Below are positions 1-64,000 of a stretch of DNA of 64,000 nt, one piece after another. Source of the DNA: Noviluteimonas gilva (GTDB taxonomy: Bacteria > Pseudomonadota > Gammaproteobacteria > Xanthomonadales > Xanthomonadaceae); contig NZ_WOXT01000003.1 in NCBI RefSeq assembly GCF_009740395.1, positions 62,001 through 126,000 on the forward strand, read 5' to 3'. Within the stretch, counting starts at the first letter, position 1. The number at the start of each line of letters is the position of its first letter. The notes under the pieces are model-generated. The model saw only the letters and a list, made by a program, of their open reading frames with translations. It was not told the origin of the DNA and did not search any database. The translations under genes and the position numbers were made by a program.

Positions 1-426
<426 letters not shown>

Positions 427-430
427 TCGT

Positions 431-1012
431 TTACGCGGCTTCCGCGACGGGCTCCGAAATCGAAGCGTGCGCGCCGGCCATCGCATCGGTGCGATGCTGC
501 GGCGAATACGCCACGCCTTCGGCGCGGACGAACTCGACGTCCGTGACACCCAGGAACCCGAGCGTGTGGCGCAGGTAGGCTTCCTGGAAATCGGCCGGGC
601 TGCTGTCGCCGTAGATGCCGCCGCGGCCGCTGGCCACGATCAACTTCTTGCCCGTCGCCAGGCCTTCGGGCCCGTTCTCGGTGTAATGGAACGTCTTGCC
701 GGCCACCGCGACGCGGTCGATCCACGCCTTCAGCGTCGAGGGGATGCCGAAGTTGTACATCGGCGCGCCGATCACGATGACGTCGCTGGCCAGGAACTGG
801 TCCATGATCGCGTCGCCCTCGGCCTTGGCGGCCGCGTCGGTACCGCTGAGCACCGCACCGGTGAGGTGGGGGAGCGGATGGGTGTCGAGATCGCGATATT
901 CGACCGTCAGACCCGGCACGGCAGCCTGCCAACGCGCGACAATTGCCGCACTCAGCTCGCGGGTCACGGAGTTTGCGCCCAGGGCGCTGGTGTCGAGATG
1001 GAGGAGTTTCAT
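431..1012 (-). CDS. azoR: FMN-dependent NADH-azoreductase (AzoR family)
   Basis: A 193-residue flavodoxin-like quinone/azo reductase. The family uses FMN and NADH for two-electron reduction of quinones and azo compounds in the cytoplasm. The N-terminus MKLLHLDTSALGANSVTREL is the FMN phosphate-binding strand and loop. PMYNFGIPSTLKAWIDRV (about residues 95-112) is the conserved flavin-contacting segment, followed by GRGGIY near 147. Length matches the family (about 195-200). The gene is divergent from the LysR-type regulator at 1140, the usual layout in which the regulator controls the reductase. I see no strong Shine-Dalgarno sequence before the ATG at 1012. Confidence 0.9.
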   Translation of the reverse strand: MKLLHLDTSALGANSVTRELSAAIVARWQAAVPGLTVEYRDLDTHPLPHLTGAVLSGTDAAAKAEGDAIMDQFLASDVIVIGAPMYNFGIPSTLKAWIDRVAVAGKTFHYTENGPEGLATGKKLIVASGRGGIYGDSSPADFQEAYLRHTLGFLGVTDVEFVRAEGVAYSPQHRTDAMAGAHASISEPVAEAA

Positions 1013-1108
1013 GGCTAGGCCTCAAGTCCGGGCAGCGGGTCTGCTGCGTTGGGGCGAACTCTAGGCCGTTGCATCAGTGGGATAAAGATGGTCCAATGCC
1101 ACGCATCG

Positions 1109-1127
1109 TTGCAATAGTGGCAATAGT
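1109..1127. promoter_or_regulatory. Candidate LysR-type operator between azoR and its regulator
   Basis: The 127-bp divergent gap holds a tandem repeat of GCAATAGT (1111-1118 and 1120-1127) overlapping an inverted pair TTGC-N7-GCAA (1109-1123). Short interrupted dyads like this are typical of LysR-type binding sites between a regulator and its target. The site lies 12 bp upstream of the regulator start. Assignment is by position and symmetry only. Confidence 0.4.
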
Positions 1128-1139
1128 CCGGAGCCCGTC

Positions 1140-2147
1140 ATGCAGGATCTCAACGATCTCTATTACTTCTCCGCCGTGGTCGACAACGGCGGCTTCGCGG
1201 CGGCCGAGCGCGCCCTGGGCATTCCCAAGTCCCGCCTGAGCCGCCGCATCAGCGCGCTGGAGAACGAGCTGGGCGTTCGCTTGCTTCAGCGTTCGACGCG
1301 CCGCTTCGCCGTCACCGACGTCGGCAGCGCAGTGCATCGCCACGCGCAGACGATGCTGGAAGAGGCCAAGGCCGCGCGCGAAGTGGTCGACCGGCTGAGT
1401 TCGGAGCCGCGCGGCACCATTCGCATGAGCGTGCCGGTGAGCTTCGCGCAGGAAATGATTCCGCGGCTGATGCCCGAGTTCCTCGCCAAGTACCCGCAGG
1501 TGCGCGTGCAACTGCACGTGAGCAATCGCCGCGTGGACGTGATCAACGAAGGCTTCGATCTTGCGATGCGCGTGCGCAACAAGCTCGACGACGACGGCAG
1601 CCTGGTGATGCGCACGTTCGGCCAGATCCAGGAATTGCTGGTGGCCAGCCCCGGTTATCTCGATCGCATGGGCCGCCCGAAGGATCCCGACGAACTGAAG
1701 GACCACGTCACGCTCAGCATGAACGAGGACGAGGCGCGCCAGCGTTGGGACCTGCAGGATGCGAACGGCGACATGCGCCGCGTCGATCTCAAGCCGCGCC
1801 TGGCGGGTTTCGATTTCCCGATGTTGATGGCGCTCGCGCGCCAGGGCATCGGCATCACGATGCTGCCCGAAACCGTGTGCGCCGATGCGATCCGCAATGG
1901 CGAGCTGGAAGTGGTGCTGCCCGAATGGCGCCTGCCGCAGGGCATCGCGCACCTGGTGTTCGCGTCGCGTCGTGGGTTGTTGCCCGCGGTGCGTGCGCTG
2001 ATCGACTTCCTCGCCGAACGCATGCCCGCGCTGATCGAAGAGTCGCGCCTGCATTGCCGCAATTGCCCGCCGGGCACCGACAAGCACGCGATGCCGCAGG
2101 TGGAGCGTCGCAAGCCCGCCGCGGTGACCGTCGCGCCGCAGGGCTGA
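1140..2147 (+). CDS. LysR-family transcriptional regulator
   Basis: A 335-residue LysR-type regulator. The N-terminal winged helix-turn-helix spans about residues 1-60: FSAVVDNGGFAAAERALGIP then SRLSRRISALENELGVRLLQ. An effector-binding domain of two alpha/beta lobes follows, from about residue 90. The C-terminus carries a Cys-containing tail (LHCRNCPPGTDKHAMPQ, about 303-319) beyond the usual family end near 300. The neighbouring divergent azoreductase is the likely target, with a quinone or other electrophile as the probable effector (inference). The ATG at 1140 has a GGAG 7 bases upstream. The effector cannot be named from sequence. Confidence 0.92.
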   Translation: MQDLNDLYYFSAVVDNGGFAAAERALGIPKSRLSRRISALENELGVRLLQRSTRRFAVTDVGSAVHRHAQTMLEEAKAAREVVDRLSSEPRGTIRMSVPVSFAQEMIPRLMPEFLAKYPQVRVQLHVSNRRVDVINEGFDLAMRVRNKLDDDGSLVMRTFGQIQELLVASPGYLDRMGRPKDPDELKDHVTLSMNEDEARQRWDLQDANGDMRRVDLKPRLAGFDFPMLMALARQGIGITMLPETVCADAIRNGELEVVLPEWRLPQGIAHLVFASRRGLLPAVRALIDFLAERMPALIEESRLHCRNCPPGTDKHAMPQVERRKPAAVTVAPQG

Positions 2148-2153
2148 CGCCCT

Positions 2154-2393
2154 TCAGTGCATCTGATGGCGGCCGCGGTTCGGATCGTAGAACTGCGCCG
2201 CCGTCAGCAACGCGAACGCGCGCGCTTCCAGTTCGTGCTCGACGCGATGTCGCAACGTTGGATCGAGAACATCGGGCTCGAGTACGCCGAGCCAGTGCAC
2301 GCGTGTTCCGCGCACCGTATCGATGACCGGTCCGCGCTGCAGCATGTAGTGCCCCTGATAGCACCGATAAACGTTGAGCAAAGTCGACGACAT
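2154..2393 (-). CDS. Small hypothetical protein
   Basis: A 79-residue reading frame on the minus strand that converges on the LysR gene, whose stop is 6 bp away. I do not recognise the family. It is mostly polar, has no signal peptide or membrane segment, and contains a central stretch RGPVIDTVRGTRVHWLGVL followed by a helical part rich in Glu, Ala and Arg. Starts further upstream in the same frame (2429, 2477) are possible. I chose the ATG at 2393 because the residues before it are Thr/Arg-rich and look non-coding. It may not be a real gene, but no better frame occupies this stretch. Confidence 0.45.
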   Translation of the reverse strand: MSSTLLNVYRCYQGHYMLQRGPVIDTVRGTRVHWLGVLEPDVLDPTLRHRVEHELEARAFALLTAAQFYDPNRGRHQMH

Positions 2394-2500
2394 GAAAGCG
2401 GCCGTAGTCGTTTGGCGAAAGTGCCGCATCGTCCGCGAGGTTCGTGAGGTTTGCGAATCCCCCGTCACGGTGAGCAAATTACGGGCGCGCCGTGTCCGCT

Positions 2501-3277
2501 TTAGGCCCTGAGCCTACGCAGCAATTGTCGAGTCTTTCCGCGCAGTGGTTGCAATGTCCTGCCGTAGAGTTTCGACAACGCGCGTCGCTTCTCCGGAATC
2601 CGCCACGCGAAGCCATCCTGGATCGCGTATTGGCATGGATTGCAGAAGCCGCAAGGCTGTCCATCCTGCGCGGGCGTGTGACAGAACCACGTCATCGCCA
2701 TGACATCGTTCCAACCGCGATGCTCGATGTGCGCGACGGTGTCCAGTTTTTCGGTGTTGAACAACGGTAGCGAAAATCCGCCGAAGATCGTGCCGATCGG
2801 TGTGTCGAGGCATTCGTCTTTCACGCGATAGGTGTCGTGCCCATGCACGTCGCGCGCGGGCCCGACGTAATCCTGGATCACGCCGTGCGCACCGTGAGCC
2901 GTCTTTTCGAGCGAGAGCTCGACGCCCTGCACGCCGAACTGCTTCACGAAGCGCGCGAGGAACGCGTACTGATCGCCGATGCCGCGCAGGCGCAGCACTT
3001 GCGAGAACGCGTGTTCGATCCGCGGATCGGGCCCGACTTCTTCCAGGCGCACCACGCGCGTGGGCAGCAAGGCGTCCTGCGTGGCGGGGTGGTGCTCGGC
3101 CAACCATGCGCGCACGCGGTCCATCGCCTGCGATTCCATCTGCGCCGACGCACGCTTGCCGTCGAACAGGTACCACGGCTGCACCGTCGCGCGCAGATCG
3201 AGCAGCACGACGAGCGCGCGATAGGTGGAATCCCATCCGCCGGTCCAGAGGAGGGGCACGGGCGAGGCGGTCGGCAT
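2501..3277 (-). CDS. QueC-like PP-loop ATPase with Cys4 zinc motif (orphan)
   Basis: A 258-residue protein resembling 7-cyano-7-deazaguanine synthase (QueC), the enzyme that uses ATP and ammonia to make preQ0. The N-terminus carries a PP-loop (TGGWDST, residues 12-18, the adenylate-binding loop). The C-terminal part has C199-x9-C209-x2-C212-x2-C215, the zinc-binding pattern of QueC. It differs from standard QueC in the loop sequence (GGWDS rather than SGGxDS), in a long middle segment and in a basic C-terminal tail. No queD, queE, queF or tgt lies nearby. It could adenylate a different substrate. The ATG at 3277 is the only sensible start. Confidence 0.7.
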   Translation of the reverse strand: MPTASPVPLLWTGGWDSTYRALVVLLDLRATVQPWYLFDGKRASAQMESQAMDRVRAWLAEHHPATQDALLPTRVVRLEEVGPDPRIEHAFSQVLRLRGIGDQYAFLARFVKQFGVQGVELSLEKTAHGAHGVIQDYVGPARDVHGHDTYRVKDECLDTPIGTIFGGFSLPLFNTEKLDTVAHIEHRGWNDVMAMTWFCHTPAQDGQPCGFCNPCQYAIQDGFAWRIPEKRRALSKLYGRTLQPLRGKTRQLLRRLRA

Positions 3278-3383
3278 CGGGGTCGGCTCCAGGACTGCCG
3301 GCGAATGTTAGCCAGACAACGCGCCGAGCCCGGATGAAGGGCCATTTGGCCCGTTCAGCGACAGCCGTTAAAGTGTCGTGCAC

Positions 3384-3554
3384 GGAGGGATGGCCGAGCG
3401 GTTTAAGGCACCGGTCTTGAAAACCGGCGTCGTGGAGACACGACCGTGGGTTCGACGAATTCGCCGGGAGCGAATTCGGACAGCCGAAGGCTGGCCCCGG
3501 AGCGCGCAGCGCGGAGGGGCGAGGCCCATGGAAGGGCCGAGCAATCCCACTCCC
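3384..3554 (+). pseudogene. tRNA-Ser(UGA), interrupted in the T-loop and lacking a complete acceptor stem
   Basis: Positions 3384-3455 form an intact tRNA-Ser body: acceptor 5' strand GGAGGGA, D-arm, anticodon stem CCGGT/ACCGG around loop CTTGAAA (anticodon UGA), long class II variable arm (GTCGTG/CACGAC) and T-stem 5' strand GTGGG with TTCGA. The gene then breaks. A sequence completing the T-arm (ATCCCAC, 3544-3550) reappears 88 bp later, but only TCCC of the expected acceptor 3' strand TCCCTCC follows, with no CCA. As it stands it should not give a functional tRNA. An intact tRNA-Ser with the same anticodon lies 40 bp further on, so loss of this copy would be tolerated. Confidence 0.7.
3456..3543 (+). 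repeat. 88-bp hairpin-rich insertion inside the tRNA-Ser T-loop
   Basis: This segment sits between the two halves of the T-loop of the first tRNA-Ser. It contains two copies of the palindrome CGAATTCG (3456-3463 and 3471-3478), a hairpin CAGCC-GAA-GGCTG (3481-3493) and a GGCCC/GGGCC hairpin near 3523-3538. Just after it, CCCAC-TCCC-GTGGG (3546-3559) forms a further hairpin. It has no credible coding capacity. It could be a small mobile or REP-like element, or the scar of an integration event. I cannot tell which from one copy. Confidence 0.5.
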
Positions 3555-3594
3555 GTGGGTTCCGGTCGATGCGTGCTAGCGTTTTGATGTTCGT

Positions 3595-3682
3595 GGAAGG
3601 GTGGCAGAGTGGTCGATTGCAGCGGTCTTGAAAACCGCCGATGGGAAACCATCCGTGGGTTCGAATCCCACCCCTTCCGCCA
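3595..3682 (+). tRNA. tRNA-Ser(UGA)
   Basis: A complete class II tRNA: acceptor stem GGAAGGG/CCCTTCC, D-arm GCAGAGTGGTCGATTGC, anticodon stem GCGGT/ACCGC around loop CTTGAAA (anticodon UGA), variable arm GATGG-GAAA-CCATC, T-arm GTGGG-TTCGAAT-CCCAC, discriminator G and an encoded CCA at 3680-3682. It reads UCA and, by wobble, other UCN codons. It is the intact partner of the interrupted copy just upstream. Confidence 0.95.
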
Positions 3683-3746
3683 CTCGCGCAGACCTCTGAC
3701 CGATTCGCGCCGGTGCCGCCGTATAGCGAAGGACAGGGGGTGTCCA

Positions 3747-4175
3747 ATGAAAAGCGTTCCAGCGGCGTCGTGCGCGCTGTTGCTTGCGGCGTGCACGTCA
3801 ACGAATGTACGTCCAGTTGAAAGCGTCGCCAACATCAAAGAGGTCTGCATCCAGAACAACCCGGCGGTCATCGTCGACGACTTTGTTCCGGTGCTTCGAG
3901 ATGGATTCGATCGTCATGGAATCGCGACGACGGTCGTGGATGCCGACGGCGCAAAGCAGTGCCCGGTGACGTTGACGTACACGGCGCTCCGATCCTGGGA
4001 CTTCAAGCCTTATCTTTCGCACGCAGAGCTTCGCCTTTGGCGTGAGGGTCGACAAATCGGCGCGGCCGACTATCACCTCCGCGGCAAGGGTGGTTTCGCG
4101 CTAACCAAGTGGCAAGGAACGAAGGCCAAGATGGATCCCGTCATCGACGAACTCCTTGGCGGCACGGGCTCTTGA
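3747..4175 (+). CDS. Small Sbal_3080-like lipoprotein
   Basis: A 142-residue probable lipoprotein. The N-terminus is a short signal with lipobox (ASCALLLAACTS, Cys at residue 16). The mature part has two further cysteines, in KEVCIQNN and AKQCPVTL, suggesting a disulfide in the periplasm. A beta-strand region with YTALRSWDFKPYL and GAADYHLRGKGGF follows. This layout matches small envelope lipoproteins annotated as the Sbal_3080 family, whose function is unknown. The ATG at 3747 follows a purine-rich GGGGG tract. Its stop overlaps the TTG start of the next gene, so the two are probably translated together. Confidence 0.7.
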   Translation: MKSVPAASCALLLAACTSTNVRPVESVANIKEVCIQNNPAVIVDDFVPVLRDGFDRHGIATTVVDADGAKQCPVTLTYTALRSWDFKPYLSHAELRLWREGRQIGAADYHLRGKGGFALTKWQGTKAKMDPVIDELLGGTGS

Positions 4176-4687
4176 ACCAGTCGCACCGACGCCCCCAGGT
4201 CTGCGTTCTCGGCAGCGCCGAACCCGGATCCGACGCCTACGCGCTCGCGAGCGAAGCGGGCGCGTTGCTGGCGCGCCTCGGGATCACGCTCGTGAGCGGT
4301 TGCGGTAGTCCTGCGACGCGCGTCGCCGCCGAGCGCGCCATCGACGCAGGCGGTCTGGTCGTCAGCATCGTTCCGCCCGATGCAATGCCGCCCCCGGACT
4401 GGCCCGCTACCGTCGTGATTCCATGCGGCATGGGTGACGCACGCAATTTGTTGATGGCGCTTTCCGGCGATGCGTGCATCGTCATCGGCGGACGTGCGGG
4501 CACGATTTCCGAAGTGTGCCTGGCGTGGTTGCACAAGCGCCCGCTTTTGCCGCTCGTGGGATGTGGGGGTTGGTCCGATACGTTGCCGTCGAATCCGCCG
4601 GATGAGCGGCAGAACGCGCCGATCTTGCCGTGGGATTCGATTGCGCAATTGGAGAGGGAGCTACGCGCGCTCGGATTGGTGCGTTAG
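4172..4687 (+). CDS. LOG/SLOG-family Rossmann-fold nucleotide-binding protein
   Basis: A 171-residue Rossmann-fold protein of the SLOG superfamily (LOG/TIGR00725 type), cytoplasmic. It shows the first strand and loop VCVLGSAEPGSDAYALASEA, the binding loop VSGCGSPATRVAAERAIDAG and the hallmark glycine-rich motif GGRAGTISEVCLAW (compare the PGGxGTxxE motif of LOG enzymes). The proline and second glycine of that motif are altered, so phosphoribohydrolase activity on cytokinin-like nucleotides is uncertain. I place the start at the TTG at 4172, which overlaps the upstream stop (TTGA). An in-frame ATG at 4109 would add 21 non-homologous residues. Confidence 0.75.
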   Translation: MNQSHRRPQVCVLGSAEPGSDAYALASEAGALLARLGITLVSGCGSPATRVAAERAIDAGGLVVSIVPPDAMPPPDWPATVVIPCGMGDARNLLMALSGDACIVIGGRAGTISEVCLAWLHKRPLLPLVGCGGWSDTLPSNPPDERQNAPILPWDSIAQLERELRALGLVR

Positions 4688-4730
4688 CGGATTCGCCTGG
4701 CGGCGCTTGCGTCGCACGGTTCGAACATGA

Positions 4731-5921
4731 TCACACCGCGTTACCGGCCGCACTCCCCGAAGCCCACGCCCACTGGAAGTTGTAACCCCCGAGCCAGCCG
4801 GTGACGTCGACCACTTCGCCGATGAAGTACAACCCCGGCATGCGTTTGGATTGCATTGTGCTCGAGGACAACTCGTCGGTGTCGACGCCGCCCAGTGTCA
4901 CTTCCGCGGTGCGATAGCCTTCGGTGCCGCTGGCGACGAGCGCCCAGTCACCGAGCACCTGCGCGATCTCGCGCAGTTGCGGCGCGTTGAATTGCTTCAT
5001 CGGCCGATTGGGCAGCCAGTGTTCGCACAGGCGTTGCGCGAAACGTTTCGGCATGACGTCGCCGAGCACGGTCTTGAGTTCCGCGGCCGGGCGATCGCGT
5101 TGCCATTGCTGCAGCGCTTCGAGTGCGTCCTGGTCGGGCAACAGATCGATGCGCAGCTCGTCGCCCGGTTGCCAGAACGAAGAGATTTGCAGGATCGCCG
5201 GGCCGCTGACGCCGCGGTGCGTGACCAGCATGTAATTGCTGAAAGAGACGCCATTGCATTGCGCGGTCACCGGCAACGCCACGCCGCTGAGATCGGCGAG
5301 GCGTTCCTGGTGCTTGCCGCTGAGCGTCAGCGGTACGAGGCCCGCGCGCGTGGGCAACACGGCGTGGCCGAACTGGCGCGCGAGTTCGTAACCGAAGCCC
5401 GTGGCGCCCATGCTCGGGATCGACAATCCACCGCACGCGACCACCAGCGCAGGCGCCGAAAAATTCCCGAGCGTGGTGTGCACGCGGAACCGCGCTTCGT
5501 CGCTGTCGCCGTGGCTCACGCGTTCGATGCTGCAACTGGTCTCCACGCGCACGCCGGCTTCCGCACATTCGTCCAACAGCATCTTCACGATCAACTTGGA
5601 CGAGACATCGCAGAACAGTTGCCCGAGTTCTTTCTCGTGATACGCGATGCCATGGCGCTCGACCATGTCGATGAAATGCCGCGGCGTGTAGCGCGCCAAC
5701 GCGGATTTGCAGAAGTGCGGATTGGCCGACAGATAGTTGGCCGGCGTTGCGCCGGTGTTCGTGAAATTGCAGCGGCCACCGCCGGACATCAGGATCTTCT
5801 TGCCGACGCGGTTGGCGTGTTCGACCACGAGCACGCGCTTGCCGCGCCGGCCTGCGGTCAACGCGCACATCAGTCCTGCGGCGCCGCCGCCCACGATCAC
5901 GGCGTCGAAATGCCCGCTCAT
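4731..5921 (-). CDS. HI0933/YhiN-family FAD-dependent oxidoreductase
   Basis: A 396-residue flavoprotein of the HI0933-like (YhiN, 'aminoacetone oxidase') family. The dinucleotide-binding motif VIVGGGAAGLMCALTAG lies at residues 8-24. The family signature RVGKKILMSGGGRCNFTNTG occurs near residues 42-61. A second FAD motif lies near the C-terminus (MPGLYFIGEVVDVTGWLGGY, then NFQWAWASGSAAG). The reaction in vivo is not known for most members. Only 15 bp separate it from the start side of yaeQ upstream on the same strand, so both are probably in one transcript. Length is normal for the family. Confidence 0.9.
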   Translation of the reverse strand: MSGHFDAVIVGGGAAGLMCALTAGRRGKRVLVVEHANRVGKKILMSGGGRCNFTNTGATPANYLSANPHFCKSALARYTPRHFIDMVERHGIAYHEKELGQLFCDVSSKLIVKMLLDECAEAGVRVETSCSIERVSHGDSDEARFRVHTTLGNFSAPALVVACGGLSIPSMGATGFGYELARQFGHAVLPTRAGLVPLTLSGKHQERLADLSGVALPVTAQCNGVSFSNYMLVTHRGVSGPAILQISSFWQPGDELRIDLLPDQDALEALQQWQRDRPAAELKTVLGDVMPKRFAQRLCEHWLPNRPMKQFNAPQLREIAQVLGDWALVASGTEGYRTAEVTLGGVDTDELSSSTMQSKRMPGLYFIGEVVDVTGWLGGYNFQWAWASGSAAGNAV

Positions 5922-5936
5922 GCGCGACGTTCGCGA

Positions 5937-6494
5937 TCAGGCCGCTTTCGCGGCCGGTGCCATGCGGGTGCGGGCGCGCAGCGTGACGCTGCCGGCATCG
6001 CCCATCAGTTGCAGCTCGCCATCCTGGAGGATCGCGTTGAGTTGCATGCTGCGTTGGAACATCGCGGCCAGTGCTTCCACCGTCGGTCCATCGATGTCGA
6101 TGACGGTGAGGTTGCCCAGGCGCGCAAGCCCGGATGCGTTCTTTTCCCACCACAGATCGGCGGCGCGGCCGGCGTAGTTGACGACGATGACCTGGCGCGC
6201 GCGGCCGCTCGCCTTGCGAACGCGCGACTCATCAGGCTGCCCGAGGTCGATCCACTGTTCGATGTCGCCGGTGTAGTCGCGACGCCACAGATCGGGCTCT
6301 TCCTCGTTGCTCAGGCCCCGCCCGAATTCCAGGCGGTCGCTGGCGAACAGCGCGAAGGCGACCAGCCGCACCATCAGCCGCTCCTCCGTTTCCGACGGAT
6401 GCTGGGCGAGGGTGAGCGGGTAGGTCTCGTAGTGATGCCGGTCGAGGTCGCTGAGTTGGAGCTCGACCTTGATCACGGTCGCCTTGGGCGCCAT
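5937..6494 (-). CDS. YaeQ family protein
   Basis: A 185-residue YaeQ-type protein. The N-terminus MAPKATVIKVELQLSDLDRH and the segment HYETYPLTLAQHPSETEERL (about residues 21-40) are characteristic. WIDLGQPDESRVRKASGRAR in the middle matches the family's PD-(D/E)XK-nuclease-like fold. E. coli YaeQ was first described as suppressing loss of RfaH-dependent haemolysin expression, but its molecular function is unsettled. It lies upstream of, and co-directional with, the HI0933-type gene. The ATG at 6494 gives the usual length of about 180. Confidence 0.9.
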   Translation of the reverse strand: MAPKATVIKVELQLSDLDRHHYETYPLTLAQHPSETEERLMVRLVAFALFASDRLEFGRGLSNEEEPDLWRRDYTGDIEQWIDLGQPDESRVRKASGRARQVIVVNYAGRAADLWWEKNASGLARLGNLTVIDIDGPTVEALAAMFQRSMQLNAILQDGELQLMGDAGSVTLRARTRMAPAAKAA

Positions 6495-6583
6495 GGCGGG
6501 GATGCTTCCGAAAACGGAACGCCCATTGTAGAGGCTTGCCGGTGACGGTGCCGGTGGGGCCCGGCGCGCAGTACAGTCCCGCG

Positions 6584-7636
6584 ATGTCGCCGTTGCTCGA
6601 AACGCTGGGTCTGCGCGTCCCGATCTTCCAGTCGCCGATGGCGGGCGTGTCGTCGCCGGCGATGGCGGCCGCGGTGTCGGCTGCGGGTGGACTCGGGGCG
6701 CTCGGTGTCGGCGCGATGTCGGCGACGCAAGCGCGCGAGGCCATCGCCGCGACGCGCGCGCTCGATCGCGGGCCGCTCAACGTGAATGTCTTCGCGCACC
6801 GGCCCGCGCGCGCGGACGCCGCGAAGGAGCATGCCTGGCTCACGCGCCTTGCGCCGGAGTTCCGACGCTTCAACGCACAGGCGCCGATTGCCTTGCGCGA
6901 GATCTACACCTCCTTCCTCGTCGATGACGCGATGCTCGCCGCGCTCATCGAAACGCGGCCCGAAGTGATGAGCTTCCACTTCGGCCTGCCCACGCAAGCG
7001 CAGCGCGATGCGTTGCGAGCGGCCGGGATCGTGTTGATCGCGTCGGCGACGAGCCTGGCCGAAGCGCGTGCGGTCGAAGCGGCGGGGCTCGATGCCATCG
7101 TCGCGCAGGGATACGAAGCGGGTGGACATCGCGGTGTGTTCGATCCCGACGCGCACGATGATCGCCTGGGCGCGATGGCGTTGGTGCGCTTGCTCGTGCG
7201 CGAGTGCAAGCTCCCCGTCATCGCCGCCGGCGGGATCATGGACGGCGCGGGCATTCGCGCAGCGCTGTCGCTCGGCGCGTGCGCCGCGCAACTCGGCACG
7301 GCCTTCATCGACACCGACGAATCCTTGGCGAACGCGGGCTATCGCAAGCGCCTGCATTCGGACGCCGCGCACCACACGCGCATGACGCGCGCGATCTCCG
7401 GTCGGCCCGCGCGTTGCCTCGCGAATGCGTTCACGCGTTTCGGCGCAGACGTCCCGGACGACGCGATTCCCGACTATCCGATCGCCTACGACGCCGGCAA
7501 GGCACTCGCGAAGATCGCCGATGCCGCTGGCGAATTCGGCTATGGCGCGCAATGGGCCGGGCAGGGCGCGCCGCTCGCGCGCACCTTGTCGACGCGCGCA
7601 TTGATGGACGCGTTGATCGCCGAACTGAGCAGCTAG
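6584..7636 (+). CDS. NAD(P)H-dependent flavin oxidoreductase, nitronate monooxygenase-like
   Basis: A 350-residue TIM-barrel FMN enzyme of the nitronate monooxygenase / 2-nitropropane dioxygenase family. It has the first barrel strand and loop RVPIFQSPMAGVSSPAMAAA, the catalytic-histidine segment QGYEAGGHRGVFD (about residues 173-185) and the phosphate-binding loop VIAAGGIMDGAGIRAALSLG (about 213-232) followed by GTAFIDTDES. Such enzymes oxidise alkyl nitronates, or act as NAD(P)H:quinone reductases. Which applies here cannot be told. I chose the ATG at 6584 because the preceding in-frame residues (GPGAQYSPA) are not family-like. It is divergent from yaeQ with an 89-bp gap. Confidence 0.88.
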   Translation: MSPLLETLGLRVPIFQSPMAGVSSPAMAAAVSAAGGLGALGVGAMSATQAREAIAATRALDRGPLNVNVFAHRPARADAAKEHAWLTRLAPEFRRFNAQAPIALREIYTSFLVDDAMLAALIETRPEVMSFHFGLPTQAQRDALRAAGIVLIASATSLAEARAVEAAGLDAIVAQGYEAGGHRGVFDPDAHDDRLGAMALVRLLVRECKLPVIAAGGIMDGAGIRAALSLGACAAQLGTAFIDTDESLANAGYRKRLHSDAAHHTRMTRAISGRPARCLANAFTRFGADVPDDAIPDYPIAYDAGKALAKIADAAGEFGYGAQWAGQGAPLARTLSTRALMDALIAELSS

Positions 7637-7763
7637 CAAGGCCGCTTCGCTCACGTCATCGCGTCAGCAATCGCCCGAGTGGGTGAGCGCGTTCTTGCGC
7701 AACGGCCAGCGAAGATGGAAGCGCGGATGTCTTCCCCCATCAGCGTGAACACAAGGTGCCGTC

Positions 7764-8528
7764 ATGAATCGCATGCTCCTGTCCGCTTTCCTCGCGCTCG
7801 CAGTCGTCGCCACGTCCGCGCATTCGGCGGAACCCGAAGCAAAACCCAAGGCCACTGTCGTGCTGGTGCACGGCGCATTCGCTGATGGCTCGTCCTGGAA
7901 CAAGGTCATTCCACTGCTGCAGGCCAGGGGTCTGCATGTGGTGTCGGTGCAGAACCCGCTGAGTTCGCTGGCCGACGATGTCGCGCAGACCAAGCGCGTC
8001 CTCGATGCAGAAACCGGCCCCATCGTGCTGGTCGGTCATTCCTGGGGCGGCGCCGTCATCACCGAAGCGGGCAACCACGACAAGGTGAAAGCGCTGGTCT
8101 ACGTCGCTGCGTTCGCGCCCGAGGCCGGCGAGGCGGGCGGCGATGTCGGCAAGAATTACCCGCCGCCGCCCGGTTTGGCGCATCCGATCGCGAGCGCCGA
8201 TGGTTACCTGACCTTGTCGGCTGAAACCGTGGCGAAGGATTTCGCGCAGGACGTCGGCCCGGAAGAAGCCAACCTCATCGCCGTCACGCAGGGGCCGATC
8301 AATTCGAAAGCGTTCGATTCGAAGATCTCGAAGGCCGCGTGGGCCACGCGACCGAGCTGGTACATCGTCGCCAAGAACGACCGCATGATCCAGCCCGATG
8401 CCGAACGCGCCTACGCCAAGCGGATGAAAGCGACGACGACCGAACTCGACAGCAGCCACGTGCCGATGGTCTCGCAGCCGCAGGCGGTCGCCGACGTCAT
8501 CGTCGCCGCGGCGAATTCGGTCAAGTAG
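7764..8528 (+). CDS. Exported alpha/beta hydrolase
   Basis: A 254-residue alpha/beta hydrolase with a signal peptide (MNRMLLSAFLALAVVATSAH, cleavage near AHS-AEP), so probably periplasmic. The oxyanion segment is VVLVHGAFADGSSWNKV (about residues 32-48). The nucleophile elbow is GHSWGG (Ser near residue 93), the acid is expected in WYIVAKNDRMIQPD, and the catalytic His lies in SSHVPMVS near the C-terminus. It resembles the methyl-salicylate-esterase-like (EstC) hydrolase group. The natural substrate is unknown. An AAGGTG Shine-Dalgarno-like sequence precedes the ATG, and a second exported hydrolase follows after 19 bp, suggesting an operon. Confidence 0.88.
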   Translation: MNRMLLSAFLALAVVATSAHSAEPEAKPKATVVLVHGAFADGSSWNKVIPLLQARGLHVVSVQNPLSSLADDVAQTKRVLDAETGPIVLVGHSWGGAVITEAGNHDKVKALVYVAAFAPEAGEAGGDVGKNYPPPPGLAHPIASADGYLTLSAETVAKDFAQDVGPEEANLIAVTQGPINSKAFDSKISKAAWATRPSWYIVAKNDRMIQPDAERAYAKRMKATTTELDSSHVPMVSQPQAVADVIVAAANSVK

Positions 8529-8547
8529 CGCGGCGACGCGCGTCGCC

Positions 8548-9600
8548 ATGACACGGCCAACGAACAGGTTCGATCAGGGACGTCGTCGCCTGCTGGGCAG
8601 CGCGGCCTTCGGCGTCGCGGCTGCGCCGCTGGGATTTGCGCAGGCCATGGATGCGCAGGCAACGCCCGCGACCCCGCGCGCAGCCAGCAGCGGAGCGACG
8701 ACGCGCTTCGCGCGCATCAGCCAGGTCAAGACACGCGTCCTGGACATCGGCTACGCAGAAGACGGCCCGAAGGACGGCACGCCCGTCGTGCTGTTGCACG
8801 GCTGGCCCTACGACATCCACAGCTATGTCGATGTCGCGCCGCAACTCGCGGCGCGCGGTTATCGCGCGCTCGTTCCGCACCTGCGCGGCTACGGCACCAC
8901 ACGATTTCTGTCACCCGATGCGCTCCGGAACGCGCAACCCACCGCGCTTGCCGAGGACGTCATCGCCTTCATGGATGCGCTGCACATCGACAAGGCGATC
9001 CTCGGCGGCTTCGATTGGGGCGCACGCTCGGCGGGCATCGTCGCGGCACTGTGGCCGGAGCGCGTCAAGTCGCTGGTGGCCGTGAGCGGTTATCTGATCG
9101 GCAGCCAGAAGGCCGCGCAAGCGCCGCTGCCGCCCGAAGCGGAGTTGCAGTGGTGGTATCAGTTCTACTTCGCGACCGATCGCGGCCGCGCAGGCTACGA
9201 GAAGTACACGCACGATTTCGCCAAGCTCATCTGGAAGCTGGCTTCGCCGAAGTGGGCGTTCGACGACGCGACCTTCGACCGCAGCGCCCAATCGTTCGAC
9301 AACCCGGACCACGTCGACATCGTGATCCACAACTACCGTTGGCGACTTGGGCTGGCGAAAGGCGAGGCGAAGTACGACGCGAACGAAGCGAAGCTCGCAA
9401 CGTTTCCTCCCATCACCGTTCCGACCATCACGCTCGAAGGCGATGCCAACGGCGCGCCGCATCCGCCGCCGGAAAGCTACGCCAAGCGCTTCACCGGCAA
9501 GTACGCCCACCGGCTGCTGACCGGTGGCATCGGCCACAACCCGCCGCAGGAAGATCCCGGCGCGTTCGTGCAGGCGATCGTCGACTCCGAAAAGCTCTGA
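8548..9600 (+). CDS. Exported alpha/beta hydrolase with Asp nucleophile (epoxide hydrolase/dehalogenase-like)
   Basis: A 350-residue alpha/beta hydrolase with a twin-arginine-type leader (DQGRRRLLGSAAFGVAAAPL, residues 9-28), so likely exported folded. The core has PVVLLHGWPYDIHSYVDV with the HG-W oxyanion motif, then LRGYGTTRFL and the nucleophile elbow GGFDWGARSAG. The nucleophile is Asp rather than Ser, as in epoxide hydrolases and haloalkane dehalogenases. The catalytic His is in GGIGHNPPQEDP near the C-terminus. The HGWPYD loop favours the epoxide hydrolase-like group, but substrate cannot be fixed. It follows the first hydrolase closely and precedes an SDR, perhaps a small detoxification set. 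Confidence 0.87.
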   Translation: MTRPTNRFDQGRRRLLGSAAFGVAAAPLGFAQAMDAQATPATPRAASSGATTRFARISQVKTRVLDIGYAEDGPKDGTPVVLLHGWPYDIHSYVDVAPQLAARGYRALVPHLRGYGTTRFLSPDALRNAQPTALAEDVIAFMDALHIDKAILGGFDWGARSAGIVAALWPERVKSLVAVSGYLIGSQKAAQAPLPPEAELQWWYQFYFATDRGRAGYEKYTHDFAKLIWKLASPKWAFDDATFDRSAQSFDNPDHVDIVIHNYRWRLGLAKGEAKYDANEAKLATFPPITVPTITLEGDANGAPHPPPESYAKRFTGKYAHRLLTGGIGHNPPQEDPGAFVQAIVDSEKL

Positions 9601-9732
9601 AACCCGCCTGCGGGCTGAATTCCTTCGCTGCGCGGAAGAATGTCTGCCTGACGCGGTGGATTCTCGCAACGCGTGTGTGCACCTAGATTGGCCGGCGTCG
9701 AAACACGACGTCCCCCCATCAAGGAAACACAC

Positions 9733-10443
9733 ATGAACACCCAGCAGAAAGTCGCCATCGTCACCGGTGCATCGCAGGGCATCGGCGCCAGCCTCGTGCA
9801 GGCCTTCCGCGACCGCGGTTACCGCGTGATCGCCAATTCGCGTTCGATCAAGCCGTCCAACGACCCCGAGATCCTCACCGTCGCCGGCGACATCGCCGAT
9901 CCGGCCGTGGCGCAGCGCATCGTGCGCGAAGGCCTGGAGAAGTTCGGACGCATCGACACCCTCGTCAACAACGCGGGCGTCTTCATCGCCAAGCCGTTCA
10001 CGCAATACACCGCGGAAGACTACGCGTCCGCCATCGCCACCAACGTCGGTGGGTTCTTCCACATCACGCAGGCAGCGATCGGCGCGATGGAAAAGCAGGG
10101 CAGTGGCCACGTCGTGTCCATCACGACCAGCCTGGCCGATCATGCGATCGACGGCGTGCCGTCTGTGCTCGCCAATCTCACCAAGGGCGGCATGAACTCG
10201 GCGACCAAGTCGCTCGCCATCGAATACGCCAAGCGCGGCATCCGCGTGAACGCGGTGTCGCCTGGCGTGATCAAGACCCCGATGCATGCGCCGGAAACGC
10301 ACGGCTTCCTGGCCGCGCTGCACCCGGTCGGCCGCATGGGTGAGATCGCCGATGTCGTGCAGGCGGTGCTGTACCTGGACGGCGCGGGCTTCGTCACCGG
10401 CGAGATCCTGCACGTCGACGGCGGGCAGAGCGCCGGCCACTGA
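9733..10443 (+). CDS. SDR-family oxidoreductase lacking the catalytic Tyr
   Basis: A 236-residue classical-length short-chain dehydrogenase/reductase. The cofactor loop TGASQGIGAS (residues 10-19), the NNAG motif (LVNNAGVF, about 77-84) and the C-terminal VTGEILHVDGGQSAGH are all present. The YxxxK active site reads A-N-L-T-K (in PSVLANLTKGGMNS, about 143-156), so the usual proton-donating Tyr is an Ala. The catalytic Ser region is SITTSLADH. I recall related SDRs with a similar ALASLTKGG segment, so this looks family-wide rather than a mutation. Activity may be altered or non-redox. AAGGAA lies 7 bp before the ATG at 9733. Confidence 0.85.
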   Translation: MNTQQKVAIVTGASQGIGASLVQAFRDRGYRVIANSRSIKPSNDPEILTVAGDIADPAVAQRIVREGLEKFGRIDTLVNNAGVFIAKPFTQYTAEDYASAIATNVGGFFHITQAAIGAMEKQGSGHVVSITTSLADHAIDGVPSVLANLTKGGMNSATKSLAIEYAKRGIRVNAVSPGVIKTPMHAPETHGFLAALHPVGRMGEIADVVQAVLYLDGAGFVTGEILHVDGGQSAGH

Positions 10444-10492
10444 TCAACGCCCGCGACGAACAATCCAGCAGCGTCAACGCCGACGGCGAAGC

Positions 10493-10888
10493 TCAGGACC
10501 TGCGCTTCGCCGTCGGCTTGTTGCGGCTGCGCTCTGCCAGCATCTCGTAGTGCTTGCGCAGCTCGTCCATCTCCGATTCTTCCAACTCCTCGAGATCGAG
10601 CAACTTGTTGCTCGCCGTGCGGTTGGCCCGCAACAGTTCGTCGAGCTTGATCTGCATCGCCTCGGTATCGCGGTTCTGCGTGTTCTGGATCAGGAAGACC
10701 ATCAGGAAAGTGATGATGGTCGTGCCGGTGTTGATCACCAGTTGCCAGGTGTCGTTGAACTTGAAGATCGGCCCGCTGGCGGCCCACACGAGCAGGATCG
10801 CCAGGGCGATGATGAAGCACATCGGCGTGCCGGTGAAATGCGCGGCCTTCTTGGCGAAGCGCGTGAACAGTTTGTTGCGCGTGGTCAT
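10493..10888 (-). CDS. Low-affinity iron permease family membrane protein
   Basis: A 131-residue membrane protein of the low-affinity iron permease (Fe_lowaff) family, named from yeast Fet4-related proteins. Two helices are visible: MCFIIALAILLVWAASGPIF (about residues 23-42) and a second through NTGTTIITFLMVFLIQNTQN. The latter contains the family signature and is followed by RDTEAMQIKLDELLRANRTA. The C-terminus is charged and probably coiled coil. The bacterial members are short and their transport role is unproven. The gene converges on the upstream SDR and is divergent from the OmpA-like gene. Confidence 0.85.
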   Translation of the reverse strand: MTTRNKLFTRFAKKAAHFTGTPMCFIIALAILLVWAASGPIFKFNDTWQLVINTGTTIITFLMVFLIQNTQNRDTEAMQIKLDELLRANRTASNKLLDLEELEESEMDELRKHYEMLAERSRNKPTAKRRS

Positions 10889-11058
10889 GGGGCGGCGTCA
10901 TCTGGCGATGGCGGGAGCCTGTGGCACGGCGGGTGAACGTGGTGCGCTCACGAAAGGCGCGCTTACCGATGAGTCGGCGATTGGCCCAACGGGTAATTGC
11001 GGGCGCGCGAGCGCGGCGCGACGCTTGCGCCTCGCCATTCGTCCTGGAGGGACATGTC

Positions 11059-11856
11059 ATGGCCTGCTGGAAACCATCGAAACATTCGTTCTGGATCGCC
11101 GCGCTGACGACGTTGCTGGCCGTGGCGCCCGTGGCTTTCGCCGCGGACGGCGACAAGTCGACCGTCAAGGGCCTGATCACCGCGGTCGCCGGCGACACGG
11201 TCACCGTGCGCGACGGCAACAACGTCGATCACACGATCACGCTGACCTCGGCCACCGAGATCAAGAAGAAGGAAGGCCTCGCGGCCGTCCGCTTCGAGCG
11301 CATGCAGAAGAGCGCGCTGATCCCGGGCCTGCCCGTCACCGCCGACCTCGTCGCGCAGGGCGATCAATTGCAGGCCACGGCGATCTCGTTCCGCGCCGAC
11401 GACATGCGCACCGCGCAACAGGTCCAGGCCGGTGTCGCGCCCACCTCGACGAAGGTCGATGCGATGGGCAAGCGCATGGACGACTTCGGCAAGTACGAAG
11501 CGGTCGCCACGGCCGAAGTGATGTTCGCTTCGGGCAGCACGGCGATTTCGGAGAAGGGCAAGTCCGACCTGATGGAACTGTCGAAGAAGGCCAAGGACAT
11601 CCAGAACTACGCCGTCGTCATGCAGGGCTTCACCGATTCGACCGGCGATGCCGCCGCGAACGAACGCCTGAGCAAGCGCCGCGCCGACGCGGTCGCGAGC
11701 TATCTGCAGCGCCAGGGTGGCCTGCAGCCGGGCCGCGTCACCGCTGGTGATGGCATGGGCGTTGCCGCCGACGCGGGTTCGGGCAGCAATGCCAATGCAC
11801 GCAAGGTCGTGGTGAAACTGGTCGTCGACAAGGGCGTCAACCCCGACGCGAAGTAA
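11059..11856 (+). CDS. OmpA-family outer membrane / periplasmic protein
   Basis: A 265-residue exported protein. Signal peptide about residues 1-29 (SFWIAALTTLLAVAPVAFA before ADGDKS). A beta-rich N-terminal domain follows, with a repeat-like GLITAVAGDTVTVRDGNNVD as in DUF5666-type folds. The C-terminal OmpA-like peptidoglycan-binding domain (about residues 150-260) contains VMFASGSTAISEKGKSDL, GFTDSTGDAAANERLSKRRA and a final VVVKLVVDKG. It probably tethers the envelope to peptidoglycan. The ATG at 11059 is preceded by GGAGG at 11046-11050. A strong terminator follows 24 bp after the stop. Confidence 0.88.
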   Translation: MACWKPSKHSFWIAALTTLLAVAPVAFAADGDKSTVKGLITAVAGDTVTVRDGNNVDHTITLTSATEIKKKEGLAAVRFERMQKSALIPGLPVTADLVAQGDQLQATAISFRADDMRTAQQVQAGVAPTSTKVDAMGKRMDDFGKYEAVATAEVMFASGSTAISEKGKSDLMELSKKAKDIQNYAVVMQGFTDSTGDAAANERLSKRRADAVASYLQRQGGLQPGRVTAGDGMGVAADAGSGSNANARKVVVKLVVDKGVNPDAK

Positions 11857-11880
11857 GCCCGACGCAAGTAGGATCGAAGG

Positions 11881-11905
11881 AGCCCCGCGGAAGCGGGGCT
11901 TTCTT
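11881..11905 (+). terminator. Rho-independent terminator after the OmpA-like gene
   Basis: Perfect stem AGCCCCGC-GGAA-GCGGGGCT (11881-11900) followed by TTCTT. It lies 24 bp after the OmpA-like stop and 31 bp before copL, so it separates the two transcripts. Confidence 0.85.
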
Positions 11906-11936
11906 CACGGACGGCCGCATCGGTTACCCTGTGGCC

Positions 11937-12296
11937 ATGCGTCCGTTCCCGTTCCTGCTGCGCATCCTGTTGTGCCTGTCCTTGCTGGCGAACGGCACGG
12001 CGACGGCGTTCGCGAATGCGCGCATGGTGTCGGAGGGCGTCGCGCAGCAGGTCGCAGCGCCTTGCCACGAGATGGCCGCGACGCACGATGCACCGCCCGC
12101 CGCACCGCCTGCGTCCCACGACGATTGCTGCCCGCCCGGTGCGTGCCTGTGCAGTTGTCTCGCCAACGCCACGGCGCTGCCGGCGAATCACGTGATCGCC
12201 GCGCCGCCGCGCAACGCGGTGTTGTCCTTCGAATCGCGTAAACCGTCGCACGCGAGCCCGTTGCTCGCCAATCTCATCCGACCTCCCATCGGCTAA
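11937..12296 (+). CDS. copL: CopL-like metal-binding regulatory protein
   Basis: A 119-residue exported Cys/His/Met-containing protein at the head of a copper locus, matching CopL of Xanthomonas and relatives. Signal peptide MRPFPFLLRILLCLSLLANG then TATAFANA. Putative metal ligands are PCHEMAATHD (about residues 43-52) and the Cys cluster DDCCPPGACLCSCLAN (about 62-77). In Xanthomonas copL is needed for copper-inducible expression of copAB, which follow here in the same order. Whether protein or leader translation does the regulation is not shown by this sequence. The ATG at 11937 is preferred over a GTG six bases earlier. Confidence 0.85.
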   Translation: MRPFPFLLRILLCLSLLANGTATAFANARMVSEGVAQQVAAPCHEMAATHDAPPAAPPASHDDCCPPGACLCSCLANATALPANHVIAAPPRNAVLSFESRKPSHASPLLANLIRPPIG

Positions 12297-12372
12297 GCGG
12301 TCCATCGGCGTCCCTCGCGACGCCTTCGATGCCGTGCGCCTGCGCACGCCTGTCCGCTTTCCGGAGTGTTGG

Positions 12373-14109
12373 ATGTCTTTCGATTCTTCTTTCGACGCGC
12401 CCGCGCAGCCTGCGCGGCGCCGTTTCGTGCAAGGCCTCGCGGCCGCCGGCGTGTTCGCCGGCATCGGTGCGTGGCCCTTGCGTGCCTCACCCGGCGCGAT
12501 GCGCCAGGCCGTGCTCAACGGCACGCAATTCGACCTGCGCATCGGTGAAACACCGGCCAACTTCACCGGTCGCACGCGCACCGCGATCACCGTCAACGGT
12601 TCCATTCCCGCGCCACTGCTGCGCTGGAAGGAAGGCACGACGGTGCACCTGCGCGTGCGCAACGCGCTGCCGCCGAACTCGATCCATGGGGATCGCACGT
12701 CGATCCATTGGCACGGCATCGTGCTGCCCGCGAACATGGACGGCGTGCCGGGCATCAGCTTCGATGGCATCGGGCGTGGCGAGGCCTACGACTATCGTTT
12801 CGAAGTGCGACAGGGCGGCACGTACTGGTACCACAGCCACTCGGGCTTCCAGGAACAGGCAGGCCTGTACGGGCCGCTGATCATCGATCCGATCGCGCCC
12901 GAGCCCTTCGCCTACGATCGCGAGCACGTGGTGATGCTGACCGATTGGACGGACCTGGATCCGTCCGCGTTGTTCTCGCGCATGAAGAAGATGCCGGGGT
13001 ACGACAACTACTACAAACGCACGGTGGGCGATTTCGCGCGCGATGCGAAACGCGAAGGCGCATCGAAGGCAATCACCGACCGCCGCATGTGGAACGCGAT
13101 GCGCATGACACCGACCGACCTGTCGGACGTCAACGCGAATACCTACACCTACCTGATGAACGGCGCGACCTCGCTCGCGAACTGGACCGGCCTGTTCCGC
13201 CACGGCGAAAAGCTGCGCCTGCGTTTCATCAACGGCTCGTCGATGACGTACTTCGACGTGCGCATTCCAGGCCTGAAGATGACGGTCGTCGCCGCCGACG
13301 GCCAGTCCGTCCATCCGGTGACGGTCGACGAATTCCGCATCGCGGCTGCGGAAACCTTCGATGTCATCGTCGAACCGGCGGGCCAGGATGCATTCACGAT
13401 CTTCGCGCAGGACATGGGCCACACCGGTTACGTGAGCGGCACGCTCGCCGTGCGCGAAGGCTTGCGTGCGCCGGTGCCCGCACTTGATGCGCGCGCGATC
13501 CTGACGATGGCGGACATGGGGCACGAGACGATGTCGCACGACATGGCGGGGATGGATCACGCCGCGATGGGCCACGCGATGCCTGCGCAGTCGCATCCGG
13601 CGAGCGAAACCCGCAATCCGTTCGTCGACATGCAGGCGACCGCGCCGACGCCGCGCCTCGACGATCCCGGCGTCGGCCTGCGCGACAACGGGCGCAACGT
13701 GCTGCGTTATGGAATGTTGCGAAGCCTGTTCGACGATCCCGATGGCCGCGATCCTGGCCGCGAAATCGAACTGCATCTCACCGGGCACATGGAGCGCTTC
13801 GTCTGGGGTTTCGACGGCCGCAAGTTCTCCGAGGTCGAACCCCTCCGCATGACCTACGGCGAACGCGTGCGCGTGGTCTTGGTCAACGACACGATGATGA
13901 CGCACCCGATCCACCTGCACGGCATGTGGAGCGATCTGGAGGACGAAGACGGCGCATTCCAGGTGCGCAAGCACACCATCGACATGCCGCCCGGCACGCG
14001 GCGCAGTTATCGCGTGCACGCCGACGCGCTCGGCGCGTGGGCCTACCACTGCCACCTGCTGTTCCACATGGAAGCAGGAATGATGCGCGAAGTGAGGGTC
14101 GAACGATGA
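12373..14109 (+). CDS. copA: Copper resistance multicopper oxidase CopA
   Basis: A 578-residue periplasmic multicopper oxidase (PcoA/CopA type) that oxidises Cu(I) and sequesters copper. A Tat signal is present (PARRRFVQGLAAAGVFAG, about residues 12-29). Copper ligands are seen in all four motifs: SIHWHG (about 112-117), WYHSHSG (about 155-161), HPIHLHG (near 513) and AYHCHLLFHMEAGMM near the C-terminus, the last giving the type 1 Met. A Met/His-rich segment (about residues 378-414, MADMGHETMSHDMAGMDH and on) is typical of CopA copper storage. The ATG at 12373 is preceded by GGAG. It overlaps copB by 4 bases (ATGA). Confidence 0.96.
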   Translation: MSFDSSFDAPAQPARRRFVQGLAAAGVFAGIGAWPLRASPGAMRQAVLNGTQFDLRIGETPANFTGRTRTAITVNGSIPAPLLRWKEGTTVHLRVRNALPPNSIHGDRTSIHWHGIVLPANMDGVPGISFDGIGRGEAYDYRFEVRQGGTYWYHSHSGFQEQAGLYGPLIIDPIAPEPFAYDREHVVMLTDWTDLDPSALFSRMKKMPGYDNYYKRTVGDFARDAKREGASKAITDRRMWNAMRMTPTDLSDVNANTYTYLMNGATSLANWTGLFRHGEKLRLRFINGSSMTYFDVRIPGLKMTVVAADGQSVHPVTVDEFRIAAAETFDVIVEPAGQDAFTIFAQDMGHTGYVSGTLAVREGLRAPVPALDARAILTMADMGHETMSHDMAGMDHAAMGHAMPAQSHPASETRNPFVDMQATAPTPRLDDPGVGLRDNGRNVLRYGMLRSLFDDPDGRDPGREIELHLTGHMERFVWGFDGRKFSEVEPLRMTYGERVRVVLVNDTMMTHPIHLHGMWSDLEDEDGAFQVRKHTIDMPPGTRRSYRVHADALGAWAYHCHLLFHMEAGMMREVRVER

Positions 14110-14822
14110 AGACCCTCGTCATCGCCATTGCGCTGTTTGCGTCGGGCAGTGCGTATGCGCAGCATCACGGGCACGCCGAAACCGCGCACGACAACAGCGT
14201 GCAGACCTACGTGTTGCTCAATCGGCTGGAAGCGTTCGACGCCGACCACGGCGCGGGCCAGGCTTGGGAAGCGCAGGCGTGGATCGGGACCGATACCGAC
14301 AAGCTTTGGTTGCGAACGGAAGGCGAACGCGTCGATGGGCGCACGCAATCGGCCGGATTCGAAGCCTTGTACGGAAGGCCCGTCGCACCGTGGTGGGACC
14401 TGGTGGCCGGCGTGCGGCACGACGTCAAGCCGGGCGCATCGCAGGATTGGGCCGCGCTGGGCGTGGTCGGTGTTGCGCCGTACAAGGTCGAAGTCGAGGC
14501 CACCGCGTACCTGGGCGCTTCAGGGCGAACCGCCGCGCGCATCGAAGTCGAATACGACGTGCTGTTCACCAATCGACTGATCCTGCAGCCGCTGGTGGAA
14601 GCCAACCTCTACGGCAAGGACGATCCGAAGCGCGGCATTGGCGCGGGGCTGTCGACGATCGAAGCGGGGTTGCGCCTGCGTTACGAGGTGCATCGTCAAT
14701 TCGCGCCTTACGTCGGCTTGGTTTACGAGCGCGCGTACGGCGAGACCGCGGATCATCGACGCATGGCGGGCGAGGGCGCCGGCGATACGCGCCTGGTGGC
14801 GGGCGTGCGCGTCTGGTTCTGA
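14106..14822 (+). CDS. copB: Copper resistance outer membrane protein CopB
   Basis: A 238-residue outer membrane beta-barrel of the CopB/PcoB family. Signal peptide MKTLVIAIALFASGSAYA. The mature N-terminus is short and His-rich (QHHGHAETAHD), whereas many CopB proteins carry a longer Met/His-rich region. The barrel is recognisable by LNRLEAFDADHG, WIGTDTDKLWLRTEGERVDG and the closing DTRLVAGVRVWF with C-terminal aromatic. It is translationally coupled to copA by an ATGA overlap. No copC, copD or copRS is present, so the locus is the minimal Xanthomonas-type copLAB set. Confidence 0.93.
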   Translation: MKTLVIAIALFASGSAYAQHHGHAETAHDNSVQTYVLLNRLEAFDADHGAGQAWEAQAWIGTDTDKLWLRTEGERVDGRTQSAGFEALYGRPVAPWWDLVAGVRHDVKPGASQDWAALGVVGVAPYKVEVEATAYLGASGRTAARIEVEYDVLFTNRLILQPLVEANLYGKDDPKRGIGAGLSTIEAGLRLRYEVHRQFAPYVGLVYERAYGETADHRRMAGEGAGDTRLVAGVRVWF

Positions 14823-14833
14823 TGCACGCTTCG

Positions 14834-14866
14834 GCGGCCGGCCCAGTATTTCTACTGGCCGGCCGC
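14834..14866. promoter_or_regulatory. Extended palindrome containing a perfect CAGTA-N4-TACTG site
   Basis: The 14-mer CAGTATTTCTACTG (14844-14857) is flanked on both sides by complementary GC arms, making a 33-bp near-perfect dyad with one unpaired C on the left. The core is exactly the reverse complement of the site at 22367-22380. It ends 80 bp before the start of the exported-protein gene at 14938 and begins 21 bp after copB. It may be an operator, or it may also act as the copB terminator hairpin, although no T-run follows. Confidence 0.55.
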
Positions 14867-14937
14867 AAAGTGGAATTGCGGTGGCTCCACGCGCGCCCGG
14901 CCCGCATTGTTGGGGCAGGGCCTCCAGGAGATCCGGC

Positions 14938-15369
14938 ATGCGCACGTCCTCTCTCATCCTGTTCCTCGCCGCCATGCTCGTCGTCGGTGGCGCCACCGCT
15001 CAGTCCACGGAGGGGTTGCGGGCTCCCAGCGCGGCCGCGGAGAAGCGGCCCGGCGATGCATCGAAGAGCTGGACCATCAATTTCGATCGCACCGCCAAGA
15101 GCGATGGGCAGATCAAACTCCTCGTCTGGCAGAACGACCAGGACGCGCCGACGGAGATCGTCGTGCCGATCACGAAGGGCCAGACGGAGAACAGCATCGC
15201 GCTGCAGACCCGCGAGCTGTTCCGCGACATCCTCGGCGTGAAGGATTTCGAAACCAACAATCAGAAGGGCAACGTCTTCGTGCGCATCAAGCACGGCGAG
15301 CGGCGCTTCAGTGTCCAGGTGGCGGAGAACACCGCCGAGGGCGTGGTGATCGACCTTTACGCGCGTTGA
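14938..15369 (+). CDS. Exported hypothetical protein
   Basis: A 143-residue protein with a signal peptide (MRTSSLILFLAAMLVVGGATA, cleavage before QSTEG), so periplasmic or secreted. I do not recognise the family. The mature part has an unstructured start (GLRAPSAAAEKRPGDASK), then a compact alternating region (WTINFDRTAKSDGQIKLLVW) and a C-terminus ending in VVIDLYAR. No cysteines or metal motifs are seen. AGGAG lies 7 bases before the ATG. The BASS-type transporter gene starts 7 bp after the stop, so they form a two-gene operon, with a CAGTA-N4-TACTG palindrome 80 bp upstream. Confidence 0.75.
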   Translation: MRTSSLILFLAAMLVVGGATAQSTEGLRAPSAAAEKRPGDASKSWTINFDRTAKSDGQIKLLVWQNDQDAPTEIVVPITKGQTENSIALQTRELFRDILGVKDFETNNQKGNVFVRIKHGERRFSVQVAENTAEGVVIDLYAR

Positions 15370-15376
15370 GACGTCG

Positions 15377-16255
15377 ATGGATCCCAAACACATCGTCATC
15401 TTCGCGTTCCAGCTGAGCATCATTTGCACGGTGTTCGGCTATGGGCTGCACAGCTCGCGCAATGATCTGCTCTATCTGTGGCGCCGGCCCGGGCTGCTGG
15501 TGAAATCGCTGCTGGCGGTGTTCCTCATCATGCCGATCATCGCCGTGGTGATGGAGGAGGTCTTCGAGTTCCGCCGCACGACGGAACTTGCGCTCGTCGC
15601 GCTCGCGTTGTCGCCGTTGCCGCCGCTGCTGCCGACCAAGACGGACAAGGCCGGCGGCGAACACTCGTTCATGGTGGCGTTGCTGGTGACGCTGTCGCTG
15701 ACCGCGATCATCGCGATTCCGCTCTCGGGTTTGATCCTGGGCTGGATGTTCCACCGCGAGTTCTCCGTCTCGCTGGGCAAGATCACGCAAATCGTCCTGA
15801 TGATGATCGTGGCGCCGTTGCTGATCGGCTTCGTGGTGCGGCGGCGCTGGCCCAAGCTTGCGCGCTGGTTGATCCCCGTCGTCGGGCGGATCGCGAACAT
15901 CCTGTTACCGCTGGCGGTAGTCGCCTTGCTCGCGGCCGCATGGCGCGGGATCTGGTCGGCTTTCGGCGACGGCACCATTTTCGCCATCACCTTCTTCGTC
16001 GTCATCGGCCTGGCCGTGGGGCATTGGCTGGGGCGGCCCGAACGCGGGCATTCGGTCGTGCTCGCACTGGCGAGCGGCTGCCGCCATCCCGCGATCGCGT
16101 TGACCATCGCTTCGGCGAATTTCCCCGACCTCAACTTCGTCGGCACCGTGCTGCTCTACGTGCTCATTTCGGCGATCGTCGGCGTGCCGTACGTGATGTG
16201 GCAGCGGCGCGCGGAATGTCCGCCGTCGCCACCGCCGGCGACGCGACCGCCCTGA
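15377..16255 (+). CDS. BASS-like (bile acid:Na+ symporter fold) membrane transporter
   Basis: A 292-residue inner membrane protein with about nine or ten helices in the arrangement of the bile acid:sodium symporter superfamily. Indicators are the polar segment LSPLPPLLPTKTDKAGGEHS in the N-terminal half (a crossover-helix-like stretch) and LALASGCRHPAIALTIASAN (about residues 229-248) in the C-terminal half, where BASS proteins carry sodium-binding residues. Substrate unknown. The C-terminus is a short Pro-rich cytoplasmic tail. It follows the exported-protein gene by 7 bp. The convergent QEGLA gene ends 3 bp away. Confidence 0.78.
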   Translation: MDPKHIVIFAFQLSIICTVFGYGLHSSRNDLLYLWRRPGLLVKSLLAVFLIMPIIAVVMEEVFEFRRTTELALVALALSPLPPLLPTKTDKAGGEHSFMVALLVTLSLTAIIAIPLSGLILGWMFHREFSVSLGKITQIVLMMIVAPLLIGFVVRRRWPKLARWLIPVVGRIANILLPLAVVALLAAAWRGIWSAFGDGTIFAITFFVVIGLAVGHWLGRPERGHSVVLALASGCRHPAIALTIASANFPDLNFVGTVLLYVLISAIVGVPYVMWQRRAECPPSPPPATRPP

Positions 16256-16258
16256 CGC

Positions 16259-17560
16259 TCAGCAGCCGATGCCGGATTCGGCGATGCGCTCGTCTTCGTA
16301 TTCGACGAAGCGATCGAGGTTGAACGTGTCCAGCCGGAATTTTTCGGTCGCCGCGGAAAAGGCCATCGTGGCGAGCACGCGTTCGGGCGATTGCGCCCAC
16401 GGCGCGACGTAACGCGGACCGACGATCAATCCCGATTGGAGGAAGGGCGTCAGCGTGATGACGTCCGCGGTGTTGACGCGGCCGCAGAACAACATCCGCA
16501 GGATGTCGGCGCGGCCTTCGTGCAGCGCCTTGCAGATGAACAGGTGCACCATGATGACGCCTTCCAGGTACGCGCCATCCTTCGTGAAGCAGACCTTCCC
16601 GCGAACATCGCCACCGCGGAACACGCGCGCGGCGCTGCGATAACTTTCGACCTCGGTCTGGCCAGCGTCGAGGAAGGTGCGGAACACCTCCATGAAGTCC
16701 GCGCCCTGCAAGGCCTGGCCCACGGCCACGATGCGCAGCGCGACGCGGCGCAAGCGCTGCAGGTCGATCGAACCGGTGATGATCTCCGAGTACGTCGCCA
16801 GGCCTTCCTGCGTGCGCGTCGTGCGCGGGGAGCCCACGCCGAGCGATTTGACGTAGGGCTGGTGCTTGCCGTTGAGCAGCGTGGCCGAGTGGATGAACGC
16901 TTCGTGCTGCACGAGTTGTTCGACGTCGAGTTCGGAGAACATCGCGGTCGCGCGCAGGGTGATCTGCTTGCTGCCCGCGGCGGCCTTCGAGGCGAGGTCG
17001 GGGTTGAGGACCACCGCGACCTTGTCGTCGGTGAAGAACGGATCGATGCGTTCGCGAATGCGGACGGCGAATTGCTCGGCCGTCATGTTGCACGGCGTCT
17101 CGGGGATCAGGCGCGAATCGATCAGGTGATCGGTGGTCGCGAGCATGTCGCGCGCGGCGTCGTCCGCGGTGACGTCCTGCGATTGGTATTTCGTGTCTGG
17201 CCGGCCATAGAGCAGGATCGAACAACGCGAGAATTCGGGCGTGCCGATGCCGCGCAACATCTGCGCGGCCACGCGGTAACTCCACGCGGTTTTCCACAGC
17301 CAATGACCGATGGGATGGCCGCGATCGATGCCCTGCATGATCGCGTCGAGCGCGGCGACTTCGGCGTCGAGCGCCTGCGGTTGCGTGGTGGGTTGCGGCA
17401 ACTCCGGATTGCCCGCGCGCAGGCGTTCGAGGAAACGCGTTTCCATCGTGGCTGGCCAGCCGATCGCGTCGAGCACGCGGACCTTGCGCCCGACCTTGAC
17501 GATGGCGGCATCGGCAACGAACAGGCGCTCGAGCGCGGGATCGACGGGGACTGCGCTCAT
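16259..17560 (-). CDS. DUF1704 'QEGLA motif' protein, putative HExxxH metallopeptidase
   Basis: A 433-residue protein of the family annotated as flavohemoglobin expression-modulating QEGLA motif protein (DUF1704). It has H219-E-A-F-I-H224 (HExxxH) followed by [10 protein letters not shown] at 250-259. The same spaced motif is the zinc site of the eukaryotic tubulin-tail carboxypeptidases (MATCAP), which belong to this domain family, so a metallopeptidase role is more likely than a direct regulatory one. No signal peptide: cytoplasmic. Its ATG overlaps the aquaporin stop (ATGA), so the two are translationally coupled. The bacterial substrate is unknown. Confidence 0.85.
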
Positions 17561-18270
17561 TCCGGGCGCCTGAGCCAACGATAGAGGCCGCCACCGAGGA
17601 TGCCGCCGAGGATCGGCACGACCCAGAAGAACCACAGTTGCTGCAGCGGCTGGCCGCCGACGAACAGGGCAACGCCCGTCGAGCGCGCCGGATTCACGGA
17701 GGTGTTGGTCACCGGAATGCTGATGAGATGGATCAGCGTGAGCGCAAGGCCGATGGCGATCGGTGCGAAACCGGCGGGCGCCTTCGGATCGGTCGCTCCC
17801 ATGATCACGACGAGGAACATGCCGGTCATGACGAGTTCGCACAGCAGCGCCGCCGTCATCGAGTAACCACCCGGCGACATCCCGCCGTAGCCATTGGTCG
17901 CGAACACGCCGGCTGCGCTCGGATCGATCACCAGGTCCGCGCGGCCGTGCGCGATCTGCCACAACACGAAGCCGGCGAGCACCGCGCCGAGCGTCTGGGC
18001 GACCCAATACGGAATCAACTCCTTCGCCGGGAAACGACCGCCGGCCCAGAGCCCCGCGCTCACCGCGGGATTGAAGTGTCCGCCCGAGATGTGACCGAGC
18101 GCGAACGCACCGGTGAGCACCGTCAGGCCGAAGGCGAGCGAAACGCCCAGCAGGCCGATGCCGAGCGGATTGCCGTCGCCGCCGAAGTTCGCCGCGAGCA
18201 CTGCGCTGCCGCAGCCTCCCAGCACGAGCCAGAAGGTGCCGATGGTTTCGGCGAGCAGTCGCTTGAGCAT
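17557..18270 (-). CDS. aqpZ: Aquaporin Z
   Basis: A 237-residue six-helix inner membrane water channel of the MIP family. Both NPA boxes are present: [18 protein letters not shown] (about residues 59-76) and [16 protein letters not shown] (about 185-200), the second followed by the Arg of the selectivity filter. The N-terminus [20 protein letters not shown] is typical of AqpZ. The gene lies between an outer-membrane transporter-like gene and the QEGLA gene on the same strand with a 22-bp gap and a 4-base overlap, so the three form one operon. Confidence 0.95.
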
Positions 18271-18292
18271 GGTCGATCTCCCTGGATGTTGA

Positions 18293-19246
18293 TCAGAACG
18301 TGATCGTGCCGGTCAGCAGGACCGGGTTGCCCTCCAATCGATTCTTGACGTTGAACTCGTACAACCAGCGTGCGGAGAATTCGACCTTGCCCGTCTTGTA
18401 CGTGGCAATGGGACCAAGGGCCAACGAATGTCCCTTGAAGCCGTTGAGGCGATCGGCGGTCGGCCCGGTGTCGTTTTCCAGTTGCTCGATCCAGCCGCCG
18501 GCGCCGCCGAAACCCCAGCCGCTCTTGGTCCGCTTGATCAACAGGGTGTCGAGGCGGAACACGGCGCCATTCTGGTAGTCGGTGGCGTTGTTTTCCGTGT
18601 AGAGGTCGACGGCCGCCACCGTGGTGAACTCGAGCGTGCCGGCCTGCCCGAGCTGCGTGTACGAAACGGTCGGCGAGTACGTCCAGTTGTTGAGGCTGAC
18701 GTTGGCGAGGCGGTCGGGGTCGTACTTGCCGGTCGGCGCGTAGATGTAGAGCGCGAGCGACATGTGCTTGGTCTGGCTGAAGTGGCGGCTGGCGATGACC
18801 GGCACCACCGTCATGTCGAACAGGCCGCTTTCCGAATCGCTCGTCGACAGACCGAAGCGGCCGATGCGCACGTCCGCTTCCACGTCCACCTTCGCGAAGG
18901 GCACGGCCACCGCGGTCGCGTAATTCCAGCGGCCTTCGCCGGTGGGCCACACATAGATGCCCGTGAAGTTCAGCAATGAAAACTGCGCATCCAGGCCGAT
19001 CGCCGTGCTGCGGCCGATCGGCGTTTCGCGTTGCCCGCCGATCTGCCCGGAGTAATAGGCGTACTGGATGGCGAGGTTGAATCCCGGCGTCGGCGGAACC
19101 ACGCCCGCATACGAGGTCGCTTGCAGGCCGGTGATCGGCCGGCCGAGACCACCTTCGGTGGCTTGCGCGGGAGCCCCGGCAAACATGCAGGCACAGCCGA
19201 CAGCCAACGCGACGCTGAGGGGGAGGGAACGCGCGTTGTGCGGCAT
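18293..19246 (-). CDS. Outer membrane transporter-like protein (SphA / MetA-pathway phenol degradation family)
   Basis: A 317-residue probable outer membrane beta-barrel of the family named for phenol meta-pathway 'MetA' proteins and often labelled SphA-like transporter. Signal peptide [20 protein letters not shown] (about residues 9-28). The mature start [20 protein letters not shown] and [16 protein letters not shown], the strand pattern [20 protein letters not shown], and the last strand ending in TITF fit. It heads the aqpZ-QEGLA operon. A CAGTA-N4-TACTG-like site lies 84 bp upstream of its ATG, inside the 3' end of the adjacent kinase gene. Confidence 0.78.
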
Positions 19247-19315
19247 CTGGGTTTTCCGGCGACGTCGGGAAGGGTCCTATCCTCCTCGGCGAGGCCGCGC
19301 AGCCCAACCCGACTT

Positions 19316-20899
19316 CTACCGGACCGGCCTCAGTACTTCTACGGAAGGCTCGGCCACCGGGAAGCGCACTTCCACGCGCGTGCCGCCGCGTGGCGCGGCG
19401 CTGAATTCGACACGACCACGCAAGGTGCGTGCGCGTTCAGCCATGCTGATCATGCCCAGGCCGCGACGCGGTGCGGCGATGCGATCCTCCGGCAGTCCGC
19501 GGCCGTCGTCTTCCACGCGCAGCAAGGCCATGCCGCTGCCGTCTCGCCGCAGCTCGATGCGCACATGGCGCGCATCGGCGTGCTTCTCGACGTTGTGCAG
19601 CGCTTCCTGCGCGATGCGGAACAGGTCGAGCTTCTGCGGCTCGTCCAGATCGAAAGACTCATCGGTGTCGCAACGCACGTGCAGATCGTCGCGTGAATGG
19701 CCCGCGCACAGGCCTTCGAGCGATGCGGCCAGGCTGGTGTAGCGCAGCATGCTCGGGTGCAGTTCGTGCGAAAGGCGGCGGATGTCGTCGGACACGCCGA
19801 GCAGGCGATCCTGCAAGCCTTCGATGCGGCCGCGTCCCGGCGGATCGGCGTTGCGCTTGAGGCTGCTGAGTTCGATGGAGATCGAAGCGAGCGACTGGTT
19901 GACGTCGTCATGCAGATCGCGCGCGATGCGGCTGCGTTCGTTCTCCTGCATGTTCATCGCGCGCCGCGCGAGCTGGCTCAGCCGTTCGCCGGAATCGCGC
20001 AACGCCTCGGTGGATTCGCCGCGCTGGTCGCGCAAGGCCGTGAGCAGCAGCAGGACGACGGTCGTGCCGATCGACCACCACTGCACGTGCGAGAGCGTCG
20101 CGCGCGCCTCCGCGTGTACGAGCGGACCGATGCCGAGCGAAGTCAGCAACAGGCAACCCAACCACACCGGCACCCAGGCCACGCGCGTCCATGCCGAACC
20201 GAGTGCGTGGTCGGCCCACAACAGCAACATGATCGGCGCGAGCAGCAGCAGCGGGAACGCTTCGCCGTTGCCGAGCGGCGAGATCCACAACACCACGATC
20301 GCAAGCGCGCCGATCAGGATGATCGCCGGTTGCCAGCCATGGACATCGCTGTTGCCCGCGCGATCGTTCGCCAGGCGCACCGCGCCGGTGAAGGCGGGCA
20401 CGACGATCAGGTAGCCGATGCTGCGCGCGAGGATCTCGTGGCCATCGGTGAACGGCATGGCCATCATGCCCAGTTGCGTACTGGCCGCATGCGCCCACGC
20501 GCCGCCCGCGATCGGCAGCAGCACGCCGCACAGGAGGAGGAATTTGACCGGCTCGCAACCGTTCGGCGAAATCTTTCCATCGCGCTCGGGATGCAGCCAC
20601 CACGTTGCGACGACCACGAGCGCGAACTCGCCCATCAACATCACGCAATGCGGCAACAACTCGCGCCCCATGCCCACGCACGCCAGTGCGCTGCCCAACA
20701 ACGCTGCACCGAACACGATCGGCCACCGCGAACCGGGCGTCGCGAGCAGCCCGCACATCAGGACCGCACCGGGGATCCACACCGCCTGGCCGAGGAAGCT
20801 CGCCATCCACGGCGTCATGGTCAGCGTCTGACCGAGCGCGCCGGCCGCGGCAACGGCCGCCGGCAAAAGCCATCCCATCCGTGCAGGTTCGTGGTCCAT
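19316..20899 (-). CDS. Membrane sensor histidine kinase (NarL-type partner)
   Basis: A 527-residue sensor kinase. The first 290 residues form a membrane-sensor region of about eight helices (MASE1-like in layout) without a sizeable periplasmic domain, so it probably senses a membrane-associated or intracellular cue. A short coiled linker leads to the HisKA_3 dimerisation domain with phospho-acceptor His330 in ERSRIARDLHDDVNQ. The ATP-binding domain shows HNVEKHADARHVRIEL, VEDDGRGLPED and RRGLGMISMAERA. It is divergent from the LuxR-type regulator at 21096, its likely partner. The ATG at 20899 is chosen because the next upstream in-frame ATG (20965) adds a Cys/Arg-rich non-family stretch. Confidence 0.88.
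   Translation of the reverse strand: MDHEPARMGWLLPAAVAAAGALGQTLTMTPWMASFLGQAVWIPGAVLMCGLLATPGSRWPIVFGAALLGSALACVGMGRELLPHCVMLMGEFALVVVATWWLHPERDGKISPNGCEPVKFLLLCGVLLPIAGGAWAHAASTQLGMMAMPFTDGHEILARSIGYLIVVPAFTGAVRLANDRAGNSDVHGWQPAIILIGALAIVVLWISPLGNGEAFPLLLLAPIMLLLWADHALGSAWTRVAWVPVWLGCLLLTSLGIGPLVHAEARATLSHVQWWSIGTTVVLLLLTALRDQRGESTEALRDSGERLSQLARRAMNMQENERSRIARDLHDDVNQSLASISIELSSLKRNADPPGRGRIEGLQDRLLGVSDDIRRLSHELHPSMLRYTSLAASLEGLCAGHSRDDLHVRCDTDESFDLDEPQKLDLFRIAQEALHNVEKHADARHVRIELRRDGSGMALLRVEDDGRGLPEDRIAAPRRGLGMISMAERARTLRGRVEFSAAPRGGTRVEVRFPVAEPSVEVLRPVR
19331..19344. promoter_or_regulatory. Copy of the CAGTA-N4-TACTG motif upstream of the transporter/aqpZ operon
   Basis: CAGTACTTCTACGG matches 9 of 10 half-site positions. 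Read on the minus strand, GTAGAAGTACTGAGGCC (19326-19342) matches the site upstream of the DUF202 operon at 22369-22385 in 16 of 17 bases, with the same orientation toward its gene. It ends 84 bp before the transporter start at 19246 and lies within the last codons of the histidine kinase gene. Confidence 0.55.
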
Positions 20900-20922
20900 G
20901 CGAGCCCCGGTGTTTTCAGCTT

Positions 20923-20941
20923 CGTGTACACCTCGTACACG
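20923..20941. promoter_or_regulatory. CGTGTAC-N5-GTACACG palindrome in the kinase/regulator divergent gap
   Basis: A perfect 7-bp inverted repeat with a 5-base spacer, 23 bp upstream of the chosen kinase start and 154 bp upstream of the response regulator start. It differs from the CAGTA-N4-TACTG sites, so it may bind another regulator or mark autoregulation. If the kinase starts at 20965 the repeat would be inside its coding region. Confidence 0.4.
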
Positions 20942-21095
20942 CACCCGGCAATGACAGAAGGTCACCCTTCCGACGGATGGATGACCAATTCAAGGACATG
21001 AATGCGCATGGCGCCGTCACGCGGTTTGAACGCATTTCACGCGAGGCTCACCGGGCGCAGGGGGACCCCGATCGGACCTTGAAGGGGGACCGAAG

Positions 21096-21782
21096 ATGGA
21101 TGCTGCGAATTCCAGTGAACGCGCCCGCGTGCTGTTGGCCGACGACCACGTGTTGGTCGCGCAAGGCGTGGAAATGCTCCTGTTGGAGTGCTTCTGCAAC
21201 ATCCAACTCGTAAGCGATGGCGAGTCGTTGATCGCCGCGGTGCAGCGCGACGCACCGGACGTCGTCGTCTCCGACATCAGCATGGGCGCGATGAGCGGAC
21301 TCGAAGCGATGCGCACCGTGCGCGCGATGGGCATCGAGGTGCCGTTCGTGTTCCTGACGATGCATGCCGATCCCGAACTCGCCGCCGAAGCGATCGAAGG
21401 CGGCGCGAGTGCGTATGTTTTGAAATCCTCGGCGGGCGACGAGCTCGTACGCGCGATCCTGGAAGTGCTCGCCGGACGCACCTATGTCACGCCGACACTC
21501 GCCGCACGCACGATCCGTGCGAGCGCGCATCGCGCGCACGGTTCGCCGTCCTCGTCGCGCTCGACACCCGATGCGGCGTTGACGCAGAAGCAGCGCGAAA
21601 TCCTCTCGCGCGTCGCGCAGGGCCTGCGGTCCAAACAGATCGCCTTCGAACTGGGTCTGTCGGTGCGCACGGTCGAGTCGCACAAGTACGCGATCATGCA
21701 GGAGTTCGGGGTGCACAGCACCGTCGAACTGGTGCGCAAGGCCGCGCACGCGGGGCTGATCGCGATTGATGCGCCACCTTAG
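21096..21782 (+). CDS. LuxR/FixJ-type response regulator
   Basis: A 228-residue two-domain response regulator. Receiver domain about residues 10-130, with acidic pair D16-D17 (LLADDHV), phospho-acceptor D60 (VVVSDISMG) and the conserved Lys in AYVLKSS. A Ser/Arg-rich linker follows. The LuxR-type helix-turn-helix spans about residues 160-222 (LTQKQREILSRVAQGLRSKQ, then VRTVESHKYAIM). It is divergent from the kinase at 20899, whose HisKA_3 domain is the type that pairs with this family. It is the best candidate to bind the CAGTA-N4-TACTG sites around it. GGGGGA precedes the ATG at 21096. Confidence 0.92.
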   Translation: MDAANSSERARVLLADDHVLVAQGVEMLLLECFCNIQLVSDGESLIAAVQRDAPDVVVSDISMGAMSGLEAMRTVRAMGIEVPFVFLTMHADPELAAEAIEGGASAYVLKSSAGDELVRAILEVLAGRTYVTPTLAARTIRASAHRAHGSPSSSRSTPDAALTQKQREILSRVAQGLRSKQIAFELGLSVRTVESHKYAIMQEFGVHSTVELVRKAAHAGLIAIDAPP

Positions 21783-21792
21783 TTCATCCCCC

Positions 21793-21835
21793 TCGAACGC
21801 GCTTTGCGCGTTCGATCCCCCTTGGAAAGGGGGAT
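21793..21835. repeat. Tandem double hairpin, repeat type A
   Basis: Two adjacent perfect hairpins: TCGAACGCGC-TTT-GCGCGTTCGA (21793-21815), and ATCCCCCTT-GGA-AAGGGGGAT (21815-21835). The same architecture recurs at 28829-28869. It lies 10 bp after the response regulator stop, so it may also act as a terminator, although no T-run follows. Confidence 0.65.
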
Positions 21836-21861
21836 GAGGGACGTCGGGTACTGACGCTCCA

Positions 21862-21876
21862 CAGTAGTTTTACCTG
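21862..21876. promoter_or_regulatory. Degenerate CAGTA-N4-TAC site upstream of the receiver-only gene
   Basis: CAGTAGTTTTACCTG matches 8 of the 10 half-site positions of CAGTA-N4-TACTG. It ends 59 bp before the ATG at 21936, close to the 63-bp spacing at the DUF202 operon. An upstream TACTG (21849-21853) and this CAGTA also form an everted pair 8 bases apart. Confidence 0.4.
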
Positions 21877-21935
21877 CCCGAATTCAGTCGTTTTCACGAT
21901 AGGCGCGCGGCGCGCGTGCGTTCAGGCTGTGGGGC

Positions 21936-22361
21936 ATGCACGGGGTCGCGCCGATTCGCACGCGGGTGCTGCTGGCCGAGGACAGTCCTGTCGTCGCGCG
22001 CCAGTTGCGCACCTTGTTGGCGCAGGACTTCGAGGTCCTGGGCCTGGTCACCGACGGCGATGCCATCCTCGCCGCGCTGAACGCGTTCAAGCCCGACGTG
22101 CTCGTCACCGACATCTCCATGCCCGGCATGGATGGCCTGCAGGCCGCCGAACACGCGCTCAAGGCGCACCCGGCCCTGTGCGTCGTGTTCATCACCGTGC
22201 ACGACGAACCCGCGCTGGTCGCCCGCGCTCGCGCGCTGCCGCGCACCGCCTACGTGCTCAAGGCCGACGCCGGCGATGCGCTCGCCGCCGCGGTCGCCGA
22301 AGTGATGGCCGGCCGCTGGTATGCGTCGGCTTCGCTCAATCGCCAGGCCCTGCGCCGCTGA
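21936..22361 (+). CDS. Receiver-only response regulator
   Basis: A 141-residue stand-alone receiver domain. The acidic pair is E15-D16 (LLAEDSPVV), phospho-acceptor D59 in VLVTDISMPGMDGLQ, Thr in VVFITVHD and Lys109 in RTAYVLKADAGD. The reading frame ends at about 141 residues with no output domain, so it must act by protein contact or as a phosphate sink, like CheY- or Spo0F-type proteins. In sequence it resembles the receiver of the LuxR-type regulator 150 bp upstream. The absence of a helix-turn-helix could also mean an ancient truncation, but the sequence after the stop does not encode one. Confidence 0.85.
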   Translation: MHGVAPIRTRVLLAEDSPVVARQLRTLLAQDFEVLGLVTDGDAILAALNAFKPDVLVTDISMPGMDGLQAAEHALKAHPALCVVFITVHDEPALVARARALPRTAYVLKADAGDALAAAVAEVMAGRWYASASLNRQALRR

Positions 22362-22366
22362 GTACA

Positions 22367-22380
22367 CAGTAGAAATACTG
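22367..22380. promoter_or_regulatory. Perfect CAGTA-N4-TACTG palindrome upstream of the DUF202/formylglycine operon
   Basis: CAGTAGAAATACTG, an exact dyad apart from the 4-base centre, 5 bp after the receiver-only stop and 63 bp before the first DUF202 ATG. The core is the exact reverse complement of 14844-14857. An unknown regulator, possibly the LuxR-type protein at 21096, is the expected binder. Confidence 0.6.
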
Positions 22381-22443
22381 AGGCCCCCGACCGTGTAAAC
22401 CCCGTTGTGCGGTCCGGGCGGCGGGAACGAAGCTGGGCGCGCC

Positions 22444-22911
22444 ATGCCCCCGGTCGATCCCGCCAAGTTCAAGACTGCCGACGACATTTCGGTCGAGCTC
22501 TCCTCGCGCCGGACCGGCATGAGCTTCCAGCGCACGCGCATGAGCGCCGATCGCACGCTGATGTCGGTGATCCGCACCTCGCTGTCGCTCATCAGCTTCG
22601 GCTTCACGATCTACCAGGTGTTCACCAATTGGTTGAAGAGTCCTGGTGCGGCGATCGCGCAGGAAGCGCCACGCAATTTCGGGATTGCGCTGGTGATGGT
22701 CGGGATATTGCTGTTGATGGCCGGCATCGCCTACCACGTACGGTACATGACGCAGTTGCGCGAAGAGCGCACGCAGATGATCGCCGACGGCCTCATCCAC
22801 GGGCAGAGCGAGTATCCGGTTTCGCTCACGCTGATCTGCGCGGTGGTGCTGCTGTGCATCGGTTTGCTGGCGATCGCCAGCATGGTGTTCGACGTCCGTC
22901 CATTCGGTTAG
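22444..22911 (+). CDS. DUF202 family membrane protein (first copy)
   Basis: A 155-residue inner membrane protein with the DUF202 pattern: a cytoplasmic N-terminus with the FQRTRMSADRTLMSVIRTSL signature (about residues 28-47), then three helices (SLISFGFTIYQVFTNWL; NFGIALVMVGILLLMAGIAY; VSLTLICAVVLLCIGLLAIA). DUF202 proteins have no established biochemical role. It opens an eight-gene run to 27555, with a perfect CAGTA-N4-TACTG site 63 bp upstream. A second, divergent DUF202 copy occurs at 24800 in the same run. I chose the ATG at 22444 because it starts just before the conserved cytoplasmic segment. Confidence 0.85.
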   Translation: MPPVDPAKFKTADDISVELSSRRTGMSFQRTRMSADRTLMSVIRTSLSLISFGFTIYQVFTNWLKSPGAAIAQEAPRNFGIALVMVGILLLMAGIAYHVRYMTQLREERTQMIADGLIHGQSEYPVSLTLICAVVLLCIGLLAIASMVFDVRPFG

Positions 22912-22932
22912 GCCCTCCACGGAGACAACGCA

Positions 22933-23475
22933 ATGAAAGCGCTCATTCCCCTTGCACTGACCGCGTTGCTCGCCGGTTGCGCATCCACGCCGGACGTCAC
23001 GGTCGACCACGATCCGTCCGCCGACTTCTCGCGCTTCCGCACCTACTACTGGGCGCAGGAACTGCAGATCAACAATCCGCTCGCGAAGCAACGCATCATC
23101 GCGGGCATCGATGCGCGCATGGCCTCGCGCGGATTCACGCGGCAGGAAGGCAGCGGCGACATCGCGCTCGTCGGCAACGTCGCGACCAGCCAGAAACAGA
23201 CGCTCGACACCTTCTACACCGGCACCGGCATGGGCGGTTGGGGATGGGGGCCGGGTTGGGGCTACGGCGGCATGGGCAGTTCCACCACGCGCGTGAACAC
23301 CTACACGGTCGGCACGCTCGTGCTCGACATGTTCGACACTTCGACGAAGAAGGCGGTGTGGCGCGGCGTCGCGAGCGGCACGGTGTCCGATTCGCCGCAG
23401 CGCAACGAAACCGCGGTCAACGCCGCGCTGGACAAGATGTTCACCAGCTTCCCGCCGGGCGCGGCCGCGAAATGA
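22933..23475 (+). CDS. DUF4136 lipoprotein
   Basis: A 180-residue predicted lipoprotein: signal MKALIPLALTALLAGC with lipobox LAGC (Cys16). The DUF4136 domain follows, with DHDPSADFSRFRTYYWAQ near the start and a C-terminal NETAVNAALDKMFTSFPPG. A Gly/Trp-rich loop (TGMGGWGWGPGWGYGGMGSS, about residues 96-115) interrupts the domain, as in many members. It is probably periplasmic, attached to the outer membrane. It overlaps the formylglycine-generating enzyme gene by 4 bases (ATGA), so the two are coupled in expression. Confidence 0.85.
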   Translation: MKALIPLALTALLAGCASTPDVTVDHDPSADFSRFRTYYWAQELQINNPLAKQRIIAGIDARMASRGFTRQEGSGDIALVGNVATSQKQTLDTFYTGTGMGGWGWGPGWGYGGMGSSTTRVNTYTVGTLVLDMFDTSTKKAVWRGVASGTVSDSPQRNETAVNAALDKMFTSFPPGAAAK

Positions 23476-24428
23476 GTGCGCAACCCGCGATGCGAACCCA
23501 CGACGCGCACGCCGGCATGGTGTGGATTCCCGGACGCACGTTCCGCATGGGATCGGACCATCACTATCCGGAGGAAGCGCCGGCGCATCGCGTCACGGTC
23601 GATGGATTCTGGATCGACGCATCGCCGGTGACGAATGCGCAGTTCCGCGCATTCGTCGGAGCCACCGGCCACGTCACGCTCGCCGAAGAAGCGCCGAAGG
23701 CCGAAGACTATCCGGGCGCGTTGCCGGAGATGTTGGTCGCTGCATCGGTCGTGTTCGTGCCGCCGGCGCATCGCGTGGGCCTGGACGATCACTATCGCTG
23801 GTGGCAGTTCATTCGCGGCGCCGACTGGCGCCATCCGCTCGGTCCGCATACCTCGATCGAGGGCAAGGACGATCATCCCGTCGTGCATGTCGCCGCGCGC
23901 GACGTCGATGCGTACGTCGCATGGGCGGGCAAGCGCGTGCCGACCGAAGCCGAATGGGAATGCGCGGCGCGCGGTGGATTGGACGAAGCCGAATTCGCGT
24001 GGGGGGATGAGTTCTCGCCCCACGGGCTGCATCGCGCGAATACCTGGCAGGGTGAATTTCCCTGGCAGAACCTCGCGCAGGATGGGTACATCGGCACCTC
24101 GCCGGTCGGTGCATTTCCTGCGAACGGCTACGGCTTGTTCGACATGATCGGCAACGTGTGGGAATGGACGTCGGACTGGTATCGCCCGCGCCATCCTGCC
24201 GAACCGCAGAAGGCCTGCTGCATTCCCGAAAACCCGCGCGGCGGACCGCTGGAGGCGAGCTTCGATCCCGCGCAACCGCAGTTGCGCATTCCGCGTCGCG
24301 TGATGAAGGGCGGCTCGCACCTGTGCGCGCCGAACTACTGCCGTCGCTATCGCCCCGCTGCGCGCATGGCGCAGCCCGTCGACACCTCGACCTCGCACCT
24401 GGGCTTCCGCTGCGTCCTCGGCGGCTGA
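23472..24428 (+). CDS. Formylglycine-generating enzyme (SUMF1/FGE family) with intact active-site cysteines
   Basis: A 318-residue member of the formylglycine-generating enzyme family, which converts a Cys in sulfatase-type targets (CxPxR) to formylglycine using copper and oxygen. Family marks: MVWIPGRTFRMGSDHHYPEE, PVTNAQFRAFV, RVPTEAEWECAARGG, GLFDMIGNVWEWTSDWY and GGSHLCAPNYCRRYRPAAR. The last contains C285 and C290, the two cysteines of true FGE that many SUMF1-like proteins (EgtB, PvdO types) lack. No signal peptide: cytoplasmic. No sulfatase or CxPxR protein occurs in the window, so its substrate lies elsewhere. It is coupled to the DUF4136 gene by overlap. Confidence 0.9.
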   Translation: MSAQPAMRTHDAHAGMVWIPGRTFRMGSDHHYPEEAPAHRVTVDGFWIDASPVTNAQFRAFVGATGHVTLAEEAPKAEDYPGALPEMLVAASVVFVPPAHRVGLDDHYRWWQFIRGADWRHPLGPHTSIEGKDDHPVVHVAARDVDAYVAWAGKRVPTEAEWECAARGGLDEAEFAWGDEFSPHGLHRANTWQGEFPWQNLAQDGYIGTSPVGAFPANGYGLFDMIGNVWEWTSDWYRPRHPAEPQKACCIPENPRGGPLEASFDPAQPQLRIPRRVMKGGSHLCAPNYCRRYRPAARMAQPVDTSTSHLGFRCVLGG

Positions 24429-24437
24429 GTCACACGT

Positions 24438-24803
24438 ATGGAAGAAATTTTCCGCGATTTCAGCCAGCACATCGCCCTCGCGCTGGAAGCGATCTCCGTG
24501 CTGATGATCGCCATCGGCGCGGTGGAAGCGTTCGTGCGCGTGCTCGTGCCGCCGCTGCGCAACATCGCTTCGCACGGGCGGCGGCGCGCGGCGTGGCTGA
24601 GCCTGGCGCGCTGGTTGCTGCTGGGCCTGGAATTCATGCTCGCGGCCGACATCGTGCGCACCGCGATCGCACCGACGTGGGACGACATCGGCAAGCTCGC
24701 GTCGATCGCCGTGATCCGGACGTTCCTCAACTTCTTCCTCGAACGCGACCTGGACGCGGCGGCGCGCGAAGGCGCGACCGACGCCGTGGAGGCCGGGCAA
24801 TGA
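24438..24803 (+). CDS. DUF1622 family membrane protein
   Basis: A 121-residue inner membrane protein of the DUF1622 family: an N-terminal amphipathic start (MEEIFRDFSQHI), then helices ALALEAISVLMIAIGAVEAF and LLLGLEFMLAADIVRTAIAP. The family's acidic/basic segment DIGKLASIAVIRTFLNFFLE follows and the tail is charged. DUF1622 proteins have no assigned function. They have been seen near arylsulfatases and DUF202 proteins, which fits this neighbourhood (recollection, not checked). It ends in an ATGA overlap with the second DUF202 gene. Confidence 0.85.
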   Translation: MEEIFRDFSQHIALALEAISVLMIAIGAVEAFVRVLVPPLRNIASHGRRRAAWLSLARWLLLGLEFMLAADIVRTAIAPTWDDIGKLASIAVIRTFLNFFLERDLDAAAREGATDAVEAGQ

Positions 24804-25204
24804 GCACGCAACCCACTTCGAACGAACTGGCGGCCTCGCGCACGGGCCTGGCCGACCTGCGCTCGCACCTGGCGAACGAGCGCACGCACCTGGCGTATTT
24901 GCGCACGTGCGTGTCGCTGATCGGCTTCGGCATCACCCTGAATCGCTTCTCGGTGTTCCTGCAGCAGGGCGACAAGCTGCAGGTGGGCCAGAAGATCGGG
25001 GTGCTGCGCGACTCGGCCAACGTCGGCCTGGGCATGGTCGTGCTCGGGATCCTGCTCGCATGCTGGTCGCTGTATCGCTACAAGCACGTCAACACCGACA
25101 TCAAGAATGCGACCTTCCGCCCGATGGATCGCGCCGTGATCGGGATGACGCTGATTTTCCTCCTGCTCGGTGGCGTGACCGCCGCATGGTTGTTCCATGT
25201 CTGA
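24800..25204 (+). CDS. DUF202 family membrane protein (second copy)
   Basis: A 134-residue inner membrane protein with DUF202 signature LANERTHLAYLRTCVSLIGF (about residues 24-43). Three helices include VGLGMVVLGILLACWSLYRY and MTLIFLLLGGVTAAWLFHV. It is a shorter and clearly different paralogue of the protein at 22444, so the operon carries two DUF202 members that could pair. Its start overlaps the DUF1622 stop by 4 bases and its end overlaps the HAD gene by 8, showing tight coupling. Confidence 0.87.
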   Translation: MSTQPTSNELAASRTGLADLRSHLANERTHLAYLRTCVSLIGFGITLNRFSVFLQQGDKLQVGQKIGVLRDSANVGLGMVVLGILLACWSLYRYKHVNTDIKNATFRPMDRAVIGMTLIFLLLGGVTAAWLFHV

Positions 25205-26114
25205 CCTGCCGTCGTGGCGCGACACGCAAGCCCGGCAGGCGATCGTCGATTTCGTGCAACGCACGACGACGACCGGGTCGCCGGAGTTCGTCGCGGCGGG
25301 CGATCGCATCGCGGTGTTCGACAACGATGGCACCCTGTGGTCGGAGCAGCCGCTGTATTTCCAGTTCCTGTTCGCGCTGGATCGCGTGCGCGCGCTTGCG
25401 GCGCAGCATCCGGAGTGGAAGACCATCGAGCCCTACAAGTGGGTGATCGACAACGACATGAAGTCGTTGGTGGCGGCGGGCGAGAAGGGCCTGCTGCCCA
25501 TCATCGCCGCCACGCACGCGGGCGTAACGACGGAACAGTTCACCGACATCGTGCGTGATTGGTTGGCCGATGCGCGGCATCCGGTCACCCGGCGCCGCTA
25601 CGACGCGATGGTGTTCAAGCCGATGCAGGAGTTGATGGTTTTCCTGCGGGCGAACGGTTACGGCACGTGGATCGTGTCGGGCGGTGGGCAGGAGTTCCTG
25701 CGCGCGTGGGTCGAAGCGACCTACGGAATTCCGCCGCAACAGGTGATCGGTAGCTACGCGGGGTTGAAGTACGTCACGGGCGACCGGCCTTCGATCATGA
25801 AGACCGAGCAGCCCGAGCTCGTCGACGATCACGCGGGCAAGCCGGTCGGCATCCAGCGTTTCCTCGGGCGGCGGCCGGTGATGGCGTTCGGCAACTCCGA
25901 CGGCGATTTCGAAATGCTGGAATGGACCACGACGGGCGAGGGCCCACGCTTCGGCGCGCTGTTGCACCACACCGATGGCGAGCGCGAATTCGCCTACGAC
26001 CGCGCTTCGATGGTCGGCAAGCTCGATCGCGGGCTGGACGAAGCGGCCCAACGCGGCTGGGTGGTGATCGACATGGCGCGCGACTGGGAGACGGTGTACC
26101 CGGAGGCGACCTAG
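25197..26114 (+). CDS. HAD-superfamily hydrolase (phosphoserine phosphatase-like)
   Basis: A 305-residue HAD hydrolase. Motif I is VFDNDGTLWSEQ (D41, D43), motif II is the Ser in WIVSGGGQEFLRAW, and motif IV is AFGNSDGDFEMLEW, giving the acid residues that hold magnesium. A helical cap lies between motifs I and II, as in the phosphoserine phosphatase-like C1 group. No signal peptide. Probably a phosphomonoesterase; the substrate is not evident. It overlaps the second DUF202 gene by 8 bases and is followed after 7 bp by a polytopic membrane protein. Confidence 0.87.
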   Translation: MSDLPSWRDTQARQAIVDFVQRTTTTGSPEFVAAGDRIAVFDNDGTLWSEQPLYFQFLFALDRVRALAAQHPEWKTIEPYKWVIDNDMKSLVAAGEKGLLPIIAATHAGVTTEQFTDIVRDWLADARHPVTRRRYDAMVFKPMQELMVFLRANGYGTWIVSGGGQEFLRAWVEATYGIPPQQVIGSYAGLKYVTGDRPSIMKTEQPELVDDHAGKPVGIQRFLGRRPVMAFGNSDGDFEMLEWTTTGEGPRFGALLHHTDGEREFAYDRASMVGKLDRGLDEAAQRGWVVIDMARDWETVYPEAT

Positions 26115-26121
26115 GGCACCG

Positions 26122-27285
26122 ATGCTTTCCGACAGTTTCTCCCTGTTGCGCGGTGGCCCGGTGTATCGACTGATGCATTGGCTCGGCGCATTGCGCCCCG
26201 GCGTGCCGACGAAGTGGCTGCTGCTCGCATTGATCGTCGTGGTGTCCTTCGTGCCGCTGATGGTGCTCGCCGCGATCGAGGGAATGTTGCTGCCATCCGC
26301 CGATCGCATCGCCTTGTTGGGCGATTACGCAGTGCTCGCGCGTTTGCTCGTCGCGGTGCCGATCATGGTCCTCGGCGCCGGCGCCTGCGACCACGTGCTG
26401 CATGCGACCGTGCGTTACATCGGGCGGTCCGGCCTGGTGCCGGGCGCTTCGCACGATGCGTTCCAGCGCCTGGTGCAGCACGGGCACGCGATCCGCGATT
26501 CCCACATTCCCGAAACAATGTGTGCGCTCATCGCTTTGCTCTCGGCGTTCTCGACGAACGCAAAGTTTTCGCATGTGTCGGGTTTCACGCATTGGGCGAC
26601 GGTCGAAGGCTCCCTGTCGAAAGCGGGCGAATGGTTCGCGGCGGTGTCGGCGCCGGTGTTCCGCTTCGTCGCGCTGGTGTGGCTCTGGCGGTTCCTGGTG
26701 TGGGCGTACCTGCTGTGGCGTTTCTCGCGCCTTCGCCTGGCCATCTTCGCCGCGCATCCCGACGGCGCAGGAGGGCTGGGATTCCTTGCGCCGGCGCAGT
26801 CGTGGTTCGCCGTCATGGCGCTGGCCGCCAGCACGATCTTCTGCGGCACCGCGCTGGTGCAGATGGAATACGCGCACGCCACGTTGCAATCGTTCCAGTG
26901 GGAAATGCTCGGCGTGATCGTCGGCAGCGTGCTCGTCGTGTTCTCGCCGTTGTTGTTCGTGATGCGCCCGCTGGTGCGCACGCGACGGCACGACATGCAT
27001 GAGCTCGGCGCGCTCGGGCAGGCGGCATCGCGTGCGTTCGCGGCGCGCTGGGAGAATCCCGATCCCACGCAGTCGGGCGATGCCCTGCTCGAAAGCCCCA
27101 ATCCCTCCGCCGTCGCCGACTTCACGGCGATGTACGCGACGGCGCGATCGATGGCGGTTGTGCCCGTCAACAAACAGGCGCTGCTGAGCGTCGCGGTCGT
27201 CGCGGCGCTGCCGATGCTGCCGCTGGTGTTGCACGCGGTGTCCATCGACGAGTTGCTGCGGCGCGTGCTGGGCGTGCTCGCCTGA
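26122..27285 (+). CDS. Six-helix inner membrane protein of unknown function
   Basis: A 387-residue membrane protein that I do not recognise. Helices are visible at about residues 33-56 (WLLLALIVVVSFVPLMVLAA), 72-95, 180-200 (FVALVWLWRFLVWAYLLWRF), 228-250, 262-282 (LGVIVGSVLVVFSPLLFVM) and the C-terminal 350-385. A large cytoplasmic or periplasmic loop (about residues 96-175) is polar, and another (283-345) is charged. No enzyme motif is seen. It is the seventh gene of the DUF202/formylglycine run, 7 bp after the HAD gene and 60 bp before dodecin. Confidence 0.75.
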   Translation: MLSDSFSLLRGGPVYRLMHWLGALRPGVPTKWLLLALIVVVSFVPLMVLAAIEGMLLPSADRIALLGDYAVLARLLVAVPIMVLGAGACDHVLHATVRYIGRSGLVPGASHDAFQRLVQHGHAIRDSHIPETMCALIALLSAFSTNAKFSHVSGFTHWATVEGSLSKAGEWFAAVSAPVFRFVALVWLWRFLVWAYLLWRFSRLRLAIFAAHPDGAGGLGFLAPAQSWFAVMALAASTIFCGTALVQMEYAHATLQSFQWEMLGVIVGSVLVVFSPLLFVMRPLVRTRRHDMHELGALGQAASRAFAARWENPDPTQSGDALLESPNPSAVADFTAMYATARSMAVVPVNKQALLSVAVVAALPMLPLVLHAVSIDELLRRVLGVLA

Positions 27286-27345
27286 CGCTGGCCGTCATCG
27301 CAGGCGCGGCCCGTTCCCAACCAAGTCCCCTCCGGAGATCCGCGT

Positions 27346-27555
27346 ATGTCCAACCATGTCTACAAGGCCGTCGAACTCACGGGTTCATCGAAGTCGGGCA
27401 CCGACGATGCCGTGCGCAACGCGATCGAACGCGCGGGCAAGACGATCCGCAACCTCAAGTGGTTCCAGGTGATCGAAACGCGCGGTCACGTCGAGGACGG
27501 GAAGATCCAGCACTGGCAGGTGACGATCAAGGCCGGGTTCACGCTGGACGATTGA
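27346..27555 (+). CDS. Dodecin
   Basis: A 69-residue dodecin, the small flavin-storing protein that assembles as a hollow dodecamer and binds riboflavin or FMN in pairs. The family pattern is complete: [20 protein letters not shown], then [20 protein letters not shown] (with the flavin-stacking Trp) and [20 protein letters not shown]. It may buffer free flavin under oxidative stress. A GGAGA Shine-Dalgarno sequence lies 6 bp upstream. Its 3' end overlaps the convergent monooxygenase-like gene by 17 bp. Confidence 0.95.
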
Positions 27556-27865
27556 ACGGGATGTCGCTCGCGCAGATCTCGTAGTGCACGACGGTCGGTT
27601 CGAACTCGAGCAGGAAGTCGCGATCTTCCGGGTAGTACTTCGCCACCGCGATGTCGTCGCCGGCGAAGGCGGCGATCGCGTCGCGCGTGGTCCAGTGGGT
27701 CATCGTGATGAAGTGGGCGACGTCGCCTTCGATGCGTCGCAGTAACCACACGCCCGCGTTGCCGGAGATGCGGCGGTAGTCGGGGATCGCGCGTTCCTCG
27801 AGGAAGGACAGGTACGCATCGGCGTGGTGTGCGGCGGTGCGGCCGTGCCACATGCGAACGATCAT
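27539..27865 (-). CDS. Antibiotic biosynthesis monooxygenase-like (dimeric alpha/beta barrel) protein
   Basis: A 108-residue protein with the ferredoxin-like dimeric alpha/beta barrel pattern of small ABM-type monooxygenases: [20 protein letters not shown] at the first strand and helix, [11 protein letters not shown], then [20 protein letters not shown] and a C-terminal strand. No cofactor-binding residues can be assigned. Such proteins range from quinol monooxygenases to heme-degrading enzymes. It is convergent with dodecin, overlapping by 17 bp, and divergent from the response regulator at 28034. Confidence 0.75.
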
Positions 27866-28033
27866 GGGCGGAGCTCCGTTGCGGGCGACGCGGCGATTCT
27901 GTCACGCCATGCGCGCCACGCGCTCGGAAACTTCCACTCGCCATTCGCGACCGCGCCCGCGAGCGAAAGCTGACCGGCGTCGCACGAGTTCTTTTCGCAA
28001 TCGCCTTAGGCTTTGCGCGAAAGGAGATCAGGG

Positions 28034-28684
28034 ATGACGATCCGTGTGTTCGTGGTGGACGACCACGTCATTGTGCGCACCGGGATGTGCATGATTCTTG
28101 GCGAGCAGTCGGGCGTGGAAATCGTGGGCCACGCAGAGAGCGGGGAGGATGCGCTGCCGCAGTTGCGCAAGTTGCGGCCCGATGTATTGGTGTGCGACGT
28201 GCACCTGCCTGGCATCAGCGGGCTGGAGGTGACAGAGCGCGTCGTGCGCGGCGGATACGGCACGCGCGTTGTCGTCGTGTCCGCTGAGCACCAGGGGCCG
28301 CTGCCGCGGCGTGCGATGGAAGCGGGCGCGTCGGCGTACGTGGGCAAGAGCCACGATTCGACCGAGTTGCTGCGGGCCTTGCTGGATGTGGCGCACGGGC
28401 GGCGCTATCTCGCCACGGGCATCGCGCAGCAGATGGCGCTGGCGGGCATCGATGGCGGGGATGGCTCGCCGTTCGACGCGTTGTCGCCGCGCGAATTCGA
28501 AGTGGCGATGCTGCTCGTGCGCGGCTTGCGGCAGGAGGACATCGCGCGACGCTTGAGCCTGAGCGCGAAGACGATCAACACGCACAAGTCGCGCTTGTTC
28601 GACAAGCTGGGGATTCGCGATCCCATCGCGCTCGCGCGGATGGTCAGCCGTTACGGGATGTGCGATCCGGCGTTGGCGTTGTAA
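28034..28684 (+). CDS. LuxR/NarL-type response regulator without adjacent kinase
   Basis: A 216-residue response regulator: acidic pair D9-D10 (VVDDHVIV), phospho-acceptor D55 (VLVCDVHLPGISG), Lys in AYVGKSHDS, and a C-terminal LuxR-type helix-turn-helix (LSPREFEVAMLLVRGLRQED, LSLSAKTINTHKSRLFDKLG). It is closest in layout to RcsB/UvrY-type regulators. No kinase adjoins it. The nearest is the HisKA_3 kinase at 19316, 7 kb away. The ATG at 28034 has AAAGGAGA 7 bases upstream. A run of hairpin repeats follows the stop. Confidence 0.9.
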   Translation: MTIRVFVVDDHVIVRTGMCMILGEQSGVEIVGHAESGEDALPQLRKLRPDVLVCDVHLPGISGLEVTERVVRGGYGTRVVVVSAEHQGPLPRRAMEAGASAYVGKSHDSTELLRALLDVAHGRRYLATGIAQQMALAGIDGGDGSPFDALSPREFEVAMLLVRGLRQEDIARRLSLSAKTINTHKSRLFDKLGIRDPIALARMVSRYGMCDPALAL

Positions 28685-28688
28685 TTCT

Positions 28689-28869
28689 CCCTCCCCTGCG
28701 AAGGCAGGGAGCGAGCCGACGCGTTTACGGGCTGCCTGATTGGCAGCACGTACGTCGGGGAGCCCCGCCAGCTGTGCTGGCGGGTACGGGGTGGGGTCGT
28801 GTGAGGTCGCGGCGACCTTCAACCCCCCGATTCGCGCTACGCGCGAATCACCCCCCTTGCACGGGGGGT
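28689..28869. repeat. Cluster of four hairpin repeats between the response regulator and rne
   Basis: This 190-bp gap holds (1) CCCTCCCCTGC with a near-complementary partner (28689-28709), the same 11-mer as at 45267; (2) CCCGCCAGC-TGT-GCTGGCGGG (28764-28784); (3) GATTCGCGC-TAC-GCGCGAATC (28829-28849); (4) ACCCCCC-TTGCAC-GGGGGGT (28850-28869). Hairpins 3 and 4 repeat the double-hairpin architecture of 21793-21835. They lie between convergent genes and may serve as bidirectional terminators or REP-like elements. No gene is seen here. Confidence 0.65.
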
Positions 28870-28874
28870 GTGCC

Positions 28875-31800
28875 TCAAGCGTTGCGCTGCTCGTGCTTGG
28901 CGTCTTCCGCGGCGTCGGCGGCGGCTTGCGCCGGGTCGGCGGCGGGCATCGCGTCGAACAGGCCCGGCGCGGCGGGCGCGCTTGCGAGGACGTCTTCCTG
29001 CAGTTCGCGCTGCACGTCTGCGCGCACCACGGCGTCGGCCTGCGCTTCGGGTTCGGCCTGCGCGTCGACGGCGATCGCGGGTTGCGTCTCCATCGGCGCG
29101 GCGGCGTCGGATGCCGGCGAGACCGGCGTTGCGAAGGCGACTTCGCGTGCCGGCACCGGTTCGATCGCTTCGGCTTCGACCGTTTCGACCTCGGCCTGCA
29201 CGCGCGCGGCGTCGGCGACGCTTTCGTTCGCGATCGGTGCGTCGGTCCACGCGCCCGGCGTCGACGCCGATGCGTGATCCCACGCGGTCGCGGCGGACTC
29301 GACGTTGGTTTCGGCGGCGGGCGTGCGCTCGACGTCGTGTTCCACCGGAGCCTGCGCGAACTCCGCTTCATGCGCGGCGGCCTGGCGCGGCGCGGCGGCT
29401 GCTTCGGCGGGCTGCGTCGGGGCGGGCTGTGCGTCAAAGGTCTGCGCGAACGCGTTGGATTCGACGACGGCGGCGGCCAGCACGATCGGTGCCTGCGCAA
29501 CCGGCGCCGGCTTGTTCGTCGCAGCCACCTGTGCGGGCGCGAAGTCGTCTTCGAAATCGAACTCGGGCTGCGAACGATGCTGCGCGACGACTTCGCCGGA
29601 ATCGGCGTCGTCGTGCTCGGCACCCTGCGCGTCGGCCTCGACGGCGCCTTCGCCTTCCGCACCACCCTGGCCACGACGACGACGGCGACCACCGCGACGT
29701 CCGCGACGACGGCGTCCGCCGGCCTCGCCTGCGTCGGCGGTGGCGTCCTGCGGAGGTTCGGTGCCTTCGGCGACAGGCTGCTGCGTGGCGTCGGCGACTT
29801 GCGCGGCACCTGCAACGGCGATGGCGGCTTCGGCGGCGGGCGCAACGTTGGCCGTCACCGCGGGCACGACGGCCTCGGGTGCGGCCTTCGCTTCAGCGGC
29901 CTTCGCGGCATCGGCGGCGGCTTGCTGTTCGCGCAGGCGCTGCTTCTCGGCGTTGCGTGCCAGCTGCTCGGCGCGCTGCTGTTCGGCACGCTGCTGCTGT
30001 TCCAGGCGCTGCTGTTCGGTCTGCGCTTCGTCGCGCGGTGGCTTCTGCTTCTGCTGCTGCTTGGGCTGTTGCTGCTGCTTCTGCGGCTGCTGCTGCTGCT
30101 GTTTGGCTTGCTGCGCCTGCGGCTGGCCCTTCGGCTGGCCCGGCTTCTGGTCGCGGCGCTGTTCGTCGCGACGGTTGTCGCGACCCTGCTGGTTGCGACC
30201 ACGACCATCGCGCGCATCGCGGCGACCGTCGCGCCCGTTGCGGCCGCGCTCGTCCTGCGGACGTGCGGCGGGCGCGGGCGTTGCGACCACCGGTTCACCG
30301 CCACCGAACAGGCGCTTGAAGAAGCCGCCGATGCCGCCGCTCGAACGCGGGGCCACCGGTGCTGCAACGGCGACGGGCGCCGGTGCGGGCATGGCTTCGT
30401 CGCGCGGTTCTTCGCGTTCGGGCGCCGGCTGCGCCGGACGCACGTTGGTGACGGCCGGCAGGTTCGGGATGTTGAGGTGCGCCTTGGTCAGCGCGTGCGT
30501 CGCAAGCTTGCGCGGCGTGCCACGCATGTAGCTGGGCTTGCTGCTTTCTTCGCCGATCTCGTTCTCGCGGATGCGCGTGACTTCGTAATGCGGCGTTTCG
30601 AGCTGGTCGTCGGCGACGATGACGATCGGCGCGTCGTGGCGCTGTTCGATCTCGCCGAGCGCGCGGCGCTTTTCGTTGAGCAGGTAGTTGGCGATCTCGG
30701 TCGGCGCCTGCACGAGCACCTGTCCGGTGTTTTCCTTCATCGCGTGCTCTTCGGCGACGCGGAGGATCGACAGCGACAGCGACTCGACGCTGCGCATGCG
30801 GCCGTGGCCTTCGCAACGCGGGCAGACGAGCTGGCTGGATTCGCCCAGGCTCGGGCGCAGGCGCTGGCGGGACATCTCCATCAGGCCGAAGCGCGAGATG
30901 CGGCCGAGTTGCACGCGCGCGCGGTCGTACTTGAGCGCGTGCTGCAGCTTGTTCTCGACTTCGCGTTGGTGCTTGTTGGAGGCCATGTCGATGAAGTCGA
31001 TGACCACCAGGCCACCGAGGTCGCGCAGGCGCAACTGGCGCGCGACTTCTTCGGCCGCTTCCAGGTTGGTCTGGAACGCGGTCTCTTCGATGTCGCCGCC
31101 CTTGGTGGCGCGCGCGGAGTTCACGTCGACCGCGGTCAGGGCTTCGGTCTGGTCGATCACCAGCGCGCCGCCGGAGGGCAGGCGCACGGTGCGTTCATAC
31201 GCATTCTCGATCTGCGATTCGATCTGGAAGCGGTTGAACAGCGGGGTGTCGTCGGTGTAGTGCTTGAGCTTGCGCAGGTTGTGCGGCATCACCTGCTGCA
31301 CGAACTCGCGGGCTTCCTCGAACATCTCCGGCGTGTCGACGAGGATCTCGCCGATGTCGGCGCGCATGTAGTCGCGCAGCGCACGGATGATCAGGCGCGA
31401 TTCCTGGTAGATCAGGAACGGGCTGGGCTTGCTGAGCGCGGCTTCGGCGATGGCCTTCCACACCTGCAGCAGGTAGTCGAGATCCCACTGGAGCTCTTCG
31501 GCATCGCGGCCCACGCCGGCGGTGCGGATGATCACGCCCATGTCGTCGGGGATCTGCAGCTTGTCCATCGCCTCCTTGAGGGCGGCGCGGTCGTCGCCCT
31601 CGATGCGGCGCGAAACGCCGCCGGCGGTGGGCGAGTTGGGCATCAGGACCATGTAGCGGCCGGCGAGCGAGATGAACGTCGTCAGCGCCGCGCCCTTGTT
31701 GCCGCGTTCTTCCTTGTCGACCTGGACGACGATTTCCTGGCCTTCGCGCAACAGCTCACGCAGGCCGGCCTTGTTGTGGTCGACGCCGCTGGCGAAATAG

Positions 31801-32027
31801 TCGCGGGAGATTTCCTTCAGCGGAAGGAAACCGTGGCGGTCGGCGCCGTATTCGACGAAGGCCGCTTCGAGGGAGGGCTCCAGTCGGGTGATGCGCCCTT
31901 TGTAGATGTTGGACTTCTTCTGTTCCTTCGACGGCTGTTCGATGTCGATGTCGTACAGGGTCTGGCCATCGACGGTGGCGACGCGCAGTTCTTCCGCCTG
32001 CGTCGCGTTGATGAGCATTCGCTTCAT
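28875..32027 (-). CDS. rne: Ribonuclease E
   Basis: The 1050-residue endoribonuclease that starts mRNA decay and processes rRNA and tRNA precursors. The N-terminal half is canonical: S1 domain about 38-120 ([20 protein letters not shown]), 5'-sensor region, and the DNase I-like catalytic core with D301 ([15 protein letters not shown]) and D344 ([13 protein letters not shown]), followed by the Zn-link C402-PR-C405. The C-terminal half (about residues 520-1050) is disordered: a Gln/Lys tract, an Arg cluster ([14 protein letters not shown]) and Ala/Glu/Val-rich sequence, the usual degradosome scaffold. GAGGAA lies 8 bases before the ATG. It is divergent from rluC, as in many gammaproteobacteria. 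Confidence 0.97.
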
Positions 32028-32467
32028 TGTGCGTTCCTCGCGCGCTGTCGCACGCGGAACGCCGTGGGCGTTCGCCTCTGGATACCGCGGCGCCTTCGGC
32101 GCGCCACCAAGTGGGGCGCATCGCGCGCTTGTTGTATTCCAGCGCTACGACACCACGGCAAACCGCGGGAGCGCTTGTACTACCAATCCAAAATTTGCGG
32201 GCCGGCGACGTGCGGCGGGGGAGCCTCGCGTCGCGCGGGTCGTGTAAGCGCCGATGTCTGACGCACCGGGCGATGGCCGGGATTGCCGACGAGCCGCTAA
32301 CATGGCCGCCCCGGGGGCGGTGGTCGCGCACTGTGTCGGGGATCGCGGGAGGCGGGCTTTCGGCCCGTTGGCTGTGCGGGAACGCGATATTCGCGGTCCA
32401 TCGCGCAATCTCCCTGCGAAATCAAACCCTTACTTCGCGCGGCGAGTGTAGCAGGTCAAAGGCGAGC
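32028..32467. promoter_or_regulatory. rne-rluC divergent intergenic region, 440 bp
   Basis: No gene is seen. It must hold the promoters of rne (leftward) and rluC (rightward). The part next to rne has GC-rich hairpin potential, for example GCGCC-TTC-GGCGC near 32090-32102. A long structured leader would fit the known autoregulation of rne through its 5' UTR in E. coli. The only AT-rich patches are near 32176-32200 and 32393-32440. No confident -35/-10 pair can be named. Confidence 0.5.
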
Positions 32468-33433
32468 ATGGACCCCACCGATCAGCCCCCCGGCCGTGCG
32501 CCTGCACAGGCCCGGACCGTCCGCATTGCCGAAGACCGTGAAGGCCAGCGGCTGGACAACTTCCTCCTGGGGTATCTCAAGGGGGCGCCGCGTTCGCTGA
32601 TCTACAAGATCGTGCGCTCCGGCCAGGTGCGCGTGAACGGGGGCCGCGTGAAGGCCGATCGTCGGCTCGAGGGTGGAGACGAAGTCCGCATCCCGCCGGT
32701 GCGCCTGGACGAACCGGCGGAGAAGGGCACGCCCGCCAAGGGGCTGCTCGAAGCGATGGAGGCCAGCATCGTGTTCGAAGATGCGCGCCTGCTCGCGATC
32801 AACAAACCCGCGGGCGTGGCCAGCCATGGCGGCAGCGGCATCAGCTTCGGCGTGATCGAAACGCTGCGCGCGCTGCGCCCGCACGATGGCCTGGAACTCG
32901 TGCATCGCCTCGATCGCGACACCTCCGGCCTGCTCGTGCTCGCGAAGAAGCGTTCGGCGCTCACCGAACTCCAGGCGCTGATGCGCGAGGAGGGCGGCAT
33001 CGCCAAGCGTTATCTTGCGCTGCTGGTCGGTCGGCTGCCCAACGGCACGATGACCGTCGATGCGCCGCTGCACATCGGCCTGCGCCAGGGTGGCGAGCGC
33101 CACGTGCAGGTGAATCCGCAGGGCAAGCCGTCGCTGAGCCACTTCAAGGCGCTCGAGCGTCGCGGCGGACAGTCGTATTGCGAAGTGCGCATCGAAACCG
33201 GCCGCACGCACCAGATTCGCGTGCATGCGCAGCACATCGGCCATCCGGTCGCCGGCGACGACAAATACGGCGATCCGGCGGCGAACAAGCGCCTGCGCGA
33301 TCAAGTGGGCTTGAAGCGCATGTTCCTGCACGCATCGACGCTGGAGTTCGCGCTCGATGGCGGGCGCGCGCCGTATTCGCTCAACGCGCCCCTGGCGCCG
33401 GAGTTGATCGACGTGCTGGATCGCCTCGCCTGA
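32468..33433 (+). CDS. rluC: 23S rRNA pseudouridine synthase RluC
   Basis: A 321-residue RluA-family pseudouridine synthase. The S4 RNA-binding domain is about residues 18-80 (QRLDNFLLGYLKGAPRSLIY, VRVNGGRVKADRRLEGGDEV). The catalytic domain contains LVHRLDRDTSGLLVLAKK, whose second Asp is the nucleophile, and GRTHQIRVHAQHIGHPVAGD near the end. Its position opposite rne on the other strand is the standard rluC context, which favours RluC (positions 955, 2504 and 2580 of E. coli 23S rRNA) over RluD. The ATG at 32468 gives the usual length. Confidence 0.92.
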   Translation: MDPTDQPPGRAPAQARTVRIAEDREGQRLDNFLLGYLKGAPRSLIYKIVRSGQVRVNGGRVKADRRLEGGDEVRIPPVRLDEPAEKGTPAKGLLEAMEASIVFEDARLLAINKPAGVASHGGSGISFGVIETLRALRPHDGLELVHRLDRDTSGLLVLAKKRSALTELQALMREEGGIAKRYLALLVGRLPNGTMTVDAPLHIGLRQGGERHVQVNPQGKPSLSHFKALERRGGQSYCEVRIETGRTHQIRVHAQHIGHPVAGDDKYGDPAANKRLRDQVGLKRMFLHASTLEFALDGGRAPYSLNAPLAPELIDVLDRLA

Positions 33434-33436
33434 GGC

Positions 33437-33778
33437 TCAACCCGCGAGGCGTTCGGTCTTCGCGGCCAGGATGAAGTCGTTCTCGCTCAGCCCGCCCACG
33501 TCGTGCGTGGAGAAGCGGACGACGCAGCGGTCGTAATGCACGCCGAGGTCGGGATGGTGGTCTTCGGCGTTGGCGATGAAGGCCAGCGCGTTCACGAAGC
33601 CCATCGTGCGGTAGTAGTCCTTGAACTTGAACGTCTTCACGAGCGCGTGCCCGTCTTCGGCCAGCTCCCAACCGGGGATCTGGGGCAGCAGCTCGCGCAC
33701 GCGGGCTTCGTTGAGCTTGTGCTCGGTGCCGCGGCGCGGGATGCAATGGGCGTCGGCGAGGGCGATCAGGTCGGACAT
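33437..33778 (-). CDS. phhB: Pterin-4a-carbinolamine dehydratase
   Basis: A 113-residue 4a-hydroxytetrahydrobiopterin dehydratase, which recycles the pterin cofactor of phenylalanine hydroxylase. The signature [20 protein letters not shown] (about residues 69-88) holds the catalytic histidines, and [20 protein letters not shown] is the conserved helix. No phhA is in the window. It converges on rluC with 3 bp between stops. I chose the ATG at 33778 over one 39 bases upstream because the shorter form matches the family. Confidence 0.92.
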
Positions 33779-33882
33779 TGGGAGCACTCCACAGCGTTGC
33801 GTGCTGAACCAGAACATATCGGCCGTGGTCGCAGGGTGGACTGTCCACGGCGGCCGCTTCCGGGGTGGCTAGAATAGCCCGC

Positions 33883-34476
33883 ATGATCCAGCTCTCCGAA
33901 TCCGCGCAGGCGCACTTCCGCCGCCTGATCGAACGCGAAGCCCTCCCGGGCCTCGGCGTTCGCCTGTCCGCCGTCCATGCCGGCACGCCACGCGCCGACG
34001 TCCGCCTGGAGTTCGCCGAACCGGGCGATCTCAGCGGCGAGGAATGGGCCATCGATTGCGAAGGCTTCACGCTGTGGGTCGATCCGGCGAGTGCGCCGTA
34101 CCTCGACGCTGCAGAGATCGACTACGTGCAGCAGCCCACGGGCGGCGCCCTGCAGATCCGCGCGCCGAAGATCAAGGGCGAAGCGCCGGCCGACACCGCG
34201 TCGCTGGTGGAGCGCGTGCGTTGGGTGGTCGAGCACGAAGTGAACCCGCAGCTTGCGCAGCATCGCGGGCATGTGTCGGTGCAGGAAGTGACGGCCGATG
34301 GCGTCGTGCTGCTGCGGTTCGGCGGCGGCTGCCACGGTTGCGGCATGGCGGACGTGACGTTGAAGCAGGGCATCGAGTCGACGCTGATGACGCGCGTGCC
34401 CGGCGTCACCGCGGTCCGCGACGCGACCGACCATGCGACAGGCACGGCCCCGTACCTCCCACGCGACGCAGCCTGA
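33883..34476 (+). CDS. nfuA: Fe/S biogenesis protein NfuA
   Basis: A 197-residue NfuA. The N-terminal degenerate A-type scaffold domain ([20 protein letters not shown], about residues 1-95) lacks the cysteines of true A-type carriers, as is usual. The C-terminal NifU-like domain (about 105-190) has the cluster-binding motif C-H-G-C in [20 protein letters not shown]. It carries 4Fe-4S clusters to target proteins, notably under oxidative stress or iron limitation. The ATG at 33883 is preferred over an upstream in-frame start. The next gene begins 15 bp downstream. Confidence 0.93.
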
Positions 34477-34491
34477 CGGCCCGCGGGGACC

Positions 34492-36207
34492 GTGTTCTCC
34501 GCTGCCGACATCATCGAAGCCCTCGGGCTGCGGCGCCGGCTGAAATCGATTCGGCCGCAGGCGCCGGGCACGTTCCCGCCCGGTTGGCAGGCCTGGTTCG
34601 ATGCGATGCCTCCCATGCCGCACCGGGTGACGGGCGCGCTGCCGCAAACCTTCGTCGACGAACTCGCGCAACGCCCGCTCGCATCGCCGCCCAAGCGCGA
34701 CGTGCAACTCAACCGTTGGCAGGCCTTCGCCACGTTGTGGCGCCAGCAATGGCATCCGCCCATTCCCGAAGAGCGCCGTTTGCGCGTGTTCGCCGCGACC
34801 TTCAGCGCGGTGTTGCACCTGTGTTTCGCGATCCTGCTGTTGTGGCTTGCGTATGTGTTCGTGCCGCCGCCGCAACCGGCGGGCGAGGGCGACCAGGTCG
34901 TGCAAGCCGAATTCATCGGGACGGGAACGCCCGAAGAAACCGGCGGCGGTGCACCGGAAGGCCCGCAACCGGAACCGGCGCAAACCGCCGCCGCGCCATC
35001 GCCGCCTGCTGCGACGCCGACGCCATCGGATGCACCGATGCAACCGCCACCGCCGCCGCAACCGGAAGAGCCCGCGCCGCAGCCCGAAGAGCCCGTCGCT
35101 GCGCAACCGCCGCCGCAGGCCGAGCCGGAACCCGAGCCCGTCGTCGAAGTGCCGCCCGCGCCGCAACCCTTGCAGGTGACGGAAGTGCCGCAGCCCGATA
35201 CGCAATTCGTGCTGCCGCCACCACGTCCGCGCGAAGTGGATCTCGCACCGCGCGAACTGACGGTGCCGCAATTGCGACAACCCACGCAGGCGATTTCGCG
35301 CGAGCAGGCGCAACGACAGACGCTCGACACGCAGCGCGTGGAAGTCCAACGCATTCGTGTCGCGCCGCAGGTGCGCGGTGAGGAATCGGCGCGACTGACG
35401 CAACAGATTCCGATCACCACCACGCAGTCGCAATCGCGCGAGATCGCGTTGCCCACCCTGCGCGGCGAAACGCGCGCGATTCCGATGCCGTCGCGCGGCA
35501 CGACACCGGGCGCGACGACGCCGGGCACGTCGACATCAAATGCACCGTCGACATCGCCCGGTTCGGCGAGTGCCGCGACGGCGGCGGCGCCGGGCGGGCA
35601 GGCGCCGGGCAGTGGCACCTCGCCCACGGCGCAACCGGGCGCGGGCGCGACACCGAATGCAGCGCCGGGCGCATGGCCTTCGCCCAATCGCGGCGACGAC
35701 TGGGGCGTGGGTACGCGCAACACGCCGGGCGGCAAACCGGGATCGGGCGCGAAGCCCGGCGTGTTCGATGCGCAGGGTCGCCCGAACATCGGCGAGCCGC
35801 CGACGCCAGGCAAGAACGCACCGGGCACGGAAGAGGCGCATATCGCCGACCTGGATCGCGCGGGCCGTTGGCTCAAGCGCCCGCCGATGGATTACACGCC
35901 GACGACGTTCGATCAATATTGGGTGCCGAACGAAACCCTGCTGCAGGAATGGGTGCGCAAGGGCATCAAGTCGTTGTCGATCCCGATCCCGGGCACCGAC
36001 AAGAAAATTTCGTGCGTGATTTCGATCCTGCAGTTCGGCGGTGGTTGCGGCTTGATGGATCCGAACAAGAACGCGCAATCGGCGACCGCGCGCCCGCCGC
36101 CCGACGTGCCGTTCAAGCCGTGGCTGCAGGAAGACAACGGCAGCATCAAGAAGGCGCCGCCTCCGCCGAACACCTCGGTGCAGGTGCCTGCTTCGACGAC
36201 GCCCTGA
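34492..36207 (+). CDS. Pro-rich single-helix membrane protein of unknown function
   Basis: A 571-residue protein with a GTG start. A cytoplasmic N-terminus of about 100 residues precedes a single helix (FAATFSAVLHLCFAILLLWL, about 102-121). A very long Pro/Glu/Gln-rich stretch follows (about residues 125-300, with PEEPAPQPEEPVAAQPPPQA), then a Gly/Thr/Ala-rich region and a short C-terminal domain with two cysteines (KKISCVISILQFGGGCGLMD). The topology recalls TonB, but no TonB C-terminal domain is visible. Similar proteins are annotated in Xanthomonadaceae as transmembrane repetitive proteins. It follows nfuA by 15 bp and ends at a bidirectional terminator. Confidence 0.72.
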   Translation: MFSAADIIEALGLRRRLKSIRPQAPGTFPPGWQAWFDAMPPMPHRVTGALPQTFVDELAQRPLASPPKRDVQLNRWQAFATLWRQQWHPPIPEERRLRVFAATFSAVLHLCFAILLLWLAYVFVPPPQPAGEGDQVVQAEFIGTGTPEETGGGAPEGPQPEPAQTAAAPSPPAATPTPSDAPMQPPPPPQPEEPAPQPEEPVAAQPPPQAEPEPEPVVEVPPAPQPLQVTEVPQPDTQFVLPPPRPREVDLAPRELTVPQLRQPTQAISREQAQRQTLDTQRVEVQRIRVAPQVRGEESARLTQQIPITTTQSQSREIALPTLRGETRAIPMPSRGTTPGATTPGTSTSNAPSTSPGSASAATAAAPGGQAPGSGTSPTAQPGAGATPNAAPGAWPSPNRGDDWGVGTRNTPGGKPGSGAKPGVFDAQGRPNIGEPPTPGKNAPGTEEAHIADLDRAGRWLKRPPMDYTPTTFDQYWVPNETLLQEWVRKGIKSLSIPIPGTDKKISCVISILQFGGGCGLMDPNKNAQSATARPPPDVPFKPWLQEDNGSIKKAPPPPNTSVQVPASTTP

Positions 36208-36223
36208 TTCGACGATCGCAACG

Positions 36224-36252
36224 AAAAAGGCCCGCTTGCGCGGGCCTTTTCT
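36224..36252. terminator. Bidirectional rho-independent terminator
   Basis: AAAAAGGCCCGC-TTGC-GCGGGCCTTTTC between two convergent genes (stops at 36207 and 36271). The A-run on the left and T-run on the right let it serve both transcripts. Confidence 0.85.
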
Positions 36253-36270
36253 TCAACGACGCGTGCAGCG

Positions 36271-36705
36271 TTACTGCGCGTTGTGCAGGTCGGCCAGGTG
36301 GCTTTCCGTCGAGTGGAAATACGCACCGAGGTCGGCGATCTGCTGGTCGGTGAGTTCCTTCGCCTGCGGGCTCATCAGCGCGTTGTCGCGATCGCCCTTG
36401 CGATAGGCGAGCAGCGCGTGCTCGATGTAATCCGAGTACTGGCCGCCGAGCTTCGGGTAGGCCTTGTCCGTCGGCGCGTTGCCTTCGGCGCCGTGGCAAT
36501 CTACGCACGCGAAGCCGTTGCGCTTGGTCGTGGCGAGCTTCATGCCCGCTTCGATGTTGCCCGTCGGCAAACCGGCGGAGGAGGACTTCGGCGCTTCGCC
36601 TTCGGCGTGGCCGCCTTCGGTATGGCCTTCTTCGCCGTTGCCCGAGCAGGCAGTCAGCGCGAGGGCGAGCAGGGCGATGGCGAACGCGTTCTTCTTGATC
36701 GTCAT
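36271..36705 (-). CDS. Cytochrome c lipoprotein
   Basis: A 144-residue class I c-type cytochrome with a lipoprotein signal (IALLALALTACSGNGE, Cys near residue 20), so membrane-anchored in the periplasm. A His/Gly/Glu-rich linker (GHTEGGHAEGEAPK) leads to the heme domain with CVDCH (about residues 67-71). The axial Met is probably that in DNALMSPQAKELTDQQ. It pairs with a similar cytochrome immediately upstream (8-bp gap), and both resemble cytochrome c4/c5-type electron carriers or oxidase partners. Confidence 0.88.
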   Translation of the reverse strand: MTIKKNAFAIALLALALTACSGNGEEGHTEGGHAEGEAPKSSSAGLPTGNIEAGMKLATTKRNGFACVDCHGAEGNAPTDKAYPKLGGQYSDYIEHALLAYRKGDRDNALMSPQAKELTDQQIADLGAYFHSTESHLADLHNAQ

Positions 36706-36713
36706 GGTCGGGC

Positions 36714-37166
36714 TCACTTCTGCGCGTTCACGGTCGAAAGGTAGGCGGCGATGTCGGCGATGTCCTGCGGCGAGAAGCTCTCCGCCTGGGCCTGCATCGT
36801 CGGGTGCTTGCGCTTGCCTTCGCGATATTCGGTGAGCGCGGAAGCGAGATACGCCGCCGACTGCCCGCCGATGCGCGGCACATGGAAGCTCGGATACGCG
36901 TTCTTGTACCCGGTCACGCCGTGGCAGCCGCGGCACGTATAGGTGAGTTCCTTGCCCTTCGCGGCGTCGCCGGTGAGGTCGGCGGCCTTCGGTTCGGCAG
37001 GCGCGGCCGGCTTTGCAGCGGCGGCGGTGGAAGCGGCGGCGGGCGCGGCGGCAGTGGAAGCCGTGGCCGGTGAAACAGTGGCCGGTGCGGCGGGCTGCTG
37101 CGCGTGTGCAGCGAAGAGCAGGGGCGCCAGCAGCAGTCCGGCGGCGATCGTCAGCGGTCGCATCAT
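36714..37166 (-). CDS. Periplasmic cytochrome c
   Basis: A 150-residue class I c-type cytochrome with a cleavable signal peptide (MMRPLTIAAGLLLAPLLFAA, cleavage near AHA-QQP). A 45-residue Ala/Pro/Thr-rich linker precedes the heme motif C-R-G-C-H (in YTCRGCHGVTGYKN). The likely axial Met is in KHPTMQAQAESF. It lies upstream of the lipoprotein cytochrome on the same strand, so both probably share a promoter in the 315-bp region to 37481. Two adjacent ATG codons (37166, 37163) could start it. Confidence 0.88.
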   Translation of the reverse strand: MMRPLTIAAGLLLAPLLFAAHAQQPAAPATVSPATASTAAAPAAASTAAAAKPAAPAEPKAADLTGDAAKGKELTYTCRGCHGVTGYKNAYPSFHVPRIGGQSAAYLASALTEYREGKRKHPTMQAQAESFSPQDIADIAAYLSTVNAQK

Positions 37167-37481
37167 GAAGAGAAGTCCACGGTGGAAGTTCGGTCGCGCG
37201 ACGTCCGTGTCATTCCGTCGTCTCGCAAGCCGCGAAGTATAGCTTGCACGTGAATGGAACCGGCAAACAGGTGGCCGTGATCCGGAGGTGCGCGCGTGCA
37301 ACCGGTCGGACGCTCGCCGCATCCCTTGTTCGATCGCTCCGAATCGAATCGTGCATCCGCCGCCAGTGCGGCGTCTGTCATGGAGCAGGAATTCTCCGTG
37401 AAGTCACCATGACCTATGGCGCATGGCGGCAGGATTCAGGGAGTGATTTACTTGACTACAACACCCAAGGGGTCAGCCCAC
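37167..37481. promoter_or_regulatory. Divergent intergenic region, cytochrome c pair / RND operon, 315 bp
   Basis: No credible gene is seen. It should hold promoters for both directions. The AT-richest parts are 37225-37262 and 37385-37462. AAGGGG at 37467-37472 is the Shine-Dalgarno sequence of the RND adaptor gene. TTGACT at 37452 looks like a -35 box but lies too close to the start codon at 37482 to serve. No clear operator palindrome was found. Confidence 0.5.
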
Positions 37482-38621
37482 ATGTCCGCCAATGCCTCCG
37501 TCCACGGCCGCGCCCTGCGCGCCGGTGCCTTCCTGATCGCCTGCACCCTCGCGCTTGCCGCCTGCAAGAAGGGGGACGGAGACGCCCAGGCCAAGGCCAA
37601 GGAAGGGGACAAGGGCCCCGAAGCCATCCCCGTCGAGGTCATGGCCGCCTCCAAGCGGGCGATCGCCGCCAGCTATACCGGCACCGCGCCGCTGGAAGCC
37701 CGCGGCGAGTCGCAGGTGGTCGCCAAGACCTCCGGCGTCGCGCTGCAGGTGCTCGTGCAGGAAGGCCAGCAGGTGAAGGCCGGCCAGGTGCTCGTGCGCC
37801 TGGATTCCTCGCGCGCTGCATTGCAGGCCGCGCAGACCGCCGCGCTGATGGGCAAGCTCGAAGCCAACTACAAGCGTTCGGTCACGCTCGCCGAGCAGAA
37901 GCTCATGAGCGCCAACGACATCGACACGATCCGCTACGACCTCGAAAACGCGCGCGCGGCCAACCGCCTGGCGAACCTCGAGCTGTCGTACGCCAACGTC
38001 GTCGCGCCGATCTCCGGCGTGATCGCCGAGCGCAAGATCAAGGACGGCAACTTCGTGCAGATCAACACGCCGATCTTCCGCATCGTCGATGTCTCGCGCC
38101 TGGAAGCCACGCTCAACGTGCCCGAGCGCGAAGTCGCCACGCTGCAGCAGGGCCTGAAGGTCGACCTCGCCGTCGACGCGCTGCCCGGCAAGAAGTTCGC
38201 CGGCGTCATCGATCGCATCGCACCGGTCGTGGATTCGGGCAGCGGCACGTTCCGCGTGATCTGCTCCTTCGACGGCGGCGGCGCGCTGCAGCCGGGCATG
38301 TTCGGCCGCATCCGCATCGACTACGACCAGCGCACCGACGCGCTCGTCGTGCCGCGCATCGCGCTGCTGGAAGACGAAGGTGATCCGGCCGTGTTCGCGG
38401 TGAAGCAGGGCAAGGCCGTGCGCGTGCCGATCAAGCTCGGTTACCTCGACGGCCAGTGGGCCGAAGTGCGCCAGGGCCTGAAGGTGGGCGACCAGGTCGT
38501 CACCGCGGGCAAGGTCGCGCTGCGCGAAGGCAGCCCGGTGCAGATCGTCGGCGACCAGGCCAAGCCTGCGACGCCGGTGGCCGGCAAGGGTGGCATCGCG
38601 TCCGCCACCGCCGCTCGCTGA
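37482..38621 (+). CDS. RND efflux periplasmic adaptor lipoprotein
   Basis: A 379-residue membrane fusion protein. Lipobox LALAACKKG (Cys near residue 28). The lipoyl domain halves flank a short alpha-hairpin (SRAALQAAQTAALMGKLEAN and NARAANRLANLELSYANVVA), then come the beta-barrel (VSRLEATLNVPEREVATLQQ) and the membrane-proximal domain. It links inner membrane permease to an outer membrane channel. It is the first of three genes, with two different permeases following. No outer membrane factor is encoded here, so a TolC-type channel elsewhere is needed. The ATG at 37482 has AAGGGG upstream. Confidence 0.92.
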   Translation: MSANASVHGRALRAGAFLIACTLALAACKKGDGDAQAKAKEGDKGPEAIPVEVMAASKRAIAASYTGTAPLEARGESQVVAKTSGVALQVLVQEGQQVKAGQVLVRLDSSRAALQAAQTAALMGKLEANYKRSVTLAEQKLMSANDIDTIRYDLENARAANRLANLELSYANVVAPISGVIAERKIKDGNFVQINTPIFRIVDVSRLEATLNVPEREVATLQQGLKVDLAVDALPGKKFAGVIDRIAPVVDSGSGTFRVICSFDGGGALQPGMFGRIRIDYDQRTDALVVPRIALLEDEGDPAVFAVKQGKAVRVPIKLGYLDGQWAEVRQGLKVGDQVVTAGKVALREGSPVQIVGDQAKPATPVAGKGGIASATAAR

Positions 38622-38648
38622 TCGCACACGGCCCCCCGGAGCTCGCGC

Positions 38649-41600
38649 GTGAACCATTCTTCAGATCCTGCGTCCTTCAGCGTCGTCGAGTTCTCCACGC
38701 GTCGCCGCGTCACGGTGATGATGGCGACGCTGACGTTCATCATCTTCGGCTTCATCGCGTTGTCCAACCTCAAGGTCAACCTGCTGCCGGACCTCAGCTA
38801 TCCCACGCTCACGGTGCGCACCGAATACACCGGTGCGGCGCCGGCGGAAATCGAAACGCTCATCACCGAACCCGTCGAAGAAGCCGTCGGCGTGGTGAAG
38901 GGTTTGCGCAAGCTCAAGTCGGTCTCGCGCACGGGACAGAGCGATGTCGTGCTCGAGTTCGCGTGGGGCACCGACATGGACAAGGCCTCGCTGGAAGTGC
39001 GCGACAAGATGGAAGCGCTCGCGCTTCCGCTCGAAGCCAAGCCGCCCGTGTTGTTGCGCTTCAATCCCTCGACCGCGCCGATCATGCGTCTGGTGCTGTC
39101 GAACAAGGGCCAGGACACGCAGGGCGCGCTCACCGCGTTGCGCCGTTACGCCGACGATGACCTGAAGAAGAAACTCGAACCGGTCGAAGGCGTCGCCGCG
39201 GTGAAGGTCGGTGGCGGTCTGGAAGACGAAGTGCAGGTCGATATCGACCAGCAGAAGCTCGCGCAGCTCAACCTGCCGATCGATACCGTCATCCAGCGCC
39301 TGCAGCAGGAAAACATCAACATCTCCGGCGGCCGGCTGGAAGAAGGCTCGCAGCGTTACCTGGTGCGCACGGTCAACCAGTTCGCGTCCGTCGACGAAAT
39401 CCGCAACATGCTCGTCACCACGCAGGCCGCCGGTGGCGGCGGTGCGCAGAGCGCGGCGGAAGAAATGGCGCGAGTCGCCGCGGCGACGGGCAATGCAGCG
39501 GCGATGGCCGCGGCCTCGTCGGTGCAGAGCGCATCGTCGGGCTCGTCGGCTGCGGCCGGCGGCATGCCGATCCGCCTGAAAGACATCGCCGACGTGCGCC
39601 AGGGGTACAAGGAGCGCGAAGCGATCATTCGCCTCGGCGGCCACGAAGCCGTCGAACTGGCGCTCTACAAGGAAGGCGACGCGAACACCGTGTCGACCGC
39701 CGATGCGTTGCAGGCGCAGATCGAAACGATCAAGAAGCAGATGCCGCCGGACATCGAACTGACGGTCATCGACGACCAGTCGCAGTTCATCCGCCACGCC
39801 ATCTCCGACGTGAAGAAGGACGCCCTGTTCGGTGGCGCGCTCGCGATCCTGATCATCTTCCTGTTCCTGCGCGATGGCTGGAGCACGTTCGTCGTCGGCC
39901 TGTCGCTGCCGGTGTCGATCATCACCACGTTCTTCTTCATGGGTCAGTTCGACCTGAGCCTCAACGTGATGTCGCTCGGCGGCCTCGCATTGGCGACCGG
40001 CCTGGTGGTCGACGATTCGATCGTCGTCCTCGAATCGATCGCGAAGGCACGCGAACGCGGCCTGGGCATCGTCGAGGCAGCGATCGTCGGTACGCGCGAA
40101 GTGAGCATGGCGGTCGTGGCCTCCACGCTGACGACGATCGCGGTGTTCCTGCCGCTGGTGTTCGTCGAAGGCATCGCGGGCCAGTTGTTCCGCGACCAGG
40201 CGCTGACCGTCGCGCTGGCGATCGCGATCTCGCTCGTCGTGTCGATGACGCTGATCCCGATGCTCTCCTCGATCCGCGGCCGCGCGCCGCTGGCGTTCAA
40301 GGAAGAGGCCCCGCATCCGCGTTGGGAACCGACGTCGAAGTTGCAGAAGCCCGTCGCCGCCACCGGTCGCGGCATCGGTTGGGCGATCCGCAACGGCGCG
40401 TTCGCGTTCTTCTGGCTCTTCGTGCGCCTGTGGCGCGGGCTGGCTGCCGTCATCGGACCGGTGATGCGCGCCTTCAGCCGGGTTGCGATGGGCATCTACG
40501 ATCGCCTCGAAGCGCTGTACCTGCGCACGCTGCCCAATGCGCTGGAGCATCCGCGCAAAGTGGTCGGCATCGCCGCGCTCGCGTTCTTCGCAACGCTCGC
40601 CGTGGTGCCGCTGCTCGGCGCCGACCTGATCCCGCAGCTCGCGCAGGATCGCTTCGAAATGACGGTGAAGTTGCCGCCCGGCACGCCGCTGCGCGACACC
40701 GACAAGATCGTGCAATCGCTGCAGGGCGAACACGGCAAGGACGAGAACCTCACCGCGCTGTACGGCGTGAGCGGCACGGGCACGCGCCTGGATGCCAGCC
40801 CGACCGAAAGCGGCGAGAACATCGCCAAGCTCACCGCCGTGATGAAGAACGGCGGCAGCGAGAAGATCGAAGCGGAATTGACCGAGAAGCTGCGCAAGAG
40901 CATGGCCGGCCGCAGCGGGACGCAGTTGGACTTCAGCCGCCCCGAGCTTTTCAGCCTGTCCACGCCGCTGGAAATCGAACTGCAGGGTCCCGACCTGCCG
41001 CAGATCGAAGCCGCCGGCCGCAGGCTCGCCGCGATGCTGCGCGCGAACTCGCATTACGCCGACGTCACTTCGACGGTGGAGCAGGGCTTCCCGGAAATCC
41101 AGATCCGCTTCGACCAGGATCGCGCCGCCGCGCTCGGCCTGACGACGCGCCAGATCGCCGACGTCGTGGTGAAGAAGGTGCGCGGTGAAGTCGCCACGCG
41201 TTACTCGTTCCGCGATCGCAAGATCGACGTGCTGGTGCGTGCGCAGGCGACCGATCGTGCATCGGTCGAAGACATCCGCAACCTGATCGTCAATCCGAAC
41301 AGCAGCACGCCGGTGCGCCTGTCGTCGGTGGCCGACGTCGTCGCGGGCACGGGCCCGAGCGAAATCCACCGCGCCGACCAGGTGCGCGTGGCGATCGTCT
41401 CGGCGAACCTGCGCGACATCGACCTCGGCGCGGCCGTGCAGGAAGTGCAGAAGATGGTGCACGACACGCCGCTCGGCGCGGACGTGGGCATGCACATCGG
41501 CGGGCAGGGCGAGGAACTCGACCGCTCGGTGAAGTCGTTGATGTTCGCCTTCGGCCTCGCGGTGTTCCTCGTGTACCTGGTGATGGCCTCGCAGTTCGAA

Positions 41601-42143
41601 TCGCTGCTGCATCCCTTCGTCATTCTCTTCACGATCCCGCTCGCGCTCGTCGGTGCGGTGCTCGCGCTGCTGATCACCAACTCCGCGATTTCCGTGGTGG
41701 TGTTCATCGGCCTGATCCTGCTGGTCGGCCTGGTGGTGAAGAACGCGATCATCCTGATCGACAAGGTCAACCAGTTGCGCGAGGAAGGCGTGCCCAAACG
41801 CCAGGCCCTGGTCGACGGTGCGCGTTCGCGCCTGCGCCCGATCGCGATGACCACCTTGTGCACCTTGTTCGGCTTCCTGCCGCTGGCGCTCGCGTTCGGT
41901 GAAGGCGCGGAAGTGCGCTCGCCGATGGCGATCACGGTGATCGGTGGCCTGCTGGTTTCGACGCTGCTGACGCTGGTCGTGATCCCGGTGGTGTACGACC
42001 TGCTGGATCGTCGCTCGGATGAGTACTACGCCGAGAAGCTGCGCAAGCAGCGCGCCGAAGCGAAGGCAGCCGCCACGCTGATCGAGCACGACCAGGATCC
42101 GCTGAACGGCAACGGCAAGATCGCGCCGGAGAGCAACACGTGA
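38649..42143 (+). CDS. RND efflux permease, first subunit (HAE-type)
   Basis: A 1164-residue proton-driven RND permease of 12 helices with two large periplasmic loops. The proton-relay residues are all present: D455-D456 in ATGLVVDDSIVVLESI (helix 4) and K1031 in VGLVVKNAIILIDKV (helix 10). An unusual Ala/Ser/Gly-rich insertion of about 45 residues (about 258-305, with AAATGNAAAMAAASS) interrupts the first periplasmic loop and makes it longer than the typical 1030-1050. Start is GTG at 38649. The stop overlaps the second permease (GTGA). With two unlike permeases the pump may be a heterotrimer as in MdtBC. The substrate is unknown. Confidence 0.92.
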   Translation: MNHSSDPASFSVVEFSTRRRVTVMMATLTFIIFGFIALSNLKVNLLPDLSYPTLTVRTEYTGAAPAEIETLITEPVEEAVGVVKGLRKLKSVSRTGQSDVVLEFAWGTDMDKASLEVRDKMEALALPLEAKPPVLLRFNPSTAPIMRLVLSNKGQDTQGALTALRRYADDDLKKKLEPVEGVAAVKVGGGLEDEVQVDIDQQKLAQLNLPIDTVIQRLQQENINISGGRLEEGSQRYLVRTVNQFASVDEIRNMLVTTQAAGGGGAQSAAEEMARVAAATGNAAAMAAASSVQSASSGSSAAAGGMPIRLKDIADVRQGYKEREAIIRLGGHEAVELALYKEGDANTVSTADALQAQIETIKKQMPPDIELTVIDDQSQFIRHAISDVKKDALFGGALAILIIFLFLRDGWSTFVVGLSLPVSIITTFFFMGQFDLSLNVMSLGGLALATGLVVDDSIVVLESIAKARERGLGIVEAAIVGTREVSMAVVASTLTTIAVFLPLVFVEGIAGQLFRDQALTVALAIAISLVVSMTLIPMLSSIRGRAPLAFKEEAPHPRWEPTSKLQKPVAATGRGIGWAIRNGAFAFFWLFVRLWRGLAAVIGPVMRAFSRVAMGIYDRLEALYLRTLPNALEHPRKVVGIAALAFFATLAVVPLLGADLIPQLAQDRFEMTVKLPPGTPLRDTDKIVQSLQGEHGKDENLTALYGVSGTGTRLDASPTESGENIAKLTAVMKNGGSEKIEAELTEKLRKSMAGRSGTQLDFSRPELFSLSTPLEIELQGPDLPQIEAAGRRLAAMLRANSHYADVTSTVEQGFPEIQIRFDQDRAAALGLTTRQIADVVVKKVRGEVATRYSFRDRKIDVLVRAQATDRASVEDIRNLIVNPNSSTPVRLSSVADVVAGTGPSEIHRADQVRVAIVSANLRDIDLGAAVQEVQKMVHDTPLGADVGMHIGGQGEELDRSVKSLMFAFGLAVFLVYLVMASQFESLLHPFVILFTIPLALVGAVLALLITNSAISVVVFIGLILLVGLVVKNAIILIDKVNQLREEGVPKRQALVDGARSRLRPIAMTTLCTLFGFLPLALAFGEGAEVRSPMAITVIGGLLVSTLLTLVVIPVVYDLLDRRSDEYYAEKLRKQRAEAKAAATLIEHDQDPLNGNGKIAPESNT

Positions 42144-45100
42144 GCATCGCCGAGCTCAGCATCAAGCGGCCCGTCACCACGATCATGTTGTTCGTGTCGA
42201 TGGTGGTCGTTGGCCTGATCGCGGCGGTCCGCCTGCCGCTGGAAGCGATGCCCGATGTCTCGGCGCCGTTTCTCTTCATCCAACTGCCGTATGCGGGTTC
42301 GACGCCGGAAGAAGTGGAACGCACGATCCTGCGGCCCGTCGAGGAAACGCTCTCGACGATGACCGACGTCAAGAGCATGGAAGGCAACGCGACGTCCGAG
42401 CAGGGCAGCGTGTTCCTGATGTTCTCCGACTGGGACCGCGACATCGAGATTGCCGCGGCTGAAGCGCGCGAGCGCATCGACGCGATCCGCGACGATTTGC
42501 CCGACGACATGCAGCGTTACTTCGTCTGGAAATGGTCGACGAGCGACGAGCCCGCGCTCGAGTTGCGACTAACGAGCAAGGCGCTGGACCTGACGAAGGA
42601 ATTCGACCGCATCGACCGCGTCTACAAGCGCCGGCTCGAACGCCTGCCGGGCGTGGCGAAGGTCGAAGTCGAAGGCGCGCCGCAGAACGAAGTCGAGATC
42701 GCGATCGACCAGGACCGCCTCAACGCGCACGGCCTGGCGCTCAACGATCTCGACGCGCGCCTGCGCGCGGTGAACTTCTCCGTCTCCGCCGGCCAGATCG
42801 ACGATGGCGTGCAGCGCCTGCGCGTGCAGCCCGTGGGCGAACTCACCGACCTGCAGCAATTGCGCGACCTCACGCTCGCCAACGGCGTGCGCTTGTCGGA
42901 TGTCGCCGACGTGCGCCTCAAGCCCGAGAAGATGCCCTACGGCCGTCGCCTCGACGGGCGCCCGGCGGTGGGCATCGACGTGTACAAGGAGCGCGACGCC
43001 AACCTCGTCGACGTCTCGCGCAACGTACGCGCCGAGCTCGACACGATCATGGCCGAGCAGGGCACCAACGACATCGACCTGCTCGTGCAGTGGGACGCCG
43101 GCGAGAGCGTGACCGGTTCGTTGCTCGGCCTGGCCGAAGCCGGCGGCATCGGCTTGCTGCTCTCGATCGCGGTGCTGTACTTCTTCCTGCGCCACTGGCC
43201 GTCGACGCTGATGGTGACGCTGGCGATTCCGATCTGCTTCATCATGACGCTCGGCTTCATGTACTTCGCCGGCGTGACGCTCAACGTGCTGTCGATGATG
43301 GGCCTGCTGCTGGCCATCGGCATGTTGGTCGACAACGCGGTCGTCGTGGTGGAGAGCATCTACCAGGAACGCGAACGCCTGGGCGGCGAGCCGAAGCTCG
43401 CGTCGATCATCGGCACGCGCCATGTCGCCATCGCGCTGTCGGCGGGCACGCTGTGCCACTGCATCGTGTTCGTGCCGAACCTGTTCGGCGAAAAGAACAT
43501 GATCAGCATTTACATGGGCCAGATCGCCATCACGATCTGCGTCTCGCTGCTCGCGTCCTGGCTGGTCGCGGTGAGCCTGATCCCGATGCTGTCGGCGCGC
43601 ATGAAGACGCCGCCGGCAGTGCGCGACGAGAACGGCCTGATCTCGCGCCTGCAGCGCCGCTATGCCGGTGTGTTGCGCTGGACGCTCGACCACCGCGGTT
43701 GGAGCGTGATCGGCATCTTGGTCATCGTGATGGCGAGCTTCGTGCCGCTGAAGATGACCAAGACGAACATGTTCGGCGGCGACGACGTCGGCGAGATCGA
43801 CATCTACTACCAGTGGAAGGGCGCTTACACCAAGGAACAGATGTCGGCCGAGATCCTCAAGGTCGAGCATTACCTGGACGCGCATCGCAAGGAATTCGAC
43901 ATCGACCAGGTCTTCTCGCGCTATCGCGAGCAGGGCTGGGCGGGCACGAACGTCAAGCTGGCCACGAAGGACCGCGAGGCCGTCGCCAAGATCACCGAGG
44001 CCATGCGCAAGGACATGCCGAAATCGGCGCGCGCCAACATCGGCATCGGCGACCAGGGCGGCCCGGGCGGCGACCAGCAGGGCAAGGAAATCCAGGTGAT
44101 GCTGGTCGGCGACTCGACGCAGACGCTGAACGAGATCGCCGACGACATCGTGCCGTTGCTCGCACGCCGCAAAGAACTGCGCGACGTGCGCGTGGACAGC
44201 GGCGATCGCAACAGCGAGTTGACGGTGGAAGTGGATCGCGATCGTGCGGCGGCGTTCGGCTTCAGTGCGAACGACGTGGCCACCTTCGTCGGGTTGGCGT
44301 TGCGCGGTGCGCCCTTGCGTGAGTTCCGGCGCGGCGATACCGAAGTGCCGGTGTGGGTGCGCTTCGCAGGCGCCGACAACTACGGCACCGAGGATCTTGC
44401 GAGCTTCACCGTGCGTGCGCCCGATGGCCGCAGCGTGCCGTTGCTGGCGATGGTCAACGTGCGCGTGACGCCGGCCGCTTCGTCGATCGAACGCACCAAC
44501 CGCCAGACGACGCTGACGATCACCTCGGCGCTCGCCGATAAGGTCACGCAACCCGACGCGCGCAAGGCGATCGAAGAGACCCTGGAAAAAGCGCGCGAAG
44601 GCTTCCCGCCCGGTTACAGCTACTCGTTCGATCGTCCGCAGTTCATGAGCGACGACGCGGCGGTCAAGCAGATGATGTGGAACCTGGTGATCGCCTTGTT
44701 CATGATCTACGTGGTGATGGCGGCGGTGTTCGAATCGCTGTTGTTCCCCTCGGCCATCATGAGCGGCGTGGTGTTCTCGATCTTCGGCGTGTATTGGCTC
44801 TTTTGGCTCACCGGGACCGAGTTCAACATCATGGCTTTCATCGGCATCCTGGTGCTGATGGGCGTGGTGGTGAACAACGGCATCGTGATGGTCGAGCACA
44901 TCAACAACCTGCGCCGACGCGGACTCTCGCGCACCGATGCGCTGGTGGAAGGCAGCAAGGAGCGCTTGCGCCCGATCCTGATGACGATGGGCACGGCGAT
45001 CCTGGCGATGGTGCCGATCGCGATCGGCAACACGCAGATGGCCGGCGACGGCCCGGCGTATTACCCGATGGCGCGTGCGATCGCCGGTGGTCTCGCGTTC

Positions 45101-45247
45101 TCGACGGTGGTCAGCCTGCTGTTCCTGCCGACGATCTACGCGATGCTGGACGACCTGCGCCACGGTACGGTGCGCGCGATCCATCGGGCGCGCGGCAAGA
45201 CGTTGCCGCCGGCTGCGGCGACGGTCACGGCGATCAGCGCGGAGTAA
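42140..45247 (+). CDS. RND efflux permease, second subunit with altered proton-relay residues
   Basis: A 1035-residue RND permease with the usual 12-helix layout, starting at a GTG that overlaps the previous stop. The helix 4 motif reads GMLVDNAVVVVESIY, so the second Asp of the relay is Asn (D398, N399). The helix 10 Lys position is N912 (MGVVVNNGIVMVEHI). The same substitutions are, as I recall, common in a branch of RND proteins with MLVDN motifs, so this is probably a clade trait. Together with the first permease, which keeps D-D-K, it suggests unequal subunits in one complex. A hairpin follows at 45267. Confidence 0.9.
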   Translation: MSIAELSIKRPVTTIMLFVSMVVVGLIAAVRLPLEAMPDVSAPFLFIQLPYAGSTPEEVERTILRPVEETLSTMTDVKSMEGNATSEQGSVFLMFSDWDRDIEIAAAEARERIDAIRDDLPDDMQRYFVWKWSTSDEPALELRLTSKALDLTKEFDRIDRVYKRRLERLPGVAKVEVEGAPQNEVEIAIDQDRLNAHGLALNDLDARLRAVNFSVSAGQIDDGVQRLRVQPVGELTDLQQLRDLTLANGVRLSDVADVRLKPEKMPYGRRLDGRPAVGIDVYKERDANLVDVSRNVRAELDTIMAEQGTNDIDLLVQWDAGESVTGSLLGLAEAGGIGLLLSIAVLYFFLRHWPSTLMVTLAIPICFIMTLGFMYFAGVTLNVLSMMGLLLAIGMLVDNAVVVVESIYQERERLGGEPKLASIIGTRHVAIALSAGTLCHCIVFVPNLFGEKNMISIYMGQIAITICVSLLASWLVAVSLIPMLSARMKTPPAVRDENGLISRLQRRYAGVLRWTLDHRGWSVIGILVIVMASFVPLKMTKTNMFGGDDVGEIDIYYQWKGAYTKEQMSAEILKVEHYLDAHRKEFDIDQVFSRYREQGWAGTNVKLATKDREAVAKITEAMRKDMPKSARANIGIGDQGGPGGDQQGKEIQVMLVGDSTQTLNEIADDIVPLLARRKELRDVRVDSGDRNSELTVEVDRDRAAAFGFSANDVATFVGLALRGAPLREFRRGDTEVPVWVRFAGADNYGTEDLASFTVRAPDGRSVPLLAMVNVRVTPAASSIERTNRQTTLTITSALADKVTQPDARKAIEETLEKAREGFPPGYSYSFDRPQFMSDDAAVKQMMWNLVIALFMIYVVMAAVFESLLFPSAIMSGVVFSIFGVYWLFWLTGTEFNIMAFIGILVLMGVVVNNGIVMVEHINNLRRRGLSRTDALVEGSKERLRPILMTMGTAILAMVPIAIGNTQMAGDGPAYYPMARAIAGGLAFSTVVSLLFLPTIYAMLDDLRHGTVRAIHRARGKTLPPAAATVTAISAE

Positions 45248-45266
45248 GCGCGCAACCCCACCCCGG

Positions 45267-45290
45267 CCCTCCCCTGCAAGCAGGGGAGGG
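45267..45290. repeat. Perfect 11-bp hairpin (repeat type C) between convergent genes
   Basis: CCCTCCCCTGC-AA-GCAGGGGAGGG, 19 bp after the RND operon and 5 bp before the convergent TraB-family stop. The left arm is identical to 28689-28699. It could terminate transcription from both sides but lacks a T-run, and may instead be a dispersed hairpin repeat. Confidence 0.6.
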
Positions 45291-45295
45291 AGCGA

Positions 45296-46519
45296 TCACG
45301 CCAGCAACTTGCCGAGCATCCGGGCACCGCCGAGCCATACACCAATGGCGGTGCCCAGGCTGGTCAGGAAGAAGTTGAGCAGCACGCGTGCGACGCGGTT
45401 GCGATACCAACCGCGCACGCTCTGCACGTCATCGCGCAAGGCCATGAAATCGGCGTAGGTCGGCTTGCGCACCCACGCTTCGACGAGCGCGCTGATCGTG
45501 CCGGAGGCCAGCGCCGGATGCAGCGGCGTGACGGGCGAGGCAAAGAAGGCCGCGATGATGCTCAACGGATGGCCGCCTGCCGCGGCGCAACCGATCGCGC
45601 CGAGCGTGCCGGTGATCATCACCCAGTACAGCATCAGGTCGGCGCCGACATCCAGGCCGCCGCGCCAGAACCCGAACGCGAATCCGCCGAGCACGAAGAC
45701 GGCGAGGATCAGCGTGAACCACGGGAAGGACGACTTCTCCTTCACCGTTTCCAGTTCGCCGCGGATGTCGGCCGGCATGCGCGTTTCTTCGGCCAAATGC
45801 TTCGCAAGGCCCTGCAGGTGGCCCGCGCCGATGACCGCCAGCACGTTGCGCGCGCCGCTTTGCGCCGTCGCGCTTTCGCGCAGGCGCGCGGCCATGTAGC
45901 GGTCGCGTTCGCCGATGACGGTGTCGTACAGCTCGGGGTTGTCTTCCGCGAATTCACCGAAGCTCGATTCGAGCAGGTCGCCTTGTTTGAGACGTTCGAT
46001 TTCGTCGTGGCCGACTTCTTCGTCGCCGAACAGCGAAGCGACGATGCCGCCGCCGAGTTTCGCGCGTCCCCACCAGCCCAGGCGTTGCGAGGCGCGCTTG
46101 AAGGTCAGGCCGACATCGCGATCGATCAGGTGCACGGCGAGGTTGCGTTCGCGTGCATCGCTCACGGCGGCCTTGAGTTCGGCGCCCGGTTCGATGCCCA
46201 GTTGTTCGGCGAGGCGGCGTTGATACGCCGCAAGCCCGAGGTTGGCGGCGAACAAGGCCGTCTTGCCTTCGCGCAACACCTTCACCAGGTCCATGCGCGC
46301 GAGCGCGTCGGGATCGCTCAGTGCGGCGAGGCGTTGCGGGTCGAGTTCGACCGCGACGGTGTCGTATTCGCCGCTGGCGATCGCAGCGTGCACCGCATCG
46401 ACGCTGGCGCGCGACACGTGCGCGGTGCCGAGCAGCGTGTAGGCGACGCCGTCGCGTTCGACGCGAAGATGCGGCTGGTCGGCGAGGGGAGCGGGGGAGT
46501 GCGCGGTCTGATCAGTCAT
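45296..46519 (-). CDS. TraB/PrgY-family membrane protein
   Basis: A 407-residue protein of the TraB family (named from Enterococcus pheromone-shutdown protein PrgY/TraB). The catalytic-like N-terminal domain shows YTLLGTAHVSRASVDAVHAA with the conserved GTAH motif, VAVELDPQRLAAL with the conserved Glu, and NVLAVIGAGHLQGLAKHL with the second conserved GxGH motif. The C-terminal third (about residues 275-407) has four or five helices. The family shares features with a metalloprotease fold (TIKI/GumN), but activity is unproven. It is the third of three co-directional genes, 27 bp after the hydrolase. Confidence 0.88.
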   Translation of the reverse strand: MTDQTAHSPAPLADQPHLRVERDGVAYTLLGTAHVSRASVDAVHAAIASGEYDTVAVELDPQRLAALSDPDALARMDLVKVLREGKTALFAANLGLAAYQRRLAEQLGIEPGAELKAAVSDARERNLAVHLIDRDVGLTFKRASQRLGWWGRAKLGGGIVASLFGDEEVGHDEIERLKQGDLLESSFGEFAEDNPELYDTVIGERDRYMAARLRESATAQSGARNVLAVIGAGHLQGLAKHLAEETRMPADIRGELETVKEKSSFPWFTLILAVFVLGGFAFGFWRGGLDVGADLMLYWVMITGTLGAIGCAAAGGHPLSIIAAFFASPVTPLHPALASGTISALVEAWVRKPTYADFMALRDDVQSVRGWYRNRVARVLLNFFLTSLGTAIGVWLGGARMLGKLLA

Positions 46520-46546
46520 AGCCGCGCAGTATGGCGGTGCCTCCGC

Positions 46547-47470
46547 TCAGGCGAAACCGTAGGGCAGGTTCGGCGAGGACACAACGCGGACGCCCACGGT
46601 CTCGCCATGCGCGAACCGCAGGGCTGCGGCGATGACGCCCGCGTCGCCGGCGATGCGGTTGTGGCCCAGGCCCTGCGTGCTGAGCAGGCGCGAGTCGGCC
46701 CAGTAGCGCGCGTAACGCTCGCCTTCCGACCACGGCACTTCGCGATCCTCGACGTCATGCACGATCAGCGCCGGACGCGCGATGCACGGCGCGTTGCGAT
46801 GCGCCTGGAGGTCGTCGAAGGCGACGCCGACGTGGCGTTCGAACGAGCAGATCAGCGCGCGCCACAGCCGCTGCGGCAACGCGATCATGCGTGCGAAACG
46901 TTCGGTCGCCGCTTCCGGATCCGCCGCCGGTGCGATCAGCACGACGCGATCGGCTTCCAATCCGTGTGCGAGCGCGACGCTCGCGGCCGCGCCGCCAAGC
47001 GAATGCCCGACGAGCAATGCGGCCGGGCCGAAGCGCTTGCCGACGGCCAGCAGCGTTTCCGCGAAATCCGGCAGGTTGGTGTGTTCGCCCGCGCTGCGTC
47101 CGTGTGCGGGCTGATCGAAGGCGACGACTGCGTAGCCTTCGGCGCGCAAGCGCGGCACCCACGGGAGGAAGCGCGTGCCGTGGCTCGACCAACCATGCGC
47201 GAACAACACGTAGGGCTGGCGTTTCGGATCGCCCCACGTGTACGTGGCGATGCGCCTGCCGTCGACGGTGATCTCGCCCATGCGCGCATCGCCGACGGGC
47301 GCGGCGAGGGCGCGGGCGCGGCTGGATCCGAAGGGCGTCGAGAACAACTTGCCCGCGGCGCGAAGGGTGGAGTTCGCATTGAGCATTCCGAAAACGCGGA
47401 AGCCCAGGCGCACCGAGGCAAGACGCAGCGAGGTGCGAACGGTCGTGCTAATTTTGGAGGGCGTTGCCAT
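46547..47470 (-). CDS. Alpha/beta hydrolase
   Basis: A 307-residue alpha/beta hydrolase. Oxyanion region YVLFAHGWSSHGTRFLPWV (about residues 86-104), nucleophile elbow GHSLGGAAAS (Ser near 157) and catalytic His in TQGLGHNRIAGDAGV near the C-terminus. The N-terminal 50 residues are basic and could be a weak membrane anchor. No signal peptide is clear. It lies 22 bp downstream of a TetR-family regulator on the same strand, which probably controls it. The substrate is unknown. Confidence 0.87.
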   Translation of the reverse strand: MATPSKISTTVRTSLRLASVRLGFRVFGMLNANSTLRAAGKLFSTPFGSSRARALAAPVGDARMGEITVDGRRIATYTWGDPKRQPYVLFAHGWSSHGTRFLPWVPRLRAEGYAVVAFDQPAHGRSAGEHTNLPDFAETLLAVGKRFGPAALLVGHSLGGAAASVALAHGLEADRVVLIAPAADPEAATERFARMIALPQRLWRALICSFERHVGVAFDDLQAHRNAPCIARPALIVHDVEDREVPWSEGERYARYWADSRLLSTQGLGHNRIAGDAGVIAAALRFAHGETVGVRVVSSPNLPYGFA

Positions 47471-47492
47471 GGGGGAAGGCTCCGGCGTGCGG

Positions 47493-48116
47493 TCAGTGTT
47501 GGGGGGAACAGACTTTTGGAGAGCTGGCAGCGATCCACCGTTCGACGCCCGCGTCGCCGTGGCGGCGCGCGACGTCGTAGCCGAACAGGCCGGCTTCGTG
47601 GTGGACGGTCAGCGGAATGGCGTAAAGCTCGAACACATACTGGTCGACATCGCCCGGGGCGAGATGGCCGACGTCGATCGCAATCTGCACGGCGCGCGCG
47701 AGTTCGCTGCGCCAGCGTTGTTCGTTGTGCACGACCTGGTCGTGCAATGCGCCCGGGCGATCGTCGTATTCCATCACCGAGGCCATCAGCACGCAGCCGC
47801 CGCCAGCGGTGCTGCGCACCCATTCGAACCAGTTCTGCATGATGGCGCGCAGGCGCGGCAAGCCACGTGGTTGCGAGAGCGCGGGCATCAACACGGCGTT
47901 GCCGAAACGCACGGCCGCTTCTTCCAGGACGGCGAGTTGCAGGTCTTCGCGCGAACCGAAATGCGCGAACACACCGCTCTTCGACATGCCGACCGCAGCG
48001 GCCAACGGACCGATGGACAGGCCTTCGACGCCCGAGGCGCGGGCGATGTCATAGGCCCGGCCGACGATGGTGTCGCGGGTGGCGGCGCCTTTCGGCGTGG
48101 CGGTCTGGGTACTCAT
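47493..48116 (-). CDS. TetR/AcrR-family transcriptional regulator
   Basis: A 207-residue TetR-type regulator. The N-terminal helix-turn-helix covers about residues 15-60 (ARASGVEGLSIGPLAAAVGM, SKSGVFAHFGSREDLQLAVL). The ligand-binding domain follows, with WFEWVRSTAGGGCVLMASVM typical of the TetR_C subgroup. It likely represses itself and the downstream hydrolase through the dyad just upstream (48153-48169). The ATG at 48116 is preferred over one 18 bases earlier. Confidence 0.92.
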   Translation of the reverse strand: MSTQTATPKGAATRDTIVGRAYDIARASGVEGLSIGPLAAAVGMSKSGVFAHFGSREDLQLAVLEEAAVRFGNAVLMPALSQPRGLPRLRAIMQNWFEWVRSTAGGGCVLMASVMEYDDRPGALHDQVVHNEQRWRSELARAVQIAIDVGHLAPGDVDQYVFELYAIPLTVHHEAGLFGYDVARRHGDAGVERWIAASSPKVCSPQH

Positions 48117-48132
48117 GGTCGCGGACAATAGC

Positions 48133-48169
48133 ACGACCGTTCGTATTTAGAATGACCGCTCGTCGGTCA
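48133..48169. promoter_or_regulatory. Candidate TetR operator upstream of the regulator
   Basis: A perfect dyad TGACCG-CTCGT-CGGTCA (48153-48169) lies 36 bp upstream of the TetR start and includes the stop codon of aguB. A second GACCG-TTCG half-site pair (48135-48143) lies between it and the gene. GACCG/CGGTC arms are common in TetR-family operators. Confidence 0.6.
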
Positions 48170-49057
48170 GTCCCGATAGCGCTTGAGCAGGTCCTGATAG
48201 GCGTCGATGCGGCGATCCCGGAGGAACGGCCAGATGCGGCGCACGTGCTCGCTGCGCTCCATGTCCACTTCGGCCATCAGGATCTCGGGTTCGTCCTGGT
48301 TGGCTTCGGCGAGGAATTCGCCCTGCGGGCCGAGCACGTGGCTCGAACCCCAGAAGCGGATGCCCGAGGTGCCCAGCGGCGAGGGCTCGTGGCCGACGCG
48401 ATTGCAGCTCAGCACCGGCAGGCCGTTGGCGACCGAGTGGCCGCGATGGCTGAGGATCCACGCATTGCGCTGGCGATCCTTTTCCGCTTGCGCGTCGTCG
48501 GGATCCCAACCGATCGCGGTCGGGTAGAGCAGCAGTTCCGCGCCGGCGAGCGCCATCAGGCGCGCGCCTTCGGGATACCACTGGTCCCAGCACACCATCA
48601 GGCCGAGGCGGCCGACGGAGGTGTCGATCGGCTCGAAACCGATGTCGCCCGGCGTGAAGTAGAACTTCTCGTAGAAGCCCGGGTCGTCGGGGATGTGCAT
48701 TTTGCGGTACTTGCCCGCGAGCGCGCCGTCGCTTTCGAAGACGACCGCAGTGTTGTGGTACAGGCCCGTGGCGCGCTTTTCGAACAGCGAGCTGACCAGC
48801 ACCACGCCGTGCTGCTTCGCCAACTGCGACAGCCGCGCCGTGCTCGGGCCCGGAATCGTTTCGGCGAGGTCGAACTCGTTGACGTCTTCGTGCTGGCAGA
48901 AGTACGGGCCGTTGTGCAGTTCCTGCAACAACACCAGGCGCGCACCGTTCTGCGCGGCTTGCGCCACGCGCGACTCGATCACCGCCAGGTTTTCTTCGGC
49001 CGAGCCGTGGTTGCGCTCCTGGATGAGCGCGACGGGAAGCGCGGTCTTGCGGGTCAT
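48167..49057 (-). CDS. aguB: N-carbamoylputrescine amidase
   Basis: A 296-residue nitrilase-superfamily enzyme that hydrolyses N-carbamoylputrescine to putrescine, CO2 and ammonia. The catalytic triad is visible: Glu in LVLLQELHNGPYFCQ, Lys in YRKMHIPDDPGFYEK and Cys in GLMVCWDQWYPEGAR. It is encoded directly after agmatine deiminase with an ATGA overlap, the classic aguAB arrangement of arginine-derived polyamine synthesis. The ATG at 49057 is chosen for that overlap and for the family length near 295. Confidence 0.95.
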   Translation of the reverse strand: MTRKTALPVALIQERNHGSAEENLAVIESRVAQAAQNGARLVLLQELHNGPYFCQHEDVNEFDLAETIPGPSTARLSQLAKQHGVVLVSSLFEKRATGLYHNTAVVFESDGALAGKYRKMHIPDDPGFYEKFYFTPGDIGFEPIDTSVGRLGLMVCWDQWYPEGARLMALAGAELLLYPTAIGWDPDDAQAEKDRQRNAWILSHRGHSVANGLPVLSCNRVGHEPSPLGTSGIRFWGSSHVLGPQGEFLAEANQDEPEILMAEVDMERSEHVRRIWPFLRDRRIDAYQDLLKRYRD

Positions 49058-50109
49058 CGCACGAGTCCTTGCGGCAATTGCATCGTGATGCAGTGGAGGC
49101 TGCCGTTCTGCCAGATCAGCGGGCGGCACGGGACCTGCACGATGTCGCGGCCGGGGAACGCGTTTTCAAGCACCGCGGCGGCCAGCGCATCGGCGGGATC
49201 GCCGTAGGACGGCATGAGCACCGCGCCGTCGACGATCAGGAAGTTCGCATACGAGGCGGCGAGGCGACGATCTTCATCGAGGATCGGCTGCGCCCACGGC
49301 AACGGGAACAGGCGATACGGCGCACCGTCCTTCGTGCGCAGCGCGGCGACTTCGTCGGCCATCGCGCGCAACTCGGCGTAGTGCGAATCCGACGGATCGT
49401 CGCAAGCCTGGAACACGATCGCGTCGTTGGGCGCGAGGCGGGCGAGGGTGTCGATGTGCGCGTCGGTGTCGTCGCCTTCGAGATAACCGTAGTCGAGCCA
49501 CAGCACGCGGTCCTGGCGCAACCACTCCTTCAGGCGCGCATCGAGCGATGCGCGATCGTCATCGGGATGGCGTTCGTGCAAGCAGCGCCAGGTGGTGAGC
49601 AGCGTGCCCGCGCCGTCGGTCTCGATCGCGCCGCCTTCGAGCGCGAAGTCGATCGGCGTGCGCTGCGCATCTTCGAACACGCCTTGTTCGACGAGGCGTT
49701 CGATCAACTGGTCATCGAGGCTGGCGTCGAACTTGCCGCCCCAACCGGTGAAGCGGAAATCCAGCAGGCGGAAGCCATCGGGCGTGCGCAGCGTGATCGG
49801 GCCGGAGTCGCGCAACCAGGTGTCGTCGTAGGCGACTTCGACGAAACGCACGCGCGACAGATCCACGCGTGCAGAGCGCAGGCGCGCTTCGGCATACGTC
49901 TGCAGGTCTTCGTCGGCCACGCACACGATGACGCGCGTGTACCGCACCAGCGCGGCGACGAGCGCGATGTAGGTTTCCTCGACTTCGCCCAGGCGATCGG
50001 CCCAGTCGGTATCGGCGTGGGGCCAGGCGATGAGGACCGCGGACTGGGATTCCCACTCCGCGGGGAAACGTTCCTTCGTGGGGGAAGGGCGTGTTGCGAT
50101 TTCAGGCAT
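49054..50109 (-). CDS. aguA: Agmatine deiminase
   Basis: A 351-residue guanidino-modifying enzyme that converts agmatine to N-carbamoylputrescine. Active-site segments: DDTWLRDSGPITLRTPDGF, FALEGGAIETDGAGTLLTT (Glu and Asp), DGDD-like LEGDDTDAHIDTLARL with the catalytic His, and the nucleophilic Cys in NGSLHCITMQLPQG near the C-terminus. The usual GGGNIHCITQQ form is slightly altered. The start ATG (50107-50109) overlaps the upstream stop by one base (TGATG), and the stop overlaps aguB. It belongs to the cytoplasmic route arginine-agmatine-putrescine. Confidence 0.95.
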   Translation of the reverse strand: MPEIATRPSPTKERFPAEWESQSAVLIAWPHADTDWADRLGEVEETYIALVAALVRYTRVIVCVADEDLQTYAEARLRSARVDLSRVRFVEVAYDDTWLRDSGPITLRTPDGFRLLDFRFTGWGGKFDASLDDQLIERLVEQGVFEDAQRTPIDFALEGGAIETDGAGTLLTTWRCLHERHPDDDRASLDARLKEWLRQDRVLWLDYGYLEGDDTDAHIDTLARLAPNDAIVFQACDDPSDSHYAELRAMADEVAALRTKDGAPYRLFPLPWAQPILDEDRRLAASYANFLIVDGAVLMPSYGDPADALAAAVLENAFPGRDIVQVPCRPLIWQNGSLHCITMQLPQGLVR

Positions 50110-50474
50110 CAGCGGATGGCGGGCTTCGGGCCGACTTCGTTGGCGTCGGCCTTGTTGGCGACGGCGTCGATGACGCGGTTCTTTTCGAAGTAGACGGTGA
50201 ACGTGGGATAGGTCCAGCGGTTGATGGTCGGCCACTGGTGCTTCTGGCCGCCGCGCGGATCGAGCTTGCTGCTGGGCGCGCCGAACTTCGATTCCACTTC
50301 CTGCGCGCTCATGCCGCGGGCCGGCATGGCGGCGGTGTTTTCTTCGCGCACGCGTTCGATCAGCAACGTGTCGCCTTCGGCGGTGCGCACGGCCGGGGCC
50401 GTCGAATCCTGCGCGAACGCAGCGCCCGCGAAACCGAGGGCGAAAATGGATGCAGCAATGATGCGGACGACCAT
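50109..50474 (-). CDS. Small exported protein coupled to aguA
   Basis: A 121-residue protein with signal peptide MVVRIIAASIFALGFAGAAF (cleavage AFA-QDS), so periplasmic. The mature part contains MSAQEVESKFGAPSSKLDPR and KHQWPTINRWTYPTFTVYFE, the shape of SmpA/BamE-like (OmlA-fold) domains, in which a short helix-hairpin precedes two strands reporting a Gly-Ala-Pro 'VESxFGAP' motif. I take it as a BamE-like fold protein of unknown partner. AGGGGAG lies 9 bases before the ATG at 50474. It couples to aguA through TGATG, though an envelope protein in an agmatine operon has no obvious link. Confidence 0.75.
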   Translation of the reverse strand: MVVRIIAASIFALGFAGAAFAQDSTAPAVRTAEGDTLLIERVREENTAAMPARGMSAQEVESKFGAPSSKLDPRGGQKHQWPTINRWTYPTFTVYFEKNRVIDAVANKADANEVGPKPAIR

Positions 50475-50550
50475 GCGGACTCTCCCCTTTGGCATTCAAC
50501 CTGAATGCAAGTGGGCGGGATTGTAAGCACGAACCTGACGCCGAAAATGC

Positions 50551-50575
50551 GAAAGCCGCCTCGCGGCGGCTTTCG
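50551..50575 (-). terminator. Rho-independent terminator of rpmJ
   Basis: GAAAGCCGCC-TCGC-GGCGGCTTTC, 25 bp after the rpmJ stop on the minus strand. On that strand the stem ends in CTTTCGCATTTTC, a modest T-rich tail. Confidence 0.75.
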
Positions 50576-50599
50576 TCTTCACTACAAATCCGGAACCGC

Positions 50600-50725
50600 T
50601 CAGCGCTGGCGCGCCTTGAAACGCGGGTTGGACTTGCAGATCACGAAGACCTTGCCACGACGGCGGACCACCTTGCAGTCGCGGTGACGGGCCTTCGCCG
50701 ACTTCAGGGAGGACAGGACCTTCAT
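50600..50725 (-). CDS. rpmJ: 50S ribosomal protein L36, zinc-free form
   Basis: A 41-residue L36. Sequence [20 protein letters not shown] then [20 protein letters not shown]. Only C17 and C30 are present; the remaining cysteine and His ligands of the zinc-ribbon form (CxxC...C...H) are missing, so this is the 'C-minus' type, like YkgO of E. coli. In Xanthomonadaceae this type appears to be the standard copy, outside the ribosomal operon (recollection). It is divergent from cmk and has its own terminator. Confidence 0.95.
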
Positions 50726-50827
50726 GACGGAACCTCGGCAACGGTTGATGTGGATGGGTAAAGCGAAGCCGCGCATTCTGACGGGTTTTCTTCGGCCGCT
50801 CAAGTGGTTGCACTACACTTGTTCCCC

Positions 50828-51517
50828 ATGACCGAACCCCAGACTGAACGATCCGCCATCCCGGTCCTCACCATCGACGGCCCTTCGGGCTCGGGGAAGG
50901 GGACCATCTGCCGCCACGTGGCCCGCCGCCTGGGCTGGCATTACCTCGATTCGGGCGCCTTGTACCGCGCCGTCGGCATCGCCGCCAGCTGGAACGACAT
51001 CGACCTGTCGGACGCCTCGGCCCTGGTCCGCTGCACCTTCGACACCACGATCGACTTCCAGGAAGGCGATGACGAGCCCCGCGTGATCGTGAACGGCATG
51101 GACGCCACCGATGAGCTGCGCACCGAAACCGCCGGCGCGGCCGCTTCGGCCATCGCCGCCATCCCCGAGGTCCGGGCCGCGCTGAAGGACGCCCAGCGGG
51201 CCTACCGCCGCCCGCCGGGCCTGGTCGCCGACGGACGGGACATGGGCACGGTGATCTTCCCCGACGCCGCCCACAAGGTTTTCCTGACGGCCAGTGCCGA
51301 AGAAAGGGCCGAAAGGCGCCATAAGCAGTTGAGCGAGAAGGGAGTTTCCGTTACATTGCCCGGTCTGTTGCGCGAGATCCTCGCCCGCGACGCCCGCGAT
51401 GCGAATCGGGCAGTGGCGCCTTTGCGGCCGGCCGATGACGCCGTCAGCATCGATACCACCGGCCTCTCCATCGAAGCCGTCGTCGAACGCGTGCTGGCTT
51501 TGATGCCGGCGCGCTGA
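50828..51517 (+). CDS. cmk: Cytidylate kinase
   Basis: A 229-residue CMP/dCMP kinase. The P-loop [15 protein letters not shown] (about residues 20-34) and the substrate-binding [16 protein letters not shown] are present. The [20 protein letters not shown] segment and the lid with [11 protein letters not shown] are typical. It supplies CDP for RNA, DNA and phospholipid synthesis. rpsA follows, the conserved cmk-rpsA order. The ATG at 50828 is preferred over a GTG-like extension 24 bases upstream. Confidence 0.96.
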
Positions 51518-51546
51518 GCGTCTTTCCCGTTACAGAAAAGCCCTCG

Positions 51547-51564
51547 CCGCGCATGGGTGCGCGG
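51547..51564 (+). promoter_or_regulatory. Hairpin in the rpsA leader
   Basis: CCGCGCA-TGGG-TGCGCGG, a perfect 7-bp stem in the 109-bp leader between cmk and rpsA, 62 bp before the chosen start. In E. coli, S1 represses its own mRNA through leader hairpins, and no clear Shine-Dalgarno sequence is present here either. That this hairpin does the same is inference. Confidence 0.45.
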
Positions 51565-51626
51565 TGCGGTTCACCACTCCAACCCCCTGGTCGCTTCATC
51601 CCGAGGCACCGCCTGAGAATTTACCA

Positions 51627-53324
51627 ATGTCCGCTGCAATGACCGAATCTTTTGCCGAACTGTTCGAACAGAGCCAGGCCGGCCTGGCCAAGCTCAAGCC
51701 CGGCTCCATCGTCACCGGTGTCGTCGTCGAGGTCCGTACCGACGTCGTCGTGATCAACGCCGGCCTGAAGTCCGAAGGCATCGTGCCGATCGAACAGTTC
51801 CGCAACGACGCCGGCGAGATCGACGTGGGCGTGGGCGATGAAGTGAAGGTCGCCCTCGACTCGCTCGAGAACGGCTTCGGCGAAACCGTGCTGTCCCGCG
51901 AGAAGGCCAAGCGCGCGATGGTGTGGGACGAACTCGAGCAGGCGCTCGAGAAGAACGAAACGATCACCGGCCGCATCAGCGGCAAGGTCAAGGGCGGTTT
52001 CACCGTCGACATCAAGGACGTCCGCGCATTCCTGCCCGGTTCCCTGGTCGACGTGCGCCCGGTCCGCGACCCGGTGTACCTGGAAGGCAAGGAACTCGAG
52101 TTCAAGCTCATCAAGCTTGATCGCAAGCGCAACAATGTCGTCGTCTCCCGCCGTGCGGTGGTCGAGAGCGAGCATTCGGAAGAGCGCGAGCAGCTGCTCG
52201 AGAAGCTGGTCGAGGGCGCGGTGCTCAAGGGCGTCGTCAAGAACCTCACCGACTACGGCGCGTTCGTCGACCTCGGCGGCATCGACGGCCTGCTGCACAT
52301 CACCGACATGGCCTGGAAGCGCGTGCGCCATCCGTCCGAAGTCGTGGAAGTCGGCCAGGAACTCGACGTCCGCGTGCTCAAGTACGACCGCGAGCGCAAC
52401 CGCGTCAGCCTCGGCCTCAAGCAGCTGGGCGAGGATCCGTGGGACAACATCGCCCGTCGTTACCCGGCCAACACCCGCGTGTTCGGCAAGGTCTCCAACG
52501 TCACCGATTACGGCGCGTTCGTCGAAATCGAGCCGGGCGTCGAAGGCCTGGTCCACGTGTCCGAAATGGACTGGACCAACAAGAACGTCAACCCGTCCAA
52601 GGTGGTCCAGGTCGGCGACGAAGTGCAGGTCATGGTGCTCGACGTGGATGAAGAGCGTCGCCGCATCTCGCTCGGCATGAAGCAGGTCACCAGCAATCCG
52701 TGGGAAACCTTCGCGGCCATCCACAAGAAGGGCGACAAGGTGTCGGGCCAGATCAAGTCGATCACCGACTTCGGCATCTTCATCGGCCTGGACGGCGGCA
52801 TCGACGGTCTCATCCACCTGTCGGACATCAGCTGGAACTCCACCGGCGAAGACGTCGCGCGCAACTTCAAGAAGGGCGACAACCTCGACGCCGTCGTGCT
52901 CGCGGTCGACCCGGAACGCGAGCGCATCTCGCTGGGCGTCAAGCAGCTCGAGCAGGATCCGTTCGGCCAGTACATGGCCGCCAATCCGAAGGGCTCGAAG
53001 GTCAAGGGCACCGTCAAGGAAGTGGACGCCAAGGGCGCGACCATCGACCTGGGCGAGGGCGTGGAAGGTTACGTTTCGGTCCGCGACATCTCCTACGACC
53101 GCATCGACGACGCCACCCAGCACCTGAAGGTCGGCGACCAGGTCGAAGCCAAGTTCATCGGCATGGACCGCAAGGGCCGCACGCTGCAGCTGTCGATCAA
53201 GGCGAAGGACGAGGCGGACACCGCCGAAGCCCTGGCCGAGTACAACAAGGCGTCGGATGCCTCCACGGGTACGACGCGCCTTGGTGCGCTGCTGCGCGAG
53301 CAGCTGAACAACAAGTCCGAGTAA
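51627..53324 (+). CDS. rpsA: 30S ribosomal protein S1
   Basis: A 565-residue S1 with six S1 (OB-fold) RNA-binding repeats. The first two are adapted for ribosome (S2) docking ([20 protein letters not shown] at the start). The later four carry the GxVxxxxxFGxFV pattern, for example [40 protein letters not shown] and [21 protein letters not shown]1 holds mRNA on the small subunit. Either ATG 51627 or ATG 51639 could start it. I give the first; no strong Shine-Dalgarno sequence favours either. A terminator follows 29 bp after the stop. Confidence 0.96.
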
Positions 53325-53353
53325 TACGTAGGCTGTTAGAAAGGCAATAACGC

Positions 53354-53385
53354 GAAGGCGGCCCGGATTCGGGCCGCCTTTCGCT
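53354..53385 (+). terminator. Rho-independent terminator after rpsA
   Basis: GAAGGCGGCCCG-GATT-CGGGCCGCCTTTC, a 12-bp GC-rich stem ending in a short T-run, placed between rpsA and ihfB. Confidence 0.8.
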
Positions 53386-53441
53386 AAGCAAGACGCGCCG
53401 GCTTCAACCGAGCAATCACCGCCCGCACCCGACGAGCCCGC

Positions 53442-53744
53442 ATGACCAAGTCCGAACTGATCGAGATCCTCTCCGCGCGCCAGGGCCACCTGAAAGCGGA
53501 CGACGTCGATCTCGCGGTGAAGTCCTTGCTCGAGATGATGGGCGCCTCGCTCAGTGGCGGCGAGCGCATCGAAATCCGCGGTTTCGGCAGCTTCTCGCTG
53601 CACTACCGTCCGCCCCGCCTGGGGCGCAACCCGAAGACCGGCGATTCCGTCGCGCTCCCGGGCAAGCACGTTCCGCACTTCAAGCCCGGCAAGGAACTCC
53701 GCGAGCGCGTCAGCGCCGTGGTGCCCGTCGAACCGGACGCCTGA
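53442..53744 (+). CDS. ihfB: Integration host factor beta subunit
   Basis: A 100-residue HU/IHF-family DNA-bending protein. The N-terminus [20 protein letters not shown] and the arm segment [20 protein letters not shown] with [20 protein letters not shown] (Pro at the intercalating tip) identify IHF-beta rather than HU. It pairs with IHF-alpha, encoded elsewhere. Its position after rpsA and before lapAB is conserved in gammaproteobacteria. Confidence 0.96.
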
Positions 53745-53804
53745 TCCGACCGTGACCTCATCGGCTAAGCTGGCCGCTCGAACGCGAAGGAGCCGCAGCG
53801 CCGC

Positions 53805-54074
53805 ATGGTCCGATTGATCCGACTCCTGATTGCCCTCGCATGCCTCGCGGCAGGCATCGTCGTGGGCGCGCTCAACCCGCAGCCGGCGGTGCTCGATTTC
53901 GGTTTCGCGCGTGCGACCAGTTCGCTCGGCGTGATCGTGCTGGTGTCCTTGCTCATCGGCGTCGTCATCGGCGGGCTCGCACTGGCGGCAAGCGTCATCC
54001 TGCCGATGCAGCAACGCCTGCGTCGCGCGCAGAAGACCGACGCGCGCCTTCCCAACGACCGGTCGGTTCCCTGA
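53805..54074 (+). CDS. lapA: Lipopolysaccharide assembly protein LapA-like (DUF1049)
   Basis: An 89-residue inner membrane protein with two helices (LIRLLIALACLAAGIVVGAL and LGVIVLVSLLIGVVIGGLAL) and a short basic coiled tail. It matches LapA/YciS, which acts with LapB. Placement between ihfB and lapB, 3 bp before lapB, supports the call. Confidence 0.88.
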   Translation: MVRLIRLLIALACLAAGIVVGALNPQPAVLDFGFARATSSLGVIVLVSLLIGVVIGGLALAASVILPMQQRLRRAQKTDARLPNDRSVP

Positions 54075-54077
54075 CGC

Positions 54078-55259
54078 ATGCTCGAATTCGTCAGCCAATG
54101 GTTCTGGTTCTTCCTCCTGTTGCCGCTCGCGGCGTGGAGCGGTTGGCTCATCGGCCGGCGCGGTGGCGAACGCCACAGCGACACGCAGGTCAGCCGCCTG
54201 TCGACGACGTATTTCCGCGGCCTGAACTACCTGCTCAACGAGCAGCCCGACAAGGCGATCGAAGTCTTCCTGCGCATCGCCGAGTTGGACAAGGACACGT
54301 TCGAAACGCAGGTCGCGCTCGGGCATCTGTTCCGTCGTCGCGGTGAAGTCGATCGCGCGATCCGTTTGCACCAGGCCCTCGTGCAGCGTCCCGATCTGTC
54401 GGACCAGCAGAAGGTGCAGGCGTTGCTCGCGCTCGGCGAGGACTACATGCGCTCGGGCCTGCTCGATCGCGCGGAGACCGTCTTCAGCGACCTCGTGCGC
54501 CTGGACATGCGCGCCCCGCAGGCGCTCAAGCATTTGATCGGCATCTACCAGGCCGAACGCGACTGGGCGAAGGCGATCGAGAACGCCACGCGTTACGAAG
54601 AAATCACCGGCGAGCCGATGGGCAAGCTGGTCGCGCAGTTCGAATGCGAACTCGCCGACCGCCATCGTGCCGCGGGCGAAATCGAAGCCGCGCGCGCGTC
54701 CGTCGCGCGTGCCTACCAGGCCGATGCGAATTCCGTGCGCGCCGGCATCCTGGAAGGCCGCATCGAACTCGAAGACGGCAACGATGCCGCGGCCATTCGC
54801 GCATTCGAACGCGTGGCGCGCATCGATGCCGACTATCTCCCCGAAATCCTGCCGCAGTTGTTGCCGGCCTACGAGCGCGCAGGCGATCTGTCGGGCGCGC
54901 GCAGCTTCCTCACCGAGATGATCGAGCACTATCGCGGCGTCGCGCCCGTGCTTGCGTTGACGCGGATGGTCGAAGCCGAAGAGGGCGTGACCTCGGCGCG
55001 CGCGTATCTCGCGCAGCAATTGAAGGATCGTCCGTCCGTGCGCGGCGAAGCGGCGCTGATCGACCTGACGCTCGCCGACGGCGGCGATCCGGCCGCCACG
55101 CTCGAAGACCTCAAGCACATCACCGACCAGTTGCTCGTGCGCAATCCGAGCTATCGATGCAACCGCTGCGGCTTCGGCGCGCGTGCGCATCATTGGCAAT
55201 GCCCCAGCTGCAAGGAGTGGGGTTCGATCAAGCCGCTGCTCAACTACGCGGTCGTCTGA
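54078..55259 (+). CDS. lapB: Lipopolysaccharide assembly protein LapB
   Basis: A 393-residue LapB/YciM. The N-terminal membrane anchor is WFWFFLLLPLAAWSGWLIGR (about residues 7-26), followed by TPR helices from about residue 40 to 340 (TTYFRGLNYLLNEQPDKAIE and on). The C-terminal rubredoxin-like zinc domain has C-N-R-C...C-P-S-C in YRCNRCGFGARAHHWQCPSC. In E. coli it promotes FtsH-dependent turnover of LpxC and so sets LPS synthesis. Its stop overlaps the next start by one base (TGATG), tying it to the polysaccharide genes downstream. Confidence 0.95.
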   Translation: MLEFVSQWFWFFLLLPLAAWSGWLIGRRGGERHSDTQVSRLSTTYFRGLNYLLNEQPDKAIEVFLRIAELDKDTFETQVALGHLFRRRGEVDRAIRLHQALVQRPDLSDQQKVQALLALGEDYMRSGLLDRAETVFSDLVRLDMRAPQALKHLIGIYQAERDWAKAIENATRYEEITGEPMGKLVAQFECELADRHRAAGEIEAARASVARAYQADANSVRAGILEGRIELEDGNDAAAIRAFERVARIDADYLPEILPQLLPAYERAGDLSGARSFLTEMIEHYRGVAPVLALTRMVEAEEGVTSARAYLAQQLKDRPSVRGEAALIDLTLADGGDPAATLEDLKHITDQLLVRNPSYRCNRCGFGARAHHWQCPSCKEWGSIKPLLNYAVV

Positions 55260-56251
55260 TGTTCGCGGCGTGGCTCCTCGCGTGCCTGGCGATCGGACTG
55301 GGCGGCACTTGGCTCGCGCGCGTCTATGCGTTGCGTCGCGGCGTGGTCGATGCACCGGGCGAGCGTCGCGCGCACACGACGCCGACGCCACGTGGTGGCG
55401 GCATCTCCATCGTCGTCGCGCTGTTGCTCACGGGCGCGTGGTTGTTGCGGGGAATGCCTGATCGGTTCGAACTGAGCTGCGCGCTCGTCGGATTGATCCT
55501 CGTCGCGGGCGTAGGCCTGCTCGACGACCATCGCCCCTTGTCGCCGTGGCTGCGCCTGGCTGTGCAGGGCGTCGCTGCATCCTTGCTCGCCATCGGCACG
55601 TGGCACGCCAGCGGTGAACCGATCCTCGCCATCGGGGCATTCGTGCTGGCGATGGCACTGACGAACATCTGGAATTTCATGGACGGGATCGACGGCATCG
55701 CCGCGACCCAGGCCCTGCTGTGCGCGCTCGCCATCGGGTTCCTGCATCCGGGGATCTGGTCGTGGTGGGCCTTCGCGCTGGCTGCGGCCACGCTGGGCTT
55801 CCTGCCTTTCAACTTCCCGAAAGCCCGCATCTTCCTGGGCGACGTGGGGAGCGGGGCGCTCGGATTCGTGCTCGCGGCCTTGCTCATCAAGACGCTCGAA
55901 GGCACGGCGCCGACCCATGCATGGCTTTGGGCGCTGCCCATTTCCGCTTTCGTGATAGACGCGGCCTTGACCCTCGCCAGGCGCATCCTGCGCGGAGAGC
56001 GCTGGTGGCAGCCACATGCACAACATGTCTACCAACAGTGGGCACGCCGGACGGGCTCGCATGCGAAAATCACGCTGATCTATGGCGCATGGACACTGGC
56101 CGCCATCGTCCTGATGACGATGCTCGGCGGTCAGGGACATGACCCGGCATGGGTGTCGATGGTCGTCTTGGCGTGGTATACCGCCGGTGCAGGGGCTTGG
56201 TGGATGTTGCAAACGGAACGGAGTGCCGCGGTGAAGGAAAGCACCGAATGA
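55259..56251 (+). CDS. WecA-like polyprenyl-phosphate sugar-1-phosphate transferase
   Basis: A 330-residue integral membrane glycosyltransferase of the MraY/WecA (GT4) superfamily that transfers a HexNAc-1-phosphate from UDP-sugar to undecaprenyl phosphate. Key motifs: GVGLLDDHRPLSPWLRLAVQ (DD of the Mg site), NIWNFMDGIDGIAATQALLC (nucleophile-region Asp), FLGDVGSGALGFVLAALLIK, and a His motif near HAQHVYQQWARRTGSH. About ten helices. Shorter C-terminus than WecA. Coupled to lapB by TGATG and to the next gene by ATGA. It probably starts O-antigen or a related glycan. Confidence 0.9.
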   Translation: MFAAWLLACLAIGLGGTWLARVYALRRGVVDAPGERRAHTTPTPRGGGISIVVALLLTGAWLLRGMPDRFELSCALVGLILVAGVGLLDDHRPLSPWLRLAVQGVAASLLAIGTWHASGEPILAIGAFVLAMALTNIWNFMDGIDGIAATQALLCALAIGFLHPGIWSWWAFALAAATLGFLPFNFPKARIFLGDVGSGALGFVLAALLIKTLEGTAPTHAWLWALPISAFVIDAALTLARRILRGERWWQPHAQHVYQQWARRTGSHAKITLIYGAWTLAAIVLMTMLGGQGHDPAWVSMVVLAWYTAGAGAWWMLQTERSAAVKESTE

Positions 56252-58155
56252 ATTCTTGGCGTCCGAATTGGGCGTCGGCCCTGCCGCGCACCGCCGTGCT
56301 GGCCCACGACCTGATCATGGTGTGGCTCAGCTGGAACGGCCTGCGGCTCATCCGCCATGGACTGGCCGGCACGCCCGTCGACGTACCCGCGCTGACCTCG
56401 CCCGAAATGCTGCTGGTCCTCATCGCCCAGGGCCTCGTGCTGTGGCGCGTGGGCCTGTATCGCGGGCTGTGGCGGTTCGCGAGCGTGCCCGACCTGTTCA
56501 ACCTGGCGAAGGCCGCGCTGTTCGGCGTCATCGCCATCACGCTCGGCCTGTTTCTCTACAACCGCCTTGCGACCGTGCCGCGCACGGTGCTGCTGTTGTA
56601 TCCCTTCGCGCTGGTCGGCCTGCTCGGCGCACCGCGCCTGCTGTATCGCGTGTGGAAGGAACACACGCTCGCGCGCACCCATGCACAGGGCGTGCGCGTG
56701 CTGATCCTCGGTGCGGGCCTCGCCGGCGAAGCGCTCGTGCGCGACTTGCGTCGCACCGGTGCCTACGAACCGGTCGGCTTCCTCGACGACGCGGCGCAAC
56801 TCCGTGGCAGCAAGCTGCAGGGCGTGCCCGTGCTCGGGCCGATCGACGAGTTGGAAACCATCGCGCGCGAAACCGCCGCGCGCCTGATCGTCATCGCCAT
56901 GCCCTCGGTGCACGCGACCTTGCTGCAGCGCGTGGTCGCCGTGTGCGAACGCACGGGCATTCCGTTCCGCATGGTGCCGCGCCTGGACGACATGCTTGAA
57001 GGGCGTTCGCAGCCGGGCGAATTGAAGGAAGTCGCGATCGAAGACTTGCTCGGCCGAAGCCCGGTGATGCCGGACTGGAAGGCGATCCGCGGTTGGCTCG
57101 GCGGGCGTTCGGTGCTCGTCACCGGCGGCGGCGGATCGATCGGTGCCGAGTTGTGCCGCCAGTGCGCCAAGCACGGTGCGCGCCGCGTCGGCATCGTCGA
57201 AATCGACGAACTCGCGCTCACCACCACCGTCGCCGAATTGCAGCGCGATTTCCCCGACCTGGATTGCGTGCCGCTGCTCGGCGATTGCGGCGACCCCGCG
57301 GTGATCGCGCACGCCTTGCGCCTGTCCGAACCCGACGCGGTCTTCCACGCCGCCGCCTACAAGCAGGTGCCGCTGCTCGAAGACCAGTTGCGCGAAGCGG
57401 TGCGCAACAACGTGCTGTCCACCGACACCGTCGCGCATGCGTGCCACGACAACGGCGTCGGCACGTTCGTGCTGATTTCCACCGACAAGGCCGTCGACCC
57501 GGTCAACGTGCTCGGCGTGACCAAGCGCCTGGCGGAGATCGTGTGCCAGTCGTTGGTCGACCGGCGCTCGACGCGCTTCGTCACCGTGCGCTTCGGCAAC
57601 GTGCTCGATTCGGCCGGCAGCGTCGTGCCGCTGTTCCGCGAGCAGATCCGCAAGGGCGGGCCGGTGACGGTCACCGATCCCGAAGTCACGCGTTTCTTCA
57701 TGACGATTCCCGAAGCGTGCCAGTTGATCCTGCAGGCCTCGGCGATCGGCTCGCACGAAGCGGTGTACACGCTCGACATGGGCGAGCCGATCGCGATCCG
57801 AGTACTGGCCGAGCAGATGATCCGCCTGGCCGGCAAGCAACCGGGGCGCGACATCGCCATCGTGTATTCGGGCCTGCGCCCGGGCGAGAAGCTGCACGAG
57901 ACGCTGTTCCACGCCGACGAGCGCTATCGCCCGACCTCGCACCCGAAGATCCTGCAGGCCGAACCGCGCACGGTGTCGCCCGAGGCCGTGCGCGAGGCGC
58001 TCGCGCAACTGCGCGATGCCTGCGGGCGCTACGACCTGGAAATCATGGCGGAGGTCCTGCGCACCGCGGTGCCCGAATTCGCGCCTGCACCCGCCGTGCA
58101 CGCGCAGGCCGCCACCGTGGTGGCCTTTCCCGCCCGCAACGCCCGCAGGATCTGA
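56248..58155 (+). CDS. WbpM/CapD-like NDP-sugar dehydratase-epimerase with membrane N-terminus
   Basis: A 635-residue polysaccharide biosynthesis enzyme. Four N-terminal helices (about residues 15-130) are followed by a first Rossmann-like domain (RVLILGAGLAGEALVRDLRR) and a second SDR domain, about residues 285-560: VLVTGGGGSIGAELCRQCAK, then STDKAVDPVNVLGVTKRLAE. WbpM-type enzymes dehydrate UDP-GlcNAc at C4/C6 on the way to QuiNAc or FucNAc. In this protein the residue four before the active Lys is Leu (usually Met in WbpM, Tyr in classical SDRs). Overlaps with both neighbours show one polysaccharide operon with the WecA-like gene and galU. Confidence 0.92.
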   Translation: MNSWRPNWASALPRTAVLAHDLIMVWLSWNGLRLIRHGLAGTPVDVPALTSPEMLLVLIAQGLVLWRVGLYRGLWRFASVPDLFNLAKAALFGVIAITLGLFLYNRLATVPRTVLLLYPFALVGLLGAPRLLYRVWKEHTLARTHAQGVRVLILGAGLAGEALVRDLRRTGAYEPVGFLDDAAQLRGSKLQGVPVLGPIDELETIARETAARLIVIAMPSVHATLLQRVVAVCERTGIPFRMVPRLDDMLEGRSQPGELKEVAIEDLLGRSPVMPDWKAIRGWLGGRSVLVTGGGGSIGAELCRQCAKHGARRVGIVEIDELALTTTVAELQRDFPDLDCVPLLGDCGDPAVIAHALRLSEPDAVFHAAAYKQVPLLEDQLREAVRNNVLSTDTVAHACHDNGVGTFVLISTDKAVDPVNVLGVTKRLAEIVCQSLVDRRSTRFVTVRFGNVLDSAGSVVPLFREQIRKGGPVTVTDPEVTRFFMTIPEACQLILQASAIGSHEAVYTLDMGEPIAIRVLAEQMIRLAGKQPGRDIAIVYSGLRPGEKLHETLFHADERYRPTSHPKILQAEPRTVSPEAVREALAQLRDACGRYDLEIMAEVLRTAVPEFAPAPAVHAQAATVVAFPARNARRI

Positions 58156-59075
58156 TGACCCCGACGTCCCCCAACCCGCCGCGCCGCGTGCGCAAGGCCG
58201 TGTTTCCCGTGGCCGGCCTCGGCACGCGCTTCCTTCCCGCCACGAAGACCGTGCCGAAGGAAATGCTGCCGATCATCGACAAGCCGCTGATCCAGTACGC
58301 CGTCGACGAAGCCATCGAAGCCGGTTGCGACACGCTGGTCTTCATCACCAATCGCTACAAGCACGCCGTCGCCGATTACTTCGACAAGGCCTACGAGCTC
58401 GAACAGAAGCTCGAACGCGCGGGCAAGCTCGAACAACTCGAACTCGTGCGCAACGTGTTGCCGCCCGGCGTGCGCGCGGTGTTCGTCACGCAGGCGGAAG
58501 CCTTGGGCCTGGGCCACGCCGTGTTGTGCGCGAAGGAAGTGATCGGCGATGAGCCCTTCGCCGTCCTGTTGCCCGACGATCTGATCTGGAACCGCGGTCC
58601 CGGCGCGTTGAAGCAGATGACCGACCACGCGGCCGAAACCGGCGCCAGCGTGCTCGCCGTGCAGGATGTCCCGCGCGACAAGACCAGCAGCTACGGCATC
58701 GTGGCCACCGAGGATTTCTCCGGCCGCAACGGCCGCATCAGCGCGATCGTCGAGAAGCCCAAGCCCGAGGATGCGCCGAGCACGCTCGCCGTCGTCGGCC
58801 GCTACGTGCTCGATGGCCGCATCTTCGACCTGCTCGAACAGGTGCAGCCCGGTGCAGGCGGCGAGATCCAGCTCACCGACGCCATCGCGCAACTGCTGAA
58901 GGAACAGGACGTCCACGCGTATCGCTTCCGCGGTACGCGCTTCGACTGCGGCACGCACATCGGCCTGATCGAAGCGACGATCCGTTACGCGCTCGATCAC
59001 GAGCAACTCAGCGAAGCCGCGGCGCGCACGATGCAGACGGCGCTCGACGAGCTGGGCGTGGTCGAACTCGAGTAG
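58155..59075 (+). CDS. galU: UTP-glucose-1-phosphate uridylyltransferase
   Basis: A 306-residue UDP-glucose pyrophosphorylase. The nucleotidyltransferase signature GLGTRFLPATKTVPKEMLPI (about residues 21-40) and the segment EALGLGHAVLCAKEVIGDEP are diagnostic. PLPDD-like LLPDDLIWNR and GEIQLTDAIAQLLKEQ are also present. UDP-glucose feeds LPS core, O-antigen and other glycans. The start ATG overlaps the preceding stop by one base (TGATG), coupling it to the WbpM-like gene. Confidence 0.96.
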   Translation: MTPTSPNPPRRVRKAVFPVAGLGTRFLPATKTVPKEMLPIIDKPLIQYAVDEAIEAGCDTLVFITNRYKHAVADYFDKAYELEQKLERAGKLEQLELVRNVLPPGVRAVFVTQAEALGLGHAVLCAKEVIGDEPFAVLLPDDLIWNRGPGALKQMTDHAAETGASVLAVQDVPRDKTSSYGIVATEDFSGRNGRISAIVEKPKPEDAPSTLAVVGRYVLDGRIFDLLEQVQPGAGGEIQLTDAIAQLLKEQDVHAYRFRGTRFDCGTHIGLIEATIRYALDHEQLSEAAARTMQTALDELGVVELE

Positions 59076-59093
59076 CGCAGGCGGGGAGGCGGC

Positions 59094-59672
59094 ATGCCCA
59101 CGCCGGTCGCTGCTTCCCCAATCGGTGACGTGCTGATCGCGATCGCGCAGATCGGCGTGGCGCTCGCGGGCTTTTCCGGTTTGATCGCGGCGATCCGCAC
59201 GACGGCGCCGGAAGGCTGGCACCCGCGCGATCCCTGGTCGTTGTCATGGATGCTCGCCACGAGCATCGGTGCGCTGTTGCTCGCCTTGCTCCCGTTGTGG
59301 CTCGGCTTGTTTTCCTTGCCGACCGACAGCGTGTTTCGGATCTCGTGCGGGATCGCTTCGGTTTACACCGGCGTGCTCGTCGTCGTGCGCGCGATCGCCG
59401 GACGGCGACTGACGCGCGCCGGTTTCCCGCCGCGCGTTCCGTACTTTCCGCTCACGCTGACCTGCCTGTTGACGGTGGCGTCGATCGCCACGGGCATCGG
59501 TGTTTTCGGCGTGTGGGGCGATGCGATCGTGCCCGTCTTCGCGGGCGCGCTCTTCATCCTGTTGCTCGCATCCGTGCTGGTGCTCGCGATCTTCCTGATC
59601 CTGCTGGCCAGGACGTTCGACCACACGCCGCACAAGCCGGCGTCGCCCGACGAAAAGCGGCCCGACGCATAG
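59094..59672 (+). CDS. Five-helix membrane protein of unknown function
   Basis: A 192-residue inner membrane protein that I do not recognise. Helices appear near residues 12-32 ([20 protein letters not shown]), 46-70, 82-100, 120-140 and 145-172 ([20 protein letters not shown]). The C-terminus is a short polar tail. No catalytic motif. It starts 18 bp after galU on the same strand and so may be co-transcribed, but it resembles small proteins found in many unrelated contexts. It converges on fadA with an 18-bp gap. Confidence 0.7.
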
Positions 59673-59690
59673 CCGGGCCGCTGCCGCGCA

Positions 59691-60893
<1,203 letters not shown>

Positions 60894-60898
60894 GTCAG

Positions 60899-63274
60899 TC
60901 AGTTCCTGAGCGGCTTGCCGGTCTTGAGCATGTGCGCGATGCGTTCCTGCGTTTTCGGCATCTGCGCCAGCGCCACGAAGTGTTCGCGCTCCAGGCGGAG
61001 CAGCCATTCTTCATCGACCAGCGTGCCGCGATCGACGGCGCCGCCGCACAGCACGGTCGCGATCCGCGTGGCGATCTCGTAATCGTGCGGCGAGATGAAG
61101 CGGCCTTCGAGCATGTTGACGAGCATCATCTTGAAGGTCGCGATGCCGACATCGCCCGCGACCTGGATGCGACGCGCCGGCAACGGCGGGCGATAGCCGG
61201 AGTCGGCGAGTGCACGCGCTTGCGCACGCGCGACGTCGAGCAATTCGAAGGCATTGAACACGACGCCATCGCCTTCGCGCGCGAGCTTCAACTGCTTGGC
61301 TTCGAGCGCGGAGGTGGACACCTTGCCCATCGCGACCGATTCGAAGCCGGTCTTCAACTGCGCGAAGACATCACCGCCCGGACCCGCGGCTTCGGACGCA
61401 CGCAACGCGAGCTCCTTCAGACCGCCGCCCGCCGGCAACAGGCCGACGCCCGCTTCGACGAGGCCGACATAGCTTTCGAGCGCGAACACACTGCGCGCCG
61501 AATGCATCTGGAATTCGCAACCGCCACCGAGCGCCAGGCCGCGGACCGCGGCGACGACCGGCACGAGCGAATACTTGATGCGCTGGCTGGTCGCCTGGAA
61601 GTTCGCGACCATGCCTTCGAAGCCCTTGACGTCGCCGGCCTGCAACAGACCGAGCGCACCGGCGAGATCGGCACCGGCGGAGAAGGGCTCCTTCGATTGC
61701 CAAATCACAAGACCCTTGAAGTCGCGTTCGGCGATCGCGATCGCTTCCTGCAGACCGTTGAGTACGTGATCGTTGACCGTCTGCAGCTTGGTCTTGAAGC
61801 CGACCACCGCGATGTCGTCGCCTTCGTCGACCCACATGCGCACGCCATCGTTTTCGTACACCGTGCGGCCCTGCGAGAACTTCTCGCCGAGCACCGGATC
61901 GGGGAAACGCTGGCGCTGATACACCGGATTGGACGAGCGCGGCACCAATGCATTGCGCGCGGGGCTGTAGCTGCCCGCGGGACCGTGCACGCCGTCGCGG
62001 CCGTCGAAGACCCAATCGGGCAGGGGCGCGTTCGCCATCGTCTGGTTGGCGACGATGTCGTCGGCGATCCATTGCGCGACCTGCTTCCAGCCCGCGGCCT
62101 GCCAGGTTTCGAACGGACCGAGCGACCAGCCGTAGCCCCAGCGGATCGCGAGGTCGACGTCGCGCGCGGTGTCGGCGATGTCGGCCAGGTGATACGCGGT
62201 GTAGTGGAACGTGTCGCGGAAGCAGGCCCACAGGAATTGCGCCTGGGGATGTTCGCTCGCACGCAATGCGGCGAACTTCTTCGCGGGATCGCGTTCCTTC
62301 AGCAACTCGGCGACCGAGGGATCGAGTTCACCGGCGCTCGGGCGATAGTCCTGCTTCGCAAGATCGACGACGAGGATGTCCTTGCCGCGCTTGGTGTAGA
62401 AGCCCGCGCCGGTCTTCTGGCCAAGCGCGCCCTTGCCGACGAGTGCCTGCAGCCATGCGGGCGCGGTGAAGTACGAATGCCACGGATCGTTGGGCAGCGT
62501 GTCGCCCATCGTCTTGATCACGTGCGCCATCGTGTCGAGGCCGACGACGTCCGCGGTGCGGTAGGTCGCCGACTTCGGGCGGCCGATCGCCGGGCCGGTG
62601 AGCGCATCGACGGTGTCGAAGCCCAGGCCCAGGCGCTGCGTGTGGTGCATCGCGGCCAGCATCGAGAACACGCCGATGCGGTTGCCGATGAAGTTCGGCG
62701 TGTCCTTCGCATAGACCACGCCCTTGCCGAGCGTGGTGACGAGGAAGGTTTCGAGGCCTTCGAGGATCTCGGGATCGGTCGTCTGCGCCGGAATCAGTTC
62801 GGCCAGGTGCATGTAGCGCGGCGGGTTGAAGAAGTGCACGCCGCAGAAGCGATGACGCAGCGCTTCGGGCAGCACACCGGCGAGCGCGTTGATGCCCAGG
62901 CCCGAGGTGTTGCTCGCGAGCACCGCGTGCTCGGGCACGTAGTCCGCGATCTTCCGGTACAGGTCCTGCTTCCAGTCCATGCGTTCGGCGATCGCTTCGA
63001 TCACCAGGTCGCAACCGCGCAGCAACTCAAGACCCGTGTCGTAATTCGCCGGCACGATGCGATCGGCCAGCGCCTTGTCGGCGAGCGGAGCGGGGGAGAG
63101 CTTCGCGAGATTCGCGATCGCCTTGATCGCGATTCCATCGGCCGGGCCTTCTTTCGAAGGCAGGTCGAACAGCACCGTATCGACGCCGGCATTGGTCAGG
63201 TGCGCGGCGATCTGCGCGCCCATCACGCCCGCGCCGAGCACGGCGGCCCGGCGTACAAGCAGTTTCTTCGACAT
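60899..63274 (-). CDS. 3-hydroxyacyl-CoA dehydrogenase / enoyl-CoA hydratase fusion (FadN type)
   Basis: A 791-residue beta-oxidation fusion with the dehydrogenase first and the hydratase second, the FadN order and the reverse of FadB. Dehydrogenase: NAD loop AAVLGAGVMGAQIAAHLTNA (about residues 11-30) and catalytic His in FCGVHFFNPPRYMHLAELI. Hydratase (about residues 480-700): oxyanion segment LGGGCEFQMHSARSVFALES and the pair of acidic residues in VGLVEAGVGLLPAGGG. It handles trans-enoyl and 3-hydroxyacyl-CoA. The thiolase gene follows by 5 bp and a TetR regulator precedes it by 54 bp on the same strand. Confidence 0.93.
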   Translation of the reverse strand: MSKKLLVRRAAVLGAGVMGAQIAAHLTNAGVDTVLFDLPSKEGPADGIAIKAIANLAKLSPAPLADKALADRIVPANYDTGLELLRGCDLVIEAIAERMDWKQDLYRKIADYVPEHAVLASNTSGLGINALAGVLPEALRHRFCGVHFFNPPRYMHLAELIPAQTTDPEILEGLETFLVTTLGKGVVYAKDTPNFIGNRIGVFSMLAAMHHTQRLGLGFDTVDALTGPAIGRPKSATYRTADVVGLDTMAHVIKTMGDTLPNDPWHSYFTAPAWLQALVGKGALGQKTGAGFYTKRGKDILVVDLAKQDYRPSAGELDPSVAELLKERDPAKKFAALRASEHPQAQFLWACFRDTFHYTAYHLADIADTARDVDLAIRWGYGWSLGPFETWQAAGWKQVAQWIADDIVANQTMANAPLPDWVFDGRDGVHGPAGSYSPARNALVPRSSNPVYQRQRFPDPVLGEKFSQGRTVYENDGVRMWVDEGDDIAVVGFKTKLQTVNDHVLNGLQEAIAIAERDFKGLVIWQSKEPFSAGADLAGALGLLQAGDVKGFEGMVANFQATSQRIKYSLVPVVAAVRGLALGGGCEFQMHSARSVFALESYVGLVEAGVGLLPAGGGLKELALRASEAAGPGGDVFAQLKTGFESVAMGKVSTSALEAKQLKLAREGDGVVFNAFELLDVARAQARALADSGYRPPLPARRIQVAGDVGIATFKMMLVNMLEGRFISPHDYEIATRIATVLCGGAVDRGTLVDEEWLLRLEREHFVALAQMPKTQERIAHMLKTGKPLRN

Positions 63275-63328
63275 GTTACGTAAGCCCTTGAACGGGAAAG
63301 TGGAAATCGGGGGACTTAAAGCAATCTC

Positions 63329-63949
63329 TCAACTTTTGAAACCGGCGGCCGCGAAGCGAATCAACTCCTCCGCGGCATGCAGCCGATGCGCGGACTCGGA
63401 AACACCCGAGGGCCGCTTGATCAGGCCGAAATCGGCCATCGCATACGTCAGGGCGCCGGAGAGGAAATCCAGTCGCCAATAAAGCGCTTCCTTGGTGAGC
63501 CCGGGCATACAACCGGCGATGGCTTTCGCGAATTCGCGCAGCACATGGCCGTATTGGTCGGAGAGGAACTTGCGCAGGCCATCGTTCTTTTCCGCATAGG
63601 CGCGGGCGATCACGCGGATGAAGGCGCCGCCGCCGTGGCGGTCCTGCGCCATGGCCAGCGCGGGTTCGACGAAGGCGGCCAGGATCGGCTCCAGCTCGCC
63701 CGGATGGTTCTTGATTGCGGTCTTCAGCGCCTCGAGGCGGTGGGCGCTCATGTCGTCCATGCGGCGGCGGAAGACCTCGTTGACGAGGTTCTCCTTGCTG
63801 CCGAAGTGGTAGTTCACCGCGGCGATGTTGACGTCCGCGCGGCTGGTTACCTGGCGCAGCGACGTGCCCGAGAACCCGTATTGGGCGAAGAGTTCTTCGG
63901 CGGCGCCGAGGATGCGGTCCTTGGTGGAGAAGTGGACGGTGGTGGGCAT
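63329..63949 (-). CDS. TetR-family regulator of the fatty acid oxidation genes
   Basis: A 206-residue TetR-type regulator. Helix-turn-helix about residues 10-55: STKDRILGAAEELFAQYGFS and SLRQVTSRADVNIAAVNYHF, then GSKENLV. The C-terminal domain is all helical with a tetracorn-like pattern seen in acyl-CoA responsive TetR proteins (FadR/PsrA-like). It lies directly upstream of the FadN-fadA genes on the same strand, so control by acyl-CoA is a reasonable inference. The start is placed at the ATG 63949; an in-frame ATG lies 15 bases further up. Confidence 0.9.
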   Translation of the reverse strand: MPTTVHFSTKDRILGAAEELFAQYGFSGTSLRQVTSRADVNIAAVNYHFGSKENLVNEVFRRRMDDMSAHRLEALKTAIKNHPGELEPILAAFVEPALAMAQDRHGGGAFIRVIARAYAEKNDGLRKFLSDQYGHVLREFAKAIAGCMPGLTKEALYWRLDFLSGALTYAMADFGLIKRPSGVSESAHRLHAAEELIRFAAAGFKS

Positions 63950-63960
63950 GGCGAGGGGCC

Positions 63961-63997
63961 TCAAACGGTCGGTTCAAGCGCACGGTTCAAACGCTTG
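63961..63997. promoter_or_regulatory. Repeat-containing region upstream of the fatty-acid TetR gene
   Basis: Direct repeats TCAAACG (63961-63967, 63987-63993) and GGTTCAA (63971-63977, 63984-63990) overlap an inverted pair CAAGCG/CGCTTG (63975-63980, 63992-63997). They lie 11-48 bp upstream of the TetR start. A TetR-type autoregulatory operator is likely. The window ends just after, so the full site may extend further. Confidence 0.45.
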
Positions 63998-64000
63998 TTC

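What the first reader, a model, noticed from the sequence alone, without database searches (positions are those of the whole stretch)
14834..22385. A shared palindrome, CAGTA-N4-TACTG, marks four promoters around a histidine kinase/LuxR-type regulator pair
Seen: CAGTATTTCTACTG (14844-14857) is the exact reverse complement of CAGTAGAAATACTG (22367-22380). The minus strand at 19326-19342 (GTAGAAGTACTGAGGCC) matches 22369-22385 in 16 of 17 bases. A weaker copy is at 21862-21876. The copies lie 59-84 bp upstream of start codons: exported protein plus BASS-type transporter, transporter/aqpZ/QEGLA operon, receiver-only protein, and DUF202/formylglycine operon. The two regulators between them (kinase 19316, LuxR-type 21096) are the obvious candidates. 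NarL/FixJ-type regulators are known to bind short dyads of this kind. That these sites define one regulon is inference.
Basis: partly seen in the sequence, partly recalled or inferred. Interest (0 to 1): 0.78.

Follow-up and report, generated by a model that had tools for sequence, protein, structure and literature searches.

The report
Shared switch for sulfatase genes
A short mirror-image DNA word beside a bacterial sensor-regulator pair recurs in front of arylsulfatase genes, the gene for the enzyme that activates them and several exported proteins of unknown role, so it most likely marks one gene-control circuit.

Summary
The word refines to CNGTARWWYTACNG. Of 30 genome hits with up to one mismatch, the 14 best-scoring all lie upstream of an ORF: four in the window, three Pfam-Sulfatase genes (3 of 3 over cut-off), six DUF1254/DUF1214 genes, one decarboxylase. 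Site 22367 precedes an operon with a formylglycine-generating enzyme, which sulfatases need. In 297 family genomes, all 10 with three or more exact sites carry an ortholog of the LuxR-type regulator at 21096 (25 of 297 do); in two genera the 6 bearers have sites and 28 non-bearers none. In 16 of 16 named relatives a strong site lies within 89 bases after luxR. A second A+T-rich element at fixed offset suggests an activated promoter. Best reading: the kinase/LuxR-type pair switches on a sulfatase/FGE/DUF1254 regulon that includes an HTH-less receiver protein, possibly feedback. Binding, direction and signal are untested. Against: raw counts are not above control, two of seven exact hits are in 16S rRNA genes, and 13 of 25 bearers have only 0-1 exact sites.

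The parts
14844..14857 (.). operator CAGTATTTCTACTG before 14938/15377 genes
   Evidence: matrix 21.2; same place in G003 and, before other gaps, G001
14868..14885 (+). second promoter element (AAGTGGAATTGCGGTGGC)
   Evidence: fixed offset
14938..15369 (+). 143-residue protein with likely signal peptide, no Pfam or NCBIfam match
   Evidence: signal peptide by eye
15377..16255 (+). SBF/BASS-type transporter
   Evidence: Pfam SBF
16259..17560 (-). MATCAP (QEGLA-type) protein
   Evidence: Pfam; NCBIfam QEGLA below cut-off
17557..18270 (-). aquaporin-like protein
   Evidence: two NPA motifs by eye; no family search run
18293..19246 (-). Phenol_MetA_deg-type (outer-membrane-like) protein, first gene after site 19331
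   Evidence: Pfam
19303..19320 (-). second promoter element (GGTAGAAGTCGGGTTGGG)
19331..19344 (.). operator (minus strand CCGTAGAAGTACTG), overlaps kinase 3' end
   Evidence: matrix 18.7; conserved in G001-G004
19316..20965 (-). membrane histidine kinase, HisKA_3 type (start codon uncertain)
   Evidence: Pfam HisKA_3 and HATPase_c
21096..21782 (+). LuxR-type (NarL/FixJ) response regulator, proposed binder
   Evidence: Pfam Response_reg and GerE; co-occurrence
21862..21875 (.). operator CAGTAGTTTTACCT before the receiver-only gene
   Evidence: matrix 19.1; counterpart in 16 of 16 named loci
21886..21903 (+). second promoter element (AGTCGTTTTCACGATAGG)
21936..22361 (+). receiver-only protein resembling the regulator without its HTH
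   Evidence: Pfam Response_reg only; sequences
22367..22380 (.). operator CAGTAGAAATACTG before the DUF202/FGE operon
   Evidence: matrix 21.2; counterpart in 15 of 16 named loci
22391..22408 (+). second promoter element, weaker (CCGTGTAAACCCCGTTGT)
   Evidence: not significant with the matrix (p 0.11)
22444..22911 (+). DUF202 protein
   Evidence: Pfam on 22405-22911
22933..23475 (+). DUF4136 lipoprotein-like
   Evidence: Pfam
23472..24428 (+). formylglycine-generating (sulfatase-modifying) enzyme, FGE domain and C-x4-C pair
   Evidence: Pfam FGE-sulfatase; sequence
24438..24803 (+). DUF1622 protein (operon membership inferred)
   Evidence: Pfam
24800..25204 (+). second DUF202 protein (operon membership inferred)
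   Evidence: Pfam
25197..26114 (+). HAD-type hydrolase (operon membership inferred)
   Evidence: Pfam

Best explanation
CNGTARWWYTACNG is the operator of the NarL/FixJ-type regulator at 21096. The membrane kinase at 19316 (signal unknown) phosphorylates it. It then binds the palindrome, about 67 bases before the transcription start, and probably the weaker element near -41, and activates promoters with poor core elements. Targets in this genome: three arylsulfatases, their formylglycine-generating activator in the DUF202 operon, DUF1254/DUF1214 proteins, two operons with transport-type genes, and a receiver-only relative of the regulator that could draw off phosphate as feedback. Shown by computation: shared site, placement, conservation, co-occurrence with the regulator. 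Inferred: the binder, activation rather than repression, phosphorylation, feedback, transcription starts.
For: 14 of 14 hits scoring 18 or more are upstream of an ORF, 9 of them sulfatase or DUF1254/DUF1214 genes. A matrix from luxR-locus sites only finds a site (15 or more) before 31 of 54 sulfatase/DUF1214 matches in five genomes, in G000 3 of 3 sulfatases over cut-off and 7 of 8 DUF1214 genes, against 8 such hits in 1.08 Mb of distant loci. All 10 of 297 genomes with at least three exact sites have the 21096 ortholog; within genera g30 and g17, 6 bearers have sites, 28 non-bearers have none. Sites after luxR in 16 of 16, and before DUF202 in 15 of 16, named loci. Second element at fixed offset: none of 20,000 shifted controls reached it in 14 promoters of G000.
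Against: Raw counts do not exceed the reversed pattern. 13 of 25 ortholog bearers have 0-1 exact sites; of the 10 such loci read, 8 hold a high-scoring variant, G122 and G274 none; three were not read. 23 of 54 sulfatase/DUF1214 matches lack a site. Outside the locus, a Stenotrophomonas-type genome (G279) has sites before mixed genes, only one place being DUF1254. Bearers are related, so p-values overstate. Relatives outside the family have the pair without sites. No binding data.
Confidence: 0.8

Rival explanations
1. The sites form one regulon, but another transcription factor (the LuxR-type protein at 28013 or an unlinked one) binds them; the 21096 pair is only a target or travels with the cluster.
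For: Sites flank luxR, so the locus could be only a target; the cluster may be inherited as a block, which would give the same co-occurrence. In the window no site scores above -6.4 in the gap between kinase and luxR.
Against: luxR is the one DNA-binding gene recognised in every one of the site-bearing relatives' loci by the queries used (query list limited). G274, whose regulator differs at four of 14 positions of the helix stretch SVRTVESHKYAIMQ, has no site in the genome by exact pattern although its locus has FGE, sulfatase and DUF1254 homologs.
Confidence: 0.13
2. The sites are real operators of 21096, but the protein represses the targets, or activates some and represses others.
For: Nothing computed here measures direction.
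Against: The palindrome sits well upstream of the predicted start and a second element lies near -41, with poor core elements, which is the usual layout of activated promoters (recalled).
Confidence: 0.15
3. The palindromes are chance, repeat elements or terminator hairpins.
For: Counts near control; 14844 sits in a GC-rich inverted repeat; two exact hits are in 16S rRNA genes; one hit with one mismatch lies before a lexA-like gene.
Against: Gene content, promoter spacing, conservation across genera and co-occurrence.
Confidence: 0.02

Closest known systems
NarL/FixJ-type two-component systems (NarXL, UhpBA, FixLJ; NCBIfam MctS/MctR best)
   Same: HisKA_3 kinase and receiver-GerE regulator; short inverted-repeat site; nearest solved chain by sequence is NarL 1a04
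   Different: Scores are far below every equivalog cut-off shown (regulator 126 against 300 for MctR; kinase 128 against 700 for MctS). Site and target genes differ from the known ones (recalled).
LexA regulon of Xanthomonadaceae (box recalled as TTAG-N6-TACTA)
   Same: Similar TAGTA/TACT letters; one genome hit, TTAGTAGTATTACTGCTAA, lies before a lexA-like gene followed by a recA-like gene (named by eye)
   Different: The regulon sites do not carry the TTAG/CTAA ends, and the targets are not SOS genes.
Sulfatase and formylglycine-generating enzyme pairs
   Same: Sulfatase domain with C-T-A-G-R, and FGE domain with a Cys pair
   Different: Here they share an operator with a two-component pair, DUF202 and DUF1254/DUF1214 genes; no paper on that was found in the searches made.

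Membership tests
NarL/FixJ-type response regulators | Receiver domain plus LuxR-type (GerE) helix-turn-helix | tested here: met
   Pfam Response_reg 81 bits, GerE 61 bits, over cut-offs
NarL/FixJ-type response regulators | Adjacent HisKA_3-type kinase | tested here: met
   HisKA_3 50.5 and HATPase_c 51.4 bits at 19316-20965
NarL/FixJ-type response regulators | Binds a short inverted repeat at target promoters | not testable with these tools
   Only co-occurrence and placement
A named system (NarL, UhpA, FixJ, MctR, ErdR and others in NCBIfam) | Reaches the curated equivalog cut-off | tested here: not met
   None of the 25 best families shown reaches its cut-off
LexA regulon | LexA box before SOS genes | tested here: not met
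   Of the 30 hits only the lexA-recA one looks of that kind; box recalled
Cys-type sulfatases | Sulfatase domain and C-x-[P/A]-x-R signature (recalled) | tested here: met
   Pfam Sulfatase over cut-off and C-T-A-G-R in 3 of 3
Formylglycine-generating enzymes | FGE domain and the C-terminal Cys pair (recalled) | tested here: met
   276.6 bits; GGSHLCAPNYCRRYR
Formylglycine-generating enzymes | Converts the sulfatase Cys to formylglycine | not testable with these tools
   none

The most novel reading that the evidence does not exclude
A dedicated two-component circuit of Lysobacteraceae switches on a set of sulfatases together with their own activating enzyme and the DUF1254/DUF1214 proteins through a two-element promoter, and carries a promoter-linked, HTH-less copy of the regulator as built-in feedback; this would place the unassigned DUF1254/DUF1214 families in sulfate-ester metabolism.
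Probability: 0.5. Interest if true: 0.68.

Novelty: new member of a known kind. Interest (0 to 1): 0.6.

Why it matters
If true, sulfatases and their maturation enzyme answer to one sensor, the unassigned DUF1254/DUF1214 and DUF202 proteins gain a first regulatory context, and bearers and non-bearers inside one genus offer a natural comparison for finding the signal.

Tried and rejected
Raw pattern counting was not informative. The first pattern CAGTA-N4-TACTG counts two hits inside 16S rRNA genes. The first null drew random segments from loci that hold true sites, so its 8.6% at up to 2 mismatches is an upper bound; one search replaced it, with distant loci of mixed composition as background. 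A downstream-element matrix trained on Stenotrophomonas-type promoters gave p below 0.001 (better of two orientations, uncorrected) at only 6 of the 32 G000 sites scored; the direct A+T test on 14 promoters was clearer. Relatives outside the family (L083-L087, L112) have kinase and regulator, but none of the sulfatase, FGE or DUF1254 queries matched there and no site reached 15. No other palindrome that looked like an operator was recognised in the G274 locus; only GC-rich short repeats recur. Genes before DUF3604 (C6:161488, 16.1) and DUF3300 (C2:756650, 16.0) sites are possible weak targets, left open. A coding hit scores 17.4 (C1:1132742, inside a 445-codon ORF). The phosphate-sink idea is inference; the one search on it listed one paper, seen as a listing only. 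ORFs and starts come from my own simple caller and reading; some over-long ORFs overlap sites.
Full report
OBSERVATION. As a bare pattern the finding is weak: seven window matches with up to two mismatches against 3.33 expected, and genome counts not above the reversed pattern. Of the seven exact CAGTA-N4-TACTG hits in the 3.39 Mb genome, two lie in 16S rRNA genes. The case rests on where hits are, not how many.

REFINED SITE. Thirty-one sites upstream of sulfatase and DUF1214 genes in the five genomes of the genus (found) give CNGTARWWYTACNG and a matrix. The window's four score 18.7-21.2. Up to one mismatch to the pattern gives 30 places in the genome. Fourteen score 18 or more. All lie upstream of an ORF start, at up to 217 bases: four in the window, three sulfatases, six DUF1254/DUF1214 genes, one Orn/Lys/Arg decarboxylase (window sites). 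Among the other 16 are a site before a seventh DUF1254 gene (17.4), a coding hit (17.4), a lexA-box-like hit (16.7), possible weak sites before DUF3604 and DUF3300 genes, and hits below 16, mostly inside ORFs. The matrix was trained partly on these very sites, hence the next test.

INDEPENDENT TEST. A matrix from luxR-locus sites only was applied upstream of every Sulfatase match (30) and every DUF1214 match (26, less two fragments that I left out). A score of 15 or more was found for: G000 sulfatase 3 of 4 (the fourth is under the Pfam cut-off), DUF1214 7 of 8 (the eighth starts 11 bases after another); G001 8 of 9 and 1 of 3; G002 4 of 9 and 3 of 7; G003 2 of 4 and 2 of 6; G004 1 of 4, with no DUF1214 match. 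Total 31 of 54, against 8 such hits in 1,076,944 bases of 62 distant loci. One of the misses, a G004 sulfatase, sits inside an operon whose first gene has the site.

WHO BINDS. The exact refined pattern occurs in 51 of 297 family genomes; the reversed control occurs 0-16 times per genome without regard to the regulator. The 21096 ortholog (E <= 1e-50) is in 25 of 297. Mean sites: 2.68 with it, 0.14 without. Genomes with at least three sites: 10, all with the ortholog (hypergeometric p 2.6e-12, which ignores relatedness); at least two: 12 of 17. Inside genera: g30 (17 genomes) bearers 6, 10, 3, 8, the other 13 none; g17 (17) bearers 2 and 4, the other 15 none; g64 (12) bearers 0, 1, 1, 1, 0, the other seven none; g27 (8) bearers 1 and 1, one of six others 1. 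Against: 13 of 25 bearers have 0-1 exact sites. I read the locus in 10 of these 13: eight hold at least one high-scoring variant outside the strict pattern (such as AAGTAAATCTACTT or CAGTATTTTTACTG), G122 and G274 none; G147, G258 and G281 were not read. G274's regulator (about 47-50% identical) differs at four of the 14 residues SVRTVESHKYAIMQ, the presumed DNA-reading helix, while its locus keeps FGE, sulfatase and DUF1254 homologs; one case, only suggestive.

LOCUS CONSERVATION. In the 16 named loci L067-L082 (mostly Stenotrophomonas) the usual order is kinase, luxR, site, receiver-only gene, divergent membrane gene, site, DUF202, sometimes a sulfatase, FGE, DUF1622-like, Phenol_MetA_deg-like, DUF4136. 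A site scoring 18.8-22.7 lies 13-89 bases past the matched luxR region in 16 of 16; a site lies before DUF202 in 15 of 16 (L078 shows no DUF202 there). Flanks vary while the sites stay.

RELATIVE'S REGULON. In G279 (g30) seven places outside the locus were read: one precedes two DUF1254 genes; one each precedes an autotransporter-like gene, a TonB-dependent receptor and a PAS kinase; three have no clear target. In G317 one site precedes a 789-residue sulfatase. So the gene set differs between genera.

PROMOTER. In 37 aligned promoters of the genus (33 sulfatase/DUF1214, 4 window; orthologs included), columns 25-40 from the site start hold an A+T-rich second element, roughly GTWGWWWTTCGGTWGC, and columns 61-66 an A...T like the two strongest -10 bases. 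In 14 promoters of G000 alone the A+T share at columns 27-33 is 0.56, against 0.22 on average (at most 0.31) in the other stretches measured, and 0 of 20,000 circular-shift controls reached the best stretch. At least three of the 14 do not show the element clearly. If transcription starts near column 73-75, the palindrome is centred near -67 and the second element near -41 (inference).

CHEMISTRY. The FGE protein has the FGE domain and a Cys pair, the three sulfatases C-T-A-G-R. That such sulfatases need FGE is established knowledge (recalled); an operator shared by enzyme and activator fits. The receiver-only protein resembles the regulator's receiver and linker and stops before the HTH; a damping role is inference.

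LITERATURE. Nine searches of the held full-text library. No paper held: DUF1254 with arylsulfatase and response regulator; any two of DUF1254, DUF1214, sulfatase; any of six site sequences; arylsulfatase with regulation, Xanthomonas and LuxR. The listings looked unrelated from titles and abstract starts. DUF1254 alone gave five papers; in two of them, PMC6710368 and PMC3751524, I saw one passage each, a table row. I found no report of this regulon in those searches; most subscription papers are not held.

VERDICT. Observation confirmed, interpretation supported and extended: a regulon new to the searches made, of a known regulator type, with a well-supported operator, a likely binder and an unknown signal. 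Genus names for the window's genome rest on shared contig lengths and identity with L. dokdonensis DS-58 (G003/L065) and L. lactosilyticus A6 (G001/L066).

Noticed in passing
L068 (JAHREJ010000048.1): A contig filed as Bacillus subtilis SK7B5 carries the Stenotrophomonas-type locus (luxR 62% identical, same gene order, sites); probably a contaminated or mislabelled assembly.
   Followed up: no
window 26122-27285; homologs in 15 of the 16 loci L067-L082: Membrane-type protein without Pfam or NCBIfam match; in the relatives it is divergent from the DUF202 operon, with the operator between them.
   Followed up: partly
L289 (G033:C1:2352000-2370000): A second regulator (59% identical) beside DUF202, sulfatase and FGE genes, with two strong sites 46 bases apart before DUF202.
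   Followed up: partly
L001 and L002 (G000 C1:197156 and C1:485231): Two exact CAGTA-N4-TACTG hits lie inside 16S rRNA genes and are not operators.
   Followed up: yes
L310:554-3934 (G000 C6): A site scoring 16.1 precedes a DUF3604 gene; a second FGE-domain protein is encoded nearby.
   Followed up: no
window 12334-14109: Multicopper-oxidase-like gene (named by eye) next to the cluster, also in the stretches from G001-G003, L290 and L292; FGE is a copper enzyme (recalled), so the company may mean something.
   Followed up: no
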